A DNA stretch of 64,000 nucleotides from assembly GCF_019668485.1 (NCBI RefSeq), contig NZ_AP024619.1, forward strand, positions 1,053,001-1,117,000. The letters run 5' to 3'. Numbering within the stretch: the first letter of the stretch is position 1; every line of letters starts with the position of its first letter. This document shows positions 1 to 64,000 of the stretch, in pieces. Source of the stretch: Gelria sp. Kuro-4. Its GTDB lineage: Bacteria > Bacillota > DTU030 > DUMP01. The notes under the pieces are model-generated. The model searched no databases, was not told where the DNA came from, and saw only the letters and a list, made by a program, of their open reading frames with translations. Position numbers and translations under genes: made by a program.

Positions 1-1
1 T

Positions 2-193
2 TTGGCCTCCGATCAGGAGGAGAATTTGTCCCCGCCGTCGGCGAAGGCCGGCAACCGCCCGCTTCCCCCCGAACAGGCGGAAAAACAAGACGTCCTCCGT
101 GAATCCAAGCCGGAGACGGCCGATACTGACGGGGCGGTTGCCGTCGCCAAGCTCGGCGAGCCGAGAGAACCGCACTTTTACAGCAGCTATTAG
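2..193 (+). CDS. 3' end of an unidentified ORF, open at the window edge
   Basis: An open frame runs from the window edge to a TAG at 191-193. The visible 63 residues are hydrophilic and rich in Glu, Pro, Ala and Lys, ending in PHFYSSY. I recognise no domain. In Firmicutes the gene before rpoB is usually rplL or a methyltransferase, and this tail resembles neither. The TTG at position 2 could be a start, but the frame may simply continue upstream. It could also be a chance ORF. Confidence 0.35.
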   Translation: MASDQEENLSPPSAKAGNRPLPPEQAEKQDVLRESKPETADTDGAVAVAKLGEPREPHFYSSY

Positions 194-276
194 TTTTGTC
201 GGGCGTCCCATTTTAGTGTAGCGGCGCCGCCCCTGCCCTAACCTGCGGTCGCGTCAACCAGGGCGCGATCTTTCTA

Positions 277-305
277 TTGACGAAAGCCGGGACTTATGAT
301 ATCAT
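277..305 (+). promoter_or_regulatory. Sigma-A-type promoter upstream of rpoB
   Basis: TTGACG (277-282) and TATCAT (300-305) are separated by 17 bp. This would start a transcript near 312 with a leader of about 190 nt before rpoB. The leader (306-502) has small inverted repeats, for example GGGG/CCCC at 463-475, but no gene and no recognisable riboswitch. Confidence 0.7.
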
Positions 306-502
306 AACTAAATGCGAAACCAGGGGTAGTTCTTGCCTTTTTTGGCCGCACAAGGGCACAAAGAATAGCTCCTGGCAAAAACGGGAATAATACCTAGTGG
401 CACTTTTTTGTCTTCAAGCGAGGTTGCGCACTCTTATGGCCGCCTTGCTTTTCCGCGTTTTGGGGAGCGACCCCTAAATAGCTTGCCGAGGGGTGAAGTG
501 CA

Positions 503-3898
<3,396 letters not shown>

Positions 3899-3919
3899 GG
3901 GAGAAGGGAGAGAGGCCCT

Positions 3920-7396
<3,477 letters not shown>

Positions 7397-7399
7397 TTC

Positions 7400-7428
7400 T
7401 TGACAGTACCCGGGTGAGATGGTACAAT
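7400..7428 (+). promoter_or_regulatory. Strong sigma-A promoter for the L7Ae-rpsL-rpsG-fusA-tuf unit
   Basis: A consensus TTGACA (7400-7405) and TACAAT (7423-7428) are spaced by exactly 17 bp, immediately after the rpoC stop codon. Transcription should begin near 7435, about 80 nt before the L7Ae-like gene. Confidence 0.85.
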
Positions 7429-7445
7429 AACCGAGTGTGACTATG

Positions 7446-7470
7446 GCCCGCCCCGCTCTGCGGGGCGGGC
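7446..7470 (+). promoter_or_regulatory. Perfect GC hairpin in the L7Ae/rpsL leader
   Basis: GCCCGCCCCGC and GCGGGGCGGGC form an 11-bp perfect stem around a TCT loop, starting about 11 nt after the predicted transcription start. No T-run follows, so it is not a standard terminator. It could stabilise the mRNA or bind a regulator. Confidence 0.5.
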
Positions 7471-7514
7471 GAGCGAGTGATTACCCCAAAAGAGTGCGAA
7501 GTGAGGGAAGCGCG

Positions 7515-7763
7515 ATGGCACTGGACGGTTTGCGGGCGGCGAAGAAAAAGACCGTTGGAACCAAGCAGACGCTCAAGGCGGTGGAAAAGGGTCTGGCCCG
7601 CCGGGTCTACGTAGCCAGGGACGCTGAAGCCCACATCATTGCTCCGCTCCTGGAGCTGTGTGCCAGCCGGGGTACTCCCTGCGAGTACGCCGAGAGCATG
7701 CGCGAGCTGGGCCGGGCCTGCGGCATTCAAGTAGGTGCGGCGGCAGCAGGTATCATCGAGTAG
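7515..7763 (+). CDS. L7Ae/L30e-family RNA-binding protein
   Basis: This is an 82-residue member of the L7Ae/L30e/S12e/Gadd45 fold, the Firmicutes YbxF/YlxQ-type protein that binds kink-turn RNA and associates with ribosomes. The position between rpoC and rpsL is the standard Firmicutes location. ATG 7515 is chosen because GAGGGAAG precedes it and it gives the usual length. The same frame is open back to 7437, but that part runs through the GC hairpin and is unlikely to be translated. It is the first gene of the str-type operon and rpsL starts 17 nt after it. Confidence 0.88.
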
Positions 7764-7780
7764 CGGAAGGAGGTGGCAAG

Positions 7781-8155
7781 ATGCCGACAGTCAGCCAGAT
7801 GATCCGCCAGGGTCGCAAGAAGGTGCAGGAGAAGTCCGCCGCTCCCGCTCTGCAGGGTTCACCGCAGAAGCGCGGAGTCTGCACTCGCGTATACACAACC
7901 ACGCCCAAAAAGCCGAATTCGGCCCTGCGCAAGGTGGCGCGTGTGCGCCTGACCAACGGTACGGAGGTAACCTCCTACATCCCCGGGATCGGGCACAACC
8001 TGCAGGAGCACGCCGTGGTGCTGGTGCGCGGCGGCCGTGTTAAGGACCTGCCGGGCGTAAGGTACCACATTGTCCGGGGGACGCTGGATGCCGCCGGCGT
8101 GCAGGACCGGCGCCAGGGCCGGTCGAAGTACGGCGCGAAGCGGCCGAAGAAGTAG
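7781..8155 (+). CDS. rpsL: 30S ribosomal protein S12
   Basis: S12 sits at the decoding centre and controls accuracy. The 124-residue protein carries [12 protein letters not shown] and [13 protein letters not shown], which include the conserved lysines where streptomycin-resistance changes occur; both are wild type. The KRPKK basic tail is present. ATG 7781 follows GGAAGGAGGTGG at good spacing; the upstream open frame overlaps the L7Ae-like gene and is discarded. rpsG follows after 18 nt. Confidence 0.97.
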
Positions 8156-8173
8156 CGGTAAGGAGGGAAGACG

Positions 8174-8644
8174 ATGCCAAGGCGAGGCCATGTGGGGCGG
8201 CGCGCGGTGCAACCGGACCCCATTTATGGGAGCCCGATGGTTACGCGCCTCATCAACAAAGTGCTCCTCAGCGGCAAAAAGAGCACGGCGGAGAAAATCT
8301 GCTACGAGGCTCTTGAGACCGTGCGGGAGAAGACGGGCAAAAATCCGCTCGATGTTTTCGAACAGGCGGTTAAAAACGTCACACCCATCGTCGAGGTAAG
8401 GGCGCGCCGGGTGGGCGGTGCCAACTACCAGGTGCCGGTGGAGGTGCGCCCGGAGCGGCGCATGTCGCTGGCTATGCGCTGGATTGTGGACTATGCCAGA
8501 AGGCGCGGCGAACGCACCATGAAGGAAAAGCTGGCGGCGGAGATTATGGACGCGGCGAACGGCACGGGCGGCGCTGTGAAAAAGCGGGAAGACACGCACA
8601 AGATGGCTGAGGCCAACAAGGCCTTTGCTCACTACCGGTGGTAA
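8174..8644 (+). CDS. rpsG: 30S ribosomal protein S7
   Basis: S7 nucleates assembly of the 30S head by binding the 3' domain of 16S rRNA and contacts E-site tRNA. The protein has the family-standard 156 residues and starts [10 protein letters not shown]. The central [20 protein letters not shown] segment and the C-terminal [20 protein letters not shown] are typical. The ATG follows AGGAGGGAAG. It lies between rpsL and fusA, the classic str operon order; in other bacteria S7 represses this operon, though I see no clear S7 target here. Confidence 0.97.
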
Positions 8645-8674
8645 GAAACTGGGTTACGGAAAGGGGTGAAACCT

Positions 8675-10750
8675 GTGCCAAGGCAATACTCGCTGCAGAA
8701 GACACGCAACATCGGCATCATGGCGCACATCGATGCCGGTAAAACCACCACCACCGAGCGGATCCTCTTCTACACGGGGAGAGTACACAAAATCGGCGAA
8801 GTGGATGACGGTGCCGCCACCATGGACTGGATGGTGCAGGAGCAGGAGCGCGGTATCACTATTACGTCGGCGGCCACCACGTGCTTTTGGAAGGACCACC
8901 GCATCAACATTATCGACACGCCCGGCCACGTTGATTTCACCGTAGAGGTGGAGCGCTCGCTGCGCGTACTGGACGGAGCAGTTGCCGTATTCTGTGCCAA
9001 GGGCGGTGTGGAACCCCAGTCCGAAACCGTGTGGCGCCAGGCGGACCACTACCACGTGCCGCGGGTTGCCTATGTCAACAAAATGGACATTATGGGGGCC
9101 GATTTTTACCGCGCGGTCGAGATGATGCGCGAGCGCCTGGGAGCGAACGCCGTACCGATCCAGCTTCCGATCGGCAAGGAGGCGGACTTCCGCGGCGTAG
9201 TGGACCTTATTGCCGAGAAGGCTATTATCTATGTGGATGATTTGGGAACCCAGAGCGAAGAGGTGGCTGTTCCCGCCGACATGGTGGAAGACGCCAAGGC
9301 CTGGCGCGAAAAGCTGCTGGAGGCCGTGGCGGAGGTGGATGACGCCCTCATGGAAAAGTACCTGGAGGGTGAGCAGCTTACGGAGGAGGAGATCCACGCG
9401 GCCCTGCGCCGGGGAACCATTTCCGGGAGCCTGGTACCGGTGCTGTGCGGTTCCTCCTATAAGAACAAGGGCGTGCAGCCGCTCCTCGACGCCATTGTGG
9501 CCTACCTGCCGGCACCGACGGATATTCCGGAGATCCGGGGGGTAAACCCGGCCAGCGGCGAGGAGGAAGACCGGCCCACGAGCGACGACGCGCCGTTCAG
9601 CGCGTTGGCCTTCAAGATTATGACCGACCCCTATGTCGGCAAGCTGGCCTTCTTCCGGGTGTACTCCGGCAGCCTCAAGTCCGGTTCCTACGTGTACAAC
9701 GCCAGCCGCGGCAAAAAGGAGCGCATCGGCCGCATCCTGCAGATGCACGCCAATCACCGGCAGGAGATCGACGAGGTTTTCACCGGGGACATCGCGGCGG
9801 CGGTGGGCCTGAGGGACACCGGGACCGGGGATACGCTCTGCGATGAGGCGGCGCCCATTCTGCTCGAGTCCATGCAGTTCCCGGAGCCGGTGATCTCGGT
9901 GGCCATTGAGCCCAAGACCAAGGCCGACCAGGATAAGCTGGGTGTGGCGCTGGGCAAGCTGGCCGAGGAAGACCCCACCTTCCGCATGCACACGGATAAC
10001 GAAACCGGGCAGACCATCATCTCCGGGATGGGCGAGCTGCACCTGGAGATCATCGTGGACCGCCTGGTGCGGGAGTTCCACGTGGAAGCGAACGTGGGCC
10101 AGCCGCAGGTGGCCTATAAAGAGACCATCACCGTCCCGGCCAAGGCCCAGGGCCGCTACGTGCGGCAGACGGGCGGCCGCGGCCAGTACGGCGATGTCTG
10201 GCTGGAGGTGGCCCCGCGCGAGCGCGGCGCCGGTTTCGAGTTCGTGTCCAAGATCGTGGGCGGCGTGGTGCCGAAGGAATTCATCCCGGCCGTGGAGGCG
10301 GGTGTGCGTGAAGCTGCCGAGAACGGTGTGCTGGCCGGCTACCCCATGGTGGACGTGAGCGTCACCCTCTACGACGGCTCGTACCACGATGTGGATTCCT
10401 CGGAAATGGCCTTCAAGATCGCCGGGTCCATCGGCTTCAAGAATGCCGTGCAGCAGGCGCAGCCGGTGCTCTTGGAGCCCATGATGCAGGTACAGGTGCT
10501 GGTGCCGGAGGAGTACATGGGCGATGTCATCGGCGACATCAACAGCCGGCGCGGGCACATCACTAATATGGAGCCGCGCAACGGCATTCAAGTGATCGAT
10601 GCCGTGGTGCCCTTGGGCGAGATGTTCGGCTATGCCACCGACCTCCGTTCCCGCACCCAGGGCCGCGGCAACTACACCATGCAGTTCTCGCACTACGCTG
10701 AGGTTCCGAAGAACCTGGCGGAAAAGATAATCGCCAAGACCAGGGGCTGA
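8675..10750 (+). CDS. fusA: Elongation factor G
   Basis: EF-G is the GTPase that drives translocation and, with RRF, ribosome recycling. The 691-residue protein has the P-loop AHIDAGKTT, switch I ending [19 protein letters not shown] and NKMD, followed by domains II-V including the domain IV segment [18 protein letters not shown] 8675 is preferred over the in-frame GTG 8666, because the latter lies inside the Shine-Dalgarno AAAGGGGTGA. tuf follows after 35 nt. Confidence 0.97.
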
Positions 10751-10785
10751 CCCCGGGCAGGCGGTAGCCAAAGGAGGAGAAGAAC

Positions 10786-11988
<1,203 letters not shown>

Positions 11989-11990
11989 GC

Positions 11991-12021
11991 GAGGGGAGAC
12001 ACTCTCCCCCCCTCTTTTTCT
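11991..12021 (+). terminator. Intrinsic terminator after tuf
   Basis: GGGGAGA (11993-11999), loop CAC and TCTCCCC (12003-12009) form the stem, followed by a pyrimidine tract with TTTTT at 12015-12019. It lies directly after the tuf stop codon and separates the str unit from the S10 unit. Confidence 0.8.
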
Positions 12022-12038
12022 ACCTTGGCCGCTATGAG

Positions 12039-12074
12039 GTGGAAGGTTGCCAGCGGGCGCTGGGGAATTTCCAC
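12039..12074 (+). promoter_or_regulatory. Structured leader upstream of rpsJ
   Basis: GTGGAA (12039-12044) pairs with TTCCAC (12069-12074), enclosing an inner hairpin CCAGC/GCTGG with loop GGGC at 12050-12063. The element lies between the tuf terminator and rpsJ. It may be part of an autoregulatory leader of the S10 operon, but I cannot match it to a known leader family and no convincing promoter is visible between 12020 and 12040. Confidence 0.4.
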
Positions 12075-12113
12075 TGAGAACTGTCCGGAAATCGGGCGAA
12101 GGGAGGAAGTTTT

Positions 12114-12425
12114 GTGGCTCAACACAAGATACGCATTCGCCTCAAGGGCTATGACCATGAGGTGATCGATCAATCGTCCCAGAAGATCATCGAAACCGTC
12201 AAGCGCACCGGGGCTCTGGTGTCGGGTCCCATCCCGCTGCCGACGGAAAAGAGCATCTACACCATTTTACGCGCCCCGCACAAGTACAAGGACTCGCGCG
12301 AGCAGTTCGAGATGCGCATTCACAAGCGTCTCATCGATATCCTGGAACCCACGCCTAAGACAGTGGACGCCCTGATGCGTCTGGACCTCCCTACCGGCGT
12401 GGACATCGAGATCAAGCAGCTGTAA
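12114..12425 (+). CDS. rpsJ: 30S ribosomal protein S10
   Basis: S10 binds the 30S head and, as NusE, pairs with NusB in antitermination complexes. The 103-residue protein starts at GTG 12114 behind GGGAGGAAG and reads [20 protein letters not shown], a near-consensus start. The loop [13 protein letters not shown] and the C-terminal [12 protein letters not shown] are typical. It is the first gene of the S10-spc-alpha cluster; rplC follows after 19 nt. Confidence 0.97.
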
Positions 12426-12444
12426 GGGAAGGGAGGCGAGGACG

Positions 12445-13065
12445 GTGAAAGGGATTCTCGGAAAAAAGCTGGGGATGACCCAGATCACCCAGGAAGACGG
12501 CACCATGGTGCCGGTGACGGTTATCGAGGCCGGCCCCTGCGTCGTGGTGCAGAAAAAGACGCCTGCCCGCGACGGCTACGCTGCGCTGCAGCTTGGGTTC
12601 GGGGCCGTGCGCGAGAACAAGGTGAGGAAGCCCCTCAAAGGGCACTTCAGCAAGAACAAGCTCAAACCCGTGCGCTACCTGCGGGAGCTCCGGGTGGAAA
12701 ACCCCGAGGCCTATGAGGTGGGCCAGGAGATCAAGGTAGACATCTTCAGCCCCGGTGAGCGCGTGGACGTTACCGGTATCTCCCGCGGCAAGGGCTACGC
12801 CGGGCTCATTAAGCGCTGGGGCGGGCACCGCGGTCCCATGGCGCACGGCTCCAAATTCCACCGGGCGCCCGGTACGCTGGGCAGCCCCAGGGGCGGCGGC
12901 CGGGTGTTCCCGGGACGGCACATGCCCGGCCGCATGGGTTACGAACGGGTGACGGTCAAGAACCTGCAGGTGGTACGGGTGGACCCGGAGCGGAACCTGC
13001 TCCTCGTTAAAGGGGCAGTGCCCGGGGCGCGCGGCCGTTTGGTCACGGTGCGCGCGGCCGAGTGA
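12445..13065 (+). CDS. rplC: 50S ribosomal protein L3
   Basis: L3 is an early assembly protein near the peptidyl-transferase centre. The 206-residue sequence begins [14 protein letters not shown] and contains the extended-loop signature with [11 protein letters not shown] and [10 protein letters not shown], whose tip approaches the A site. GTG 12445 lies behind GGGAGGCGAGG. L4 follows after 27 nt, the normal S10 operon order. Confidence 0.96.
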
Positions 13066-13092
13066 CAGGCGGCGGTGAAAGGAGGAGACGAG

Positions 13093-13716
13093 ATGCCACG
13101 TGTACCGGTATATAACCTCCAGGGCGAGGCGGTGGGGGAGATCGAACTCTCCGACAGCGTCTTCGCCGTGCCGATGAATAGCGGACTCATTCACCAGGCC
13201 GTGGTGCGCCACCTCGCCAACCGGCGCCTGGGCACGGCCGACACCAAAACCCGCGCCGAAGTGAGCGGCGGCGGGCGCAAACCGTGGCGGCAGAAGGGCA
13301 CCGGCCGGGCGCGCCAAGGCAGCATCCGTTCGCCGCTGTGGCGGCACGGCGGCGTGGCCTTTGGGCCTCACCCGAGGAGCTATGCTCAGGACATGCCGCG
13401 CAAGATGCGGCGCCTGGCGCTGAAGGTAGCCCTCTCGGAAAAGCTCCGGAGCGGCGGGCTGACGGTGGTGGAGGACATCAAGCTGCCGGAACCCAAGACG
13501 AAGCAGATGGTGAATGTTTTAAGGAGGCTGGGCGCGCCGAAGAAGGCCCTCATTGTTACGGCCGAGCGCGACGAGCTGGTGGACCGTTCGGCGCGGAACC
13601 TTCCCGGCGTGCTGGCCTCCGGGGCGCTGGGCCTCAATGTGTACGATGTTTTGAACCACGACCGTCTCATCATCACGAAAGACGCCGTGGCCAAGGTAGA
13701 GGAGGTGCTCGGCTGA
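13093..13716 (+). CDS. rplD: 50S ribosomal protein L4
   Basis: L4 lines the exit tunnel constriction and in many bacteria represses its own operon. The 207-residue protein has the tunnel-loop signature GGGRKPWRQKGTGRARQGSIRS in its N-terminal half. ATG 13093 is chosen because AAAGGAGGAGACG precedes it; the in-frame GTG at 13075 lies inside that Shine-Dalgarno region. The stop codon overlaps the start of rplW by one base, implying coupled translation. Confidence 0.96.
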   Translation: MPRVPVYNLQGEAVGEIELSDSVFAVPMNSGLIHQAVVRHLANRRLGTADTKTRAEVSGGGRKPWRQKGTGRARQGSIRSPLWRHGGVAFGPHPRSYAQDMPRKMRRLALKVALSEKLRSGGLTVVEDIKLPEPKTKQMVNVLRRLGAPKKALIVTAERDELVDRSARNLPGVLASGALGLNVYDVLNHDRLIITKDAVAKVEEVLG

Positions 13717-14000
13717 TGGAGGCGCGGGACGTTCTGAAGCGGCCGGTGATCACCGAGCGGGCCACCTCCCAGCTGGAGGAAGGCAAGTACACCTTTGAGG
13801 TGGACCCGGCGGCGACGAAAATCGATATCAAGAACGCCGTAGAAGAGATTTTCAAAGTAGACGTCATCAAGGTGGCCACCCTCAGGGTGCCGGGCAAGCT
13901 CAAGCGCGTGGGCCGGCACGTGGGCCGGACGTCGGACTGGAAGAAGGCCATCGTTACGGTCAAGAAGGGGCAGCGCATTCCCTTCTTCGAGGGTGCCTGA
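13716..14000 (+). CDS. rplW: 50S ribosomal protein L23
   Basis: L23 sits at the tunnel exit and forms the docking site for trigger factor and SRP. The 94-residue protein starts MEARDVLKRPVITERA and contains the typical YTFEVDPAATKIDIKNAVEE and the KRVGRHVGRTSDWKKAIV loop. The ATG uses the last A of the rplD TGA, so translation is probably coupled. rplB follows after 27 nt. Confidence 0.96.
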   Translation: MEARDVLKRPVITERATSQLEEGKYTFEVDPAATKIDIKNAVEEIFKVDVIKVATLRVPGKLKRVGRHVGRTSDWKKAIVTVKKGQRIPFFEGA

Positions 14001-14027
14001 ATCTGAGCGCGGAAAGGGGGGGCAGCG

Positions 14028-14855
14028 ATGCCCATTAAGAAGTATAAGCCTACTTCCCCAGGCATTCGGTTTCAAACCACAGCGACATTTGAGGAAGTGA
14101 CGAAGAAGCGCCCGGAGAAGGCGCTCTTGGAGCCGCTTCCGAAAAAGGCCGGGCGCAACAACCAGGGCCGCATCACGGTGCGCCACAAGGGTGGCGGCCA
14201 CAAGCGCCGGTACCGGGTTATCGACTTCAAGCGGAACAAGGACGGTGTGCCGGCCAAGGTGGCGGCCATCGAGTACGACCCGAACCGCTCGGCGCGGATT
14301 GCACTCCTCCACTACGCCGACGGGGAGAAACGCTACATCCTGGCGCCGCTCGGCCTTGAGGTGGGCGACAAGGTGGTTTCCGGGCCCGACGCGGACATTA
14401 AACCAGGTAACACGCTGCCGCTGGCCAACATCCCGGTCGGCACCATGGTGCACAACATCGAGCTTACGCCCAAGCAGGGCGGCAAGCTGGTGCGGGCGGC
14501 CGGCGCGGCGGCCCAGCTGCTGGCGCGGGAAGGCAACCTGGCTACGGTGCGCATGCCTTCGGGTGAGATGCGGATGTTCCCGGTGGAATGCCGGGCGACG
14601 ATCGGCCAGGTGGGCAACCTGGATTACGAGAACATCACCGTGGGTAAGGCCGGGCGCTCGCGCTGGCTGGGTATCCGGCCGACCGTGCGCGGCGTGGTCA
14701 TGAACCCGGTGGACCACCCGCACGGCGGCGGCGAAGGCCGTGCACCGGTGGGCCGCAAGGTGCAGATGACGCCTTGGGGCAAGCCCGCCCGGGGCGTGCG
14801 GACGCGCAAGCGGAACAAGGCCTCGGATCGCCTTATCGTGAAGCGGCGTGGATAG
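14028..14855 (+). CDS. rplB: 50S ribosomal protein L2
   Basis: L2 bridges the subunits and is needed for subunit association and peptidyl-transferase activity. It is 275 residues, the family norm. The signature [17 protein letters not shown] near residue 225 contains the conserved histidine region, and the tail [17 protein letters not shown] is typical. The start ATG follows GGAAAGGGGGGG. Confidence 0.97.
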
Positions 14856-14874
14856 GCTGAAAGGGGGTTAGCTC

Positions 14875-15159
14875 GTGTCGCGTTCAGCCAAAAAGGGGCC
14901 GTACGTTCACCCCAGTCTCATGAAGAAAATCAAAGAGATGAACGAGAAGCGGGAGAAGCGGGTCATCAAGACCTGGTCCCGCGCCTCGACGATTTTTCCG
15001 GAAATGGTCGGCCACACCATTGCGGTACATGATGGGCGTAAGCACGTGCCCATCTACATCACCGAGGAGATGGTGGGCCACAAGCTCGGCGAATTTGCGC
15101 CTACGCGGCTTTTCCGGGGCCATGGGGCGCACACTGAAAGGTCTACGGCGCTCAAGTAG
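14875..15159 (+). CDS. rpsS: 30S ribosomal protein S19
   Basis: S19 forms a complex with S13 in the 30S head near the A site. It has 94 residues, starts at GTG 14875 behind AAGGGGGTTAG, and contains [20 protein letters not shown] and the C-terminal [17 protein letters not shown], both family hallmarks. rplV follows after 18 nt. Confidence 0.96.
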
Positions 15160-15177
15160 AGGAGGGCAGGGACAGGC

Positions 15178-15510
15178 ATGGAAGCAAAAGCGGTTGCCCG
15201 CTACGTGCGGATCTCCCCCAGCAAGGTGCGGATCGTCCTGGACCTGATCCGGGGTAAGAGCGCGGCCGAGGCCCTGGGGATCCTGCGGTTTACGCCCAAA
15301 CGGGGCTCCCGCCTGGTGGAGAAGGTGCTGCGTTCGGCCATCGCCAACGCCCAGAACAATCTGGACCTTAACCCGGCGGATCTACTGGTGCTCAGGGCGT
15401 ACGCCGACGAGGGGCCGACGCTCAAGCGGTATCATCCTCGCCGCATGGGACAGGCGTTTCCCATTCTAAAACGCACCAGCCACATCACGGTTGTGGTGGG
15501 TGAAAAGTAA
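15178..15510 (+). CDS. rplV: 50S ribosomal protein L22
   Basis: L22 reaches through the 50S subunit with a long beta-hairpin that lines the exit tunnel and is a macrolide-resistance site. The 110-residue protein begins [18 protein letters not shown] and ends with the hairpin region [20 protein letters not shown] followed by HITVVV. No duplication or deletion is seen in the hairpin. The ATG follows GAGGAGGGCAGG. Confidence 0.96.
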
Positions 15511-15522
15511 GGAGGGATAGGA

Positions 15523-16203
15523 GTGGGTCAAAAAGTTAATCCCAATGGCCTGCGCCTGGGAATTATTCGCAACTGGGACGCACGCTGGTATGCCGAGCGC
15601 GATTTCTCCGACCTCCTGCTCGAGGATGTGAAGATCCGCGACTACATCAAGGAGAAGTGCTTTATAGCGGGCGTTTCGCATATTGAGATTGAGCGGGTGG
15701 CGAAGCGCATCCAGGTCACCGTGCACACCGCCAAGCCCGGCATCATCATCGGCCGCGGCGGCGCCGGGGTCGAAGCCCTGCGCAAAGACCTGGAGAAGCT
15801 GACGGGCAAACAGGTGCACATCAACATCCTGGAGATCAAGGTGCCGGAGCTGGATGCGCAGCTGGTGGCGGAGGGTATCGCCCAGCAGCTGGAGAAGCGC
15901 ACGTCTTTCCGGCGGGCCATGAAACAGGCCATGGGCCGGACGATGCGCGCGGGCGCCAAGGGAATCCGCGTGGCGGTAAGCGGCCGTCTGGGCGGCGCGG
16001 AGATTGCGCGGCGTGAAGGCTACCGTGAAGGCACGGTGCCGCTGCAGACGCTCCGGGCGGACATTGAGTACGGTTTTGCCGAGGCACGCACCACCTATGG
16101 GCGTATCGGCGTTAAGGTGTGGATTTACAAGGGTGAAGTGCTGCCCGCGGCGAAGGCAGCCCGGGCAACCAAGAAAGAGGCCGCCGCGGAGGGAGGCGAG
16201 TAA
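15523..16203 (+). CDS. rpsC: 30S ribosomal protein S3
   Basis: S3 lies at the mRNA entry tunnel and contributes to helicase activity. The 226-residue protein starts at GTG 15523 as [14 protein letters not shown]. The KH domain [20 protein letters not shown] follows, and the C-terminal domain carries [20 protein letters not shown]. The tail is Ala/Lys/Glu-rich. It is only 12 nt after rplV and 1 nt before rplP. Confidence 0.97.
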
Positions 16204-16204
16204 C

Positions 16205-16639
16205 ATGCTGATGCCCAAGAGGGTGAAGTACCGCAAGCAGCACCGTCCCAACCCCCAGGGCGTGGCGAAGCGGGGTACGGAGGTCGTTTACGGTGACTAC
16301 GGGCTGGCGGCCCTCGAGCCGGGCTGGATCACCCAGCGGCAGATCGAGGCCGCCCGTGTGGCGCTCACGCGGTACATCAAACGCGGCGGGCGGGTGTGGA
16401 TCAAAATTTTCCCGGATAAGCCCATTACGGCCAAACCGGCCGAGACACGCATGGGCAGCGGCAAGGGCGCGCCGGAGTACTGGGTGGCCGTGGTTAAGCC
16501 GGGGCGTATCCTTTTTGAACTGACGGGAGTGGATGAGGCAGTGGCCAAGGAGGCTATGCGGCTGGCCGGGCAGAAGCTGCCGATTAAAACGCGCTTCGTC
16601 AAGCGCATTGAAGTGGGTGGTGAGGCCGGTGAAAGCTAA
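16205..16639 (+). CDS. rplP: 50S ribosomal protein L16
   Basis: L16 organises the A-site tRNA elbow region. The 144-residue sequence reads [15 protein letters not shown] and contains [16 protein letters not shown] and the substrate-near [23 protein letters not shown] 16205 has GGAGG 8-9 nt upstream; ATG 16211 is an alternative that would remove two residues. The end overlaps the start of rpmC by 11 nt. Confidence 0.96.
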
Positions 16640-16832
16640 GGAACTCAAGGACCTGACCGATAGCGAACTGCAGGAGAAATTGGCCGGCTTCAAGGAAGAG
16701 CTGTTCAACCTCCGGTTCCAGATGGTCACGCGGCAGTTGGATAATCCCATGCGCATCCGCGAGGTTCGTAAGTCCATCGCCAGGATTAAAACCATCCTGC
16801 GGCAACGGGAGCTGGCGGGCGAGAGAGGCTAG
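16629..16832 (+). CDS. rpmC: 50S ribosomal protein L29
   Basis: L29 is a small two-helix protein at the tunnel exit next to L23. The 67-residue product starts at GTG 16629 as [18 protein letters not shown] and contains [11 protein letters not shown] and the [11 protein letters not shown] helix. The start lies inside the end of rplP, with GGTGAGG as ribosome binding site. A 58-nt gap with a perfect hairpin separates it from rpsQ. Confidence 0.95.
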
Positions 16833-16841
16833 GAACACTGG

Positions 16842-16861
16842 GGGCGCAGAGCGCTGCGCCC
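16842..16861 (+). promoter_or_regulatory. Perfect hairpin between rpmC and rpsQ
   Basis: GGGCGCAG and CTGCGCCC form an 8-bp perfect stem with loop AGCG. There is no following T-tract. This is one of the few non-coding gaps inside the S10-spc cluster; the hairpin could protect mRNA ends or act as an attenuator. Confidence 0.4.
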
Positions 16862-16890
16862 GCGAGGCCTGATGAAAGGAGGCCAGGAGC

Positions 16891-17145
16891 TTGGAACGAG
16901 GGCAGAGGAAGGTCCGTGTCGGGACCGTGGTCAGCGATAAAATGGATAAGACGGTGGTCGTTGAGGTGGAAAACACCGTCCAGCATCCTCTTTACAAGCG
17001 CACCGTTCACCGCACGGCGCGCCTTAAGGCGCATGACCCGGAGAACGCCTGCCGGGTCGGCGACCGGGTGCGGGTGAGTTCGACAAGACCGCTGTCGAAG
17101 GATAAGCGGTGGCGGGTGGTCGAGATCATCGAGAAGGCCCGTTAA
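16891..17145 (+). CDS. rpsQ: 30S ribosomal protein S17
   Basis: S17 is a primary 16S rRNA binder of the 30S body. The 84-residue OB-fold protein contains [18 protein letters not shown] and the C-terminal [18 protein letters not shown] signature. The TTG start follows AAAGGAGGCCAGGAGC, a strong site that fits the weak start codon. rplN follows after 29 nt. Confidence 0.95.
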
Positions 17146-17174
17146 GTACGCCCTTGCCGAAAGGGGGTTAGAAG

Positions 17175-17543
17175 ATGATTCAGCCACAGACACGGCTCGT
17201 GGTGGCGGACAACACCGGGGCCAAGGAGCTGATGTGCATCCACGTCGCCGGGGGCTCCAAGCGGCGCTATGCGAATGTGGGAGATATCATCGTCGCCAGC
17301 GTCAAGCAGGCAACGCCCGGTGGTGTTGTTAAAAAAGGCGACGTGGTGAAGGCCGTGGTTGTTCGATCGAAGAAAGGCGTGCGGCGTCCCGACGGCTCCT
17401 ATATCCGCTTCGATGAGAACGCCGCTGTGATCATAAAGGACGACAAGGAACCGCGCGGCACGCGTATCTTCGGGCCGGTGGCCCGGGAGCTGCGCGAGAA
17501 GGAATTCATGAAGATCATTTCCCTGGCGCCGGAAGTGCTGTAG
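17175..17543 (+). CDS. rplN: 50S ribosomal protein L14
   Basis: L14 forms an inter-subunit bridge and is the docking site for silencing factor RsfS. It has the standard 122 residues: [20 protein letters not shown] at the start, then the [19 protein letters not shown] and [20 protein letters not shown] signatures. The ATG follows AAGGGGGTTAGAAG. Confidence 0.97.
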
Positions 17544-17561
17544 GGGAAGGAGGCGTTAAGG

Positions 17562-17888
17562 TTGCAGCCCAAGGTACACGTCAAAAAGGGCGATACCGTT
17601 ATGGTGATCGCCGGCAAGGATCGGGGGAAAAAGGGCAAGATCCTCCGCGTCTTCCCCGCCAAGGGCAGGGTGCTGGTGGAAGGGATCAACATGGTGAAGC
17701 GCCACACCCGGCCGACGCAAAAGGTGCAGCAGGGTGGAATCATCAGCAAGGAGGCGCCGCTCGACGCCAGCAATGTCCAGCTGGTGTGCGGCAGCTGCGG
17801 CCGGCCCACGCGCACCGGGAAGAAAACTCTCGCAGACGGCCGCCGGGTGCGGTTCTGCAAGAACTGCGGCGAGGTCGTCGACAAGTAG
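17562..17888 (+). CDS. rplX: 50S ribosomal protein L24
   Basis: L24 is one of the two assembly initiators of the 50S subunit. The KOW motif [20 protein letters not shown] is near the N-terminus. The 108-residue protein also has two CxxC pairs, CGSCGRP and CKNCGE, in its C-terminal half, consistent with a zinc-binding variant. The TTG start lies behind AAGGAGG. Confidence 0.95.
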
Positions 17889-17911
17889 GCGGGGGAAAGG
17901 AGGTAGGGCCA

Positions 17912-18451
17912 GTGGACCTGAGAGAAAAGTACGTGCAGGAAGTGGTACCGGCGCTGGTGCAGCGCTTTGGCTACGCCAACAAGATGCAGGTGCCCAAGCT
18001 GGAGAAAGTCGTCATCAACATGGGCGTGGGCGATGCCCTGCAGAATCCCAAGCTCCTCGACGCAGCGGTGGCGGACCTCACCCAGATCGCGGGGCAGAAG
18101 CCGCTGGTGACGCGGGCCAAGAAGTCCATCGCCAATTTCAAGGTGCGGGCCGGCGCGGCCATCGGCTGCAAGGTGACGCTTCGGGGCGAGCGGATGTACG
18201 ACTTCCTGCAGAAGCTCATGAACGTGGCGCTGCCGAGGGTGCGCGATTTCCGCGGCGTTTCCTCCAAGGGCTTCGACGGGCGCGGCAACTACACCCTGGG
18301 CGTGCGCGAACAGCTGATTTTCCCCGAGATCGATTACGACAAGGTGGAGAAGGTCCGGGGTATGGATATCACCATTGTGACTACGGCGAAAACGGACGAG
18401 GAATCCCGGGAGCTCTTGAGGCTTCTCGGTATGCCTTTCCGGGAGAGCTGA
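17912..18451 (+). CDS. rplE: 50S ribosomal protein L5
   Basis: L5 binds 5S rRNA and contacts the P-site tRNA through its loop. The 179-residue protein includes [34 protein letters not shown] and [20 protein letters not shown] 17912 is preferred because AAAGGAGGTAGGG lies just upstream and the length equals the family norm; the open frame extends back into rplX. Confidence 0.96.
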
Positions 18452-18470
18452 TGCAAGGGAGGGAACGGGA

Positions 18471-18656
18471 GTGGCCAGAAAGGGCCTAATTGAGAAGTGG
18501 AAGCGTGAGCCCAAGTTTAAGGTGCGGGAGCACAACCGCTGCAGGATCTGTGGCCGTCCCCATGCCTACCTCCGCAAATTTGGGATCTGCCGGATTTGCT
18601 TCCGGGAGCGGGCCTACCGCGGGGAGATCCCTGGAATAAGGAAGGCCAGCTGGTAG
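18471..18656 (+). CDS. rpsN: 30S ribosomal protein S14, zinc-binding type Z
   Basis: S14 completes the 30S head near the A site. This is the short 61-residue form with the zinc motif [20 protein letters not shown] (two CxxC pairs). The GTG start follows GGGAGGGAACGG. It is between rplE and rpsH, the normal spc operon place. No zinc-independent paralogue is in the window. Confidence 0.96.
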
Positions 18657-18678
18657 GGCCAGAAGGGAGGCAGAGAAA

Positions 18679-19077
18679 GTGACCATGACTGATCCCATCG
18701 CCGACATGCTGACCAGGATCAGGAACGCCAACGTGGCACGCCACGAAGTGGTGGAGATCCCGGGCTCACGCATGAAGCAGGCCATCGCAGAAATCCTCAA
18801 GGCAGAAGGCTTCATCCGCGACTACGAGTACGTTAACGATAAAAAGCAGGGTATTCTCAAGGTATACCTGAAGTACGGGCCGAACAAGGAGCGCGTCATT
18901 TCGGACCTGAGGCGGATCAGCAAGCCTGGCCTTAGGGTGTACGTGGGGCGGAACGAGATTCCCAGGGTGCTCAAGGGGCTGGGCATTGCCATTTTGTCCA
19001 CACCCCGGGGTGTTATGAGCGACAAGCAGGCCCGGCGCGAGGGTGTCGGCGGCGAAGTCCTCTGCTACGTATGGTAG
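18679..19077 (+). CDS. rpsH: 30S ribosomal protein S8
   Basis: S8 binds the central domain of 16S rRNA and in many bacteria represses the spc operon. The 132-residue protein begins [17 protein letters not shown] and ends [22 protein letters not shown], both consensus. GTG 18679 fits the Shine-Dalgarno GGGAGG at 8 nt; ATG 18685 is a close alternative two codons in. Confidence 0.96.
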
Positions 19078-19092
19078 TGAGGAGGAGTTGAT

Positions 19093-19638
19093 ATGTCCAG
19101 GATCGGGAAAAAGCCCATCCCGGTACCGCCCGGGGTGGAGGTGGCGATAGAAGGGAACACCGTGCGCGTGCGCGGGCCCAAAGGCGAACTGGCGCGGACG
19201 GTGCCCCAGGACATCAGCGTTGTCCGCGAGGGGGCCGTACTCAAGGTGACCCGCGCGGGCGACGCCGGCGAGCAGCGGGCGCTCCACGGCCTTACGCGCA
19301 CCCTGGTCGCGAACATGGTGGAGGGTGTCACGCACGGCTACAGCAAGGCGCTCGAGATTACCGGCGTGGGCTACCGTGCCGCCAAGCAGGGGCGCAAGCT
19401 GGTTATGCAGCTGGGTTATTCGCACCCGGTGGAGATTGAGCCGCCGGCGGGGATAGAGTTCGAAGTGCCGGCGCCGACCAAGATTGTGGTGCGGGGACTG
19501 GATAAGGAACTCGTCGGCGAAGTGGCCGCGGATGTGCGGCGGCGCCGGCCGCCCGAGCCGTACAAAGGCAAAGGCATTCACTATGAGGGCGAACGGCTGC
19601 GCCATAAGGTCGGTAAGACGGGCAAGGCTGCGAAGTAG
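19093..19638 (+). CDS. rplF: 50S ribosomal protein L6
   Basis: L6 lies at the base of the L7/L12 stalk near the factor-binding site. The 181-residue protein starts [12 protein letters not shown] and contains two tandem L6 folds, with [19 protein letters not shown] and the C-terminal [14 protein letters not shown] signature. The ATG follows GAGGAGTTGAT. Confidence 0.97.
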
Positions 19639-19661
19639 GCCCCGGAAAGGAGAGTGCACGG

Positions 19662-20030
19662 GTGATCACGAAGAAAGACCGCAACGAAAAGCGCCAGGTC
19701 CGGCACCTCAGGGTGCGGAAAAGGGTGGCGGGCACTCCCTCCCGGCCGCGGCTTGCAGTGTACCGCAGCCTCAACCACATCTACGCCCAGGTGATTAACG
19801 ACGAGACCGGCACCACCCTCGTCTCCGCCTCCACCCTGGACCCGGAGATCCGGGCGCGGGGGGTAAAGGGCGGCAACGTGGCAGCGGCCAAGCTGGTGGG
19901 CGAGTTGGTGGCGCGGCGGGCTCAAGAACGGGGAATCACCAAGGTGGTTTTTGACCGCGGCGGCTACCTGTACCATGGGCGCGTGGCGGCCCTGGCAGAA
20001 GCAGCCCGGGCGGCTGGGCTGGAACTGTAG
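19662..20030 (+). CDS. rplR: 50S ribosomal protein L18
   Basis: L18 delivers 5S rRNA to the central protuberance. The 122-residue protein has a basic N-terminus, the [20 protein letters not shown] core and [20 protein letters not shown] near the C-terminus. It starts at GTG 19662, behind AAAGGAGAG. rpsE follows after 26 nt. Confidence 0.96.
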
Positions 20031-20056
20031 GCCGAGGTAAAGGAGGGAGAAGCGAC

Positions 20057-20590
20057 TTGCAGAAGCACGAGCAACCGAGAAGGCGGCGCGAGCGCCGGGA
20101 AGAGCAGGCGGTAAGCGAGTTCCAGGAAAAAGTAGTAACCATCAACCGCGTGGCCAAGGTGGTCAAAGGCGGCCGGCGCTTCAGCTTCAGCGCGCTGGTG
20201 GTCGTGGGTAACGGCAAGGGCAAGGTGGGCGTCGGCCTGGGCAAGGCGGCGGAGGTCCCCGATGCCATTCGTAAGGGCGTAGACGATGCAAAGAAGAACC
20301 TGTTTGTCGTCCCGCTGCGGGAGTCGACCATTCCCCACGAGGTGATCGGCCACTTCGGTGCCGGGCGGGTACTCCTTAAGCCGGCCGCCGCGGGCACAGG
20401 CGTGATCGCCGGCGGCGCGGTCCGGGCCATCCTGGAGCTCGCCGGGGTGAAGGACGTTCTCACCAAGTCCCTGGGCTCGGCCAACCCGAACAACGTGGCG
20501 CGGGCGACGATTGCGGCGTTGAAATCCCTGAAAACGGCGGAGGATGTGGCCCGCCTGCGGGGCCTGAGCGTCGAAGAACTGATCGGCTGA
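20057..20590 (+). CDS. rpsE: 30S ribosomal protein S5
   Basis: S5 contributes to decoding fidelity and mRNA helicase activity; spectinomycin resistance maps to its loop. The 177-residue protein has [20 protein letters not shown], the [17 protein letters not shown] segment and [20 protein letters not shown]. The TTG start follows AAAGGAGGGAGAAGCG. Confidence 0.96.
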
Positions 20591-20604
20591 GGAGGTAGGA
20601 GAGC

Positions 20605-20787
20605 ATGGCCAAGGTTAAGATCACCCTGGTGAAGAGCCTGGTCAGCCGTCCGGCCGATCAGCGGGCCACGGTGCGGGCTCTGGGCCTCCACCGCCTGCAC
20701 CAGTCGGTAGTGAAAGAAGTGAGTCCCGCCGTCCAGGGCATGATCCATAAAGTGCAGCACTTGCTTCTTGTTGAGAATGACGAATAG
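20605..20787 (+). CDS. rpmD: 50S ribosomal protein L30
   Basis: L30 is a small 50S protein. The 60-residue product is MAKVKITLVKSLVSRPADQR followed by a helix and HKVQHLLLVE, the common bacterial short form. The ATG follows GGAGGTAGGAGAGC. It sits between rpsE and rplO as in other spc operons. Confidence 0.95.
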   Translation: MAKVKITLVKSLVSRPADQRATVRALGLHRLHQSVVKEVSPAVQGMIHKVQHLLLVENDE

Positions 20788-20802
20788 TAAGGAGGTGTAG
20801 CC

Positions 20803-21246
20803 ATGAATCTGTCTACGCTGTCACCGGCTCCCGGTTCCCGCCAGGCGAAGACGCGCGTAGGGCGCGGCATCGGCTCCGGGCTCGGCAAAACCTCCGGACG
20901 TGGTCACAAGGGCCAAAAGGCCCGCTCGGGCGGCGTTAAAGGACCGGCCTTCGAGGGCGGTCAGAAGCCGCTGCAGCTGCGCCTGCCCAAGCGGGGTTTC
21001 TATAATCCGTTTCGGGTGGAGTACGCCGTGGTGAACCTGGCTGCTTTAGAGGAGAAATTTGCGGCCGGGGACGAAGTGACACCCGAGACCCTGCGTGCGG
21101 CCGGGCTGGTGAAGCACGCGAACGATCGGATCAAAATCCTGGGCACGGGGGATATAACCAAACCCCTTACCGTCCGGGTGCATGCCTTCAGCCGCGCTGC
21201 CCAGGAGAAGATCGCTGCGGCCGGCGGCAAAGCTGAGGTGATTTAA
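20803..21246 (+). CDS. rplO: 50S ribosomal protein L15
   Basis: L15 is a late-assembly 50S protein. The glycine/arginine-rich N-terminal half contains [20 protein letters not shown] and GFEGGQ-like [17 protein letters not shown]; the C-terminal globular part ends with [20 protein letters not shown]. It has 147 residues. Its stop codon is directly followed by the GTG of secY. Confidence 0.96.
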
Positions 21247-22509
21247 GTGCTGGATGCGCTGCGGAATGCCTGGAAGATTCCGGACCTAAGGCGGCGGCTC
21301 ACCTTTACCCTGCTCATGTTCCTGGTGTTCCGGATCGGCAGCCACATTCCCGTGCCCGGCATCGACCCGCGGGTGCTGCAGGATGTCTTTAACCAGGGCA
21401 ACCTGCTCGGGTTCCTGGACCTCTTTTCCGGCGGTGCCTTAAAGAGGGTTTCCATCTTTGCCTTGAGCGTAACCCCCTACATTACGGCCTCAATTATTAT
21501 CCAGCTCCTCACCATTGTTATCCCCAAGCTCGAGGAGCTGGCTAAAGAAGGCGAAGAGGGGCGTAAAAAGCTGGCCCAGTACACGCGCTACAGCACCGTG
21601 GTGCTGGCGCTGATCCAGGCGGCCGGCATGGTGGCCTGGATGCGGGATGCCGTCACTCACCCCGGCTGGGTGAGCTGGTCCATCATCGTAGTGGCGCTGA
21701 CGGCCGGGACGGCCTTCCTCATGTGGCTGGGCGAGGAGATTACCGATAAAGGTATTGGCAACGGGATCTCGCTCATCATCTTTGCCGGCATCGTCTCGCG
21801 CCTCCCGGCCGGCCTGGGCAAGGTTATCGGGTACGTTCAGGTGCGGGCCATCAACGTCCTTAACATTCTGCTCCTGGCTGTGGTGGTGCTGGCGGTGATC
21901 GTGGCGATCATCTACATGCAGGAAGGCGAGCGGCGGATTACCGTGCAGTACGCCAAGCGCATGGTGGGGCGCCGGGTTTACGGCGGGCAGAGCACGCACA
22001 TCCCGCTCAAGGTGAACCAGGCCGGTGTGATCCCCATCATTTTCGCCATGTCGGTCCTGCTTTTCCCAGGCACGGTGGCTCAGTTTGTGCATCACCCCTG
22101 GGCGCAGGCGGTGGCCAACGCCCTGCAGTGGGGGACCACCCTCAACACGGTGCTTTACTTCGGCCTCAACGTGTTCTTTACGTTCTTCTACACGGCGGTA
22201 ACCTTTAACCCGGTGGACATTTCCAAGAACATGCAGAAGTACGGCGGGTTCATTCCCGGCATCCGGCCCGGGCGGCCGACGTCCGACTACATCAGCCGGG
22301 TGCTCTACCGGATTACGGTGGCCGGCGCGCTCTTCATCGCGCTGGTGGCGGTGCTTCCCATGTTCATGGGCAGCCTGACCGGCGTGCAGGGTCTTTACTT
22401 CGGGGGCACCGGTGTGCTCATTGTGGTCGGTGTGGCGCTCGAGACCATGAAGCAGATCGAGGCGCACATGCTGATGCGGCACTATGAAGGATTTCTTAAG
22501 AAGTCGTAA
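21247..22509 (+). CDS. secY: Protein translocase subunit SecY
   Basis: SecY is the membrane channel of the Sec translocon. The 420-residue protein has ten hydrophobic segments. The plug-domain region HIPVPGIDPRVLQDVF and FSGGALKRVSIFALSVTPYI precede the lateral-gate helices, and the cytosolic loop RRITVQYAKRMVGRRVYGG binds ribosome or SecA. The GTG starts immediately after the rplO stop, using GAGGTGAT within rplO. Confidence 0.97.
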   Translation: MLDALRNAWKIPDLRRRLTFTLLMFLVFRIGSHIPVPGIDPRVLQDVFNQGNLLGFLDLFSGGALKRVSIFALSVTPYITASIIIQLLTIVIPKLEELAKEGEEGRKKLAQYTRYSTVVLALIQAAGMVAWMRDAVTHPGWVSWSIIVVALTAGTAFLMWLGEEITDKGIGNGISLIIFAGIVSRLPAGLGKVIGYVQVRAINVLNILLLAVVVLAVIVAIIYMQEGERRITVQYAKRMVGRRVYGGQSTHIPLKVNQAGVIPIIFAMSVLLFPGTVAQFVHHPWAQAVANALQWGTTLNTVLYFGLNVFFTFFYTAVTFNPVDISKNMQKYGGFIPGIRPGRPTSDYISRVLYRITVAGALFIALVAVLPMFMGSLTGVQGLYFGGTGVLIVVGVALETMKQIEAHMLMRHYEGFLKKS

Positions 22510-22544
22510 GACCGCCGGGGCGCGGCCAGAGGGGAGGTAGGGCC

Positions 22545-23198
22545 ATGCAGCTTGTACTCTTGGGGGCGCCGGGGGCAGGCAAAGGGACGCAGGGCGAACT
22601 CTTGGCGCAGGAATACGGCATCCCCCACATCGCCACTGGAGACCTCCTACGGGGGGCCATGGCGGCAGAGACACCCCTGGGCGAGGCAGCGCGCCGCTAC
22701 GTCGCCCGGGGCGAGCTGGTACCCGATGAGGTGGTTGTCGGGATCGTCAGGGAGCGGCTGACGGCACCGGACGCCGAGGCCGGCTTTATCCTGGACGGCT
22801 TTCCGCGCACAGAGGCCCAGGCGGAGGATCTGGACGCATTTTTAGAGGAGCTGGGGCGGCCGCTCACGGCCGCGGTGCTGCTGGATGTGGCCCGCGAAAC
22901 ACTGCTGGCGCGCCTCACGGCGCGGCGCGTGTGCCCCCAGTGCGGCGCATCCTTTCACCTGGTGAACAGGCCGCCCAAGGAAGCCGGGCGCTGCGACGCC
23001 TGCGGCGCTCCCTTGGTGCAGCGCGAAGATGACCGCACGGACGTAATCGCGCGGCGCCTTGAGGTGTATCAAAAGGAGACTGCACCACTCGTGGAGTTTT
23101 ACGCCCGCAGAGGGCTCCTCGTGCGCGTACCGGGCACCGGGACGCCGGCGGAGATCCTGGCGCGGGTTAAAGCAGCTTTAGGAGAAGGTGCAGCATGA
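22545..23198 (+). CDS. adk: Adenylate kinase, zinc-LID form
   Basis: Adk interconverts AMP plus ATP with two ADP. The P-loop GAPGAGKGT spans residues 8-16, with DGFPRT near residue 84. The LID carries a structural zinc site formed by Cys130, Cys133, Cys150 and Cys153, as in many Gram-positive and thermophilic enzymes. It has 217 residues. The TGA overlaps the ATG of map by 4 nt. Confidence 0.97.
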
Positions 23199-23941
23199 TC
23201 GTCCTTAAGTCACCGCGGGAAATCGACTGCATGCGGGCGGCGGGACGGCTTACCGCCCAGGCCATCGCGGAACTCAAGCGGGCCATCCGGCCCGGTGTTA
23301 CCACCGGCGAGCTCGATGCGCTGGCGGAGGATTTTATCACCCGCCACGGCGGCGTACCGGCCTTCAAGGGCTACCAGGGTTTTCCGGGCAGCATCTGCGC
23401 CTCCATCAACGACGAGGTGGTGCATGGGATCCCTGGTCTACGGCAGGTAAAAGCTGGAGATATTATTAGTATCGATATCGGCGCCATCGTCGACGGTTAT
23501 GTGGGCGATGCGGCCTTCACCGCGCCGGTGGGCGCAGTGAGCCCCGAGGCGGAGGAGCTCATGCGGGTGACCGAAGGCTCGCTTTACCGCGCTATCGAAC
23601 AGGCGCATCCCGGGAACCGCCTCTCCGACATCTCGCACGCCGTGCAGACGTACGTCGAGCGCGCCGGCTTTGCGGTGGTGCGGGATTACGTGGGCCACGG
23701 GATCGGCACCAAGATGCACGAGGATCCGCCCATTCCCAACTACGGGCCGCCGGGCCGGGGCCCGCGGCTGCAGGTGGGCATGGTGCTGGCCATTGAACCG
23801 ATGGTGAACCGGGGAACGTTCGAGGTCCGGGTGCTGGACAACGGTTGGACGGTTGTCACCGCCGACGGCAGCCTGTCGGCGCACTTCGAACACACCGTGG
23901 CCGTTACCGAGTCGGGCCCGGAGATCCTTACCCGGCTGTGA
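23195..23941 (+). CDS. map: Methionine aminopeptidase, type I
   Basis: MetAP removes the initiator methionine from nascent proteins. The dinuclear metal ligands are Asp94, Asp105, His168, Glu201 and Glu232, and the active-site His (HGIG) region is intact. The 248-residue length without N-terminal extension fits the bacterial type I enzyme. It overlaps adk by ATGA, and the secY-adk-map order is the Firmicutes norm. Confidence 0.97.
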
Positions 23942-23952
23942 GGGTAACGCTT

Positions 23953-24249
23953 ATGCCGGGAAAAGTGAAACTGGGGCAGATTGTGTGTTCGCGCGCCGGC
24001 CGCGACCGGGGCCGGTACTACCTGGTGGTGGGCTGGCAGGACGCCCGGCGTCTCCGGGTGGCCGACGGCAGGCGCCGCCCGGTGGAAAGGCCGAAGGTCA
24101 AGAACATCGCACACCTCGAGGTCACCGGCCGGGTGGCCGAGGAAGTGGCCGCGCGGCTCGAGCGCAAGGAGCCGGTGAGCGACCTGATGGTGCGCGCGGC
24201 TCTGGCTGAGGTTGCGGGCGCTGATCCGTCGTGGAAGGAGGGCGATTGA
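23953..24249 (+). CDS. KOW-domain RNA-binding protein (L14e/L6e/L27e-like)
   Basis: The 98-residue protein begins [20 protein letters not shown], a KOW-like beta-barrel start, followed by YYLVVGWQD and [21 protein letters not shown]. This matches the small KOW protein found between map and infA in many Firmicutes (YbzG-like), thought to bind ribosomal RNA; its exact role is unknown. ATG 23953 gives the family length. Its stop overlaps the infA start by one base. Confidence 0.85.
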
Positions 24250-24473
24250 TGCCTAAGGAAAGAGACGATGCCATAGAGGTCGATGGTACGGTAGTGGAGC
24301 CGCTTCCCAACGCGATGTTCCGGGTGGAACTGGATAACGGCCACCGTGTCTTGGCCCATGTTTCCGGTAAGATCCGTATGAACTTCATTCGCATCCTTCC
24401 CGGGGACCGCGTGCGCCTGCAGCTGTCGCTTTACGACCTGGGCCGGGGACGGATAACGTACAGGTACAAATAG
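24249..24473 (+). CDS. infA: Translation initiation factor IF-1
   Basis: IF-1 occupies the A site during initiation. The 74-residue S1-type OB fold contains [39 protein letters not shown] and ends [10 protein letters not shown], all consensus. ATG 24249 follows GGAAGGAGGG; the open frame extends six codons upstream into the previous gene and is ignored. Confidence 0.97.
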
Positions 24474-24483
24474 GTAAAGATAA

Positions 24484-24639
<156 letters not shown>

Positions 24640-24668
24640 AGCCCGGGCTGCCGATGGAGGTGTGACGC

Positions 24669-25040
24669 ATGGCACGTATTGCCGGTGTAGATCTGCCGCG
24701 CGATAAGCGGGTTGAGGTGGCGCTCACGTATATCTACGGGATCGGCCCCACCTCGGCGCAGAAGATCTTGGCCCAGACACGCATCAACCCGGACACCCGC
24801 GTGAAGGACCTGACCGAGGAAGAGGCCACCCGGCTGCGCGAAGAGATCGACAAGAACTACAAGGTGGAAGGCGACCTCAGGCGCGATGTTTCTCTGGACG
24901 TCAAGCGCCTCATTGAAATCGGGACCTACCGTGGTCTGCGCCACCGCCGGGGCCTGCCGGTGCGCGGGCAGCGGACGCGCACCAACGCCCGCACCCGGAA
25001 GGGTCCGCGCAAGACGGTGGGCGTGCGGCGTAAGAAGTAA
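24669..25040 (+). CDS. rpsM: 30S ribosomal protein S13
   Basis: S13 forms inter-subunit bridges and contacts P-site tRNA. The 123-residue protein begins [20 protein letters not shown], has the helix-hairpin [13 protein letters not shown], and ends with the basic tail [16 protein letters not shown] that touches tRNA. The ATG follows GGAGGTGTGACGC. Confidence 0.97.
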
Positions 25041-25059
25041 GCTCTAAGGAGGGAAAGGG

Positions 25060-25452
25060 ATGCCGAAGAAAGCGCAGACGCGCGTGAAGCGGCGTGAGCG
25101 CAAGAACGTCGACCGCGGCGTGGCGCACATCCGCTCCACTTTCAACAATACTTTGGTTACCATCACCGATACGGCGGGCAACGTTATCTCCTGGTCCAGC
25201 GCCGGCACACAAGGGTTTAAGGGCTCCCGCAAGGGCACACCCTTCGCCGCCCAGATGGCCGCGGAGAAGGCCGCCAAGCAGGCGATGGAGCACGGCATGC
25301 GGGAGATAGAGGTGGAGGTTAAGGGTCCGGGGGCCGGCCGCGAGGCGGCCATTCGTTCGCTGCAGGCGGCAGGGCTGGAGGTAAACCTGATTAAAGACGT
25401 GACTCCCATTCCGCACAACGGTTGCCGGCCGCCCAAGCGGCGCCGGGTCTAA
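25060..25452 (+). CDS. rpsK: 30S ribosomal protein S11
   Basis: S11 supports the platform and the Shine-Dalgarno helix. The 130-residue protein has [38 protein letters not shown] and the C-terminal [18 protein letters not shown] signature. It is 19 nt after rpsM and 18 nt before rpsD. Confidence 0.97.
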
Positions 25453-25470
25453 GAGGAGGTGTCCAGCTGA

Positions 25471-26097
25471 ATGGCAAGGTATACGGCTGCTGTTTGCCGG
25501 CTGTGCCGGCGGGAAGGCATGAAGCTCTTCCTCAAGGGTGACCGCTGCTACACGGGCAAGTGCTCGATAGACCGGCGCGGTTATGCTCCCGGCCAGCACG
25601 GCCAGGGCCGGAAGAAGATTTCCGAGTATGGTGTGCAGCTGCGCGAGAAGCAGAAGGCGCGCCGCATTTACGGCGTGCTGGAGCGGCAGTTCGGCCGCTA
25701 CTATGAGCTCGCGGCGCGCATGAAGGGCATGACGGGCGTGAACCTCTTGACGCTCCTGGAGACCAGGCTCGACAACGTGGTCTACCGCCTCGGGTTCGCC
25801 CGTTCGCGGGCGGAGGCGCGGCAGCTGGTGCGCCACGGTCACTTCGCGGTGAACGGCCGCAAGGTGAGCATTCCTTCCTTCCGCGTGCGCGCCGGCGACG
25901 AGGTGAGCGTACGGGAGGGGAGCCGCAACCTGCCGCTCTTTGCGGAACTGGCTCAGGTGGCGGCGGCGCGCACGGTCCCCGCCTGGCTGGAGTCGGTACC
26001 GGCCGAGCTGAAGGCCCGGGTGCTCAGGCTGCCGGAACGGGAAGAAATCGATGTGCCGGTGCAGGAACACCTTATCGTGGAGCTTTATTCCAAGTAA
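25471..26097 (+). CDS. rpsD: 30S ribosomal protein S4
   Basis: S4 is a primary assembly protein for the 30S body and represses the alpha operon in several bacteria. The 208-residue protein has an N-terminal Cys group ([18 protein letters not shown] with a further Cys in TGKC), the zinc-type S4, and an S4 RNA-binding domain [20 protein letters not shown]. The ATG follows GAGGAGGTGTCCAGCTGA. Confidence 0.97.
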
Positions 26098-26154
26098 TGA
26101 ACCTGAAGGAAAAGCCCTCGCCAGAAACTGAGTGGATAAGGAGGGGCAAGGTTC

Positions 26155-27102
26155 ATGGTTGAGATGGAAAAACCGAGGATTGAGGTGGCCGAGATCAGCG
26201 ACGATGACCGGTACGGCCGCTTCGTGGTCGAACCGCTCGAGCGGGGGTACGGGACCACCCTGGGCAACTCTCTACGGCGGGTCCTCCTCTCCTCCCTGCC
26301 GGGGGCGGCGGTCACCTCGGTGAAGATCCAGGGTGTTCTGCACGAGCTGTCGACGATACCGGGCGTGGTTGAGGACGTGCCGGAGATCGTGCTTAACCTG
26401 AAGGAGCTGGCGCTGAAACTGCACAGCGACGGCCCCAAGATGATGCGCCTCGAGGCGCGGCAGCCCGGCGATGTCAAGGCCGGCGACATTACCACCGACC
26501 CGGACATTGAAATCCTTAACCCGGAGCAGCACATCGCCACTTTGGACGAAGGCGCGGAGCTGGTCATGGAGATCACCGTGGCCAAGGGCCGCGGCTATGT
26601 GCCGGCCGACCGGAACAAAAAGCCGGATGATCCCATCGGGCTGATCCCCGTGGACTCCGTCTTCAGCCCCATTACCCGCGTGAACTACCTGGTGGAGAAC
26701 ACCCGCGTGGGGCAGCGGACAGACTTTGACAAGCTGACGCTGGAGGTGTGGACCGACGGGACGATAAGTCCCGACGAGGCCGTAAGCCTGGCGGCCCACA
26801 TCCTCACCGAGCACCTGGCCCTCTTCACCGGCCTCACCGAGGTTTCCAATGACATGGAGATCATGGTGGAGCGCGAAGAGGAGAACAAGGGGAGTGCCCT
26901 CGATATGACCATCGAGGAGCTGGATCTCTCTGTGCGCTCATACAACTGCCTCAAGCGGGCCGGGATCAATACCGTCTACCAGCTGACGCAGAAGACGGAA
27001 GACGACATGATGAAGGTGCGCAACCTCGGGCGCAAGTCGCTGGAAGAAGTGCAGACCAAGCTGGCGGCGCTGGGGCTGTCCCTGAAGCCCAAGGAGGAGT
27101 AG
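26155..27102 (+). CDS. rpoA: DNA-directed RNA polymerase subunit alpha
   Basis: RpoA dimerises to scaffold RNA polymerase assembly. The N-terminal domain contains [20 protein letters not shown] and the C-terminal DNA/regulator-binding domain has [19 protein letters not shown] and [10 protein letters not shown]. It has 315 residues. ATG 26155 follows AAGGAGGGGCAAGGTTC. A 126-nt repeat-like spacer precedes rplQ. Confidence 0.97.
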
Positions 27103-27112
27103 CGGTCGGCGG

Positions 27113-27210
27113 TGAGCTGTTGGGTGTCGGCTCTTGGGCGTTGGACCAAGGGTTGGGCACTCGCAGTGGGCGGTAATTCGCCCATGCTCAATGCCGAACG
27201 CTGAACGCCA
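27113..27210 (+). repeat. Degenerate intergenic element between rpoA and rplQ
   Basis: The spacer begins with GAGCTGTTGGGTGTCGGC and ends with CAATGCCGAACGCTGAACGC. The same two ends, slightly varied, occur in the spacer between the ABC permease and ATPase near 61070-61150 (minus strand). In both places the element is in the same orientation relative to transcription and stops just before the ribosome binding site. No ORF or promoter is evident. Confidence 0.45.
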
Positions 27211-27228
27211 AAACTGGAGGTGAAAGGT

Positions 27229-27567
27229 ATGGGTTACCGCAAACTCGGGCGCCTGAGCGGCCACCGGGAGGCCATGCTCAGGAATGCGCTCGTCTCCTTT
27301 TTCCGCTATGAGCGCATCCAAACCACCGAGGCCAAGGCCAAGGAGCTGAGGCGCCTGGCTGAGGGCCTGGTTACCCTGGCCAAGCGGGGCGACCTGCACG
27401 CGCGGCGGCAGGCGGCGGTGCTGGTGCCGGATAAAGAAGTCTTGAAAAAGCTGTTCGATACGGTGGGGCCCCGCTATAAGGAGCGGGCCGGCGGCTATAC
27501 GCGGATTTACAGGCTCGGACCCCGCCAAGGCGATGCAGCTCCCTTGGCCATCCTGGAGCTGGCGTAA
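27229..27567 (+). CDS. rplQ: 50S ribosomal protein L17
   Basis: L17 lies near the tunnel exit. The 112-residue protein starts [20 protein letters not shown] and ends with [19 protein letters not shown] and a hydrophobic tail, typical of the bacterial short form. ATG 27229 lies 5 nt behind GGAGGTGA; the in-frame GTG at 27220 is within that site. A terminator follows. Confidence 0.96.
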
Positions 27568-27578
27568 GATACTGAGCA

Positions 27579-27616
27579 AGGGACCAGCCTCGCCGGGCGC
27601 ATGGTCCCTGTTTTGT
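27579..27616 (+). terminator. Intrinsic terminator after rplQ
   Basis: AGGGACCA (27579-27586) and TGGTCCCT (27602-27609) form an 8-bp perfect stem around a 15-nt loop, followed by GTTTTGTT. ecfA1 begins within 25 nt, so some read-through into the ECF genes is likely. Confidence 0.8.
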
Positions 27617-27632
27617 TAAGCGGGTGGTAAAC

Positions 27633-28481
27633 ATGACGGCAATGTTTCAGCTCGAGCACGTCTCCCACGCCTACAGCGGGGGGGACGCGGGCGGGCGACC
27701 GGCCCTCGCGGACGTCACCTTGCGCATCGCCGCCGGCGAGTTCGTCGCCGTAATCGGCCACAACGGCTCGGGCAAGTCCACCCTGGCGAAGCACCTCAAT
27801 GCCCTCCTGCTGCCCACCGAGGGGCGGGTGCTGGTGAAGGGGCTGGATACGCGCCGGAGCGAACACCTCTGGGATATCCGCCAGACGGCGGGCATGGTGT
27901 TTCAAAACCCCGACAACCAGATTGTGGCCACGGCGGTGGAGGAGGACGTGGCCTTTGGGCCGGAGAACCTGGGCGTGCCGCCGGCGGAGATCCGCCGGCG
28001 GGTGGACGAGGCCCTGGCGATTGTGGGCATGAGCGAGTTTCGCCGCGTGGCGCCGCACCTTCTGTCGGGCGGGCAGAAGCAGCGCATCGCCATCGCCGGC
28101 GTGCTGGCCATGCGCCCGGCGGCCCTCATCCTGGATGAGCCGACGGCCATGCTCGACCCGGCGGGGCGCCGTGAGGTGCTGGAGACCGTGGTCCGGCTGA
28201 ACCGGGAAGAGGGCATCACCATCGTTTACATCACCCACTTCATGGAAGAAGCCGTGCGCGCCGGGCGCGTGGTGGTGATGGACGACGGGCGCGTGGTACT
28301 GGACGGGCCCCCCCGCGAGGTGTTTGCCAGGGTGGCGGAGCTGCGCCGCCTGGGGCTGGACGTCCCGCAGGTGACGGAACTGGCTCTGCGCCTTAAGGAG
28401 CGCGGGGTGGAGCTGCCACCTGGGATTCTCACCACAGAGGAGATGGTGGCGGAGCTATGCCGATACGAATCGACGATGTGA
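27633..28481 (+). CDS. ecfA1: Energy-coupling factor transporter ATPase EcfA1
   Basis: EcfA1 is one of two ATPases that power group II ECF vitamin and metal importers, shared by several S components. The 282-residue protein has Walker [10 protein letters not shown], the signature [16 protein letters not shown] and Walker [17 protein letters not shown] 27633 is chosen over GTG 27624 because GGGTGG then serves as its site. It overlaps ecfA2 by 25 nt. No S component is adjacent, as expected for a shared module next to ribosomal genes. Confidence 0.93.
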
Positions 28482-29317
28482 GCTACACCTACCAGCCGGG
28501 GACGCCGTTTGCGGCCGCCGCCCTGGACCACATTGAGATAACCATTCACGACGGCGAGTTTTTGGGCCTTATCGGCCACACCGGCTCCGGCAAATCCACT
28601 TTGATCCAGCACCTGAACGGGCTGCTGCTCCCAACGGAAGGCCGGGTGCTGGTGGACGGGGTGGACACCCGCGTCCGGGCCACGCGCCGCGAGGTGCGCC
28701 GGAAGGTAGGGCTGGTGTTTCAGTACCCCGAGCACCAGCTCTTTGAGGAGACGGTGGCCAAGGACGTGGGCTTTGGGCCACGCAACCTGGGCCTCCCCGA
28801 AGATGAGGTAAAGGAGCGGGTCGAGGCGGCCCTGGAGATGGTAGGGCTGGATGCGGCCAAGTACGGGCCGCGCTCGCCCTTTGACCTCTCCGGGGGTGAG
28901 ATGCGGCGGGTGGCCGTGGCCGGGGTGCTCGCCATGCGGCCCCGCTACTTGGTGCTGGACGAGCCTACGGCGGGGCTGGACCCGCGGGGACGGGACGAGA
29001 TCCTGGGCCAGGTGGCGCGCCTGCACCGGGAGCTGGGGCTTACGGTTATCCTGGTGTCGCACAGCATGGAGGATGTGGCGCGTCTGGTGGACCGCCTGGT
29101 GGTGCTACACCGCGGCAAGGTGGCGGCGCAGGGTACCCCGCGCGAGCTCTTCCAGCGGGCGGAGGAGCTGCAAAAGCTGGGGCTGGGCATCCCGCAGATC
29201 ACCGAGTTCATGCGCCGCTGGGGTGCGCGGCATCCGGGCGTGCGCACGGATGTTATCACAGTGGAAGAAGCGGCGGAGGAGATCTTGGCGCACCTGAGGA
29301 GGCGGGCCCATGCTTAA
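28457..29317 (+). CDS. ecfA2: Energy-coupling factor transporter ATPase EcfA2
   Basis: EcfA2 is the second ATPase of the shared ECF module. The 286-residue protein has Walker [22 protein letters not shown] in the Q-loop region, [15 protein letters not shown] and Walker [14 protein letters not shown]. It overlaps ecfA1 by 25 nt and ecfT by 8 nt, so the three are translated as a coupled unit. Confidence 0.93.
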
Positions 29318-30110
29318 AGACATCACCCTCGGCCAGTATATACCAGGGAACTCGCTGCTCCACCGGCTGGACCCGCGGACCAAGATCCTGGGCTCGATCC
29401 TCTACATCATCGCCCTCTTTGTCCTCAACGACCTGCCGGGTTACGTCATCATTACCGCCTTCAGCTTCGCCCTCATCTTTCTTTCCGGCCTGTCCTGGCG
29501 CTATGTGCTGCGGGGTGTGCGCCCCATTTTTTACATTGTTCTTTTTACCCTGGTGCTGAACTTCTTTCTCACCCCGGGCCGCGTGGTGTGGCAGCTGGGG
29601 CCCCTCAAGGCGACGGCCGAAGGAATCCGCCTGGGCATCTTCATGGGCTGGCGGCTGCTGCTTTTGGTGCTCACCACCTCGCTGCTCACCTTGACGAGCT
29701 CGCCCATCGCGCTCACCGACGGGATTGAGTACCTCCTGAACCCGTTTCGGGGCATCGGCGTGCCGGCCCACGAGCTGGCGATGATGATGACCATTGCGTT
29801 GCGCTTTATCCCGACGCTGCTCGAGGAGACGGACAAGATCATGAAGGCACAGATGGCGCGCGGCGCAGACTTCGAGACGGGGAACATCGTGCAGCGGGCG
29901 CGCGGGATGATCCCGCTCCTGGTGCCGCTCTTCGTCGGGGCTTTCCGGCGCGCCGACGACCTGGCCACGGCCATGGAGGCGCGCTGCTACCAGGGTGGGG
30001 TGGGGCGCACGCGCCTGCGCGAGCTCAAGTTCGCTGCCCGCGACTTTGTCGCCCTTGGCGTCAGCGTCCTCCTCGTGGTCCTCAGCGTGGCCGACCGCCT
30101 GCTGCACTGA
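29310..30110 (+). CDS. ecfT: Energy-coupling factor transporter transmembrane protein EcfT
   Basis: EcfT couples ATP hydrolysis to the S component in the membrane. The 266-residue protein has several hydrophobic segments and the two coupling-helix motifs AQMARGADF and AMEARCYQGG, the usual Ala-Arg-Gly/x signatures. It starts inside ecfA2. The ecfA1-ecfA2-ecfT-truA-rplM-rpsI order is conserved in Firmicutes. Confidence 0.93.
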   Translation: MLKDITLGQYIPGNSLLHRLDPRTKILGSILYIIALFVLNDLPGYVIITAFSFALIFLSGLSWRYVLRGVRPIFYIVLFTLVLNFFLTPGRVVWQLGPLKATAEGIRLGIFMGWRLLLLVLTTSLLTLTSSPIALTDGIEYLLNPFRGIGVPAHELAMMMTIALRFIPTLLEETDKIMKAQMARGADFETGNIVQRARGMIPLLVPLFVGAFRRADDLATAMEARCYQGGVGRTRLRELKFAARDFVALGVSVLLVVLSVADRLLH

Positions 30111-30305
30111 TGCGGGCATGATCTCTTCCGCGGTGGGCCCCCCCTCTCCTGAAAGCTCGCGGAGAGTATTATGCGCGGCTCCGCTCTCCGGCGGGGTTCC
30201 GGCCTGATGGAATGGCCTGCGGCCGGCGGCGGGCATCCGGCCGCTGGGTGGGGGAACTGTGCGTGGGGAGCGGTACTCGACTCCTATTAACCAGGTAGGG
30301 GATGT

Positions 30306-31118
30306 GTGGTGCGGAACATCAAGCTTGTGCTGGCGTATGACGGAACGGATTTCGCCGGGTTCCAGGTGCAGCCGGGAAAGCGCACTGTGCAGGGCGAGCT
30401 TACGGCGGCGCTGGCGAAGATCCTGGGCGAAGAGGTTAAGGTAATCGGCGCCGGGCGCACCGACGCCGGCGTCCACGCCCGCGCCCAGGTGGTCAACTTT
30501 GCGACCGCCGCCCCGATCCCCACCGGCCGCCTCTCCGCCGCGCTCAATTCCTGCCTGCCGCCCGACCTCACCGTCTGGCAGGCAGAGGAGGTGCCGGCGG
30601 ACTTCCACGCCCGCTACGCGGCCCAAGGCAAAACATACCGTTACCTCATCCACCAGGCGCCGCAGCCCTCCCCCTTCCTGCGCCGTTACAGCTGGCACCT
30701 TCCCCGGCCCCTCGACGTCACGGCCATGCAGGCCGCCGCGGCGCAGCTCATCGGTGAGCACGACTTCTCCTCTTTTTGTGCCGCGGGCGGCGCCGCCAAG
30801 ACGCGCGTCCGCACCCTGCGCCGCCTGACACTGGGCGGGGAGGGCGGCCTCCTCCTGGTGGAGGCGGCGGCGGACGGCTTTCTTTACAAGATGGTGCGCA
30901 ACCTGGTGGGCACCCTGGTGGAGGTGGGCCGGGGCGCCTTCACCCCGGACGACGTACAGCGCATTCTGGCCGGCCGGGACCGGAGCTTGGCCGGCCCCAC
31001 GGCCCCGCCCCAGGGGCTCATCCTCTGGGAGGTGGACTACGGGCGGGGCCGCGGGCCGGAAACGCCCGGCGGCGTTGCCTTGACACCGCCGTGGGCCTGT
31101 GTTAAAATCACCCTGTGA
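30306..31118 (+). CDS. truA: tRNA pseudouridine(38-40) synthase
   Basis: TruA modifies uridines 38-40 of the tRNA anticodon stem. The catalytic aspartate lies in GAGRTDAGVHARAQV. The 270-residue protein also has the YRYLIHQAPQPSPF and YKMVRNLVGTLVEVGRG signatures. Two adjacent GTG codons (30306, 30309) can start it behind AGGTAGGGGAT. Its 3' end contains the promoter for rplM. The 195-nt gap before it (30111-30305) holds a weak 7-bp inverted repeat and no gene. Confidence 0.94.
   Translation: MVRNIKLVLAYDGTDFAGFQVQPGKRTVQGELTAALAKILGEEVKVIGAGRTDAGVHARAQVVNFATAAPIPTGRLSAALNSCLPPDLTVWQAEEVPADFHARYAAQGKTYRYLIHQAPQPSPFLRRYSWHLPRPLDVTAMQAAAAQLIGEHDFSSFCAAGGAAKTRVRTLRRLTLGGEGGLLLVEAAADGFLYKMVRNLVGTLVEVGRGAFTPDDVQRILAGRDRSLAGPTAPPQGLILWEVDYGRGRGPETPGGVALTPPWACVKITL
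31080..31108 (+). promoter_or_regulatory. Promoter for rplM-rpsI inside truA
   Basis: TTGACA (31080-31085) and TAAAAT (31103-31108) are 17 bp apart within the last codons of truA. Transcription would start near 31115, about 70 nt before rplM. Confidence 0.8.
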
Positions 31119-31184
31119 GTCTCTACCGCCCCCGAGCCCCGGCGGCAGGAGCTCCTCGGATCTCCGTAGCGGGAGGAAAGTAAA

Positions 31185-31613
31185 GTGAAAAGCTATATGG
31201 CCAAACCCGCGGAAATACAGCGCAAGTGGTATGTTCTCGATGGTGCCGGGAAGCCCCTCGGCCGGCTGGCGGTTCAAGCGGCCCACATCCTGCGCGGCAA
31301 GCACAAGCCTACCTTTACCCCCTTTATCGACACGGGGGATCATGTGATCGTTGTCAATGCCGACAAGGTGGTGCTCACCGGGCGCAAGGCCGAGCAGAAG
31401 GAATGGGTGCGCTACACGGGGTATCCCGGTGGACTGAAGCGGACCAAGTACCGGGAACTTATGGCCAAGCGGCCGGAGCTGGCCGTTGAGATGGCGGTAA
31501 AGGGCATGCTGCCCCACAACCGACTCGGTCGTGCCATGGCCAAGAAGCTCAAGGTGTACAGCGGGTCGGAACACCCGCACCACGCCCAGAAACCAGAGGT
31601 CTGGAGCTTTTAA
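31185..31613 (+). CDS. rplM: 50S ribosomal protein L13
   Basis: L13 is an early 50S assembly protein. The 142-residue protein has [40 protein letters not shown] and the C-terminal [16 protein letters not shown], all consensus. The GTG start follows GGGAGGAAAGTAAA. It pairs with rpsI, 30 nt downstream. Confidence 0.97.
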
Positions 31614-31643
31614 GCGGACGGGGAAAGGAGGAGAGAGACAGGC

Positions 31644-32036
31644 ATGCCAGGGATCACTTACTACGGCACCGGGCGGCGCAAGACATCGGTAGCCCGGGTA
31701 CGGCTGGTGCCCGGGAGCGGGCGTTTTGTGGTTAACGGTCAACCGGTGGAGGAGTACTTCCCCCTCCGCAGCCTGCAGACCATAGTGGAACGGCCCCTCA
31801 AGGTGACGGGCAACCTGGGGAAATTCGACGTTCTCGCCAAAGTGGAAGGCGGCGGCATTACCGGGCAGGCAGGCGCCGTACGGCACGGCATCGCGCGGGC
31901 ACTGCTCAGGGTGGATGAGATCCTGCGTCCCACGTTGAAGAAGGAGGGCCTCCTCACCCGCGACCCGCGGATGAAGGAGCGCAAGAAGTACGGCCTGAAA
32001 AAGGCGCGGCGTGCGCCCCAGTTCTCCAAGCGTTAA
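31644..32036 (+). CDS. rpsI: 30S ribosomal protein S9
   Basis: S9 reaches the P-site tRNA with its C-terminal tail. The 130-residue protein begins with [16 protein letters not shown] after a short leader, has [20 protein letters not shown] and ends in the basic [10 protein letters not shown] strong terminator lies 7 nt after the stop. Confidence 0.97.
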
Positions 32037-32043
32037 GCTTCCG

Positions 32044-32070
32044 CCCCGGCTCGCGAGCCGGGGTTTTCTT
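32044..32070 (+). terminator. Intrinsic terminator after rpsI
   Basis: CCCCGGCTCG and CGAGCCGGGG form a perfect 20-nt palindrome (32044-32063) followed by TTTTCTT. It closes the ribosomal block. Confidence 0.9.
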
Positions 32071-32167
32071 CTGCCCTGCCGCCGCCGGTCTAAAGGCCGG
32101 CCCTCCTGAGTATGCTGTAGCGAAAAGGCTCGCCCGCAAGCGCCGGGCGGTAGGGGGAGGGTTAACC

Positions 32168-32884
32168 GTGCTGGGAAGGCGAGAGCGGACAGAAAAGGGC
32201 GGGCGCTGGCTGGCGGCGGCCATTTTGCTTACGTTGGTGCTGGCTGCCCTGGCCACACCGGAACGCCGGGCGCGCCAGCGGGTGTTTGCGGAGGCACGCG
32301 TTCTGGCGCCGCAGGTCATCGTGCTGGACCCGGGGCACGGCGGCATCGACACCGGCGCAGCCGGTCCGGCGGGGGTGGTGGAGAAGGACATCACCCTGCC
32401 GGTATGCGTGTATCTCAAGGAGTACTTTCAGCAGAGCGGCGCGCGGGTGCTGCTGGTGCGCACCGACGACCGGGAGCTTTCCGAGGACCTGGTGGAGGAT
32501 CTCCGGGCGCGGGTGCGCCTGGCCAAGGACGCGGGGGCTACTGTGTTTCTCAGCATCCACGGGAACAGTTTCCCTTCGGCGTATGAGTATGGGGCCCAGA
32601 CCTTTTACTACCCGAACCACCCGGCAAGCCCGCGGCTGGCGCGCTGCATTCAGGACGAGCTCCTAAGGCTGCCCTCGCCGTTGGGGGAAAACTACCGCGA
32701 CGTGCAGGAGGGCGATTTCCACGTGCTGCGCAACGCTCCCTGCCCGGCGGCCTTGGTGGAGATCGGTTTTTTGTCCAATCCCCGGGAAGAGGCGCTTTTA
32801 GCCGACCCTACTTACCAGAAAAAGCTGGCCTGGCACATTTTCGCCGGGACGGTGGCCTTCCTGCGCGGCGGGGGAAGGGAGTAA
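32168..32884 (+). CDS. cwlD: N-acetylmuramoyl-L-alanine amidase, CwlD type
   Basis: This amidase-3 enzyme cleaves the peptide side chain from muramic acid; CwlD makes the muramic lactam of spore cortex. The N-terminus has a basic stretch and a hydrophobic segment (about residues 15-31) acting as signal or anchor. Zinc-site motifs are LDPGHGGIDTGAAG, the SIHGNSFPS histidine and the catalytic Glu in AALVEIGFLSNP. It has 238 residues. Position after rpsI matches Bacillus cwlD. It suggests sporulation, though other cell-wall amidases look alike. Confidence 0.85.
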   Translation: MLGRRERTEKGGRWLAAAILLTLVLAALATPERRARQRVFAEARVLAPQVIVLDPGHGGIDTGAAGPAGVVEKDITLPVCVYLKEYFQQSGARVLLVRTDDRELSEDLVEDLRARVRLAKDAGATVFLSIHGNSFPSAYEYGAQTFYYPNHPASPRLARCIQDELLRLPSPLGENYRDVQEGDFHVLRNAPCPAALVEIGFLSNPREEALLADPTYQKKLAWHIFAGTVAFLRGGGRE

Positions 32885-32892
32885 AGCCTGCC

Positions 32893-32921
32893 TTGACAGG
32901 GCCTCAACCGGCTGTTACAAT
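32893..32921 (+). promoter_or_regulatory. Consensus promoter for birA with very short leader
   Basis: TTGACA (32893-32898) and TACAAT (32916-32921) are 17 bp apart. The expected start is near 32928, at the first base of the ribosome binding site GAGGTGG (32928-32934), so the leader would be only about 12 nt. Confidence 0.8.
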
Positions 32922-32939
32922 CGGGGCGAGGTGGTAGCC

Positions 32940-33902
32940 ATGGACCAGGACGCCCTGCTCGCGCTTTTGGCCGGGGAAAAGGGCGGGTATACGTCGGGGG
33001 AGGAAATCAGCCGGGCACTCAGGGTGTCGCGCACGGCAGTGTGGAAGTACATAAATGACCTCAGGCAGAGCGGCTATGACATCGAAGCCCACCCGCGCCT
33101 GGGCTACCGGCTGCTGGCCCGGCCGGACAAACTCCTGCCGGCGGAGGTGCGCCACGGCCTGAAAACGGCGCGCCTGGGGCAGGCGGTGCACCATTTTGAA
33201 ACCATCACCTCCACCAACGACGTCGCTAAGGATCTGGCGGAGCGGGGCGCACCGGAAGGCACGCTCGTGGTGGCCGAGGAACAAAAGAGCGGGCGCGGCC
33301 GCCGGGGCCGGGCCTGGTCTTCGCCGCCCCGGGTGGGAATCTGGGCCTCGCTCCTTCTGCGGCCCGCTTTTCTCCCCAGCCAGGCGCCGCTCCTCACCCT
33401 TACGGCTGCGGTAGCCGGGGCGGAGGCCATCCGCCGTGTGACGGGCCTTACGGCCGGCATCAAGTGGCCGAACGACCTTCTCATCGGCGGCCGCAAGGTG
33501 GCCGGTATCCTTATGGAGCTGAGCGCCGAGCAGGACGTGGTGCTGTACGTTATCCTGGGCATCGGCATCAATGTGAACACGCCTTCTTTTCCGGGGGAGC
33601 TGGCTGCCTTGGCCACCTCGCTCTACCAGGAACGCGGGGAGAGCGTGTCGCGGCGGGAACTCCTGCAGGCTTTTCTCGAACGGTTCGAATTCTGGTACGA
33701 CCGGCTGCCGGGAGAGGCCGAGGCCCTGCGCAGCCGGTGGCGCGAACTCTCCGTCACCTTGGGCCGGCGCGTCACTGTAACCGCACCCACCTTTACCGTG
33801 AGCGGCCTGGCGCGAAACATCGACCGCGAGGGCGCCCTGCTTCTCGAGACAGAAACCGGAGACCTCGTCCGCATCTTGAGCGGGGACGTAAGTCTCCGGT
33901 AG
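32940..33902 (+). CDS. birA: Biotin protein ligase and biotin operon repressor
   Basis: BirA activates biotin with ATP and attaches it to carboxylase lysines; the N-terminal helix-turn-helix lets it repress biotin genes. The HTH includes YTSGEEISRALRVSRTAVWK, followed by the ligase core with GRGRRGRAW (about residue 118), GIKWPNDLLIGGRKVAGIL and an SH3-like C-terminal domain. ATG 32940 follows GAGGTGG; the protein then has 320 residues. No bio genes are nearby. Confidence 0.92.
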   Translation: MDQDALLALLAGEKGGYTSGEEISRALRVSRTAVWKYINDLRQSGYDIEAHPRLGYRLLARPDKLLPAEVRHGLKTARLGQAVHHFETITSTNDVAKDLAERGAPEGTLVVAEEQKSGRGRRGRAWSSPPRVGIWASLLLRPAFLPSQAPLLTLTAAVAGAEAIRRVTGLTAGIKWPNDLLIGGRKVAGILMELSAEQDVVLYVILGIGINVNTPSFPGELAALATSLYQERGESVSRRELLQAFLERFEFWYDRLPGEAEALRSRWRELSVTLGRRVTVTAPTFTVSGLARNIDREGALLLETETGDLVRILSGDVSLR

Positions 33903-33917
33903 TACGGGGGAAGATCC

Positions 33918-34289
33918 ATGAACGTCAAGGTCTGGCTCCTGCTCATCGGTTCGGTGGCGCTGAGCTCGCTGGCGCAGCTGCTGCTCAAACTGGGGCTTAG
34001 AGGGGCGGGGCGGTTGGAGCTTTCGCCGGCGGGCCTTGCGGCCCTCGCGCTGCGCGTCGTGACGAACGGTTACCTTCTGGCCGGCCTGGCCGGGTTTGTG
34101 GCCAGTGCCGTTTTCTGGCTCATCGTTCTTTCCCGTGTAGAGCTCAGCCTGGCTTACCCTTTGGTCGGCCTGGGCTACGTCTTTGTTCTTTTCCTCTCGC
34201 ACTTCGTGCTGGGCGAGAGCATCTCCGCCTGGCGCCTGGGCGGGGTGGCGGCCATCATCGCCGGTGTCATCCTGATCGGTCGCTCGTAG
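33918..34289 (+). CDS. Small EamA/SMR-like membrane protein
   Basis: The 123-residue protein has four hydrophobic segments and the features of the small multidrug resistance/DMT superfamily: LSSLAQLLLKLGLR in helix 1, LSRVELSLAYPLVGLGYVFV and a final FVLGESISAWRLGGVAAIIAGVILI segment. It may act as a dimeric drug or undecaprenyl-linked sugar flippase (ArnE-like). It follows birA after 15 nt. Its TAG abuts the dctM stop on the other strand. Confidence 0.75.
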   Translation: MNVKVWLLLIGSVALSSLAQLLLKLGLRGAGRLELSPAGLAALALRVVTNGYLLAGLAGFVASAVFWLIVLSRVELSLAYPLVGLGYVFVLFLSHFVLGESISAWRLGGVAAIIAGVILIGRS

Positions 34290-35552
34290 CTAAAGGATGA
34301 GAGCCGGGATGAAGAGCGGCAGGTAAGTAAGGAGGAAGAACACTGCGATGAGGCCGAGGAGAAACGGCGCCACAGCCTGGCTGATCTTCTCCAGCGAGAG
34401 CCCGGTCACAGTGCTGGCTACATAGAGGTTGATGGCCACGGGCGGCGTGATCATGCCGATGGCCAGACCTACCACCACAAGGAGACCGAAGTGCAGGAGG
34501 TTTACCCCCAGCTGGTTCACCAGCGGCAGGAAAACCGGCGTGAGGATGATGAGGGCCGAGGCCGTCTCCATGAATACCCCGGCGATGAGGATGATCAGGT
34601 CAATAAAGAAGATGATCACGTACTTGTTCTGGGACAGCGCCAGGATGGAGCGGGCGATGAGGGTAGGGATCTGCCAGTTGGCGAGAACCCAGCTCAGAAT
34701 GCTGGAGGTGGCGATGATAAACATTACCACCGACATGGTGACGGCCGAATTGACGATGATGTGGTAGATGTCCTTCCACTTAAGATCGCGGTAGACAAAG
34801 ACGGCCACGAAAAGCGAGTAGTCCACAGCGATCACGGCGGCCTCGGAGGGTGTGAAATACCCGGAGAAGATACCGCCCAGGATGAAGGCCGGGGTGAGCA
34901 GCCCCCAAAACGCGCCTTTGAAGGTGCGCCAGATGTTGGTCAGGGAGAAGGCGGCACCGCGCGGGTAGTTGTCCCGGTAGGCCTTGACCAGGGCGAGGCC
35001 GATGAGGGAAAGGCCCATAAGAACGCCCGGAATAAAGCCGTTGAGGAAAAGGCGCGCCACCGACTGGTCGGCGATGACACAGTAAAGCACCATAGGCACA
35101 GAAGGCGGTATGACGACGCCGATGGTTCCAGCTGCAGCGATGAGGGCGGCGGAGGTGGCTTCGTCATACTCCTTTTTCTTCAGCTCCGGCACGAGCGGTG
35201 TGCCGACGGCGGCAGTGGTGGCGGCGCCCGAGCCGGAGATGGCGGCGAAGAACATGGAGGCCGCCACGGAAACCAGCCAGAGGCCGCCGCGCAGGAAACC
35301 CAGGACGGCGTCGCCGAATTCCACGAGTTTTTCAGAAACTTTGCCTTTGGCGAGGAGGTCGCCGGCCAGGATAAAGAAGGGGACGGCCACCAAAGGGAAG
35401 GAGTCGGCGCCGGCGAACATGCGCTGGGCGATAAGAACAGGGGGCAGGTGGCCTTGGCTGAGCACCAGGTAAGAGGCCAGGCCGATGCTTACGGCAATGG
35501 GCACCCCGAGAAGAAGGAGCAGGCCGAAGCTGCCGAAGAGAAGGCCGATCAC
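34290..35552 (-). CDS. dctM: TRAP transporter large permease DctM
   Basis: DctM is the ion-coupled translocating subunit of tripartite ATP-independent periplasmic transporters. The 420-residue protein is highly hydrophobic with about 12 membrane segments and family features such as ILAGDLLAKGKVSEKLVEFG, SGSGAATTAAVG and IPPSVPMVLY. The GTG start overlaps the dctQ stop by 4 nt. It is the last gene of a minus-strand ilvD-dctP-dctQ-dctM series. Confidence 0.93.
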   Translation of the reverse strand: MIGLLFGSFGLLLLLGVPIAVSIGLASYLVLSQGHLPPVLIAQRMFAGADSFPLVAVPFFILAGDLLAKGKVSEKLVEFGDAVLGFLRGGLWLVSVAASMFFAAISGSGAATTAAVGTPLVPELKKKEYDEATSAALIAAAGTIGVVIPPSVPMVLYCVIADQSVARLFLNGFIPGVLMGLSLIGLALVKAYRDNYPRGAAFSLTNIWRTFKGAFWGLLTPAFILGGIFSGYFTPSEAAVIAVDYSLFVAVFVYRDLKWKDIYHIIVNSAVTMSVVMFIIATSSILSWVLANWQIPTLIARSILALSQNKYVIIFFIDLIILIAGVFMETASALIILTPVFLPLVNQLGVNLLHFGLLVVVGLAIGMITPPVAINLYVASTVTGLSLEKISQAVAPFLLGLIAVFFLLTYLPLFIPALIL

Positions 35553-36046
35553 GCAGCTTCACCCCCTAAGGCCCGGCGGCAGCAGGCGGCCAGCTCCGTG
35601 AGGGCGTGGAGGGCCATGGTGGCGAAGCCCAGCGGCAGCGCCAGGTACACCAGGCGCATGGGCAGGCCCAGGGCCGGAGAGGTTTGGTAAATCTGCAGGG
35701 TTATGAGCTGCACGCTGGAGCGGATGGCGAGGAGAAAAAAGGAAAGGGACAAGAGCTGGACTACGGCGCCGCAGAGCTCGCGCAACTTCCCGCGCGCGAA
35801 GCCGATGAGAAAGGTCACGGCGATGTGATTGCCGCGTTTGTAAGCCAGGCTGGCCCCGCCGAAGGTGCTGAAGACGAGGAGGTAGCGTGAGAGTTCCTCC
35901 GTCCAGGGCAAGGCACTGAAAAAGATGCGGGCGGCTATCTGGAGGGTAATGGTAAGGGTGAGGGCCGCCAGGGCCAAGAAGACCAGGCGGCACATCACCC
36001 GGTCGGCCAGGTCGCTGAGACGCGCCAGGAACGATGTGGCGGGCAT
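35549..36046 (-). CDS. dctQ: TRAP transporter small permease DctQ
   Basis: DctQ is the four-helix partner of DctM. The 165-residue protein has four hydrophobic segments and the FFSALPWTEELSRYLLVFST motif typical of the family. ATG (36044-36046) is chosen because AAGGGAGTGAACCTC precedes it; the longer open frame upstream is only a shadow of dctP. A 95-nt GC-rich gap with small inverted repeats separates it from dctP, which may allow different expression of the binding protein. Confidence 0.92.
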   Translation of the reverse strand: MPATSFLARLSDLADRVMCRLVFLALAALTLTITLQIAARIFFSALPWTEELSRYLLVFSTFGGASLAYKRGNHIAVTFLIGFARGKLRELCGAVVQLLSLSFFLLAIRSSVQLITLQIYQTSPALGLPMRLVYLALPLGFATMALHALTELAACCRRALGGEAA

Positions 36047-36141
36047 GAGGTTCACTCCCTTCGGGGATAAGGCGATGGGAACCAGGGAACCGGGCGGGGC
36101 TGCGGGCGGCTGCCCTGCGGCCCTGCGCGGGCGGCGCGCTC

Positions 36142-37194
36142 TTACTTGAGCGCCTCTTGGATTTTGGTTACTAGGGCGCCGTACTTGTCTTGGTTCTTCT
36201 CGTATACGGACTGCACGGCGGCCTGGAAAGGTGCGGCGTCGGGCTCGGTGATCTGCATGCCCTTGTCTTTTAGCTCCTTGAGCTGGCCTTCCTCCTGCTC
36301 CGCGTTCCACCGGCGCTCGTAGGCAGCGGCTTCTTTGGCGGCAGCCACCAGTACCTGCTGCACATCGGCCGGGAAGGAGCTCCACACCTGCTGGCTCATC
36401 ATGATGGTGGCCGGGGCGTAGGTGTGCCGGGTGAGGGCCAGGTGCTTCTGGGTTTCGTACAGTTTGAAGGCGTAGATCACGTTAACAGGGTTCTCCTGCC
36501 CGTCGATGGTACCTTGCTGCAGCGCGGTGAGGGCCTCCGTCCAGGCCATGGGCACGGCGTTGGCGCCCAGGGCCTTGAAGGTATCGATATAAACCGGGTT
36601 TTCCATGACGCGGATCTTGAGGCCCTTTACGTCTTCCGGCCTGTTCACGGGGCGCTTGGAGTTGGTGAGGTTACGGAAGCCGCGCTCGGCGAAGGCCAGG
36701 CCCTTGAGGTTTACTTTGGAGAGGTTGTTCAGCACCTCCTGCCCCACTGAGCCGTCCAGGACCTGGTAGGCTTCCTCGCGGGACTTAAAGAGGAAGGGCA
36801 GCTCGAAAGCGGCGATCTCCGGCAGGAAGTTGGCGATGGGGCCGTCGGTGATGACGCCCATGTCCACGGTGCCCATCTGCATGCCTTCGAGAAGGGTGCG
36901 CTCGTCGCCCAGGGTGGCGTTGGGGTAGATCTCGATCTTCACTTGGCCGCCGGTTTTCTGTTCCACCAGCTCCTTGAACTTGGTCGCGGCCACATGGAAG
37001 CCGTCCTTCTCGTTCACCACGTGGGCCAGGCGCAGGGTGCGGGGCCGGTCGGCGGCCTGCCCCTGGCCGCCCTGACTTTCGGCCGGCTTCTGCCCGGCCG
37101 GTTGCTGCGGCCGGCTGCAGCCGGCGACGACGAGGACCAGGGCCAGGATCAGGGCTCCCAGGACCACGATGCGATTTCTCCACTGCTGTTTCAT
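36142..37194 (-). CDS. dctP: TRAP transporter substrate-binding lipoprotein DctP
   Basis: DctP captures the substrate outside the membrane. The 350-residue protein starts with a basic, hydrophobic signal and a lipobox VVAGC placing the lipidated Cys at residue 26. Motifs include LRLAHVVNEKDGFHVAATKF, FLFKSREEAYQVLDG, GFRNLTNSKRPVNRPEDVKG (with the usual carboxylate-binding Arg region) and GQENPVNVIY. ATG 37194 has GGAGGAA upstream. It starts 26 nt after ilvD stop, with no terminator between, so it is likely in the T-box-controlled transcript. The substrate is unknown. Confidence 0.92.
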   Translation of the reverse strand: MKQQWRNRIVVLGALILALVLVVAGCSRPQQPAGQKPAESQGGQGQAADRPRTLRLAHVVNEKDGFHVAATKFKELVEQKTGGQVKIEIYPNATLGDERTLLEGMQMGTVDMGVITDGPIANFLPEIAAFELPFLFKSREEAYQVLDGSVGQEVLNNLSKVNLKGLAFAERGFRNLTNSKRPVNRPEDVKGLKIRVMENPVYIDTFKALGANAVPMAWTEALTALQQGTIDGQENPVNVIYAFKLYETQKHLALTRHTYAPATIMMSQQVWSSFPADVQQVLVAAAKEAAAYERRWNAEQEEGQLKELKDKGMQITEPDAAPFQAAVQSVYEKNQDKYGALVTKIQEALK

Positions 37195-37220
37195 AGTGCG
37201 TTCCTCCTTCATAGTGGTAT

Positions 37221-38891
37221 CTACTCCCCGGACCTGAGGACGGCCCCCGTGCTGGCGGAGGACACCAGGAGCGCGTAGCGGTAGAGGTATCCCGACTTCA
37301 CCTTGGGCTCCGGTGCCTGCCAGGTGGCACGGCGGCGGGCCAGCTCCTCTTGACTCAGCTTGACATCCAGGCGCCGCTCCGGGATGTTGATGCTCACAAT
37401 GTCCCCCTCCGCCAGCAGCGCAATGGGCCCGCCCTCCTGCGCCTCCGGCGAAACGTGGCCGATGCTGGCGCCGCGGCTGGCACCGGAGAAACGCCCGTCG
37501 GTAATGAGCGCCACGTCCTTGTCCAGGCCGATCCCGGCGATGGCGGCGGTGGGGTTCAGCATCTCGCGCATGCCCGGCCCGCCCTTCGGCCCTTCGTAGC
37601 GGATCACCACCACGTCACCCTTCTGGATGCGCCGGCCCAAGATGGCCTCGATGGCCTCTTCCTCCGAGTTGAACACGCGCGCCGGGCCTTCGTGCACCAG
37701 CATCTCCGGGGCCACGGCGGCTTCTTTCACCACTGCGCCGTCCGGCGCCAGGTTGCCGTGCAGGATGGCGATACCGCCGGTGGTGCGGTGCGGGTTCGTG
37801 AGCGGGCGGATCACCTCGGGCCTGAGCACCTTGGCCCCGGCGATGCGCCGGCCCACGGTTTCGCCGGAGACGGTAAGGCACTCGGTGTGGATGAGGCCGA
37901 GTTCCTTCAGCTCCGCCATGATCGCCGGCAGGCCCCCGGCCTCGTGCAGGTCCTGGATGTGGTGCGGCCCGGCGGGGCTCAGGCTGGCGAGATAAGGCGT
38001 GCGCCGGCTGATGGCATCAAAGGTGGCCAGGTCCAGCTTCACTTTGGCCTCGCGCGCGATGGCCGGCAGGTGTAGCACGGTGTTGGTGGAGCCGCCCACC
38101 GCCATGTCCACGGCGATGGCGTTCTCAAAGGCTGCGCGCGTCAGGATGTCGCGCGGGCGGATGTTTTGCTGCACCAGCTCCACCACCCGCATCCCGGCGC
38201 GCTTGGCGAGGGCGGTGCGGGCGCCGGAGAAGGCGGCCGGCAGGGTGCCGTTGCCGGTAAGGCCCATGCCCAGCACCTCGGTGAGGCAGTTCATGGTGTT
38301 GGCGGTGAACATGCCGGCGCAGGAACCGCAGCCGGGGCAGGCGGCGTGTTCCATGGCGGTAAGCTCGGCGGCGGTGATACGCCCTGCCTCCAGTGCCCCG
38401 GCGGCTTCGAACATCTGCGTCACGCTGATGTCCCGGCCCTGCCAGCGTCCGGCCAGCATCGGCCCGCCCGAGACCACCACTGCCGGTAGGTTAAGCCGGG
38501 CTGCGGCCATCAGCATGGCGGGGACGATCTTGTCGCAGTTGGGGATAAGTACAAGCCCGTCGAATTTGTGCGCTTCCGCCATGGCTTCAATGGAGTCGGC
38601 GATGAGTTCGCGGCTGGGAAGCGGGTACTTCATGCCCGAGTGCCCCATGGCAATGCCGTCGCAGATGCCGATGGCGGGGAACTCGATGGGCGTGCCCCCG
38701 GCCGCGGCCACCCCCAGCTTCACCGCCTGAGCGATGGTATCCAGGTGCACATGGCCGGGGATGATCTCGTTCTGGGCGTTCACCACTCCGATGAGCGGGC
38801 GCTTAAGCTCTTCTTCCGTGTAACCTGCGGCGTAGAAGAGCGAGCGGTGGGCGGCCCGCGTCGGCCCCACCTTGACTTCATCACTGCGCAC
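37221..38891 (-). CDS. ilvD: Dihydroxy-acid dehydratase
   Basis: IlvD dehydrates 2,3-dihydroxy-isovalerate and -3-methylvalerate to the 2-keto acid precursors of valine, leucine and isoleucine. The 556-residue protein contains [25 protein letters not shown] (Cys119) and [17 protein letters not shown] (Cys185, 188, 191), with Cys119 and Cys191 candidate iron-sulfur ligands. The GTG start follows GGGAGGGAGGAG. It is preceded by a T-box and followed by dctPQM; no other ilv genes are in view. Confidence 0.96.
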
Positions 38892-38939
38892 TTGTTTCTC
38901 CTCCCTCCCGAGTAGTACAAAACCCCATTCCTTACCTTC

Positions 38940-38980
38940 AACCTATTCGCTTCTTTCCAAGAATTACCTACAAATAGGTT
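38940..38980 (-). other. Inverted repeat between T-box terminator and ilvD
   Basis: AACCTATT and AATAGGTT form an 8-bp perfect inverted repeat separated by 25 nt, just downstream of the T-box terminator in the ilvD leader. Its loop contains TAGGTAATTCTTGG. It is not part of the standard T-box and may be a binding site or mRNA hairpin. Confidence 0.45.
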
Positions 38981-38981
38981 A

Positions 38982-39012
38982 TAAAAATATCCCCTACCTT
39001 AAGGTAAGGGAC
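38982..39012 (-). terminator. T-box terminator of ilvD
   Basis: On the minus strand TCCCTTACC, loop TTAA and GGTAGGGGA form a 9-bp stem (one G-T pair) followed by TATTTTTAT. It lies directly after the T-box antiterminator sequence, as expected for transcription attenuation. Confidence 0.9.
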
Positions 39013-39251
39013 GGAGTTTCTACCGTGGTACCACCCTCGTTCGCCGCAGCGGCCTCACCGAGACGGGTAGAGTATACCCATCTCCAGGGGATAACGGCCC
39101 CGGCCGTCTGCCCTTACCGGCGCAAGCTTTCAGGGTAGCCGCTCCAGGATGATCTTTCAGGCCGGCCCAGGCACCGGGTTGCACCAAGCCCCGGCTCTCT
39201 CCAGCCGCGGCAGGCCTTACTTTTCCCTTCCTCGCGGTTGGCGTTATATTG
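39013..39251 (-). promoter_or_regulatory. T-box riboswitch upstream of ilvD, probable Ile specifier
   Basis: The minus strand has the T-box sequence AGGGTGGTACCACGG at 39037-39023, a match to the invariant antiterminator element that binds uncharged tRNA. A Stem I of about 100 nt lies upstream, with AGTA on the 5' side and GAAAGATCA on the 3' side of the presumed specifier loop. ATC (39153-39151) is the best candidate specifier, which suits isoleucine control of ilvD. The specifier assignment was made by eye and needs a covariance alignment. Confidence 0.88.
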
Positions 39252-39257
39252 CCTCCC

Positions 39258-39286
39258 ATTATAATCACTCTTGCGACCGTTGTAAA
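39258..39286 (-). promoter_or_regulatory. Promoter of the ilvD T-box transcript
   Basis: On the minus strand TTTACA (39286-39281) and TATAAT (39263-39258) are 17 bp apart, giving a start near 39251 and a leader of about 360 nt. Confidence 0.8.
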
Positions 39287-39330
39287 GAGAAAGTTGTCGC
39301 CGAGAAACTGCCCCCGGCTCGGCCGCAACG

Positions 39331-39339
39331 TGCTATAAT
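39331..39339 (+). promoter_or_regulatory. Extended -10 promoter for arginase operon
   Basis: TGCTATAAT is an extended -10 element about 43 nt upstream of the arginase start. No good -35 hexamer is visible at 17 bp. The promoter is divergent from that of ilvD. Confidence 0.5.
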
Positions 39340-39381
39340 CTGGATGAAGGGGAACAATAAAGGCAAAAAGGGGGAGCCACC

Positions 39382-40272
39382 TTGCGCGTACAGATCATCG
39401 GCGTGCCGCAGGACCTGGGAGCGAACCGGCGCGGTGTGGACATGGGGCCGAGCGCCATCCGTTATGCCGGCGTGCGGGAGCGCCTGGAGAGCCTGGGCTA
39501 CACCGTGCAGGACCGGGGGAATATCCCTGTCTCCCTGCGCGACGAGCGAACAGCAGGGGATACGCGGCTGCGCTACCTGCCCGAGATCCAGCAGACGAGC
39601 GAGCTTTTGGCGCAAACGGTCCGGGAGGCGGTGGAAGCGGGGGACCTCCCGCTGGTGCTGGGCGGGGACCACAGCATTGCCATCGGCACCCTGGCCGGGG
39701 TGGCGGCGGTGAAAGAATGCGGTGTGATCTGGATCGATGCCCACGGCGATTTCAACACGCCGGAGACCACCGCCAGCGGTAACATCCACGGGATGCCCCT
39801 GGCCGCGTCCTTGGGTCGCGGTGACGAGCGGCTGGTGAGCTGCGGCGGTTTTGTGGCGAAGGCCAAGGAGAAGAACGTGGCCCTCATCGGGGCGCGGGAC
39901 CTCGATCCCGAGGAACGCGATGCCCTGCGTCGTTCCCGCATCTCGGTATTCACCATGCAGGACATCGATGAGATGGGCATGAAGCGGGTGATGCAGCAGG
40001 CTGTTGCGGCGGCGCTCGACGGCACGGAGGGAATCGCCGTGAGCCTGGACATGGATGCCCTCGACCCTTTGGAGGCGCCGGGGGTAGGGACGCCGGTGCG
40101 GGGCGGCCTGACGTACCGCGAGGCGCACCTGGCCATGGAGCTCATCGCCGAGACGGGAGCGCTCCTGTCGCTCGAGGTGGTCGAGGTGAACCCGATTCTG
40201 GACTACCGCAACCAGACGGCGGAACTGGCGGTGGAACTCATCGCCTCGGCCTTGGGCAAAAAGATCATCTGA
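39382..40272 (+). CDS. rocF: Arginase
   Basis: Arginase hydrolyses arginine to ornithine and urea using two manganese ions. The 296-residue protein has the ureohydrolase motifs GGDHS (His97), DAHGD (Asp119, His121, Asp123) and SLDMDALDP (Asp223, Asp225). GNIHGMPLAASLG and the C-terminal SLEVVEVNPILD fit arginase better than agmatinase. The TTG start lies behind AAAGGGGGAGCC. An AMMECR1/MEMO gene follows 12 nt later on the same strand; the link is unexplained. Confidence 0.88.
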   Translation: MRVQIIGVPQDLGANRRGVDMGPSAIRYAGVRERLESLGYTVQDRGNIPVSLRDERTAGDTRLRYLPEIQQTSELLAQTVREAVEAGDLPLVLGGDHSIAIGTLAGVAAVKECGVIWIDAHGDFNTPETTASGNIHGMPLAASLGRGDERLVSCGGFVAKAKEKNVALIGARDLDPEERDALRRSRISVFTMQDIDEMGMKRVMQQAVAAALDGTEGIAVSLDMDALDPLEAPGVGTPVRGGLTYREAHLAMELIAETGALLSLEVVEVNPILDYRNQTAELAVELIASALGKKII

Positions 40273-40284
40273 GGGGGCTTTGTT

Positions 40285-41688
40285 GTGGGCGTTGTCTGGG
40301 CGGGGATTGCCCCTCATCCACCCATTATCGTGCCGGAGGTAGGCGGCGCGGAGGTCGAGAAGGTGACGGCCACCTGTAGTGCCATGCGCCGGCTGGCGGC
40401 GGATCTCAAGGCGGCGGCGCCGGAGACGGTGGTGATCACCAGCCCGCACGGGCCGGTTTTTAGAGATGCGGTGGCGGTGTCGCTGCTGCCGGAGCTTACG
40501 GGCGGCCTGGCCGCTTTTGGTGCGCCTCAGGTGCAGGTTACGCGCGGCAATGACCTGGAGCTGGCCCGGACGATTATGGCGGAAGGCGGGGAGCTGAAGG
40601 TGCCCGTGGTGGGCCTGGGTAGAGAGGAGGTGCGCCGCTGGCGGGCCGGGGAGGAGCTCGACCACGGGGTGCTGGTGCCGTTTTACTACCTGGCGCACGC
40701 CGGCGTTGCGGCGCACCTGGTGTGGGTGGGGATGTCGTTTTTACCCCCGGAGGAGCTGTACGCCTTCGGTGTGGCGGTGGCGCGGGCCGCGGAGAAGTGC
40801 GGGCGGCGGGTGGCTTTCCTGGCCAGCGGCGACCTCTCGCACCGCCTCACGCGTGAGGCCCCGGCGGGGTACCACCCTGAGGCGGCGCGCTTCGACGCGC
40901 TGTTGGTACAAAAGGTGCGGGAAGGGGACCTGGAAGGCCTGCTCAAACTCGATCCGGCCCTGGCGGAGAAGGCGGGCGAGTGCGGCTGGCGCAGCTTCAT
41001 GATGATGGCCGGTGCCCTGGACGGGCGCGTGGTAAGCCCGGAGGTGCTCTCGTACGAGGGCCCCTTCGGCGTGGGCTACCTGGTGGCGAAGCTCGTTCCC
41101 GGCGCGGCGCTGCCGGAGCTCAGGCGCCTTCAGCGCCTGCGCGGCGCCCGGGAGCGGGCGGTGGAGGAGCGGCGGGCCCACGAGAGTGTCTTTGTGCGCC
41201 TGGCCCGCAAGAGCCTTGAGCATTACGTGCGCACGGGAAAACGCCTGCCGGTGCCCGCGCCGCTGCCGCCGGAGCTGGCCGGCCGGGCGGGAGCCTTCGT
41301 TTCGCTGAAGAAGCACGGGCAGCTGCGGGGCTGCATCGGCACCACCGGCCCCACGCAGCCCACGCTGGCGGAGGAGATCATCGAGAACGCCATCAGCGCC
41401 GGCACCCGCGACCCGCGCTTCTGGCCGGTGCAGGCGGAGGAACTTCCCGAAATCACCTACTCGGTGGATGTCTTGAGCGAGCCGGAGCCGGTAAAAGGGC
41501 TTCAGGATCTGGACCCGAAACGCTACGGTATCATCGTGCGGGCGCGCGGGCGGAGCGGCCTGCTCCTTCCCGACCTGGAAGGGATCGACACGGCGGAGGA
41601 GCAGGTGGCCATCGCCAAGCAGAAGGCCGGGCTGGGACCGGGCGACAAGGTGAGCCTGGAGCGGTTTGAGGTGAAGAGGTACTACTGA
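40285..41688 (+). CDS. AmmeMemoRadiSam system proteins B and A fused (MEMO-like plus AMMECR1)
   Basis: The N-terminal 275 or so residues are a MEMO/LigB-like domain: APHPP (His11), SPHGP (His55) and SGDLSH match the positions of metal ligands in class III extradiol dioxygenase folds. Residues from about 290 to 467 are an AMMECR1 domain, with SLKKHGQLRGCIGTT (Cys350), ISAGTRDPRFWPVQAEEL and DTAEEQVAIAKQKAGL. Both families and a radical SAM protein occur together across bacteria and archaea; their function is unknown. Here A and B are one 467-residue polypeptide. The GTG start (40285) follows GAGGGGGC. The stop overlaps the radical SAM start by one base. Confidence 0.88.
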   Translation: MGVVWAGIAPHPPIIVPEVGGAEVEKVTATCSAMRRLAADLKAAAPETVVITSPHGPVFRDAVAVSLLPELTGGLAAFGAPQVQVTRGNDLELARTIMAEGGELKVPVVGLGREEVRRWRAGEELDHGVLVPFYYLAHAGVAAHLVWVGMSFLPPEELYAFGVAVARAAEKCGRRVAFLASGDLSHRLTREAPAGYHPEAARFDALLVQKVREGDLEGLLKLDPALAEKAGECGWRSFMMMAGALDGRVVSPEVLSYEGPFGVGYLVAKLVPGAALPELRRLQRLRGARERAVEERRAHESVFVRLARKSLEHYVRTGKRLPVPAPLPPELAGRAGAFVSLKKHGQLRGCIGTTGPTQPTLAEEIIENAISAGTRDPRFWPVQAEELPEITYSVDVLSEPEPVKGLQDLDPKRYGIIVRARGRSGLLLPDLEGIDTAEEQVAIAKQKAGLGPGDKVSLERFEVKRYY

Positions 41689-42680
41689 TGAAAGAAGCGC
41701 TTTACTGGCACAAGCTGGAAGGGGATAGGGTTCAGTGTGAGCTGTGCCCGCAGGACTGCCGCATTGCGCCCGGGCGGGCCGGCGCCTGCCGCGTGCGCCG
41801 GAATAAAGCCGGGGTGCTCTACGCCACCAACTACGCCCGCGTCAGCTCTGTGGCCCTCGACCCGGTGGAGAAAAAGCCCCTCTATCACTTTTACCCCGGC
41901 CGCACCGTCCTCTCCCTCGGCACCATCGGCTGCAACCTTAAGTGCAGCTTTTGCCAGAACTGGGAGATCGCCCAGGAGGACGCCCCCACGCGCGGGCTCG
42001 GGCCGGAGCAGGCGGTGGCCCTGGCCCGGCGCGAAGGAGGCGGCTGCATCGGTATCGCCTACACCTACTCCGAGCCCCTCATGTGGTACGAGTACGTCCT
42101 CGATACCGCGCGCCCGGCGCGGGAGGCGGGCCTCAAGAATGTGCTGGTGACGAACGGCTTTATCCAGCCCGAGCCCCTGGAAGCGCTTTTGCCCTTTATT
42201 GATGCTTTGAACATCGACGTCAAGGCTTTTACCGGCGACTACTACCGCCGGGTGTGTCACGGCGGCCTGGAGCCGGTGCTCAAAACCGTGGAGACGGCGG
42301 TGCGTGCCGGCTGCCACGTGGAGCTTACCACCCTCCTCGTGCCCGGCCTTAACGACGCGCCCGACGAGATCCGTGCCCTGGTAAGCTGGATAGCGGGACT
42401 TGCGCCCACCATCCCACTTCACCTTACGCGCTACTACCCGCAGTACAAAATGGAGCTTCCCCCCACTCCCCTGGCCACGCTGGAACGCGCCTGGGAAATC
42501 GCCCGGGAGAAGCTCGCCTACGTCTACATCGGCAATGCCCTTACCGAAAAGGGGCAGAACACGTACTGCCCCGGCTGCGGGGCGCTGCTCATCGAACGCC
42601 GCGGCTTCAGCGCCCGGCCGACCGGCCTTGAGCACCGCCGCTGCCGCGCCTGCGGCCGGGTGACGGAAGTCACCTGCTGA
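41688..42680 (+). CDS. AmmeMemoRadiSam system radical SAM enzyme
   Basis: The 330-residue protein has the radical SAM cluster motif CNLKCSFCQ with Cys82, Cys86 and Cys89, and resembles pyruvate-formate-lyase activating enzymes. Extra cysteines stand before it (Cys17, 20, 24, 34), and the C-terminus has a zinc-ribbon-like pair CPGCG and CRACG. It is translationally coupled to the MEMO-AMMECR1 fusion. Substrate and product are unknown; coupling implies a shared reaction or protein modification. The 121-nt convergent gap after it (42681-42801) holds no gene. Confidence 0.9.
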   Translation: MKEALYWHKLEGDRVQCELCPQDCRIAPGRAGACRVRRNKAGVLYATNYARVSSVALDPVEKKPLYHFYPGRTVLSLGTIGCNLKCSFCQNWEIAQEDAPTRGLGPEQAVALARREGGGCIGIAYTYSEPLMWYEYVLDTARPAREAGLKNVLVTNGFIQPEPLEALLPFIDALNIDVKAFTGDYYRRVCHGGLEPVLKTVETAVRAGCHVELTTLLVPGLNDAPDEIRALVSWIAGLAPTIPLHLTRYYPQYKMELPPTPLATLERAWEIAREKLAYVYIGNALTEKGQNTYCPGCGALLIERRGFSARPTGLEHRRCRACGRVTEVTC

Positions 42681-42801
42681 CCCGGACCTACACTGCTGCT
42701 CGCTCTGGCCTGGGTTTGAGAACGCGCTTCAACAGCGTTTCCGGTTAAGGAAATGCGCCGAAAAACCAATCTTTTCTTGTTCTATCCTTCGACGGCCGTT
42801 G

Positions 42802-43461
42802 TTAACCACGTCCGGCAGGTCTTCCTCCTGCGAGATCAAGAAAGTTCTTCAGGACCCGCGCGGTGAGGCCCCAGATAACGCGGCCCTCGACCTCGTAAAA
42901 GACCTCGGGCAGGAGGCCGGTGCGCCAGGGATAGGCGCGGCCGTGGGGGATCTTGGCGAAGGGGAAATCGGCCGGCGGCACGGCCTCTACGGAGACGAAG
43001 TGGGTCGCGGGCGTAAGGGCGCGCAGCTTGATCAGCGGCAGGGTGAATACCTCCGCCACCTCGGCGGGATTGGGCCGGAACTCGCCGGCAGGACGGATTT
43101 CCCCCACAAAAGGATAAAGGAAAAGGTTGAACGGCGTAATTATGTAATCCAGTTCGCCCCACACGGTAATTGCCTGCCGGGTAAGGCCCAGCTCCTCGGC
43201 CGTTTCCCGGCAGGCGGTTTCTTTTTCGTCGGCATCGCCTTCCTCCACCCGGCCGCCGGGAAAGCAGATTTCGCCCGGCTGGCGGGACAGGCGCGCCGCC
43301 CGCACTTCAAAGAGCACCTGCCAGGCGCCCTCGCTATCTTTAAGGAGCGGCAGCAGCACCGCCGAGCGCGTGTACAGCCCGGCATCCAGCAGCTGCCGGC
43401 GCCGGCCCCGGAAGCGTGCCGCGAGGTCGTCATGGCTCAGCCGTTCCGACAGGGTTATCAC
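42802..43461 (-). CDS. Nudix hydrolase, CoA pyrophosphatase-like
   Basis: The 219-residue protein has a complete Nudix box, from GGRVEEGDADEKETACRE to TAEELG, that binds Mg and cleaves nucleoside diphosphate linkages. The preceding SRQPGEICFPGG and the LLPLLKD segment fit the NudL/CoA diphosphatase subgroup (coenzyme A to phosphopantetheine and 3',5'-ADP). The GTG start overlaps the Shine-Dalgarno AAGGAG, which is unusual; no better in-frame start is visible. It follows the FtsA-like gene after 63 nt containing a CGGCCTG/CAGGCCG hairpin without a T-run. Confidence 0.85.
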   Translation of the reverse strand: MITLSERLSHDDLAARFRGRRRQLLDAGLYTRSAVLLPLLKDSEGAWQVLFEVRAARLSRQPGEICFPGGRVEEGDADEKETACRETAEELGLTRQAITVWGELDYIITPFNLFLYPFVGEIRPAGEFRPNPAEVAEVFTLPLIKLRALTPATHFVSVEAVPPADFPFAKIPHGRAYPWRTGLLPEVFYEVEGRVIWGLTARVLKNFLDLAGGRPAGRG

Positions 43462-43524
43462 TCCTTCTGAACCGCTGAAGATCCCGGGACGGCCTGCTTT
43501 TGCCAGGCCGGAAAAGATGTTCCA

Positions 43525-45675
43525 TTAGGCCCAACTGAGTTCCACCTTGTCCCCGTCCTTGAGCGGCGTGGTGAAGTCGGCCGGCTCGCCGTTTACGGTC
43601 ATGACGAGGCGGGCACCGGGCTGGGCGTTCTTTTTCACGTCCACCAGGGCGAAGAGGTCGCTCAAGATGGCTGTGCTGCGGCCGGGTACCAGGCTGATGG
43701 CCGCCCCGCGCGGCAAGGGGTCTTGGAGCCGTGCCGGGCGGCCGTTCACCAGGATGGTGGTGCCGCTCCCGGGCAGGTTCACCCGCTGGCCGTTGACGCT
43801 TACCGTAACAGGCGGCACCGGCGCGATGCGCCCCGCCAGGGCCATGCCCACGCTGGGAGCTGCCTCCGCCAGGGTGTAATCCAGAGCGTCACCCGGGCGC
43901 ACCAGGTCTTTCAACCCGGCTGCCCGCCCGTTGATGCTCAGGCGGCACGGGGAAAAGGGTAAAGTACAGCGCCGGCCGCCGAGCAGGAAGGGGAAATCCT
44001 CTTCTACCAGCTGTTCGGCCGGCACCCCTGCCAAAAGGAGGAGTTCACGGGCCGGCCGCTGCCATAGTATGCCCACCCGGGCGCGGTCGGGAACCGGTGT
44101 CGCCGGATCGGCCGGGAGCCCGTTTACCGTTAGGCGCGGCGGAAAAGGCGTGTCCGTCCCGTTGAGCCGGTAAAAGCGCGCGGCTCCGGCCAGGTCCCCG
44201 GCCGTGGCCTGTGCATTCCGGCCGTCGGCACCCGGCGCGAATTCCACCCGGGCACCTTCCGTAAGCGGCGTATCCAGGTCGGCCGGCTCCCCATCGACAC
44301 GAATGGTGGCCGGCTCGCCCTGCCCACCCGGAATCACGGTGAGCTCCCCATTAACCTCCACCGTGAGGGCGAGGCCCGGGCGCCCGAAGAGGCGGTTCCA
44401 GGTGGTGCCGGCCGCCAGCAGTGCCTGGGCCACCGTTTGGCCGGCCAGGTTCCAGAGGTAGACCGGCTGGCCGTTTACGCTGGCCTTAAGGAAGTGGAGC
44501 GGGCTGCCCTTCAGGGCGGTGACGGCGATGCCGATGGGTGTCACCGCCTGCGGCCCACTGAGCTTCTTTGCCTGCCCGCTCACGGCGGCAATGGTCTCGC
44601 GGCCCCGGAGGCCCACCCGGTTTTCCGGCAGCTCCAGCGCTCGGGCCAGGGCCGCGGGCAGGGTAGGGGTAAGGCTGCCGCCGCCCACCAGGAGGACGGC
44701 GTCAGGCGCGCGGCCGTTAAGGGAGAGGATTTCTGCAGCTATCTGGCCGGCCAGGTTGTCGATGGCCGGGGCCAGCTCGCGCACCACGGTGCCCGCCGCC
44801 GGCTCCTGTTTCTGGCCGAGGATATCGGTAAAGGTAACCGTGTCGGCGGTGCTGAGCTGCCGTTTTACTGCTTCCCCGGCGGTGAAATCGAGAAGAAAAC
44901 GCTGGCAGAGGGCATCGGTGATTTCGTCCCCGGCCACCGGCACCATGGCGTAGGCGTAGATGTTGCCGCGCCGCACCAGGGCGATGTCCGAGGTGCCGGC
45001 GCCAATGTCGACCAGGGCCAGGTTGAGCTGGCGCATGCCGGGGGGGATGCTCACCTCGGCGGCGGCGATCGGCTCCAGGGTGAGGCTGGCTGCCTCCAGA
45101 CCGGCCCGGCGCAGGACGGCGAACAGGCTGTCGACCACCACCCGGGGGAGGAAGGTGGCGATGAGGCTGAGGCCGATCTCACGACCGAACTGCCCCGTGA
45201 GCTCGCTGATGGGGGCGCCTTCTAGTATGTACTGGGTGACGCTGTAACCCACGCAGAAATAACCGGCGGCAGCCGCCTGCCCTTCGTTGCGGGCCAGGGA
45301 CTCCTGCGCTGCCCGGAGCGCCTCCAGCTCCAGGGCGCGCACATCGGCCGGCGTCACCTCCTGGGAGGCGCTCTTTTCCCGCTGTGCCTCCCCGCGCGCT
45401 GTCTTGAGGGCCCGGCCGGCGGCGGCCACGGCGGCCCGGGTAAGCGGGTGCTTAAGGCGCCGTTCCAGGGCCGTTTTCACCTTGCGCACTCCCTCTGCCA
45501 CTGCGGCTACGTCGTGTACCTGGCCGTCGTACATGGCGCGGCTGGTGTGCTCGAACACTTCCGCCGCGCGGATGTGAAGCCCCTTCGGGGTTTGTGCGAG
45601 AATAAGTCCCACAATGGTGCGGGTGCCGATGTCCAGGGCAAAGACTTCCTTATCAGCCGGCGTTTGTGCGGGCAT
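43525..45675 (-). CDS. FtsA/PilM-like actin-fold ATPase with repetitive C-terminus
   Basis: Residues 10-390 form an actin-like ATPase: ALDIGTRTIVG (phosphate 1), LVDIGAGTSDIALV near 221-234 (phosphate 2) and VLLVGGGSLTP near 327-336 (adenosine). It resembles FtsA, which anchors FtsZ, or PilM. After residue 395 come eight copies of a short beta-rich motif of the type VNGxP followed by TPL..G..V, at residues 400, 440, 460, 517, 580, 627, 643 and 694. FtsA proteins are normally near 400 residues, so this 716-residue form is an extended paralogue. It stands apart from any division cluster. The ATG follows GAGGTGGTCGAGG. Confidence 0.8.
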   Translation of the reverse strand: MPAQTPADKEVFALDIGTRTIVGLILAQTPKGLHIRAAEVFEHTSRAMYDGQVHDVAAVAEGVRKVKTALERRLKHPLTRAAVAAAGRALKTARGEAQREKSASQEVTPADVRALELEALRAAQESLARNEGQAAAAGYFCVGYSVTQYILEGAPISELTGQFGREIGLSLIATFLPRVVVDSLFAVLRRAGLEAASLTLEPIAAAEVSIPPGMRQLNLALVDIGAGTSDIALVRRGNIYAYAMVPVAGDEITDALCQRFLLDFTAGEAVKRQLSTADTVTFTDILGQKQEPAAGTVVRELAPAIDNLAGQIAAEILSLNGRAPDAVLLVGGGSLTPTLPAALARALELPENRVGLRGRETIAAVSGQAKKLSGPQAVTPIGIAVTALKGSPLHFLKASVNGQPVYLWNLAGQTVAQALLAAGTTWNRLFGRPGLALTVEVNGELTVIPGGQGEPATIRVDGEPADLDTPLTEGARVEFAPGADGRNAQATAGDLAGAARFYRLNGTDTPFPPRLTVNGLPADPATPVPDRARVGILWQRPARELLLLAGVPAEQLVEEDFPFLLGGRRCTLPFSPCRLSINGRAAGLKDLVRPGDALDYTLAEAAPSVGMALAGRIAPVPPVTVSVNGQRVNLPGSGTTILVNGRPARLQDPLPRGAAISLVPGRSTAILSDLFALVDVKKNAQPGARLVMTVNGEPADFTTPLKDGDKVELSWA

Positions 45676-45898
45676 GCCTCGACCACCTCATTCATCAGAT
45701 TTCGCCATCTTTCTTCCCGTTTCCTGCCGGAGAAGGTTGCGGCGGCGTATTTATGTCGCTCGTGCCGGACAGAGGTGACAACGCTGTTGCAGATATGATA
45801 AAAACCGTGAGAAGTTGATACCTGACCCCGGAGAAGGAGGAGCGGGGGGAAACGTAGTATTATTCTCGCATGTGACTACAGAGGAGGAAGGCCGGGGA

Positions 45899-46948
45899 AT
45901 GGGGGAGGGGCTCTGGCTGGCGGTGCGCGACAGCGCCGGCCTGTACTTCCTGGGCTGGGTAGGTTGGCGCGTGTTCGAGCGTCTGCAGGTGCCGGCGGCG
46001 AGTCTCCTGGGCGCCATTGCCGCTGTAGGCGTAGCTCAGGTGCTGGGCCTGCGGCTGGAACACGTGCCGTGGGCTTTGAAACTGGTGCTGCAGATCATCC
46101 TCGGTACCTTCATCGGCCTGCGGTTTAAAAAGGACACGCCGGCCAGCCTGCGGCGGCTGGCCGGGCCGGCGTTCCTCGTCTCCGGCTGGATGCTGGCGAG
46201 CTGCTTTCTGGTGGGCCTGGTGTTTCTTAAGCTCACGGAGGTCACCCCCGTGACGGCCGTTCTGGGGGCGGCACCCGGGGGAGTGGCGGAGATGAGCATG
46301 CTGGCCCTCAGCCTGGATGCCGACGCCCTGGTGGTGGCGGTGCTGCAAATCATGCGCCTTTTGGGCATTCTGATGGTGATTCCCTTCCTGGCGGCGCGCC
46401 GGGCCACAGGCCAGCTGCCGGACGGGGAGGCGGAGCCGGCGGCGGTGGGCCCGGCCTGGGGGTGCCCCGCCCTCGCCACGCTCCTTACGGGGGCAGTGGG
46501 CGGCGGCATCGGGCAGTACCTCAACTGGCCGGCCGCCGGGCTTTTGGGAGCGCTCCTCGCCGTGGGGCTTACCTCGAGCTTCTACCGTGAGCTCAGCCCC
46601 CTCCCGCAGGACCTGCGCGTGTGGGCCCAGGTGGGCATCGGCGGCCTGGTAGGGCTGAGCTTTACTCCCGAAGCGCTGGCGCAGACGTGGGGTATGGCCG
46701 GCCCTGTTCTCACCAGCACCGCCGCGTTGATCGGTTCGGGGCTGGTCCTGGCCGCCGTGCTGCGGCGCCTCACCGGCTGGGATTCTCTTACCTGCCTTTT
46801 GGCTGCGGCCCCGGGCGGCGTCACACAGTTTTTCATCCTGGCCTGTGAACTGGGCGCCGACCCGCTTAAGGTGAGCCTGCTCCAGCTGGCGCGGCTGCTG
46901 AGTATCCTCGGGATTCTGCCGCTCCTTCTGCGCCTGCCGCTCTGGTAG
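45899..46948 (+). CDS. AbrB-family membrane protein
   Basis: The 349-residue protein has about ten hydrophobic segments in two homologous halves; each half carries a GAAPGG-type motif (LGAAPGGVAEMSMLAL and LAAAPGGVTQFFILAC), the hallmark of the AbrB membrane duplication family. Members were once called ammonia monooxygenase-like and may be transporters; function is unproven. ATG 45899 follows GAGGAGGAAGG; the frame is open back to 45815 but that part lacks a good site. The upstream spacer (45676-45898) has no other gene. Confidence 0.82.
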   Translation: MGEGLWLAVRDSAGLYFLGWVGWRVFERLQVPAASLLGAIAAVGVAQVLGLRLEHVPWALKLVLQIILGTFIGLRFKKDTPASLRRLAGPAFLVSGWMLASCFLVGLVFLKLTEVTPVTAVLGAAPGGVAEMSMLALSLDADALVVAVLQIMRLLGILMVIPFLAARRATGQLPDGEAEPAAVGPAWGCPALATLLTGAVGGGIGQYLNWPAAGLLGALLAVGLTSSFYRELSPLPQDLRVWAQVGIGGLVGLSFTPEALAQTWGMAGPVLTSTAALIGSGLVLAAVLRRLTGWDSLTCLLAAAPGGVTQFFILACELGADPLKVSLLQLARLLSILGILPLLLRLPLW

Positions 46949-47003
46949 CAGGAATTCCAGCCGGGGGGGAGAATGTAAAGCTTGGAAAGGGAGGTGGGCG
47001 CAC

Positions 47004-48053
47004 ATGCCGGCAGGTCAGGCCCTGAACATCGAGCGGCACAGCCTCTTCCGCTTACACAAAATTGACCAGTTGATCCGGCAGAAACGTTATCCGAACGTTC
47101 CGGCACTGAGCAGGTGCTTGGAGGTGAGCACCCGCACCATTGAACGCGACCTGGAGTTCCTGCGCGATCGCTTGGGCGCCCCCCTTAAGTACGATTTCAA
47201 GCGGCGGGGCTACTTTTACACCAACGACAGTTTCAGCATGCCGCGCCTGAAGCTCACGGAAGGTGAGGTGGTGGCCCTCTACCTGGGGCAGAAGCTCCTG
47301 TGCCAGTACAAGGGCACGCCGTATGAGGCGGCCATTGCCCGGGCCTTCGCCAAGATCCAGACCCTCCTCCCGGACGGCGTCGAGGTGGACCTCGCCGAGG
47401 TGGACGAGTTCCTCTCCTTTGACGTGGAGCCGCTGCGCGGGGAAGAGGAGGCCTTGGCAGCGTGCTTTCAACAGCTGGTGCAGGCCATCCAGGGGCGTGA
47501 GACCATGGACATAATCTACTACACAGCCAGCCGGAACGCCCAGAGCCGGCGGCTGGTGGATCCTTATCATCTGCGCTGCCACCAGGGCGCCTGGTACCTG
47601 ATCGCCTACTGCCATACCCGGAAAGAGGTGCGCATCTTCGCCTTGGACCGGATCAGGTCCCTGCGACCCACGGGCCATAAGTTTCAGCCGCCCGCGGACT
47701 TTTCCCTGAAGGAGTACCTGGGTCACAGCCTGGGCATCGAACGCGGGGGCGAGCTCCGAAAAGTGATGATCAGTTTTGATGCCGTGCAGGCGCGCTGGAT
47801 CCGAGAACGGCAGTGGCACCCCAGCCAGGAGCTCACCGTCCTTGCGGACGGGTCCCTGCTCTTTAAAGTCACGGTGAGCGGCCTGGAGGAGGTAAAACGC
47901 TGGGTGCTGGGGTTTGGCTCCCACGCCGAGGTGCTGGCTCCGGAGGAGCTGCGCCGGGCGGTGGCCCGCGAAGTGGCCCTCCTGGCGCAAAAATACGCCG
48001 GCTGCGCTGCATCGCCTCCGGCTCCCGACACGTTTTCAGGCCGGCCGGAATAG
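47004..48053 (+). CDS. WYL-domain transcriptional regulator
   Basis: The 349-residue protein has an N-terminal winged HTH (PNVPALSRCLEVSTRTIERD) and a WYL domain with LRCHQGAWYLIAYCHTRKEV and FALDRIRSLRPT, followed by the WCX C-terminal extension. WYL proteins sense ligands such as nucleic acids and control DNA repair or defence genes. The ATG follows GGGAGGTGGGCGC. It lies 55 nt after the AbrB-family gene and 38 nt before a small protein; its targets are not evident. Confidence 0.9.
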   Translation: MPAGQALNIERHSLFRLHKIDQLIRQKRYPNVPALSRCLEVSTRTIERDLEFLRDRLGAPLKYDFKRRGYFYTNDSFSMPRLKLTEGEVVALYLGQKLLCQYKGTPYEAAIARAFAKIQTLLPDGVEVDLAEVDEFLSFDVEPLRGEEEALAACFQQLVQAIQGRETMDIIYYTASRNAQSRRLVDPYHLRCHQGAWYLIAYCHTRKEVRIFALDRIRSLRPTGHKFQPPADFSLKEYLGHSLGIERGGELRKVMISFDAVQARWIRERQWHPSQELTVLADGSLLFKVTVSGLEEVKRWVLGFGSHAEVLAPEELRRAVAREVALLAQKYAGCAASPPAPDTFSGRPE

Positions 48054-48091
48054 ACTACTCCTGGAAGGAACCCTGACGAGGGGGGAGCCTT

Positions 48092-48316
48092 ATGACGGAA
48101 AGGTACGGGCCCGGGTACGAGGCGTACAGCCCGGCCGATCTGGTTTTCAACGACCACATGCGTGCCTTGGTGGGGCAGGTGGTGGATGCGGCCACTTGGG
48201 CCGGGACGGTACAGGGTACCCTGGTCGACGCCTTCCCCGATCACATCCTCATTCAGACGCCGTCCGCCCGCTACCACGTTCGCCTGGCGGCCATCGCCTT
48301 TGTGCGGGCGATGTAA
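48092..48316 (+). CDS. Small conserved-looking protein, unknown function
   Basis: This 74-residue protein reads LVGQVVDAATWAGTVQGTLV then DHILIQTPSARYHVRL, a small beta-barrel pattern like DUF2642/YuzF proteins of Bacillus, some of which are spore-associated. The ATG follows GAGGGGGGAGCCTT. The next gene is separated by a good terminator, so the WYL gene and this one may be one transcript. The function is not known. Confidence 0.65.
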   Translation: MTERYGPGYEAYSPADLVFNDHMRALVGQVVDAATWAGTVQGTLVDAFPDHILIQTPSARYHVRLAAIAFVRAM

Positions 48317-48319
48317 TAG

Positions 48320-48343
48320 AACCCGGGACAATCCCGGGTTTTC
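48320..48343 (+). terminator. Intrinsic terminator
   Basis: AACCCGGGA (48320-48328), loop CAA and TCCCGGGTT (48332-48340) form a 9-bp perfect stem running into TTTTC. It ends the transcript containing the WYL regulator and the small protein. Confidence 0.85.
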
Positions 48344-48463
48344 TGCTTGCCGCAGCAACAACTTTTGTCGAAGCCGGGAGGAATTCTTCTTATGAATGTG
48401 GAAACTACATAATAAATTTGAGATCCGGTTAAGCGGCGAATACAAGACAAGGGGGTTGTACAG

Positions 48464-48784
48464 GTGGCTCTCGCTGACCTGGACGTCCAAGTAAACCTGT
48501 ACCGGGACGGGGAGAAGTTCTTTGACCTCTTGAAGGCGGTGCTGCGTGAGTGGCAGAAGTCTCCCTGGCCCCATGAGAAGGAACGCGCCGAATACGCCAA
48601 GGCCTTGTTTTCCCAGGGACTTACCGTTTACGGGAACTACCTGACCCGGGCGCGCGAGAAGGTAGCCAGTGGTTTCGCCACGCCGGCCGACCAGAAGCTG
48701 CTGGGGCGCATGGAGGAGCGTTTTAGCTACTGGCAGGGGAAGTTCCAGGAACTTACCGGAGAAAAAGAGCCCACCTGTTCTTAG
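48464..48784 (+). CDS. Hypothetical alpha-helical protein
   Basis: The 106-residue protein is predicted to be mostly helical and charged: LYRDGEKFFDLLKAVLREWQ, AKALFSQGLTVYGNYLTRAR and RMEERFSYWQGKFQEL. I recognise no domain. The GTG start follows AAGGGGGTTGTACAG. It is 61 nt upstream of another small protein and together they precede the ArsA-like ATPase. The gap before it (48344-48463) has no gene. Confidence 0.7.
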   Translation: MALADLDVQVNLYRDGEKFFDLLKAVLREWQKSPWPHEKERAEYAKALFSQGLTVYGNYLTRAREKVASGFATPADQKLLGRMEERFSYWQGKFQELTGEKEPTCS

Positions 48785-48845
48785 CCAGCTGCGGCCCGGG
48801 ATGCCGGGCCGTTTGCCTTGTAGTTCTGCTCAGGAGGGAAGAGCC

Positions 48846-49136
48846 GTGGCAGGTTCGTGGCAGGATTTTTGGGCCAATGTCCGCGGCGTGCTCAAAGGAT
48901 CCTTTGATTTCCGCGAACGCGCCGTGGCGGTGCTGCGCAAGGAGGCTTTCGAGGAGAACGATACCTTTCTTCTCCTTTGCTTCGCCGATCTCATCGGCGT
49001 ACCGGTTCCCACCTCCTATTACAGCATCGAGCTGCTGCCTTATCTGGCGGAGGAGCTGGAGGGCTGGGAAAGGCGCATCTTGGAGCGCAAGAGCGTGGTG
49101 GCCGAGAAGTTCGGGAAGCACGACTGGTGCTGTTAA
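48846..49136 (+). CDS. Hypothetical protein ending in DWCC
   Basis: This 96-residue protein contains LKGSFDFRERAVAVLRKEAF, FADLIGVPVPTSYYSIELLP and ends GKHDWCC with two adjacent cysteines. I do not recognise the family, but the composition and start (GTG behind CAGGAGGGAAGAGCC) look real. Its stop is 9 nt before tandem-repeat array 1, beyond which lies the ArsA-like ATPase, so it may belong to the same functional group. Confidence 0.7.
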   Translation: MAGSWQDFWANVRGVLKGSFDFRERAVAVLRKEAFEENDTFLLLCFADLIGVPVPTSYYSIELLPYLAEELEGWERRILERKSVVAEKFGKHDWCC

Positions 49137-49145
49137 GAGGTAAGG

Positions 49146-49701
49146 GGACAGGTCGGCAATTCGGGGTAGAAATGGAGGGCCCGACCTGTCCCCATGGCAA
49201 CCCGACGCTCGTTTCTCGCGTGGGCCGGGTGTGCCGTGAAGCTTCGAGTTGAGTCAGTAGGGACAGGTCGGCAATTCGGGGTAGAAATGGAGGGCCCGAC
49301 CTGTCCCCATGGCAACCCGACGCTCGTTTCTCGCGTGGGCCGGGTGTGCCGTGAAGCTTCGAGTTGAGTCAGTAGGGACAGGTCGGCAATTCGGGGTAGA
49401 AATGGAGGGCCCGACCTGTCCCCATGGCAACCCGACGCTCGTTTCTCGCGTGAGCCGGGTGTGCCGTGAAGCTTCGAGTTGAGTCAGTAGGGACAGGTCG
49501 GCAATTCGGGGTAGAAATGGAGGGCCCGACCTGTCCCCATGGCAACCCGACGCTCGTTTCTCGCGTGAGCCGGGTGTGCCGTGAAGCTTCGAGTTGAGTC
49601 AGTAGGGACAGGTCGGCAATTCGGGGCGGGAATGGAGGGCCTGACCTGTCCCCACGGCAACCCGACGCTCGTTTCTCGCGTGGGCCGGGTGTGCCGTGAA
49701 G
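49146..49701 (+). repeat. Tandem-repeat array 1, period 115 bp, 4.8 copies
   Basis: Units begin with GGACAGGTCGGCAATTCGGG at 49146, 49261, 49376, 49491 and 49606; the spacing is exactly 115 bp each time. The last unit stops near 49701, before the TTG of the ATPase gene. Each unit contains GGGACAGGTCGG and CCGACCTGTCCC as 12-bp inverted arms about 27 nt apart. Units 1-4 are nearly identical; unit 5 has several substitutions. ORFs in the array are by-products. Confidence 0.95.
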
Positions 49702-49737
49702 TGGTCCGCGAATGGGCTGAAGATAGGGGGTCTTACC

Positions 49738-50694
49738 TTGGCGGCGTCTTGGTGGGACAAGAAGGTTGTCTTTTTCGGCGGCAAGGGCGGGGTAGGCAAG
49801 ACTACTTGCGCGGCGGCGTTCGGGCTGCTGGCAGCGCAGCGGGGCCGCCGGACCCTGGTGGTGTCCACCGACCCGGCGCACAATCTGGGCGATATCTTTG
49901 CCACGCACATCGCCGAGGAGGGGGAGCTGGCGCCGGGCCTCCGGGGCTACGAGATCGATCCGGCCAAAGAAAGTGCCCGTTACATCGCTGAGGTTAAGCA
50001 GCAACTTCAGAACGTGGTCAGCCCGGTGATCATGGAGGAGATCGAGCGGCAGGTGGAGGCGGCCTATGCCGCCCCCGGCTCGGAAGAGGCGGCCGTCTTC
50101 GACAAGTTTATCGACATGCTGGACCGGTTGGCAAGCGAGTTTGACCTGGTGGTCTTCGATACAGCGCCCACCGGCCACACCCTGCGCCTCCTCTCGCTCC
50201 CCGAGCTCTTGGCGGCCTGGATCGACCGTCTGATCAAACAGCGCGAGAAGGCCAATCGGCTCCTGTCCATGGCGGCGGCGGGAGCGGTGGAACTCAAGGA
50301 GAAGGCGGAGAGGGAAGATCCCGTGCTGGCCACGTTAAAGCGGCGCCGGGCGCGTTTCACCCGTGCCCGCGCTTTTCTGGTGGACGACCAGCAGGCGACC
50401 TTCGTTTTCGTGGTGAACGCAGAGAAACTCCCCATTCTCGAGACGAAAAAGGCGCTTACGGTGCTGCAGAAGAACCACATCCCCGTGGGCGGCATCATTG
50501 TCAACCGCCTGCTTCCGGACAGTGCCGGGGACGCGTTCTGGGGCCGGCGCAAAGAGCTGGAGGAGGAACACCTGGCCGAGATTGAGCGCGAATTTCGCGG
50601 GCTGATCCTGGCCCGGCTGCCGCTTCTCCCCGGCGATGTCTACGGCCGGCAGGCGCTGGACCAGGTGGTGGCCCTCCTCGACAAGCAAGTGTAA
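49738..50694 (+). CDS. ArsA/GET3-family ATPase
   Basis: The 318-residue protein is a deviant P-loop ATPase: GGKGGVGKTT (about residues 15-24), STDPAHNLGDIF, and DTAPTGHTLRLLSLPELLA, the A-loop signature of ArsA/TRC40. It lacks the duplicated second half of ArsA from plasmid operons. No arsenic genes are near, so a role in membrane protein targeting or other dimeric ATPase function is as likely. TTG 49738 is favoured because AGGGGG lies 7 nt upstream; the frame reaches back into the repeat array. Confidence 0.88.
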   Translation: MAASWWDKKVVFFGGKGGVGKTTCAAAFGLLAAQRGRRTLVVSTDPAHNLGDIFATHIAEEGELAPGLRGYEIDPAKESARYIAEVKQQLQNVVSPVIMEEIERQVEAAYAAPGSEEAAVFDKFIDMLDRLASEFDLVVFDTAPTGHTLRLLSLPELLAAWIDRLIKQREKANRLLSMAAAGAVELKEKAEREDPVLATLKRRRARFTRARAFLVDDQQATFVFVVNAEKLPILETKKALTVLQKNHIPVGGIIVNRLLPDSAGDAFWGRRKELEEEHLAEIEREFRGLILARLPLLPGDVYGRQALDQVVALLDKQV

Positions 50695-50696
50695 GT

Positions 50697-50720
50697 GGGC
50701 GCGAGACCTGACCCAATAGG
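50697..50720 (+). repeat. Solitary half-copy of the array 2 repeat
   Basis: GGGCGCGAGACCTGACCCAAT matches the boundary segment of array 2 units (GGGCGCGATACCTGACCCAAT) with one difference. It sits in the spacer between the ATPase gene and sfsA. A weaker match, GATACCTGACCCC, is at 45821-45833. Confidence 0.7.
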
Positions 50721-50741
50721 TGGCCGCTGGGGGGATTGGCA

Positions 50742-51458
50742 GTGCCGGAAATAGCTGAGCCGTTGCCGCCGCTGCAGCGCGGCCGGCTCGTCGCCCGCCC
50801 GAACCGTTTCCTGGCCCGGGTGGAGCTGGGCGATGCGGCCGTAGAGGCGCACGTGCCCGATCCGGGACGGCTGGAGGAGCTCTTGCTGCCGGGGGCGGCG
50901 GTGTATGTGGCTGCCGCCGGCGCGCCGGGACGGCGCACGGCCTACGACCTGCGCCTGGTGGAGGGGCCGGCGGGCCTGGTTTCCGTGGACAGCCGCGTGC
51001 CCAACCGCCTGGTGGCCCGGGCGCTGGCGGCCGGGGCCTGGCCTGCGTTTGCCGCCTATTCCAGCGTCAAGGCCGAGCCGCGCTCCAGGCACGGCCGCTT
51101 TGACTTCCTGCTCCGGGGCGCGGGGCTTCCGGATTGCTTCATCGAAGTCAAAGGCTGTACCCTGGTGAAGGAGGGTACAGCTCTTTTTCCCGATGCACCC
51201 ACCGCCCGCGGCGCCCGCCACCTGCGCGACCTGGCGGCGCTTGCCTTGAGCGGCAGCCGGGCCGCGGCCCTCTTCATCGTGCAGCGCGCCGATGCCCGCT
51301 GCTTTCGGCCCCACGCGCGGCTGGACCCGGAATTTGCCGCCGCCTGCTGGGAAGCGTCCACCGCGGGAGTCGAGCTGCGGGCCTTTCGCTGTTCGGTGAC
51401 CCGTGCGGCTATCACGCTCATCGAAGAAATACCGGTTGTCCTGGGGCGGGCGCAATGA
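50742..51458 (+). CDS. sfsA: SfsA DNA/RNA nuclease family protein
   Basis: SfsA proteins were named for sugar fermentation stimulation in E. coli and have an N-terminal OB fold plus a PD-(D/E)XK nuclease domain. Here the OB part contains RFLARVELGDAAVEAHVPDP and GRLEELLLPGA, and the nuclease part has RHGRFDFLL with FIEVKGCTL. The length is 238 residues. GTG 50742 fits GGGGGGA at 6 nt better than TTG 50736. It lies between repeat arrays together with the ArsA-like gene. Confidence 0.92.
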   Translation: MPEIAEPLPPLQRGRLVARPNRFLARVELGDAAVEAHVPDPGRLEELLLPGAAVYVAAAGAPGRRTAYDLRLVEGPAGLVSVDSRVPNRLVARALAAGAWPAFAAYSSVKAEPRSRHGRFDFLLRGAGLPDCFIEVKGCTLVKEGTALFPDAPTARGARHLRDLAALALSGSRAAALFIVQRADARCFRPHARLDPEFAAACWEASTAGVELRAFRCSVTRAAITLIEEIPVVLGRAQ

Positions 51459-51513
51459 ATCGCGCCCCTGCGGGCGGCGGCAGGAATCGGGGCGACGGGC
51501 GTCTAAAACATTC

Positions 51514-51990
51514 AGAGGTAGAGCGTCAGGTCTGCGCCGGGAGGTTCGCTGCGGCGGTACGGCCCGCGTTGGGGTAGCAGGGCAGGTAGGTTGGAATTCT
51601 CACGTCGGGCGCGATACCTGACCCAATAATGGTAAAGCGTCAGGTCTGCGCCGGGGGGTCCGCCGCGGCGGTGCGGCCCGCGTCGGGCCGGCAGGGTAGG
51701 TAGGTTGAACTCCTTGCGTCGGGCGCGATACCTGACCCAATGGTGGTAAAGCGTCAGGTCTGCGCCGGGGGGTCCGCTGCGGCGGTGCGGCCCGCGTCGG
51801 GCCGGCAGGGTAGGTAGGTTAAACTTCTTGCGGCGGGCGCGATACCTGACCCAATAATGGTAGAGCGTCAGGTCTGCGCCGGGGGTCCGCCGCGGCGGTG
51901 CGGCCCGCGTCGGGCCGGCAGGGTAGGTAGGTTGAACTTCTTGCGGCGGGCGCGATACCTGACCCAATGGTGGTAAAGCGTCAGGTCTGG
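51514..51990 (+). repeat. Tandem-repeat array 2, period 114 bp, about 4 copies
   Basis: The segment GCGTCAGGTCTG recurs at 51523, 51637, 51751, 51865 and 51978 (spacing 114, 114, 114, 113). Each junction has ACCTGAC and GTCAGGT arms 16 nt apart, and each unit has a CGGCCCG-CGT-CGGGCCG hairpin and CCGCCGCGGCGG. The sequence is unrelated to array 1 apart from the AGGTC-type core. The array runs up to the leader of addB. Confidence 0.95.
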
Positions 51991-52011
51991 AAGCTTAAGG
52001 GGGTACCGGGG

Positions 52012-55000
52012 ATGGGAGATAAGGCCAGCGTGCGCTTTATTCTCGGGCGGGCGGGAGCAGGCAAAACCTACACCTGCCTTAAAGCCATCGAAGGGGAGCT
52101 TTTGCGCGCGGGCGAGGACGGCCCGCCCCTCATCCTCCTGGTACCGGAGCAGGCAGCCTTCCAGATGGAGTACGAACTTTTGGCTCGGGGGCAAATAGCG
52201 GCCACAGCCCGCGCCCAGGTGCTGAGTTTCCGCCGCCTTGCCCGCCGTGTGCTGGGGGAGGTGGGCGGCGGCGCGCGGCCCTGGCTGGGCGAGCTGGGCA
52301 AGCGCATGGTGCTGCGCGCCCTCATCCAAAGGCACCGGGGTGAGCTGCGCCTCTTCGCCAAAAGCGCCGCCACAGCCGGGTTCACCGAGCGCCTGGCCGG
52401 GACGCTGGCGGAGCTCAAGCTCTACAACATTTCCCCGGAAATGTTGGGCCGGCGCCTGGCAGCGCTCACCGCGGCAGGGATGGGGGAGAGCCCGCTGGCG
52501 GGCAAGCTCCACGACCTGGCCCTCCTTTACCGGGAGCTGGAGGACTTCCTGGCTCCCCGCTACACCGACCCGGAGGGCTACCTAACTTTCCTGGCTGCCC
52601 GCCTGCCGCAGGCGCCTTCGCTGCAGCAGGCGCGGGTGTGGGTCGACGGCTTCAGCGGCTTCACCCCTGAAGAGTTCCAGGTACTGGCCGCCCTTTTGCA
52701 GACAGCGGCGCGCGTGGAGGTGACCCTGTGCCTGGACGCCGGGGAACTCAACCGGCCCCTTGTGGAGACGGACCTTTTTCACCCCACGCGGGAAACGTAC
52801 GTCAAACTGCGCGACCTGGCGGTCGCGGCCGGGGCGCGCCTGGAGCCGCCGCTGGTCCTGGATGATCCTCAGGCCCTGCCCCCGCGCTTTGCCCACGCCC
52901 GCGAGCTGGCCCACCTGGAGCGCTGCTTTTTCCGCTACCCCACCGCCGCCTGGTCGCGGCCGGCACCCGGCCTCTCCCTGGTGGCGGCGGCCAACCGGCG
53001 CACGGAAGTGGAGGCAGCGGCGCGCCGGATCATCAGCCTGGCCCGGGAGGAGGGGCTGCGCTGGCGGGAGATGGCCCTGGTGGTGCGGGACCTGGAGCTG
53101 TACCACGATCTTGTCGCCACCGTGTTTGCGGACCACGGCATCCCCTGCTTCATCGACCGCAAGCGCCCGGTGCTGCACCACCCCCTGGCCCAGCTCGCGC
53201 TGGCCGCCTTGGAGGTGGTTACCAGCAACTGGTCGTATGAGGCTGTCTTTCGCTGCCTGAAAACCGACCTCTTTCCCCTCAGCCGGCCGGAGGTGGACCG
53301 GCTGGAGAACTACGTCCTCGCCTTCGGGGTACGGGGCGCCACCTGGCAGCGCCCGCAGGACTGGGATTTCCCTGCCCGCGCCGGCGGGGGCAGGAACGCC
53401 GGGGCGGCCCCGTGGGAAGGGGTAGACGACCTGCGCCGGCAGGTGGCCGCCTGCCTGGCCCCCCTTACCTCTGCCTGTCGCCGCGGCGAGAAGGTGAGCG
53501 CTGCCGCCCTTACGGCGGCCCTCTGGCACTTCCTGGACGGCCTGAAAGTTGGCGAAACCCTGGCGGGATGGGCCAAGGAGGCCGAGGCGCGCGGTGACCT
53601 GGCGGCGGCACAGGAACACAGCCAGGTGTGGACCCGCTTCCTGGAGCTACTCGATGAACTGGTTATCGGGCTGGGCGACACGCCGCTTACGCCGGAGGAG
53701 TACGGGGAAATCCTGGCCAGCGGCCTGGAGAGCCTGCGCCTGGGCCTCGTGCCCCCGAGCCTGGACCAGGTGCTGGTGGGGGGACTGGAGCGGTCCCGCC
53801 ACCCCAACGTGCGCGCGGCCTTTGTGCTGGGCGTAAGCGATGGGGTGCTCCCCGGCCGCGTGAGCGAGGACGCCGTCTTCACCGACCGGGAACGGGAGGA
53901 GCTCCGGGCGGCCGGCCTGGAACTGGCGCCTACCAGCCGGCAGCGCCAACTCCACGAGCAGTACCTGACCTACATTGCCCTCACCCGCGCCGGCGAACGT
54001 CTCTGGGTGAGTTTTCCCTTGGCCGACGAGGAGGGGCGGGCCTTGGCCCCGTCACGGATCATCACCCGCTTGCGTGAACTTTTCCCCGCCGCGCTGGAAA
54101 CGTATGCTGCTTCCGAGCCGAGCGGCGCAGTGGCGGAAGACCTGGCCTTTCTTACTTCGCCGGCGCGCGCTGCCGCTTATTTGGCGGGGCAGCTCCGCCT
54201 CGCCCGGGCCGGCCGGCCCCTGAGCCCGCTGTGGCGGGCGGTGCAGCGCCATCTCCTGGCCGCGCCGGCCCTCAGGGCCCTGGCGGAAAAGGCCACCGCC
54301 GGCCTGAATCACCGGAACCAGGTAGGGCCGCTCCCGGCATCCCTGGCGCGCCGGCTCTACGGCAGCCCTCTGCGCACCAGCGTCACACGGTTGGAAGAGT
54401 TTGCCAGCTGCCCCTTCAGCCACTTCGCCGTGCACGGCCTGCGGCTGGCCGAGCGGGCGGAGTTCGGCCTGGACCTGCCTTCCCTGGGACTTTTCACCCA
54501 CGGCATCCTGCGCGCTGTCACCGGGCGGCTCCTTTCGGCAGGACGCGACTTTGCCTCGCTGAGCGGCGAAGAGGCGGCGGCCTTGGTGGCGTCTGAGGTG
54601 GAAAGGGCGCTGCCGGCTTTTGCCGGTGGGGTCCTCGTAAGCTCACCGCGTTACATCTACCTGGCCCGGCGCCTCACCCGTCTCCTGAGCGGAGCGGTGG
54701 AGATCCTGGCGGAACAGGCCCGCCGCGGCGCCTTCCGCACCCGGGCGGCGGAGCTCAAGTTCGGCCTGCCGGGCGCGGCGCCCGGGCTTACCTTCATCCT
54801 GCCGGACGGAGAGCAGTTCGCCCTGGTCGGGCAGATCGATCGCCTCGATGTAGCCGCGGTGGAAGGGCGCACCTACATAAGGATTGTGGACTATAAGAGC
54901 AGCCCCCGGCGGCTGGCGCTCGCCGAGGTGTACCACGGCCTTTCCCTGCAGCTTTTGGTCTACCTCCTGGCCGCGCTGGCGCTGGGGGCGGACCTGGGGC

Positions 55001-55509
55001 TTAAGGAGCCGGTGCCGGCGGGCGTTTTTTACTTCACCCTGGGCGAGCGCTTCCTGCGTACGCGGGGGCCCCTGCCGCCGCAGGAGGCGGCGGCCCGGCT
55101 CCTTAAGGAGTTCCGGTTGGAGGGCCTGGTGCGGGGCGAGGCCGAGGCGGTAAAGCTGCTGGATAAGGGAGCCGCCGCCGGCGAGGCGGCGGTGGTGGCG
55201 GCGGCGCTCAAAAAGGACGGGACCCCGCGGCAGCAGGCCGGTACGGTGCCGGCGGCCGGCTTTGACACCCTCCTCGCGTTCGTGCGCTGCAAGGTGACAG
55301 AGCTGGCGGCGAGGGCGCTGGCCGGGGAGGTGGCGGCCGCGCCGGCGAAGCAGGGCAACGCTACTGCCTGCCAGTGCTGCGGCCTGCATGCGGCCTGCGG
55401 CTTCGATCCGCTTTTGGCGGGAAATTCGTACCGGCTCCTCTCCCGCCTCCAGCCGGAGCAGCTGTGGCGGCGTCTCGAGGCGGCGGTGAAGGAGGGGGAG
55501 CAGGCGTGA
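52012..55509 (+). CDS. addB: ATP-dependent helicase/deoxyribonuclease subunit B (AddB)
   Basis: AddB pairs with AddA for double-strand break processing at Chi. The N-terminal Walker A GRAGAGKT is at about residues 11-18. Cys800, Cys1120, Cys1123 and Cys1129 reproduce the iron-sulfur pattern of Bacillus subtilis AddB, and the nuclease motif RIVDYKSS lies before them. It has 1165 residues. ATG 52012 follows AAGGGGGTACCGGGG; the upstream open frame is repeat sequence. The TGA overlaps the addA GTG. Confidence 0.95.
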   Translation: MGDKASVRFILGRAGAGKTYTCLKAIEGELLRAGEDGPPLILLVPEQAAFQMEYELLARGQIAATARAQVLSFRRLARRVLGEVGGGARPWLGELGKRMVLRALIQRHRGELRLFAKSAATAGFTERLAGTLAELKLYNISPEMLGRRLAALTAAGMGESPLAGKLHDLALLYRELEDFLAPRYTDPEGYLTFLAARLPQAPSLQQARVWVDGFSGFTPEEFQVLAALLQTAARVEVTLCLDAGELNRPLVETDLFHPTRETYVKLRDLAVAAGARLEPPLVLDDPQALPPRFAHARELAHLERCFFRYPTAAWSRPAPGLSLVAAANRRTEVEAAARRIISLAREEGLRWREMALVVRDLELYHDLVATVFADHGIPCFIDRKRPVLHHPLAQLALAALEVVTSNWSYEAVFRCLKTDLFPLSRPEVDRLENYVLAFGVRGATWQRPQDWDFPARAGGGRNAGAAPWEGVDDLRRQVAACLAPLTSACRRGEKVSAAALTAALWHFLDGLKVGETLAGWAKEAEARGDLAAAQEHSQVWTRFLELLDELVIGLGDTPLTPEEYGEILASGLESLRLGLVPPSLDQVLVGGLERSRHPNVRAAFVLGVSDGVLPGRVSEDAVFTDREREELRAAGLELAPTSRQRQLHEQYLTYIALTRAGERLWVSFPLADEEGRALAPSRIITRLRELFPAALETYAASEPSGAVAEDLAFLTSPARAAAYLAGQLRLARAGRPLSPLWRAVQRHLLAAPALRALAEKATAGLNHRNQVGPLPASLARRLYGSPLRTSVTRLEEFASCPFSHFAVHGLRLAERAEFGLDLPSLGLFTHGILRAVTGRLLSAGRDFASLSGEEAAALVASEVERALPAFAGGVLVSSPRYIYLARRLTRLLSGAVEILAEQARRGAFRTRAAELKFGLPGAAPGLTFILPDGEQFALVGQIDRLDVAAVEGRTYIRIVDYKSSPRRLALAEVYHGLSLQLLVYLLAALALGADLGLKEPVPAGVFYFTLGERFLRTRGPLPPQEAAARLLKEFRLEGLVRGEAEAVKLLDKGAAAGEAAVVAAALKKDGTPRQQAGTVPAAGFDTLLAFVRCKVTELAARALAGEVAAAPAKQGNATACQCCGLHAACGFDPLLAGNSYRLLSRLQPEQLWRRLEAAVKEGEQA

Positions 55510-58500
55510 CGGCAAACCAAAACCGCTGGACCGAGGAACAGCGACAGGCCATCGGCGCCGCGCCGGGCAACATTCTGGTGGCGGCGGCGGCCGGTGCCGG
55601 TAAGACGGCGGTACTGGTGGAGCGGGTCATCCGGCGCGTGCTGGATCCGGCGCGGCCCGTGGACATCGACCGGCTGCTGGTGGTGACCTTCACCGAGGCC
55701 GCGGCCGCCGAGATGCGCCAGCGCATCGGCCGCGCCCTGGAAGCGGCCCTGGCTGCGGACCCGGGCAGCGCCTACCTCCAGCGACAGCTGGCCCTTTTGG
55801 GGCGGGCGGCCATCTCCACCCTGCACTCCTTTTGCCTTAAGGCGGTGCGGCGCTACTTCTACCAGCTGGAGCTGGACCCGGGCTTTAAAGTAATGGACGA
55901 GGCCGAGGCGGATCTTGTGGCGCACGAGGTGCTGGACGAACTCTGGGAGGAGGAGTATGCGCGCGAGGTGGACGCCCCCGGCCCCTTTGCCCACCTCCTC
56001 GATTGCTACAGCAGTGCCGGGAGCGACGACGAGCTGAAGGACCTGCTGCTCAAGCTCCACGCCTTCAGCCGCAGCCAACCCTGGCCCGAGCACTGGCTCC
56101 GGGAGGCGGCGGCGTCCTTCAGCCTGCCGCCGGACGCGGAACTTACGGCCACACCCTGGGCGCGGCCGCTCCGGGAGTATGCCGCCCGGCAGCTGGAGCA
56201 GGCGGCCCTGTGCCTGGAACGGGCCGCCGTCCTGGCCGCCCGGCCGGGCGGTCCCGAGCCGTACCTGGCCGTGCTCAACGCTGAACAAAGTGCCATCCAG
56301 GCGCTGGCCGGGGAGGCGCGTGCCGGCACCTGGGAGGAGCTCCGGGCCGGCCTGGCCTACAGCTTTGACCGCCTGCCCTCCGTGCGCCGGGAGGAAGTGG
56401 ACCCGGAGCTGAAAAAGCAGGTCACCGACCTGCGCGACGCGGCAAAGAAGATCCTGAAGGACCTGCGCGAGGACGTCTTCGGCCGCCCGCCGGCCGACCT
56501 GCTGGCCGAGCTGACCCATGTGGCACCGGCTGTGCGCACCCTGGTAGAACTGGCGCTAGCCTTCGGCCGCCGCTACCAAGCGGCCAAGCACGCCCGCGGG
56601 CGGCTGGACTTTGCCGACCTGGAGCACTACGCCCTGCGCCTCCTTTTGGCGGCGGAGGCCGCGCCGGGGGAGCTTAAGCCGTCCGCGCTGGCCCGGGAGC
56701 TTACGGCAGAGTATGCCGAGGTGTTCGTTGACGAGTACCAAGACATCAACCCGGTGCAGGATGCCGTTTTAAGCCTCATCTCTGGCCAGGACACGCCGCG
56801 GCCGCACCTCTTCCAGGTGGGCGATGTCAAGCAGAGCATCTACCGCTTTCGCCTGGCGGAGCCGCGGCTCTTTCTGGCCAAGTACCACGGGTACCCTACC
56901 GCTGCGGGCGGCCGGGAGCGCCGGATCAGCTTGCGGGCCAACTTCCGGAGCCGCGCGGAGGTGATCGCCGCAGTCAACTTTATCTTTCGCCAGCTGTTTA
57001 CGCCGGCGGTGGGGGGCCTCACCTACGATGCGGAGGCCGAGCTGGTGGCCGGGGCGCGTTACCCTGACCCGCCGGCGGGCGGCGCCAGCGCTGCTGCCCC
57101 GGTGGAGGTACACCTGATTGAGCGGCAGGTGCCCGAGGTAGAGGTAAACGAAAAGGAAGAAGACGCCGCCGCCTCGCTCGATCTGAGCGCCCTGGAGAAA
57201 GAGGCCTTGGTGATCGGCCGACGTATCCAGGCCATGGTCCGCGGGACACCGGAGCGGCCCGGCCCCGCCTTCCAGGTGTGGGACAAGGCGGCCCAAAGCT
57301 ACCGCCCCGTCACCTACCGGGACATCGTTATTCTCCTGCGCACGGTACAGGGACGGGCAGCTACAATCTTGGAAGTCCTGCGGGAGTTGGAGATCCCGGC
57401 TTATGCCGACCTGGCCAGCGGCTACTTCGATGCGCCTGAGGTGGCCACCCTGGTCTCGCTCCTTGAGATTATCGATAACCCCTACCAGGACATCCCCCTG
57501 GCGGCGGTGCTGCGCTCGCCGCTCGTCGGGCTCAGCGCCGAGGAGCTGGCGGCAGTCCGGCTGGCCGCGCCCGAGGGGGAGTTTTCCGCCGCGGTGTGGG
57601 CGGCGGCCGCCGGCAGCGCTCCCGAAGGGTGCGGGGCGGCGCTCACGGAAAAGCTGGCCCATTTTCGCGCCCAGCTGGAGGAGTGGCGCACCGCAGCGCG
57701 ACGGGGGACCCTGGCGGAACTCATCTGGCGCATTTACCGCGAGACGGGGTATCTGGCCTACGTCGCCGGCCTGCCGGCCGGGGCCCAGCGCCAGGCCAAC
57801 CTGCGCGCCCTCTACGACCGGGCCCGCCAGTTCGAGAGCTTCGGGCGGCCGGGGCTTTTTCGCTTCCTGCGTTTCCTCAAGCGCCTCAAGGAGCAGGAGG
57901 GCGACCTGGGTACGGCGCGGGCACTGGGCGAGAACGAGAACGTGGTGCGCGTCATGAGCATCCATAAGAGCAAAGGTCTGGAGTTCCCGGTGGTCTTCGT
58001 GGCGGATCTCGGGAAGCAGTTCAACCTGGACGACCTTAAGGGCGACATCCTGCTCCACCGCGACCTGGGCCTGGGGCCGCTGGTGGTGGACCTCGACCTG
58101 CGCTTGAAGTACCCCAGCCTCGCCTACCGTGCCATCCAGGTGGTGGGGCGGGAGGAGACGCTGGCGGAGGAGCTCCGCATCCTTTACGTGGCCCTTACCC
58201 GGGCGCGCGAGCGGCTGGTGCTGGTCGGTTCAGCCCCGAACCTGGACGCGCGCTGCCGGCACTGGGCCCAGGCGGCCGGCGGGCCGGGGTGGGAGCTGGC
58301 GCCGGGCGACATCCTGGGCGCGCGCACCTACCTGGACTGGCTGGGGCCCGCCCTGGCCCGCCACCCGGCGGGGGAGGTGCTCCGGGCAGGCCTTCCCGTT
58401 CAGGCGCCCGACCCGGCGGTGGCGGCGGACCCTTCGCGCTGGGAGCTCCACCTCTACCCGGCGGCGGAGGTGGCTGCCCTGGCCGAGCCCGGGTCTCCCG

Positions 58501-59309
58501 CGGACAGCAATGAGCCCGGCGCTGCACAGGTGTCGGCGCCGGGCGAGCCGGAGGATCCGGAGCTGGCAGAAGCGGTGCGGGCACGGCTCACCTGGCGGTA
58601 CCCGCAGGCGGCGACCGGCGGGCTGGCTGCCAAGGTGAGCGTGAGCGAGCTTAAACAGCGGGCCCTGCTGGGCGCAGGTAGGGAGGAGGAAGAAGCGCCG
58701 GGGCGCCGGCTTTACCCCGTCCGGCCGGCGGAGCGGCCGCGTTTCGCCGGGGGCTCCGGGGAGCTGGCCGGCGCCGCGCGGGGCAGTGCCGCGCACCTGG
58801 TGCTCCAGCACCTGGACCTGTCCGGCGACCTTTCGCCGGCAGGGATCGAGGCCCAGGTGGCGAAGTTGACGGAGCGCGAGTTCCTCAACCCGGAGGAGGC
58901 GGCCGGCGTGGATGCCGCAGCCTTGGCGGCCTTCTTCGCCGGTCCCTTGGGGCGGCGGCTCACGTCGAGACCGGCCGCCGTGCGGCGGGAGGTGCCCTTC
59001 AGCCTGCGCCTGCCGGCGGGGGAGGTATACCCGGCGGCAGCCCTGACCCCGACCGAGGCCACGGAGCCGATCCTGGTACAGGGCATCATCGACTGCCTGG
59101 TGGCCGAACCCGAGGGGTGGCTCCTCCTCGACTTCAAGACCGATACGGTGCCACCGGCCGTCTTGGCCGCGCGCCTGCCCGGCTACCAGAAGCAGGTGGA
59201 GCTCTATGTGCGCGCGGTGACGGCCTGGAGCCGCCGACCGGTGAGCGAGGCCTACCTGTACTTCCTCGCTGCCGGACGGGCCGTGCGCGTCTTTCCTACC
59301 CCAGAATAG
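55506..59309 (+). CDS. addA: ATP-dependent helicase/nuclease subunit A (AddA)
   Basis: AddA is the UvrD-like 3'-5' helicase and nuclease of the AddAB complex. Walker A AAGAGKT is at residues 28-34; VFVDEYQDINPVQ (motif II), LRANFRSR, SIHKSKGLEFPVVFVADL and ALTRARERLVLVG are the later SF1 motifs. The nuclease motif LLLDFKTD has Asp1209 and Lys1211. It has 1267 residues. GTG 55506 follows GGAGGGGGAG; the frame is open further into addB. Its 3' end overlaps a minus-strand gene by 14 nt. Confidence 0.96.
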   Translation: MTANQNRWTEEQRQAIGAAPGNILVAAAAGAGKTAVLVERVIRRVLDPARPVDIDRLLVVTFTEAAAAEMRQRIGRALEAALAADPGSAYLQRQLALLGRAAISTLHSFCLKAVRRYFYQLELDPGFKVMDEAEADLVAHEVLDELWEEEYAREVDAPGPFAHLLDCYSSAGSDDELKDLLLKLHAFSRSQPWPEHWLREAAASFSLPPDAELTATPWARPLREYAARQLEQAALCLERAAVLAARPGGPEPYLAVLNAEQSAIQALAGEARAGTWEELRAGLAYSFDRLPSVRREEVDPELKKQVTDLRDAAKKILKDLREDVFGRPPADLLAELTHVAPAVRTLVELALAFGRRYQAAKHARGRLDFADLEHYALRLLLAAEAAPGELKPSALARELTAEYAEVFVDEYQDINPVQDAVLSLISGQDTPRPHLFQVGDVKQSIYRFRLAEPRLFLAKYHGYPTAAGGRERRISLRANFRSRAEVIAAVNFIFRQLFTPAVGGLTYDAEAELVAGARYPDPPAGGASAAAPVEVHLIERQVPEVEVNEKEEDAAASLDLSALEKEALVIGRRIQAMVRGTPERPGPAFQVWDKAAQSYRPVTYRDIVILLRTVQGRAATILEVLRELEIPAYADLASGYFDAPEVATLVSLLEIIDNPYQDIPLAAVLRSPLVGLSAEELAAVRLAAPEGEFSAAVWAAAAGSAPEGCGAALTEKLAHFRAQLEEWRTAARRGTLAELIWRIYRETGYLAYVAGLPAGAQRQANLRALYDRARQFESFGRPGLFRFLRFLKRLKEQEGDLGTARALGENENVVRVMSIHKSKGLEFPVVFVADLGKQFNLDDLKGDILLHRDLGLGPLVVDLDLRLKYPSLAYRAIQVVGREETLAEELRILYVALTRARERLVLVGSAPNLDARCRHWAQAAGGPGWELAPGDILGARTYLDWLGPALARHPAGEVLRAGLPVQAPDPAVAADPSRWELHLYPAAEVAALAEPGSPADSNEPGAAQVSAPGEPEDPELAEAVRARLTWRYPQAATGGLAAKVSVSELKQRALLGAGREEEEAPGRRLYPVRPAERPRFAGGSGELAGAARGSAAHLVLQHLDLSGDLSPAGIEAQVAKLTEREFLNPEEAAGVDAAALAAFFAGPLGRRLTSRPAAVRREVPFSLRLPAGEVYPAAALTPTEATEPILVQGIIDCLVAEPEGWLLLDFKTDTVPPAVLAARLPGYQKQVELYVRAVTAWSRRPVSEAYLYFLAAGRAVRVFPTPE

Positions 59310-59622
59310 CTAGCTGCCGAGCCAGGTCGCGGTATTCCTGTAAAAGGCGCCGGTACTCGTCCACCTCCCGCTGGCTCATGAACCAGTGAACGTAGTCCCC
59401 GTACTCTTCGCTGTCCTGGGTTTCCGGAAGCCGCCTTTCGGCGAAGGTGTTAAGGTCCTGCCCGTACTTGACGGCAAAGGAATTCGCCCGCGCTTCGGCC
59501 TCCGCCAGCTGCCGTCCCAGCACATCCAAGCGCTGTTCAATAAAGGAGTGTAGGTTGCGCGCCACCAGTCGCCGTTCCTGATCGGGCAAAGAACAGAGGT
59601 CGACCTCACAGACCTGTGCCAT
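59296..59622 (-). CDS. Hypothetical helical protein, convergent with addA
   Basis: The 108-residue protein contains RLVARNLHSFIEQRLDVLGR and VDEYRRLLQEYRDLARQLAI, two amphipathic helices with coiled-coil character. I recognise no domain. ATG 59622 is preceded by AAGGAGGGGCCCGAC, and an extended -10 promoter lies 34 nt further upstream, so it is probably expressed. Its last 14 nt overlap the end of addA on the other strand. Confidence 0.7.
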   Translation of the reverse strand: MAQVCEVDLCSLPDQERRLVARNLHSFIEQRLDVLGRQLAEAEARANSFAVKYGQDLNTFAERRLPETQDSEEYGDYVHWFMSQREVDEYRRLLQEYRDLARQLAILG

Positions 59623-59655
59623 GTCGGGCCCCTCCTTTTTGTAGGATGTATTCAT

Positions 59656-59664
59656 ATTATAGCA
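59656..59664 (-). promoter_or_regulatory. Extended -10 promoter of the helical protein gene
   Basis: TGCTATAAT on the minus strand, with a poor -35 (TGGAAT) 17 bp away. A start near 59649 would give a leader of 27 nt. Confidence 0.5.
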
Positions 59665-59694
59665 AAAAGTCTGTCCATATTCCAGGTTGAGTTT

Positions 59695-59722
59695 GAAGGC
59701 CGCCCCGCAGGGGGCAGCCTTC
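59695..59722 (-). terminator. Strong hairpin after the ABC ATPase gene
   Basis: GAAGGCTGCCCC and GGGGCGGCCTTC (minus strand) form a 12-bp stem with one T-G pair around CTGC. No T-run follows, so termination may be weak or need a factor. It is 28 nt downstream of the ATPase stop codon. Confidence 0.5.
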
Positions 59723-59749
59723 ACTATAACCGGCGAGTGCGGTCCCGGC

Positions 59750-61051
59750 TTACCGGGCGCTGCCGTCGGCGAAAAACTCCTCCAGAAAGAGGTTGTGGGT
59801 GTGCTCGTCGTAGCCGATCACCTCGGCGTAGCGCCCCCAGTCCACCAGGGTTTCCAGCTGGCGCTGGGCCTCCGAAACCCCGAACTGCCGCTCCAGGATC
59901 TCCAGCAGAAATTCGCGCGGCAGGCGGCGGTTGGACTTGGTCTTGATGACGTGGATGATGCGCTTCAGGGCCGGCACGCGCTCCAGCACCTGCTGCCGAA
60001 AGATGTCCTTGCGCTCCAGCACCGAGGCTTCGGCGAAGGCTGCGCCCTTAGGAGTAAGCTCGATGTCGCCGGCCTCCACCCGCGCAAACCCCAAAAGCTC
60101 CACGCCCTGCACAATGGGCAGAAAGTCTTCCACATCGAGGATCAGGTCGTCGGCCAGGCGGTACAGGTCGGCCTTGCCGTCCATGTCTTCCAGCATCTCG
60201 ATGAGCCCCGTCATGGCGCCGGCCCGTACGGGCGGGACAGGGGTGAAGCGCTTTTCTTCCGTCGCCGGCAGCGTCCGGTGGTCCGTCTCCCGCTCCTTGC
60301 GGGTCAGGACGCGGTAGAGCTCATCCACCCGGGCCATAAACGCCGGGTCTTCCCGGTCCCGCCAGTGGGGCAGGTCTATCGGAATGTCCGCCACCACGTG
60401 CGCCGGGTGGCCGGAGAGCACCACCGCCCGGTCGGCCATGTACACCAGCTCTTCGATGCCGTGGGTTACGAGGATGACGGCCCGGGTGGGGAGCTTCTTT
60501 TCCAGCCAGAGCTCGAGGAAGTCGCGGCGCAGGTTCTCGGCGGTGAGCACGTCCAGGGCCGAAAAGGGTTCATCCATGAGCAGCACGTCTGGCTCCACCG
60601 CCAGAGCGCGGCCGAAGCCGACGCGCTGCCGCATGCCGCCGGAAAGCTCCTTGGGGTAGGCGTTTTCAAAACCGTCCAGACCGACGATGTCGATGGCCGC
60701 CAGGGCCTTCCGGCGGCGCTCCTTCGGCGTCAGGTTCTTCTGCTTCAGGCCCAGTTCAACGTTTTCCAGGACGGTCAACCAGGGGAAAAGGGCGAAGGTC
60801 TGAAAGACAAAGCCTGCGCCGGGATTGACACCGGTGAGCGCCTGACCCCGGTAGAGGACGGTGCCGCCGGTCGGCTTAACGAGGCCGGCGATGATCCGAA
60901 GGAGTGTGGATTTGCCCGAGCCGGAGGGGCCGAGAATGCCCAAAAACTCTCCCTCACGCACGGTGAGGTTGATGTCATCCAGAACTGTCACCTTCTGGTC
61001 ACCGACCTCGTACTGCTGCGCGACATGTTCCAGCTTAATCAGATCCGCCAC
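59750..61051 (-). CDS. ABC transporter ATP-binding protein with C-terminal AAA-associated domain
   Basis: The first 240 residues are a NitT/TauT-type ATPase with Walker A GPSGSGKST, signature LSGGMRQRVGFGRAL and Walker B VLLMDEPFSALD. Residues 265-433 are an additional domain found behind ATPases in some archaeal and bacterial members (AAA-assoc C), beginning near AGAMTGLIEMLEDMDGKADL. Relatives import nitrate, taurine or sulfonates, but here the operon has an M-box leader. GTG 61051 follows GGGTGAGGTGA. Confidence 0.88.
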   Translation of the reverse strand: MADLIKLEHVAQQYEVGDQKVTVLDDINLTVREGEFLGILGPSGSGKSTLLRIIAGLVKPTGGTVLYRGQALTGVNPGAGFVFQTFALFPWLTVLENVELGLKQKNLTPKERRRKALAAIDIVGLDGFENAYPKELSGGMRQRVGFGRALAVEPDVLLMDEPFSALDVLTAENLRRDFLELWLEKKLPTRAVILVTHGIEELVYMADRAVVLSGHPAHVVADIPIDLPHWRDREDPAFMARVDELYRVLTRKERETDHRTLPATEEKRFTPVPPVRAGAMTGLIEMLEDMDGKADLYRLADDLILDVEDFLPIVQGVELLGFARVEAGDIELTPKGAAFAEASVLERKDIFRQQVLERVPALKRIIHVIKTKSNRRLPREFLLEILERQFGVSEAQRQLETLVDWGRYAEVIGYDEHTHNLFLEEFFADGSAR

Positions 61052-61069
61052 AGGAGTTCACCTCACCCT

Positions 61070-61150
61070 ATGAGCATTCAGCGGTCGGCATTGGGCGTTG
61101 AGAGGACGGCGGCTTCTAGATGGTTACCGCAGGCCCTCAAGCCAACAGCT
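61070..61150 (-). repeat. Degenerate intergenic element between permease and ATPase
   Basis: On the minus strand the 116-nt spacer contains CAGCTGTTGGC near its start and CCAATGCCGACCGCTGAATG at its end, echoing both ends of the rpoA-rplQ spacer element. The inner part differs. It ends just before the ATPase ribosome binding site. Confidence 0.45.
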
Positions 61151-61167
61151 GATCGCAAACGGCCAAT

Positions 61168-62895
61168 TCACAGGCTGTACTTCTCTTCGGCCAGCTGGTA
61201 GAGCCGCCGCCAAAAGAGCCGGTTTACCGTGACCACGAAGAGCGACATCACCAGAATCCCCCAGATGATCTGGCCCCAGTTGCCGGCGCGGGTGGCCTGG
61301 GTGATGTAGGCGCCCAGCCCGCTGGCCGTCAGTTCGTGCCCCTTAAGGTCCAGTATCTCCGCCACGATGCTGGCGTTCCAGGCCCCGCCGGCAGCGGTGA
61401 CGCCGCCCGTCACCAGGGCGCGCAGGATACCGGGGAGAATCAGTACCCGCCAGGTTTCCCAGCGCGACAACTTGAGGATAACCGCCGCTTCTTTGAGGTC
61501 GGCGGGCAGCCCGGAGGCGCCGGCGATGACGTTAAAGAGGATGTACCACTGGGTGCCCAGCATCATGAGCGGCACGGCCCCCAGCTCAAAGCTCAAACCG
61601 TAGCGCACATAGAGAAGGCCGAAAAAGGGGAAGAGCATGTTGGCCGGGAAAGAGGCCGCCAGCTGCGTGAGCGGCTGGGCAACCTGGTTCAGGCGCGGGT
61701 TAAGGCCGATGGCGACGCCCACAGGCACGGCCCAGAGCGCCCCCAGGAGGACCGCCGCCGAGGTGCGCAGTAAGGTGTAAAAGCCGAGGACCACCACGTA
61801 CCAGAGCTCGGCGGCACCCAGCCGGGCGATGAGCACGACCCCGGCGCGGGCGTAGGGAAGAAGGACCAGGAACACAAGCCCCGCGGCCAGAGGGATAATC
61901 CACCTGGCCCAGCGCCGCGGCGGGACCGGTTTGGGGCGCGCTCCGGTTTCCGGCGGTGCCAGAAGCCGCTCCAACCCCTCTTCCAGCGGGCGCAACACGT
62001 GCTCGCCCAGCCGGTCCAGGATCAGCGAACGGCGCAGTACCTCCAGCAGCCAGGAGCGGGGCCGTTCCCCTCCGGCCGTCTCTTCCAGCTTGAAGCGCTG
62101 CGACCAAGCCACCAGCGGCCGCCAGAAAACCTGGTCCACCAGAACAATCAGGCCGGCCATGGTGAGGAGTGCGTAGAAGAGCGCCTGGGTGTTCCCTTCG
62201 CTGGTGGCGGTGGCCAGGTAAGAGCCGATGCCGGGCAGGCGGATGTCCCGCCCCAGTACGGAGATGGCCTCGCTGGCGGCCAGGAAAAACCACCCGCCGC
62301 CGAAGGACATCATGGCGTTCCACACCAGGGGTATGGCGGCGAACGGCAGCTCTACAGAGGTGAGGCGCCGCCACCAGTTGAGGCCGTAGACGGCGCTGGC
62401 CTCTTTGAGATCCCGCGGGATGCTCCGGAGCGAGTAATAAAAGCTGAAGGTCATGTTCCAGACCTGGCTCGTAAAGATGGCGAAAATCGCGGCCAGCTCC
62501 ACTCCAAGGGTGCTACCCGGGAAGAGAGCCATAAGCCCGGTTAAACTCACCGAGAGAAACCCGAGCACCGGGACCGACTGCAGCACGTCGAGCAGGGGAA
62601 CGAGAATCTTGTCCGCCCCCGGCACGTACGCCGCCACGTAGCCGTAAACGACTGTAAAGAGAAAGGAAAGGACCAGCGCAATGACCATGCGCAGGAGCGA
62701 ACGCGCCGCGTAGTAGGGCAGCTCACGCGGGTCGAGCGATAAACCGGGTCCCAGCGCCGTGGCCAGGGGTGCCCCCATCTGCCGCCCCAGGTGTATCAGT
62801 AAGTAAAACAGGCCGGTGATGGCGACGAGCACGCAGAGGTCAATCCAGGGCGAGTGGCGCTTTTTCGGTAAATCCGGACGGACAAAAACCGGCAT
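61168..62895 (-). CDS. ABC transporter permease with two fused transmembrane domains
   Basis: The 575-residue protein contains two BPD-type permease domains in tandem. EAA-loop motifs are visible in both: EASAVYGLNWWRRLTSVELP in the first half and EAAVILKLSRWETWRVLILP in the second. About 12 membrane segments are expected, with a hydrophilic linker around residues 285-330. It therefore forms the whole membrane channel alone. No substrate-binding protein gene is in view. The ATG follows GGGAGGC. Upstream lie a short ORF and the M-box. Confidence 0.88.
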   Translation of the reverse strand: MPVFVRPDLPKKRHSPWIDLCVLVAITGLFYLLIHLGRQMGAPLATALGPGLSLDPRELPYYAARSLLRMVIALVLSFLFTVVYGYVAAYVPGADKILVPLLDVLQSVPVLGFLSVSLTGLMALFPGSTLGVELAAIFAIFTSQVWNMTFSFYYSLRSIPRDLKEASAVYGLNWWRRLTSVELPFAAIPLVWNAMMSFGGGWFFLAASEAISVLGRDIRLPGIGSYLATATSEGNTQALFYALLTMAGLIVLVDQVFWRPLVAWSQRFKLEETAGGERPRSWLLEVLRRSLILDRLGEHVLRPLEEGLERLLAPPETGARPKPVPPRRWARWIIPLAAGLVFLVLLPYARAGVVLIARLGAAELWYVVVLGFYTLLRTSAAVLLGALWAVPVGVAIGLNPRLNQVAQPLTQLAASFPANMLFPFFGLLYVRYGLSFELGAVPLMMLGTQWYILFNVIAGASGLPADLKEAAVILKLSRWETWRVLILPGILRALVTGGVTAAGGAWNASIVAEILDLKGHELTASGLGAYITQATRAGNWGQIIWGILVMSLFVVTVNRLFWRRLYQLAEEKYSL

Positions 62896-62926
62896 TCGCT
62901 TGCCTCCCTGGGGTCCGGTGCTATAC

Positions 62927-63118
62927 TCACCATGCCCAGCCAGCGAGGCTTCTATGAATCGGCTTACAGCCGGCGGTGCGGGCGTATGTGGCTGCCCGCG
63001 GCAACGCCCGCATATAGGGCCTTGACGCAGTGCACGGCAATCCCTCCTCTAACGCAAGCTTTCGATACCTGCTTCTTCGGTAAGGATGATCCATCTGGGG
63101 TTCAGGGTCAGCGTCCAT
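62927..63118 (-). CDS. Short leader ORF, MgtL-like start, behind the M-box
   Basis: A 63-codon ORF begins at ATG 63118 with AGGAGGTG about 9 nt upstream (in-frame GTG 63127 or 63130 are alternatives). The start reads MDADPEPQMDHPYRRSRYRK: acidic and proline residues, then a basic run. This resembles the Salmonella leader peptide MgtL ([17 protein letters not shown]), which senses low magnesium. It ends 31 nt before the permease. No homology is claimed; the remainder looks unlike a folded protein. It could instead be a minor chance ORF. Confidence 0.5.
   Translation of the reverse strand: MDADPEPQMDHPYRRSRYRKLALEEGLPCTASRPYMRALPRAATYARTAGCKPIHRSLAGWAW
62964..63035 (-). CDS. Possible 23-residue second leader ORF
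   Basis: GTG 63035 is preceded by GAGGAGGGATTGCC, a strong ribosome binding site at 5 nt spacing, and opens a 23-codon ORF (MHCVKALYAGVAAGSHIRPH and three more residues) in another frame of the longer leader ORF. A 9-bp hairpin overlaps it. Whether it is translated is uncertain. Confidence 0.35.
   Translation of the reverse strand: MHCVKALYAGVAAGSHIRPHRRL
62977..63012 (-). promoter_or_regulatory. Hairpin in the M-box leader
   Basis: TGCGGGCGT and ACGCCCGCA form a 9-bp perfect stem with an inner TGCC/GGCA pairing, between the M-box terminator and the permease. No T-run follows. Confidence 0.5.
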
Positions 63119-63144
63119 CGCGCGCACCACCTCCTTTGTCGAAC

Positions 63145-63170
63145 GAAAAGCCCCTCAACGGGTGAGGGGC
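63145..63170 (-). terminator. M-box terminator
   Basis: GCCCCTCA, loop CCCGT and TGAGGGGC (8 bp) run into TTTT on the minus strand. Its CCCGTTGAG portion can instead pair with CTCAACG at 63196-63190, the antiterminator, so the two folds exclude each other. Confidence 0.92.
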
Positions 63171-63181
63171 ATGCGCACTGC

Positions 63182-63334
63182 ACCCTCCTCGTTGAGCTTT
63201 GGCACTGTACGACTTTGGCAGCGCCAGCCACGTTAGGTAAAACCTTAAGCCGGTAATACCTGCTCACCCATTGGTGTCTTTCGACATTTCCGGGCAGTGG
63301 CCTGTATTCGTACAGGAGCCTCGCCTAACAGGGT
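63182..63334 (-). promoter_or_regulatory. M-box (ykoK) magnesium riboswitch aptamer
   Basis: The minus strand carries the conserved M-box blocks in order: GTTAGGCGAGGCTCCTGTA, then CTGCCCGGAAATGTCGAAAG and ACACCAATGGGTGAGCAGG, then GTACAGTGCCAAAGCTCAAC. These match the mgtE leader of Bacillus subtilis closely. P1 forms between ACCCTGTT (63334-63327) and AACGAGGAGGGT (63193-63182). High magnesium should stabilise P1, hide the antiterminator strand and allow termination. Confidence 0.93.
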
Positions 63335-63352
63335 TTACCTTATTCTCTTTTA

Positions 63353-63381
63353 AGTTTATGCTTCCTCCCACCTTCTGTCAA
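63353..63381 (-). promoter_or_regulatory. Promoter of the M-box transcript
   Basis: On the minus strand TTGACA (63381-63376) and TAAACT (63358-63353) are 17 bp apart, giving a start near 63346, about 12 nt before the aptamer. Confidence 0.8.
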
Positions 63382-63520
63382 CCACCGCGCCCGGGGTCCG
63401 GCAGCAATTTCTGGCGACGAAGAAAGGAGAATTCGCGCCGGCGGAAAAAGGTCCGGCTGCAGCACCTTATAAAAGCTTAAAACTTAAAGTTCACTCCAAC
63501 CACATCTGACGGAATACCTC

Positions 63521-63529
63521 TGCTATAAT
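63521..63529 (+). promoter_or_regulatory. Extended -10 promoter of the SARP-type gene
   Basis: TGCTATAAT with no clear -35 hexamer. A start near 63537 gives a leader of about 187 nt before the regulator gene. The region between the two divergent promoters (63382-63520) holds no gene. Confidence 0.55.
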
Positions 63530-63536
63530 AGGGATG

Positions 63537-63705
63537 AGTGGAGTATTATCGACCGGCACGGAGATCCGTTGCAAGGATGACTCCTGGAGGTACAAACGAA
63601 TACCTTAAAGCAGAGGCCAGGAACCGTCGCCCTTATTTGGGCGCTTGGGCGGCGGGGAGCCAGTAGCGCAACCGGCTGCCGCAAGGCAGCCGTTTGTATT
63701 CTGAT
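63537..63705 (+). promoter_or_regulatory. Structured leader with intrinsic terminator, possible attenuator
   Basis: The leader ends in CGGCTGCC-GCAA-GGCAGCCG, a perfect 8-bp stem with a GCAA loop, followed by TTTGTATT, ahead of the coding region. Upstream are hairpins GCACGG/CCGTTGC, AGGTA/TACCT and CGCCC that can pair with either of two GGGCG segments. This is the layout of a riboswitch or attenuator, but I cannot assign it to a known class. Confidence 0.5.
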
Positions 63706-63723
63706 GTCAAGGAGGCGAGAGGT

Positions 63724-64000
63724 ATGCCTACGGCTGAAGACTACCCCATGCTCAAGATAGTTGCGCTGAATGGCTTCCGCGTCTGGGTGGGACAGGAGGT
63801 CATACCCGAGGCTGCCTGGCGCCAGACGAAGGTGGTGCTGCTGTTCAAGTATCTTTTGGTGCAAAAGGGGCTGGCGGTACCCCAGGAGGAGCTGCTCAAG
63901 GAGTTCTGGCCCAAAATGGAACCCAAGGCGGCGCGCCATAACTTCGCCGTTACGCTTTATACCCTGCGCTCGGTGCTGAACAAAGGAAAGAGTAATCGGC
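63724..64000 (+). CDS. SARP/BTAD-type transcriptional regulator, 5' part
   Basis: The frame opens at ATG 63724 behind AAGGAGGCGAGAGGT and runs off the window. The visible residues follow the pattern of the OmpR-like winged helix of SARP-type activators: LNGFRVWVGQEVI, WRQTKVVLLFKYLLVQKG, VPQEELLKEFWPKMEPKAAR and NFAVTLYTLRSVLNKG. Such regulators usually continue into a BTAD/TPR module. Targets cannot be inferred, though the magnesium-controlled ABC operon lies divergently. Confidence 0.8.
   Translation, partial: MPTAEDYPMLKIVALNGFRVWVGQEVIPEAAWRQTKVVLLFKYLLVQKGLAVPQEELLKEFWPKMEPKAARHNFAVTLYTLRSVLNKGKSNR

Follow-up and report, generated by a model that had tools for sequence, protein, structure and literature searches.

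A two-gene LigB-type AmmeMemoRadiSam unit with fused B and A proteins in Gelria sp. Kuro-4

Gene unit, fused form and chromosomal neighbourhood

The window, i.e., the entire analysed stretch of 64,000 nucleotides (G000:C1:1053001-1117000), is part of the complete 2.88-Mb genome of Gelria sp. Kuro-4. It harbours a gene for a fusion protein (a LigB-type B half followed by an AMMECR1 domain as A half), directly preceded by an arginase gene and followed by a gene for a radical-SAM enzyme:

39382..40272, plus strand: arginase gene (TIGR01229, 319.5 bits), ending 12 nt before the GTG of the fusion gene
40285..41688, plus strand: fused protein B-A, 467 aa; open reading frame with GTG start and TGA stop at 41686-41688
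41688..42680, plus strand: radical-SAM enzyme, 330 aa (TIGR04337, 335.5 bits); ATG at 41688-41690

Fusion gene and radical-SAM gene share exactly one base (TGATG), and the GTG start of the former is consistent with the N-terminus of its relatives. The two-gene unit described in the original prediction is thus real and intact, and the arginase gene 12 nt upstream of it was likewise confirmed.

Occurrence of the fused form was surveyed in 299 genomes of the window's phylum, the loci being in part hand-picked; the Chloroflexota were the sole other phylum sampled broadly. AMMECR1 is found in 228 of the 299 genomes. The frames around 150 listed AMMECR1 places reach 440 aa or more in 137 cases; four measure 300-390 aa, some or all of these being located at contig ends, and nine are shorter than 300 aa, one of the latter (genome G100) being a damaged fused gene. 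Ten of the fetched loci are truly split, with a LigB-type protein of 273-293 aa encoded directly before an AMMECR1 protein of 172-183 aa; support in a tree of AMMECR1 only is too weak to place these split forms as ancestral in the phylum. When genomes, one per species, were searched with the alignment of fused proteins, at least 572 matching stretches were confirmed; 80 of these include Bacillota, Coriobacteriia and Chloroflexota and mostly cover the whole fusion. Considering the long frames and the mostly full-span matches, the fused form is the rule in the phylum, and what had been regarded as something special turned out to be the normal form here.

The same continuous frames bear on the possibility of a frameshift or assembly artefact, the probability of which is practically nil: nothing in its favour was found for the window, an 81%-identical relative is collinear with the fusion protein across all 467 residues, and the many independent full-length copies rule out a frameshift. 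A damaged copy exists elsewhere, i.e., at locus L126 of genome G100, where a deletion or frame shift has broken the fused gene within its LigB half and the adjoining radical-SAM gene is intact.

A promoter-like site precedes the arginase gene at 39238-39265, and together with the 12-nt gap this arrangement indicates that arginase and fusion gene are probably on one transcript in the window, as originally suggested. Membership of the arginase in the unit did not hold, since only 12 of 117 loci have its gene directly before the unit, seven of them from the window's own class; on account of this distribution the arginase was rejected as a system component. That it should be a functional component, the unit acting on arginine, ornithine or a guanidino compound, is accordingly very improbable, despite the short gap, the probable shared transcript and its adjacency in the majority of the sampled members of the same family (the relatives L084 and L090, also sampled, have no arginase there). 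The arginase neighbour is best read as incidental, reflecting old synteny and a shared transcript. Presumably, arginase is also encoded near cdaA in some Bacilli devoid of AMMECR1.

In many lineages, the unit is located after rplM, rpsI and cwlD and before cdaA-glmM or arg genes. Of the 94 loci with at least 5 kb of upstream sequence, 43 have at least one of rplM, rpsI and cwlD upstream on the same strand; cdaA or glmM is found downstream at 19 of 92 loci. The position after rplM-rpsI could be explained by a system modifying RNA or ribosomes, and archaeal AMMECR1 has been linked to genes for PIN and Zn-ribbon proteins (PMC6393860). However, the neighbourhood represents general housekeeping synteny, which also comprises cwlD, birA, cdaA and glmM, and the unit is located elsewhere in the pantothenate-kinase loci L092, L095, L127 and L128, rendering such a role rather unlikely. 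In L127 and L128, an alternative chromosomal home, a type III pantothenate kinase is encoded upstream, and some 4 kb separate the fusion gene from the radical-SAM gene downstream of it.

Further features of the surroundings concern the window itself and its closest relatives. Minus-strand genes for a TRAP-type transporter as well as ilvD occupy 34000-39000 of the window, between birA (32931-33899) and the arginase gene; in the family relatives L086-L088, birA, arginase, fusion and radical-SAM genes are contiguous. The window also encodes, on the minus strand at 43525-45675, a protein of 716 aa whose FtsA/PilM/EutJ-like actin-fold domain is accompanied by a long C-terminal portion beyond the matched regions.

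Domains and putative metal site of the fusion protein

The following features were assigned within the fusion gene:

40309..41085, plus strand: B half, LigB-type (class III extradiol dioxygenase fold), aa 9-267 (PF02900, 145 bits; cut-off 26.3)
40978..40983, plus strand: codons of E232 and C233, a dioxygenase-type Glu beside a MEMO-type Cys (alignments; MEMO1 C244, PMC11081632)
41194..41679, plus strand: A half, AMMECR1 domain, aa 304-465 (model matches at aa 302-465: PF01871, 163 bits; TIGR04335, 140.2 bits, cut-off 99)
41323-41340, plus strand: LRGCIG motif of the A half, with Cys350 invariant in 70 of 70 fused relatives

While the A half clearly passes TIGR04335, the model for AmmeMemoRadiSam protein A, the B half reaches the system-B model TIGR04336 with 28.4 bits (cut-off 26; partial match, aa 129-257), i.e., with an excess of 2.4 bits, as compared to about 265-329 bits for true MEMO-type B proteins. 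This narrow pass is due to its LigB type. No match to the Pfam Memo family (PF01875) was obtained for the fusion protein or elsewhere in the window's genome. In the AlphaFold2 model of the fusion (pLDDT 94.9, pTM 0.88), the closest solved folds according to Foldseek are TK2203, aminophenol and dihydroxyphenylacetate dioxygenases, as well as PH0010 for the A half; LigAB is also matched, and MEMO1 ranks 38th to 42nd (TM 0.55 of target). Judged by profile scores and the predicted structure, the B half is of LigB type and not a MEMO domain in the strict sense, MEMO1 being more distant by both sequence and fold. The proposed complete AMMECR1-MEMO-radical-SAM system with fused A and B therefore holds with respect to completeness and fusion (TIGR04335, TIGR04336 and TIGR04337 are all passed), but not with respect to MEMO as designation of the first half.

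The PF01875 proteins of the phylum were considered as system B and discarded, the strong matches being signal-peptide-bearing, lipoprotein-like paralogues away from the system. Those of L062-L081 possess signal peptides and lipobox-like starts, are encoded outside the AMMECR1 system, several of them beside a gene of about 4.9 kb, and apparently carry Asp (LDS) at the MEMO1 Cys position, as judged from one aligned row.

Candidate metal ligands of the B half are H11, H55, E232 and C233, with H186 as acid-base candidate. H11, H55, D183, H186 and C233 are conserved in 70 of 70 fused relatives and E232 in 68. The iron ligands of 2-aminophenol dioxygenase are H13, H62 and E251 (PMC11081632); in the profile alignment, H13 and E251 of this enzyme (3VSH) correspond to H11 and E232, and H55 corresponds to the SPH histidine. 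The residues of the two-His-one-Glu iron site of the LigB superfamily are thus present. E258, an early guess for the acidic ligand from the conserved SYEGPFG motif, was dropped because it is E232 that aligns with E251.

In MEMO1, iron is held by H49, H81 and C244 (eLife 2024, PMC11081632). MEMO-type B proteins possess the Cys without the Glu (MCG or ACG) in 30 of 30 cases. The Cys appears to be common to both B types and MEMO1 and is present in none of the solved dioxygenase relatives inspected, its position being occupied by Gly, Val or Met in the aligned canonical dioxygenases and by Asp in TK2203. C233 can tentatively be placed at the position of MEMO1 C244 based on motif register (ECG vs MCG/ACG) and on identical spacing to residues of the helix that comes next, rather than on superposed structures. 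E232, C233 or both could serve as metal ligands.

Radical-SAM partner, linkage and probable exchange of the B protein

Three cysteine motifs characterise the radical-SAM enzyme:

41736..41789, plus strand: N-terminal four-Cys motif C17-C20-C24-C34, present in 61 of 61 sequences
41931..41954, plus strand: CX3CX2C radical-SAM cluster motif C82-C86-C89, present in 61 of 61 sequences
42567..42653, plus strand: C-terminal four-Cys ribbon C294-C322, complete in 34 and absent in 25 of 61 sequences

The seven cysteines of the CX3CX2C and N-terminal motifs are invariant, while the C-terminal ribbon, missing in 25 sequences, is dispensable in the family. The protein passes TIGR04337 well above the cut-off of 220 bits. 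Pyruvate formate-lyase activating enzymes are the best fold match of its AlphaFold2 model (pLDDT 96.7) and its second-best family matches, and one might envisage a glycyl-radical activase with the fusion protein as radical-bearing target or as delivery factor for one. This is improbable, as the fold is common to many unrelated radical-SAM enzymes, the fusion protein has no glycyl-radical family match in Pfam or NCBIfam, and the recurrent neighbour families of the loci include no recognisable gene for a dedicated, conserved glycyl-radical enzyme.

In the phylum, the radical-SAM model is matched above cut-off in 219 of 299 genomes. Counted by hand from two tables of these genomes, the enzyme is present in 218 of 228 AMMECR1-positive vs 1 of 71 AMMECR1-negative genomes (phi 0.91). 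Of the 121 AMMECR1 places with a listed radical-SAM hit in the genome, 111 are followed by the gene for this enzyme on the same strand at a distance of at most 400 bp. In Selenomonad, Coriobacteriia and some Chloroflexota loci the gene is located elsewhere, so tight linkage is not universal; among 15 genomes picked mostly because the radical-SAM gene is either absent next door or located upstream, 14 have a match above cut-off. The model scan of the 299 genomes gave no clear radical-SAM match in four AMMECR1-bearing genomes (G023, G177, G199, G246), and the stretch read at four Chloroflexota LigB fusions (L296, L297, L299, L300) contains no radical-SAM gene. Thus, A-B may work alone in some genomes.

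AMMECR1 is encoded in 49 of 151 Chloroflexota genomes, about one third of these having it in frames of at least 435 aa. At the Chloroflexota loci L284-L302, the slot between radical-SAM and AMMECR1 genes holds either a LigB-type or a MEMO-type B, fused or split, and the gene order is radical-SAM, B, A for either type. True MEMO domains are fused to AMMECR1 in L237, L241, L243 and L251 (259-267 bits with the Pfam model; about 320 bits with TIGR04336), and LigB domains in L242 and L179, with 147-155 bits for Chloroflexota LigB fusions; both B types also occur as separate genes in this phylum. In a concatenated tree of AMMECR1 and radical-SAM proteins, all 14 Chloroflexota rows form one clade (bootstrap 100, SH-aLRT 99) in which the B types are mixed, one LigB-fused and one MEMO-split row being starred sisters (99/93). 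At least two changes of B type are forced by the starred branches alone, and the best tree requires four, the bootstrap being not fully settled. A second, diverged AMMECR1 subfamily is also found in Chloroflexota (L238-L240, L244-L246, L248-L250), mostly lacking a radical-SAM gene within the 3.5-kb loci.

Hence, with A and the radical-SAM enzyme kept throughout, either B itself was replaced, or two B genes were present and repeated losses removed one of them. Both B types became fused to A, or one fused gene received a replacement B half. Either history implies that B and A act together, and the occurrence of a different B domain in the same slot in other lineages marks the three parts as one functional unit. 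The joint action of A and B originally deduced from the fusion is therefore upheld by co-occurrence, close downstream linkage and fusion of both B types to A; the single fusion in the window, taken at the time as strong evidence, provides less support than the exchange in the B slot.

Proposed function and relation to known systems

The literature searched contained no experimental paper on the prokaryotic system, in agreement with the earlier view of a system of unassigned cellular role. Named relatives from the fused-alignment search include strict anaerobes. Burroughs and colleagues reportedly united the dioxygenase and Memo families in 2019 and are said to have suggested a modification of nucleotide bases or isoprenoids.

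PF01871 is present in 50.66% of anaerobes vs 3.38% of aerobes (mSystems 2026, PMC13386939). Because the system is an anaerobe marker, the B half most likely performs metal-assisted, oxygen-independent chemistry rather than O2-dependent ring opening. A working extradiol dioxygenase opening an aromatic ring, in which AMMECR1 is an accessory domain and the substrate is provided or repaired by the radical-SAM enzyme, would agree with the nearest folds (TK2203, aminophenol and dihydroxyphenylacetate dioxygenases) and with a His-His-Glu triad plus catalytic His alignable to known dioxygenases. It is nevertheless quite improbable in view of the anaerobe bias and of MEMO1, which showed no dioxygenase activity with the catechol-type substrates tried (PMC11081632). 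Moreover, the B half contains the additional invariant Cys, and MEMO-type domains without the Glu fill the same slot. The strict anaerobes among the relatives also argue against O2-dependent cleavage.

The locus is thus considered, with somewhat more than even confidence, to encode a standard two-gene LigB-type AmmeMemoRadiSam (Memo-Ammecr1) system, in which B, A and the radical-SAM enzyme form one functional unit with metal-assisted, oxygen-independent chemistry, and the arginase is carried along. B would bind Fe(II) through H11, H55 and E232 and/or C233; A, with the invariant cysteine of its LRGCIG motif, would form or close the substrate site; and the PFL-activase-like radical-SAM enzyme would abstract hydrogen from the same substrate or prime it. 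Possible substrates range from protein residues and RNA bases to small metabolites. More tentatively, one may speculate that MEMO-type and LigB-type domains can stand in for each other as catalytic partners of AMMECR1 and the radical-SAM enzyme, with an invariant metal-site Cys in common, that the MEMO1 Cys marks a distinct oxygen-independent His-His-Cys(-Glu) chemistry instead of a decayed dioxygenase site, and that the human MEMO1-AMMECR1 pair descended from such a unit.

MEMO1 and AMMECR1 are conserved, disease-linked human proteins without agreed biochemical function, and the one-chain bacterial version beside its radical-SAM partner lends itself well to structural work and assays. From the exchange in the B slot, the residues of first interest are the putative metal-site Cys common to the two B types and, in AMMECR1, the cysteine of the LRGCIG motif.

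Compared to LigB/class III extradiol dioxygenases (PF02900; 2-aminophenol 1,6-dioxygenase beta, TK2203, 3,4-dihydroxyphenylacetate 2,3-dioxygenase), the window protein shares the fold, the His-His-Glu triad and the catalytic His, but adds an invariant Cys after the Glu, a C-terminal AMMECR1 domain, a radical-SAM partner and an anaerobe-linked distribution. Human MEMO1 (PF01875) has the same superfamily fold with two His and a Cys at its site (H49, H81, C244), whereas the window B half lacks a Pfam Memo match, has a weaker fold match, keeps the Glu absent in MEMO1 and is fused to AMMECR1. Human AMMECR1 as well as archaeal PH0010 and MM0484 (PF01871) have the AMMECR1 fold and the LRGCIG motif, in which a G-to-D change leads to human disease (PMC5502304); in the window, this domain is fused to a putative metal-site domain. 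Pyruvate formate-lyase activating enzyme shares fold and CX3CX2C motif with the window radical-SAM protein, which in contrast possesses the extra N-terminal four-Cys motif and the C-terminal ribbon and has no known glycyl-radical partner. The closest correspondence is to AmmeMemoRadiSam (TIGR04335/TIGR04336/TIGR04337), also named Memo-Ammecr1 systems (Burroughs et al. 2019, as cited in eLife 2020, PMC7159879): the window contains all three parts in overlapping genes, with A and radical-SAM proteins well above cut-off, and differs in having B and A in one chain and a LigB-type B just above cut-off. Since both of these traits are common in the phylum, the window unit is a normal member of an already known system.
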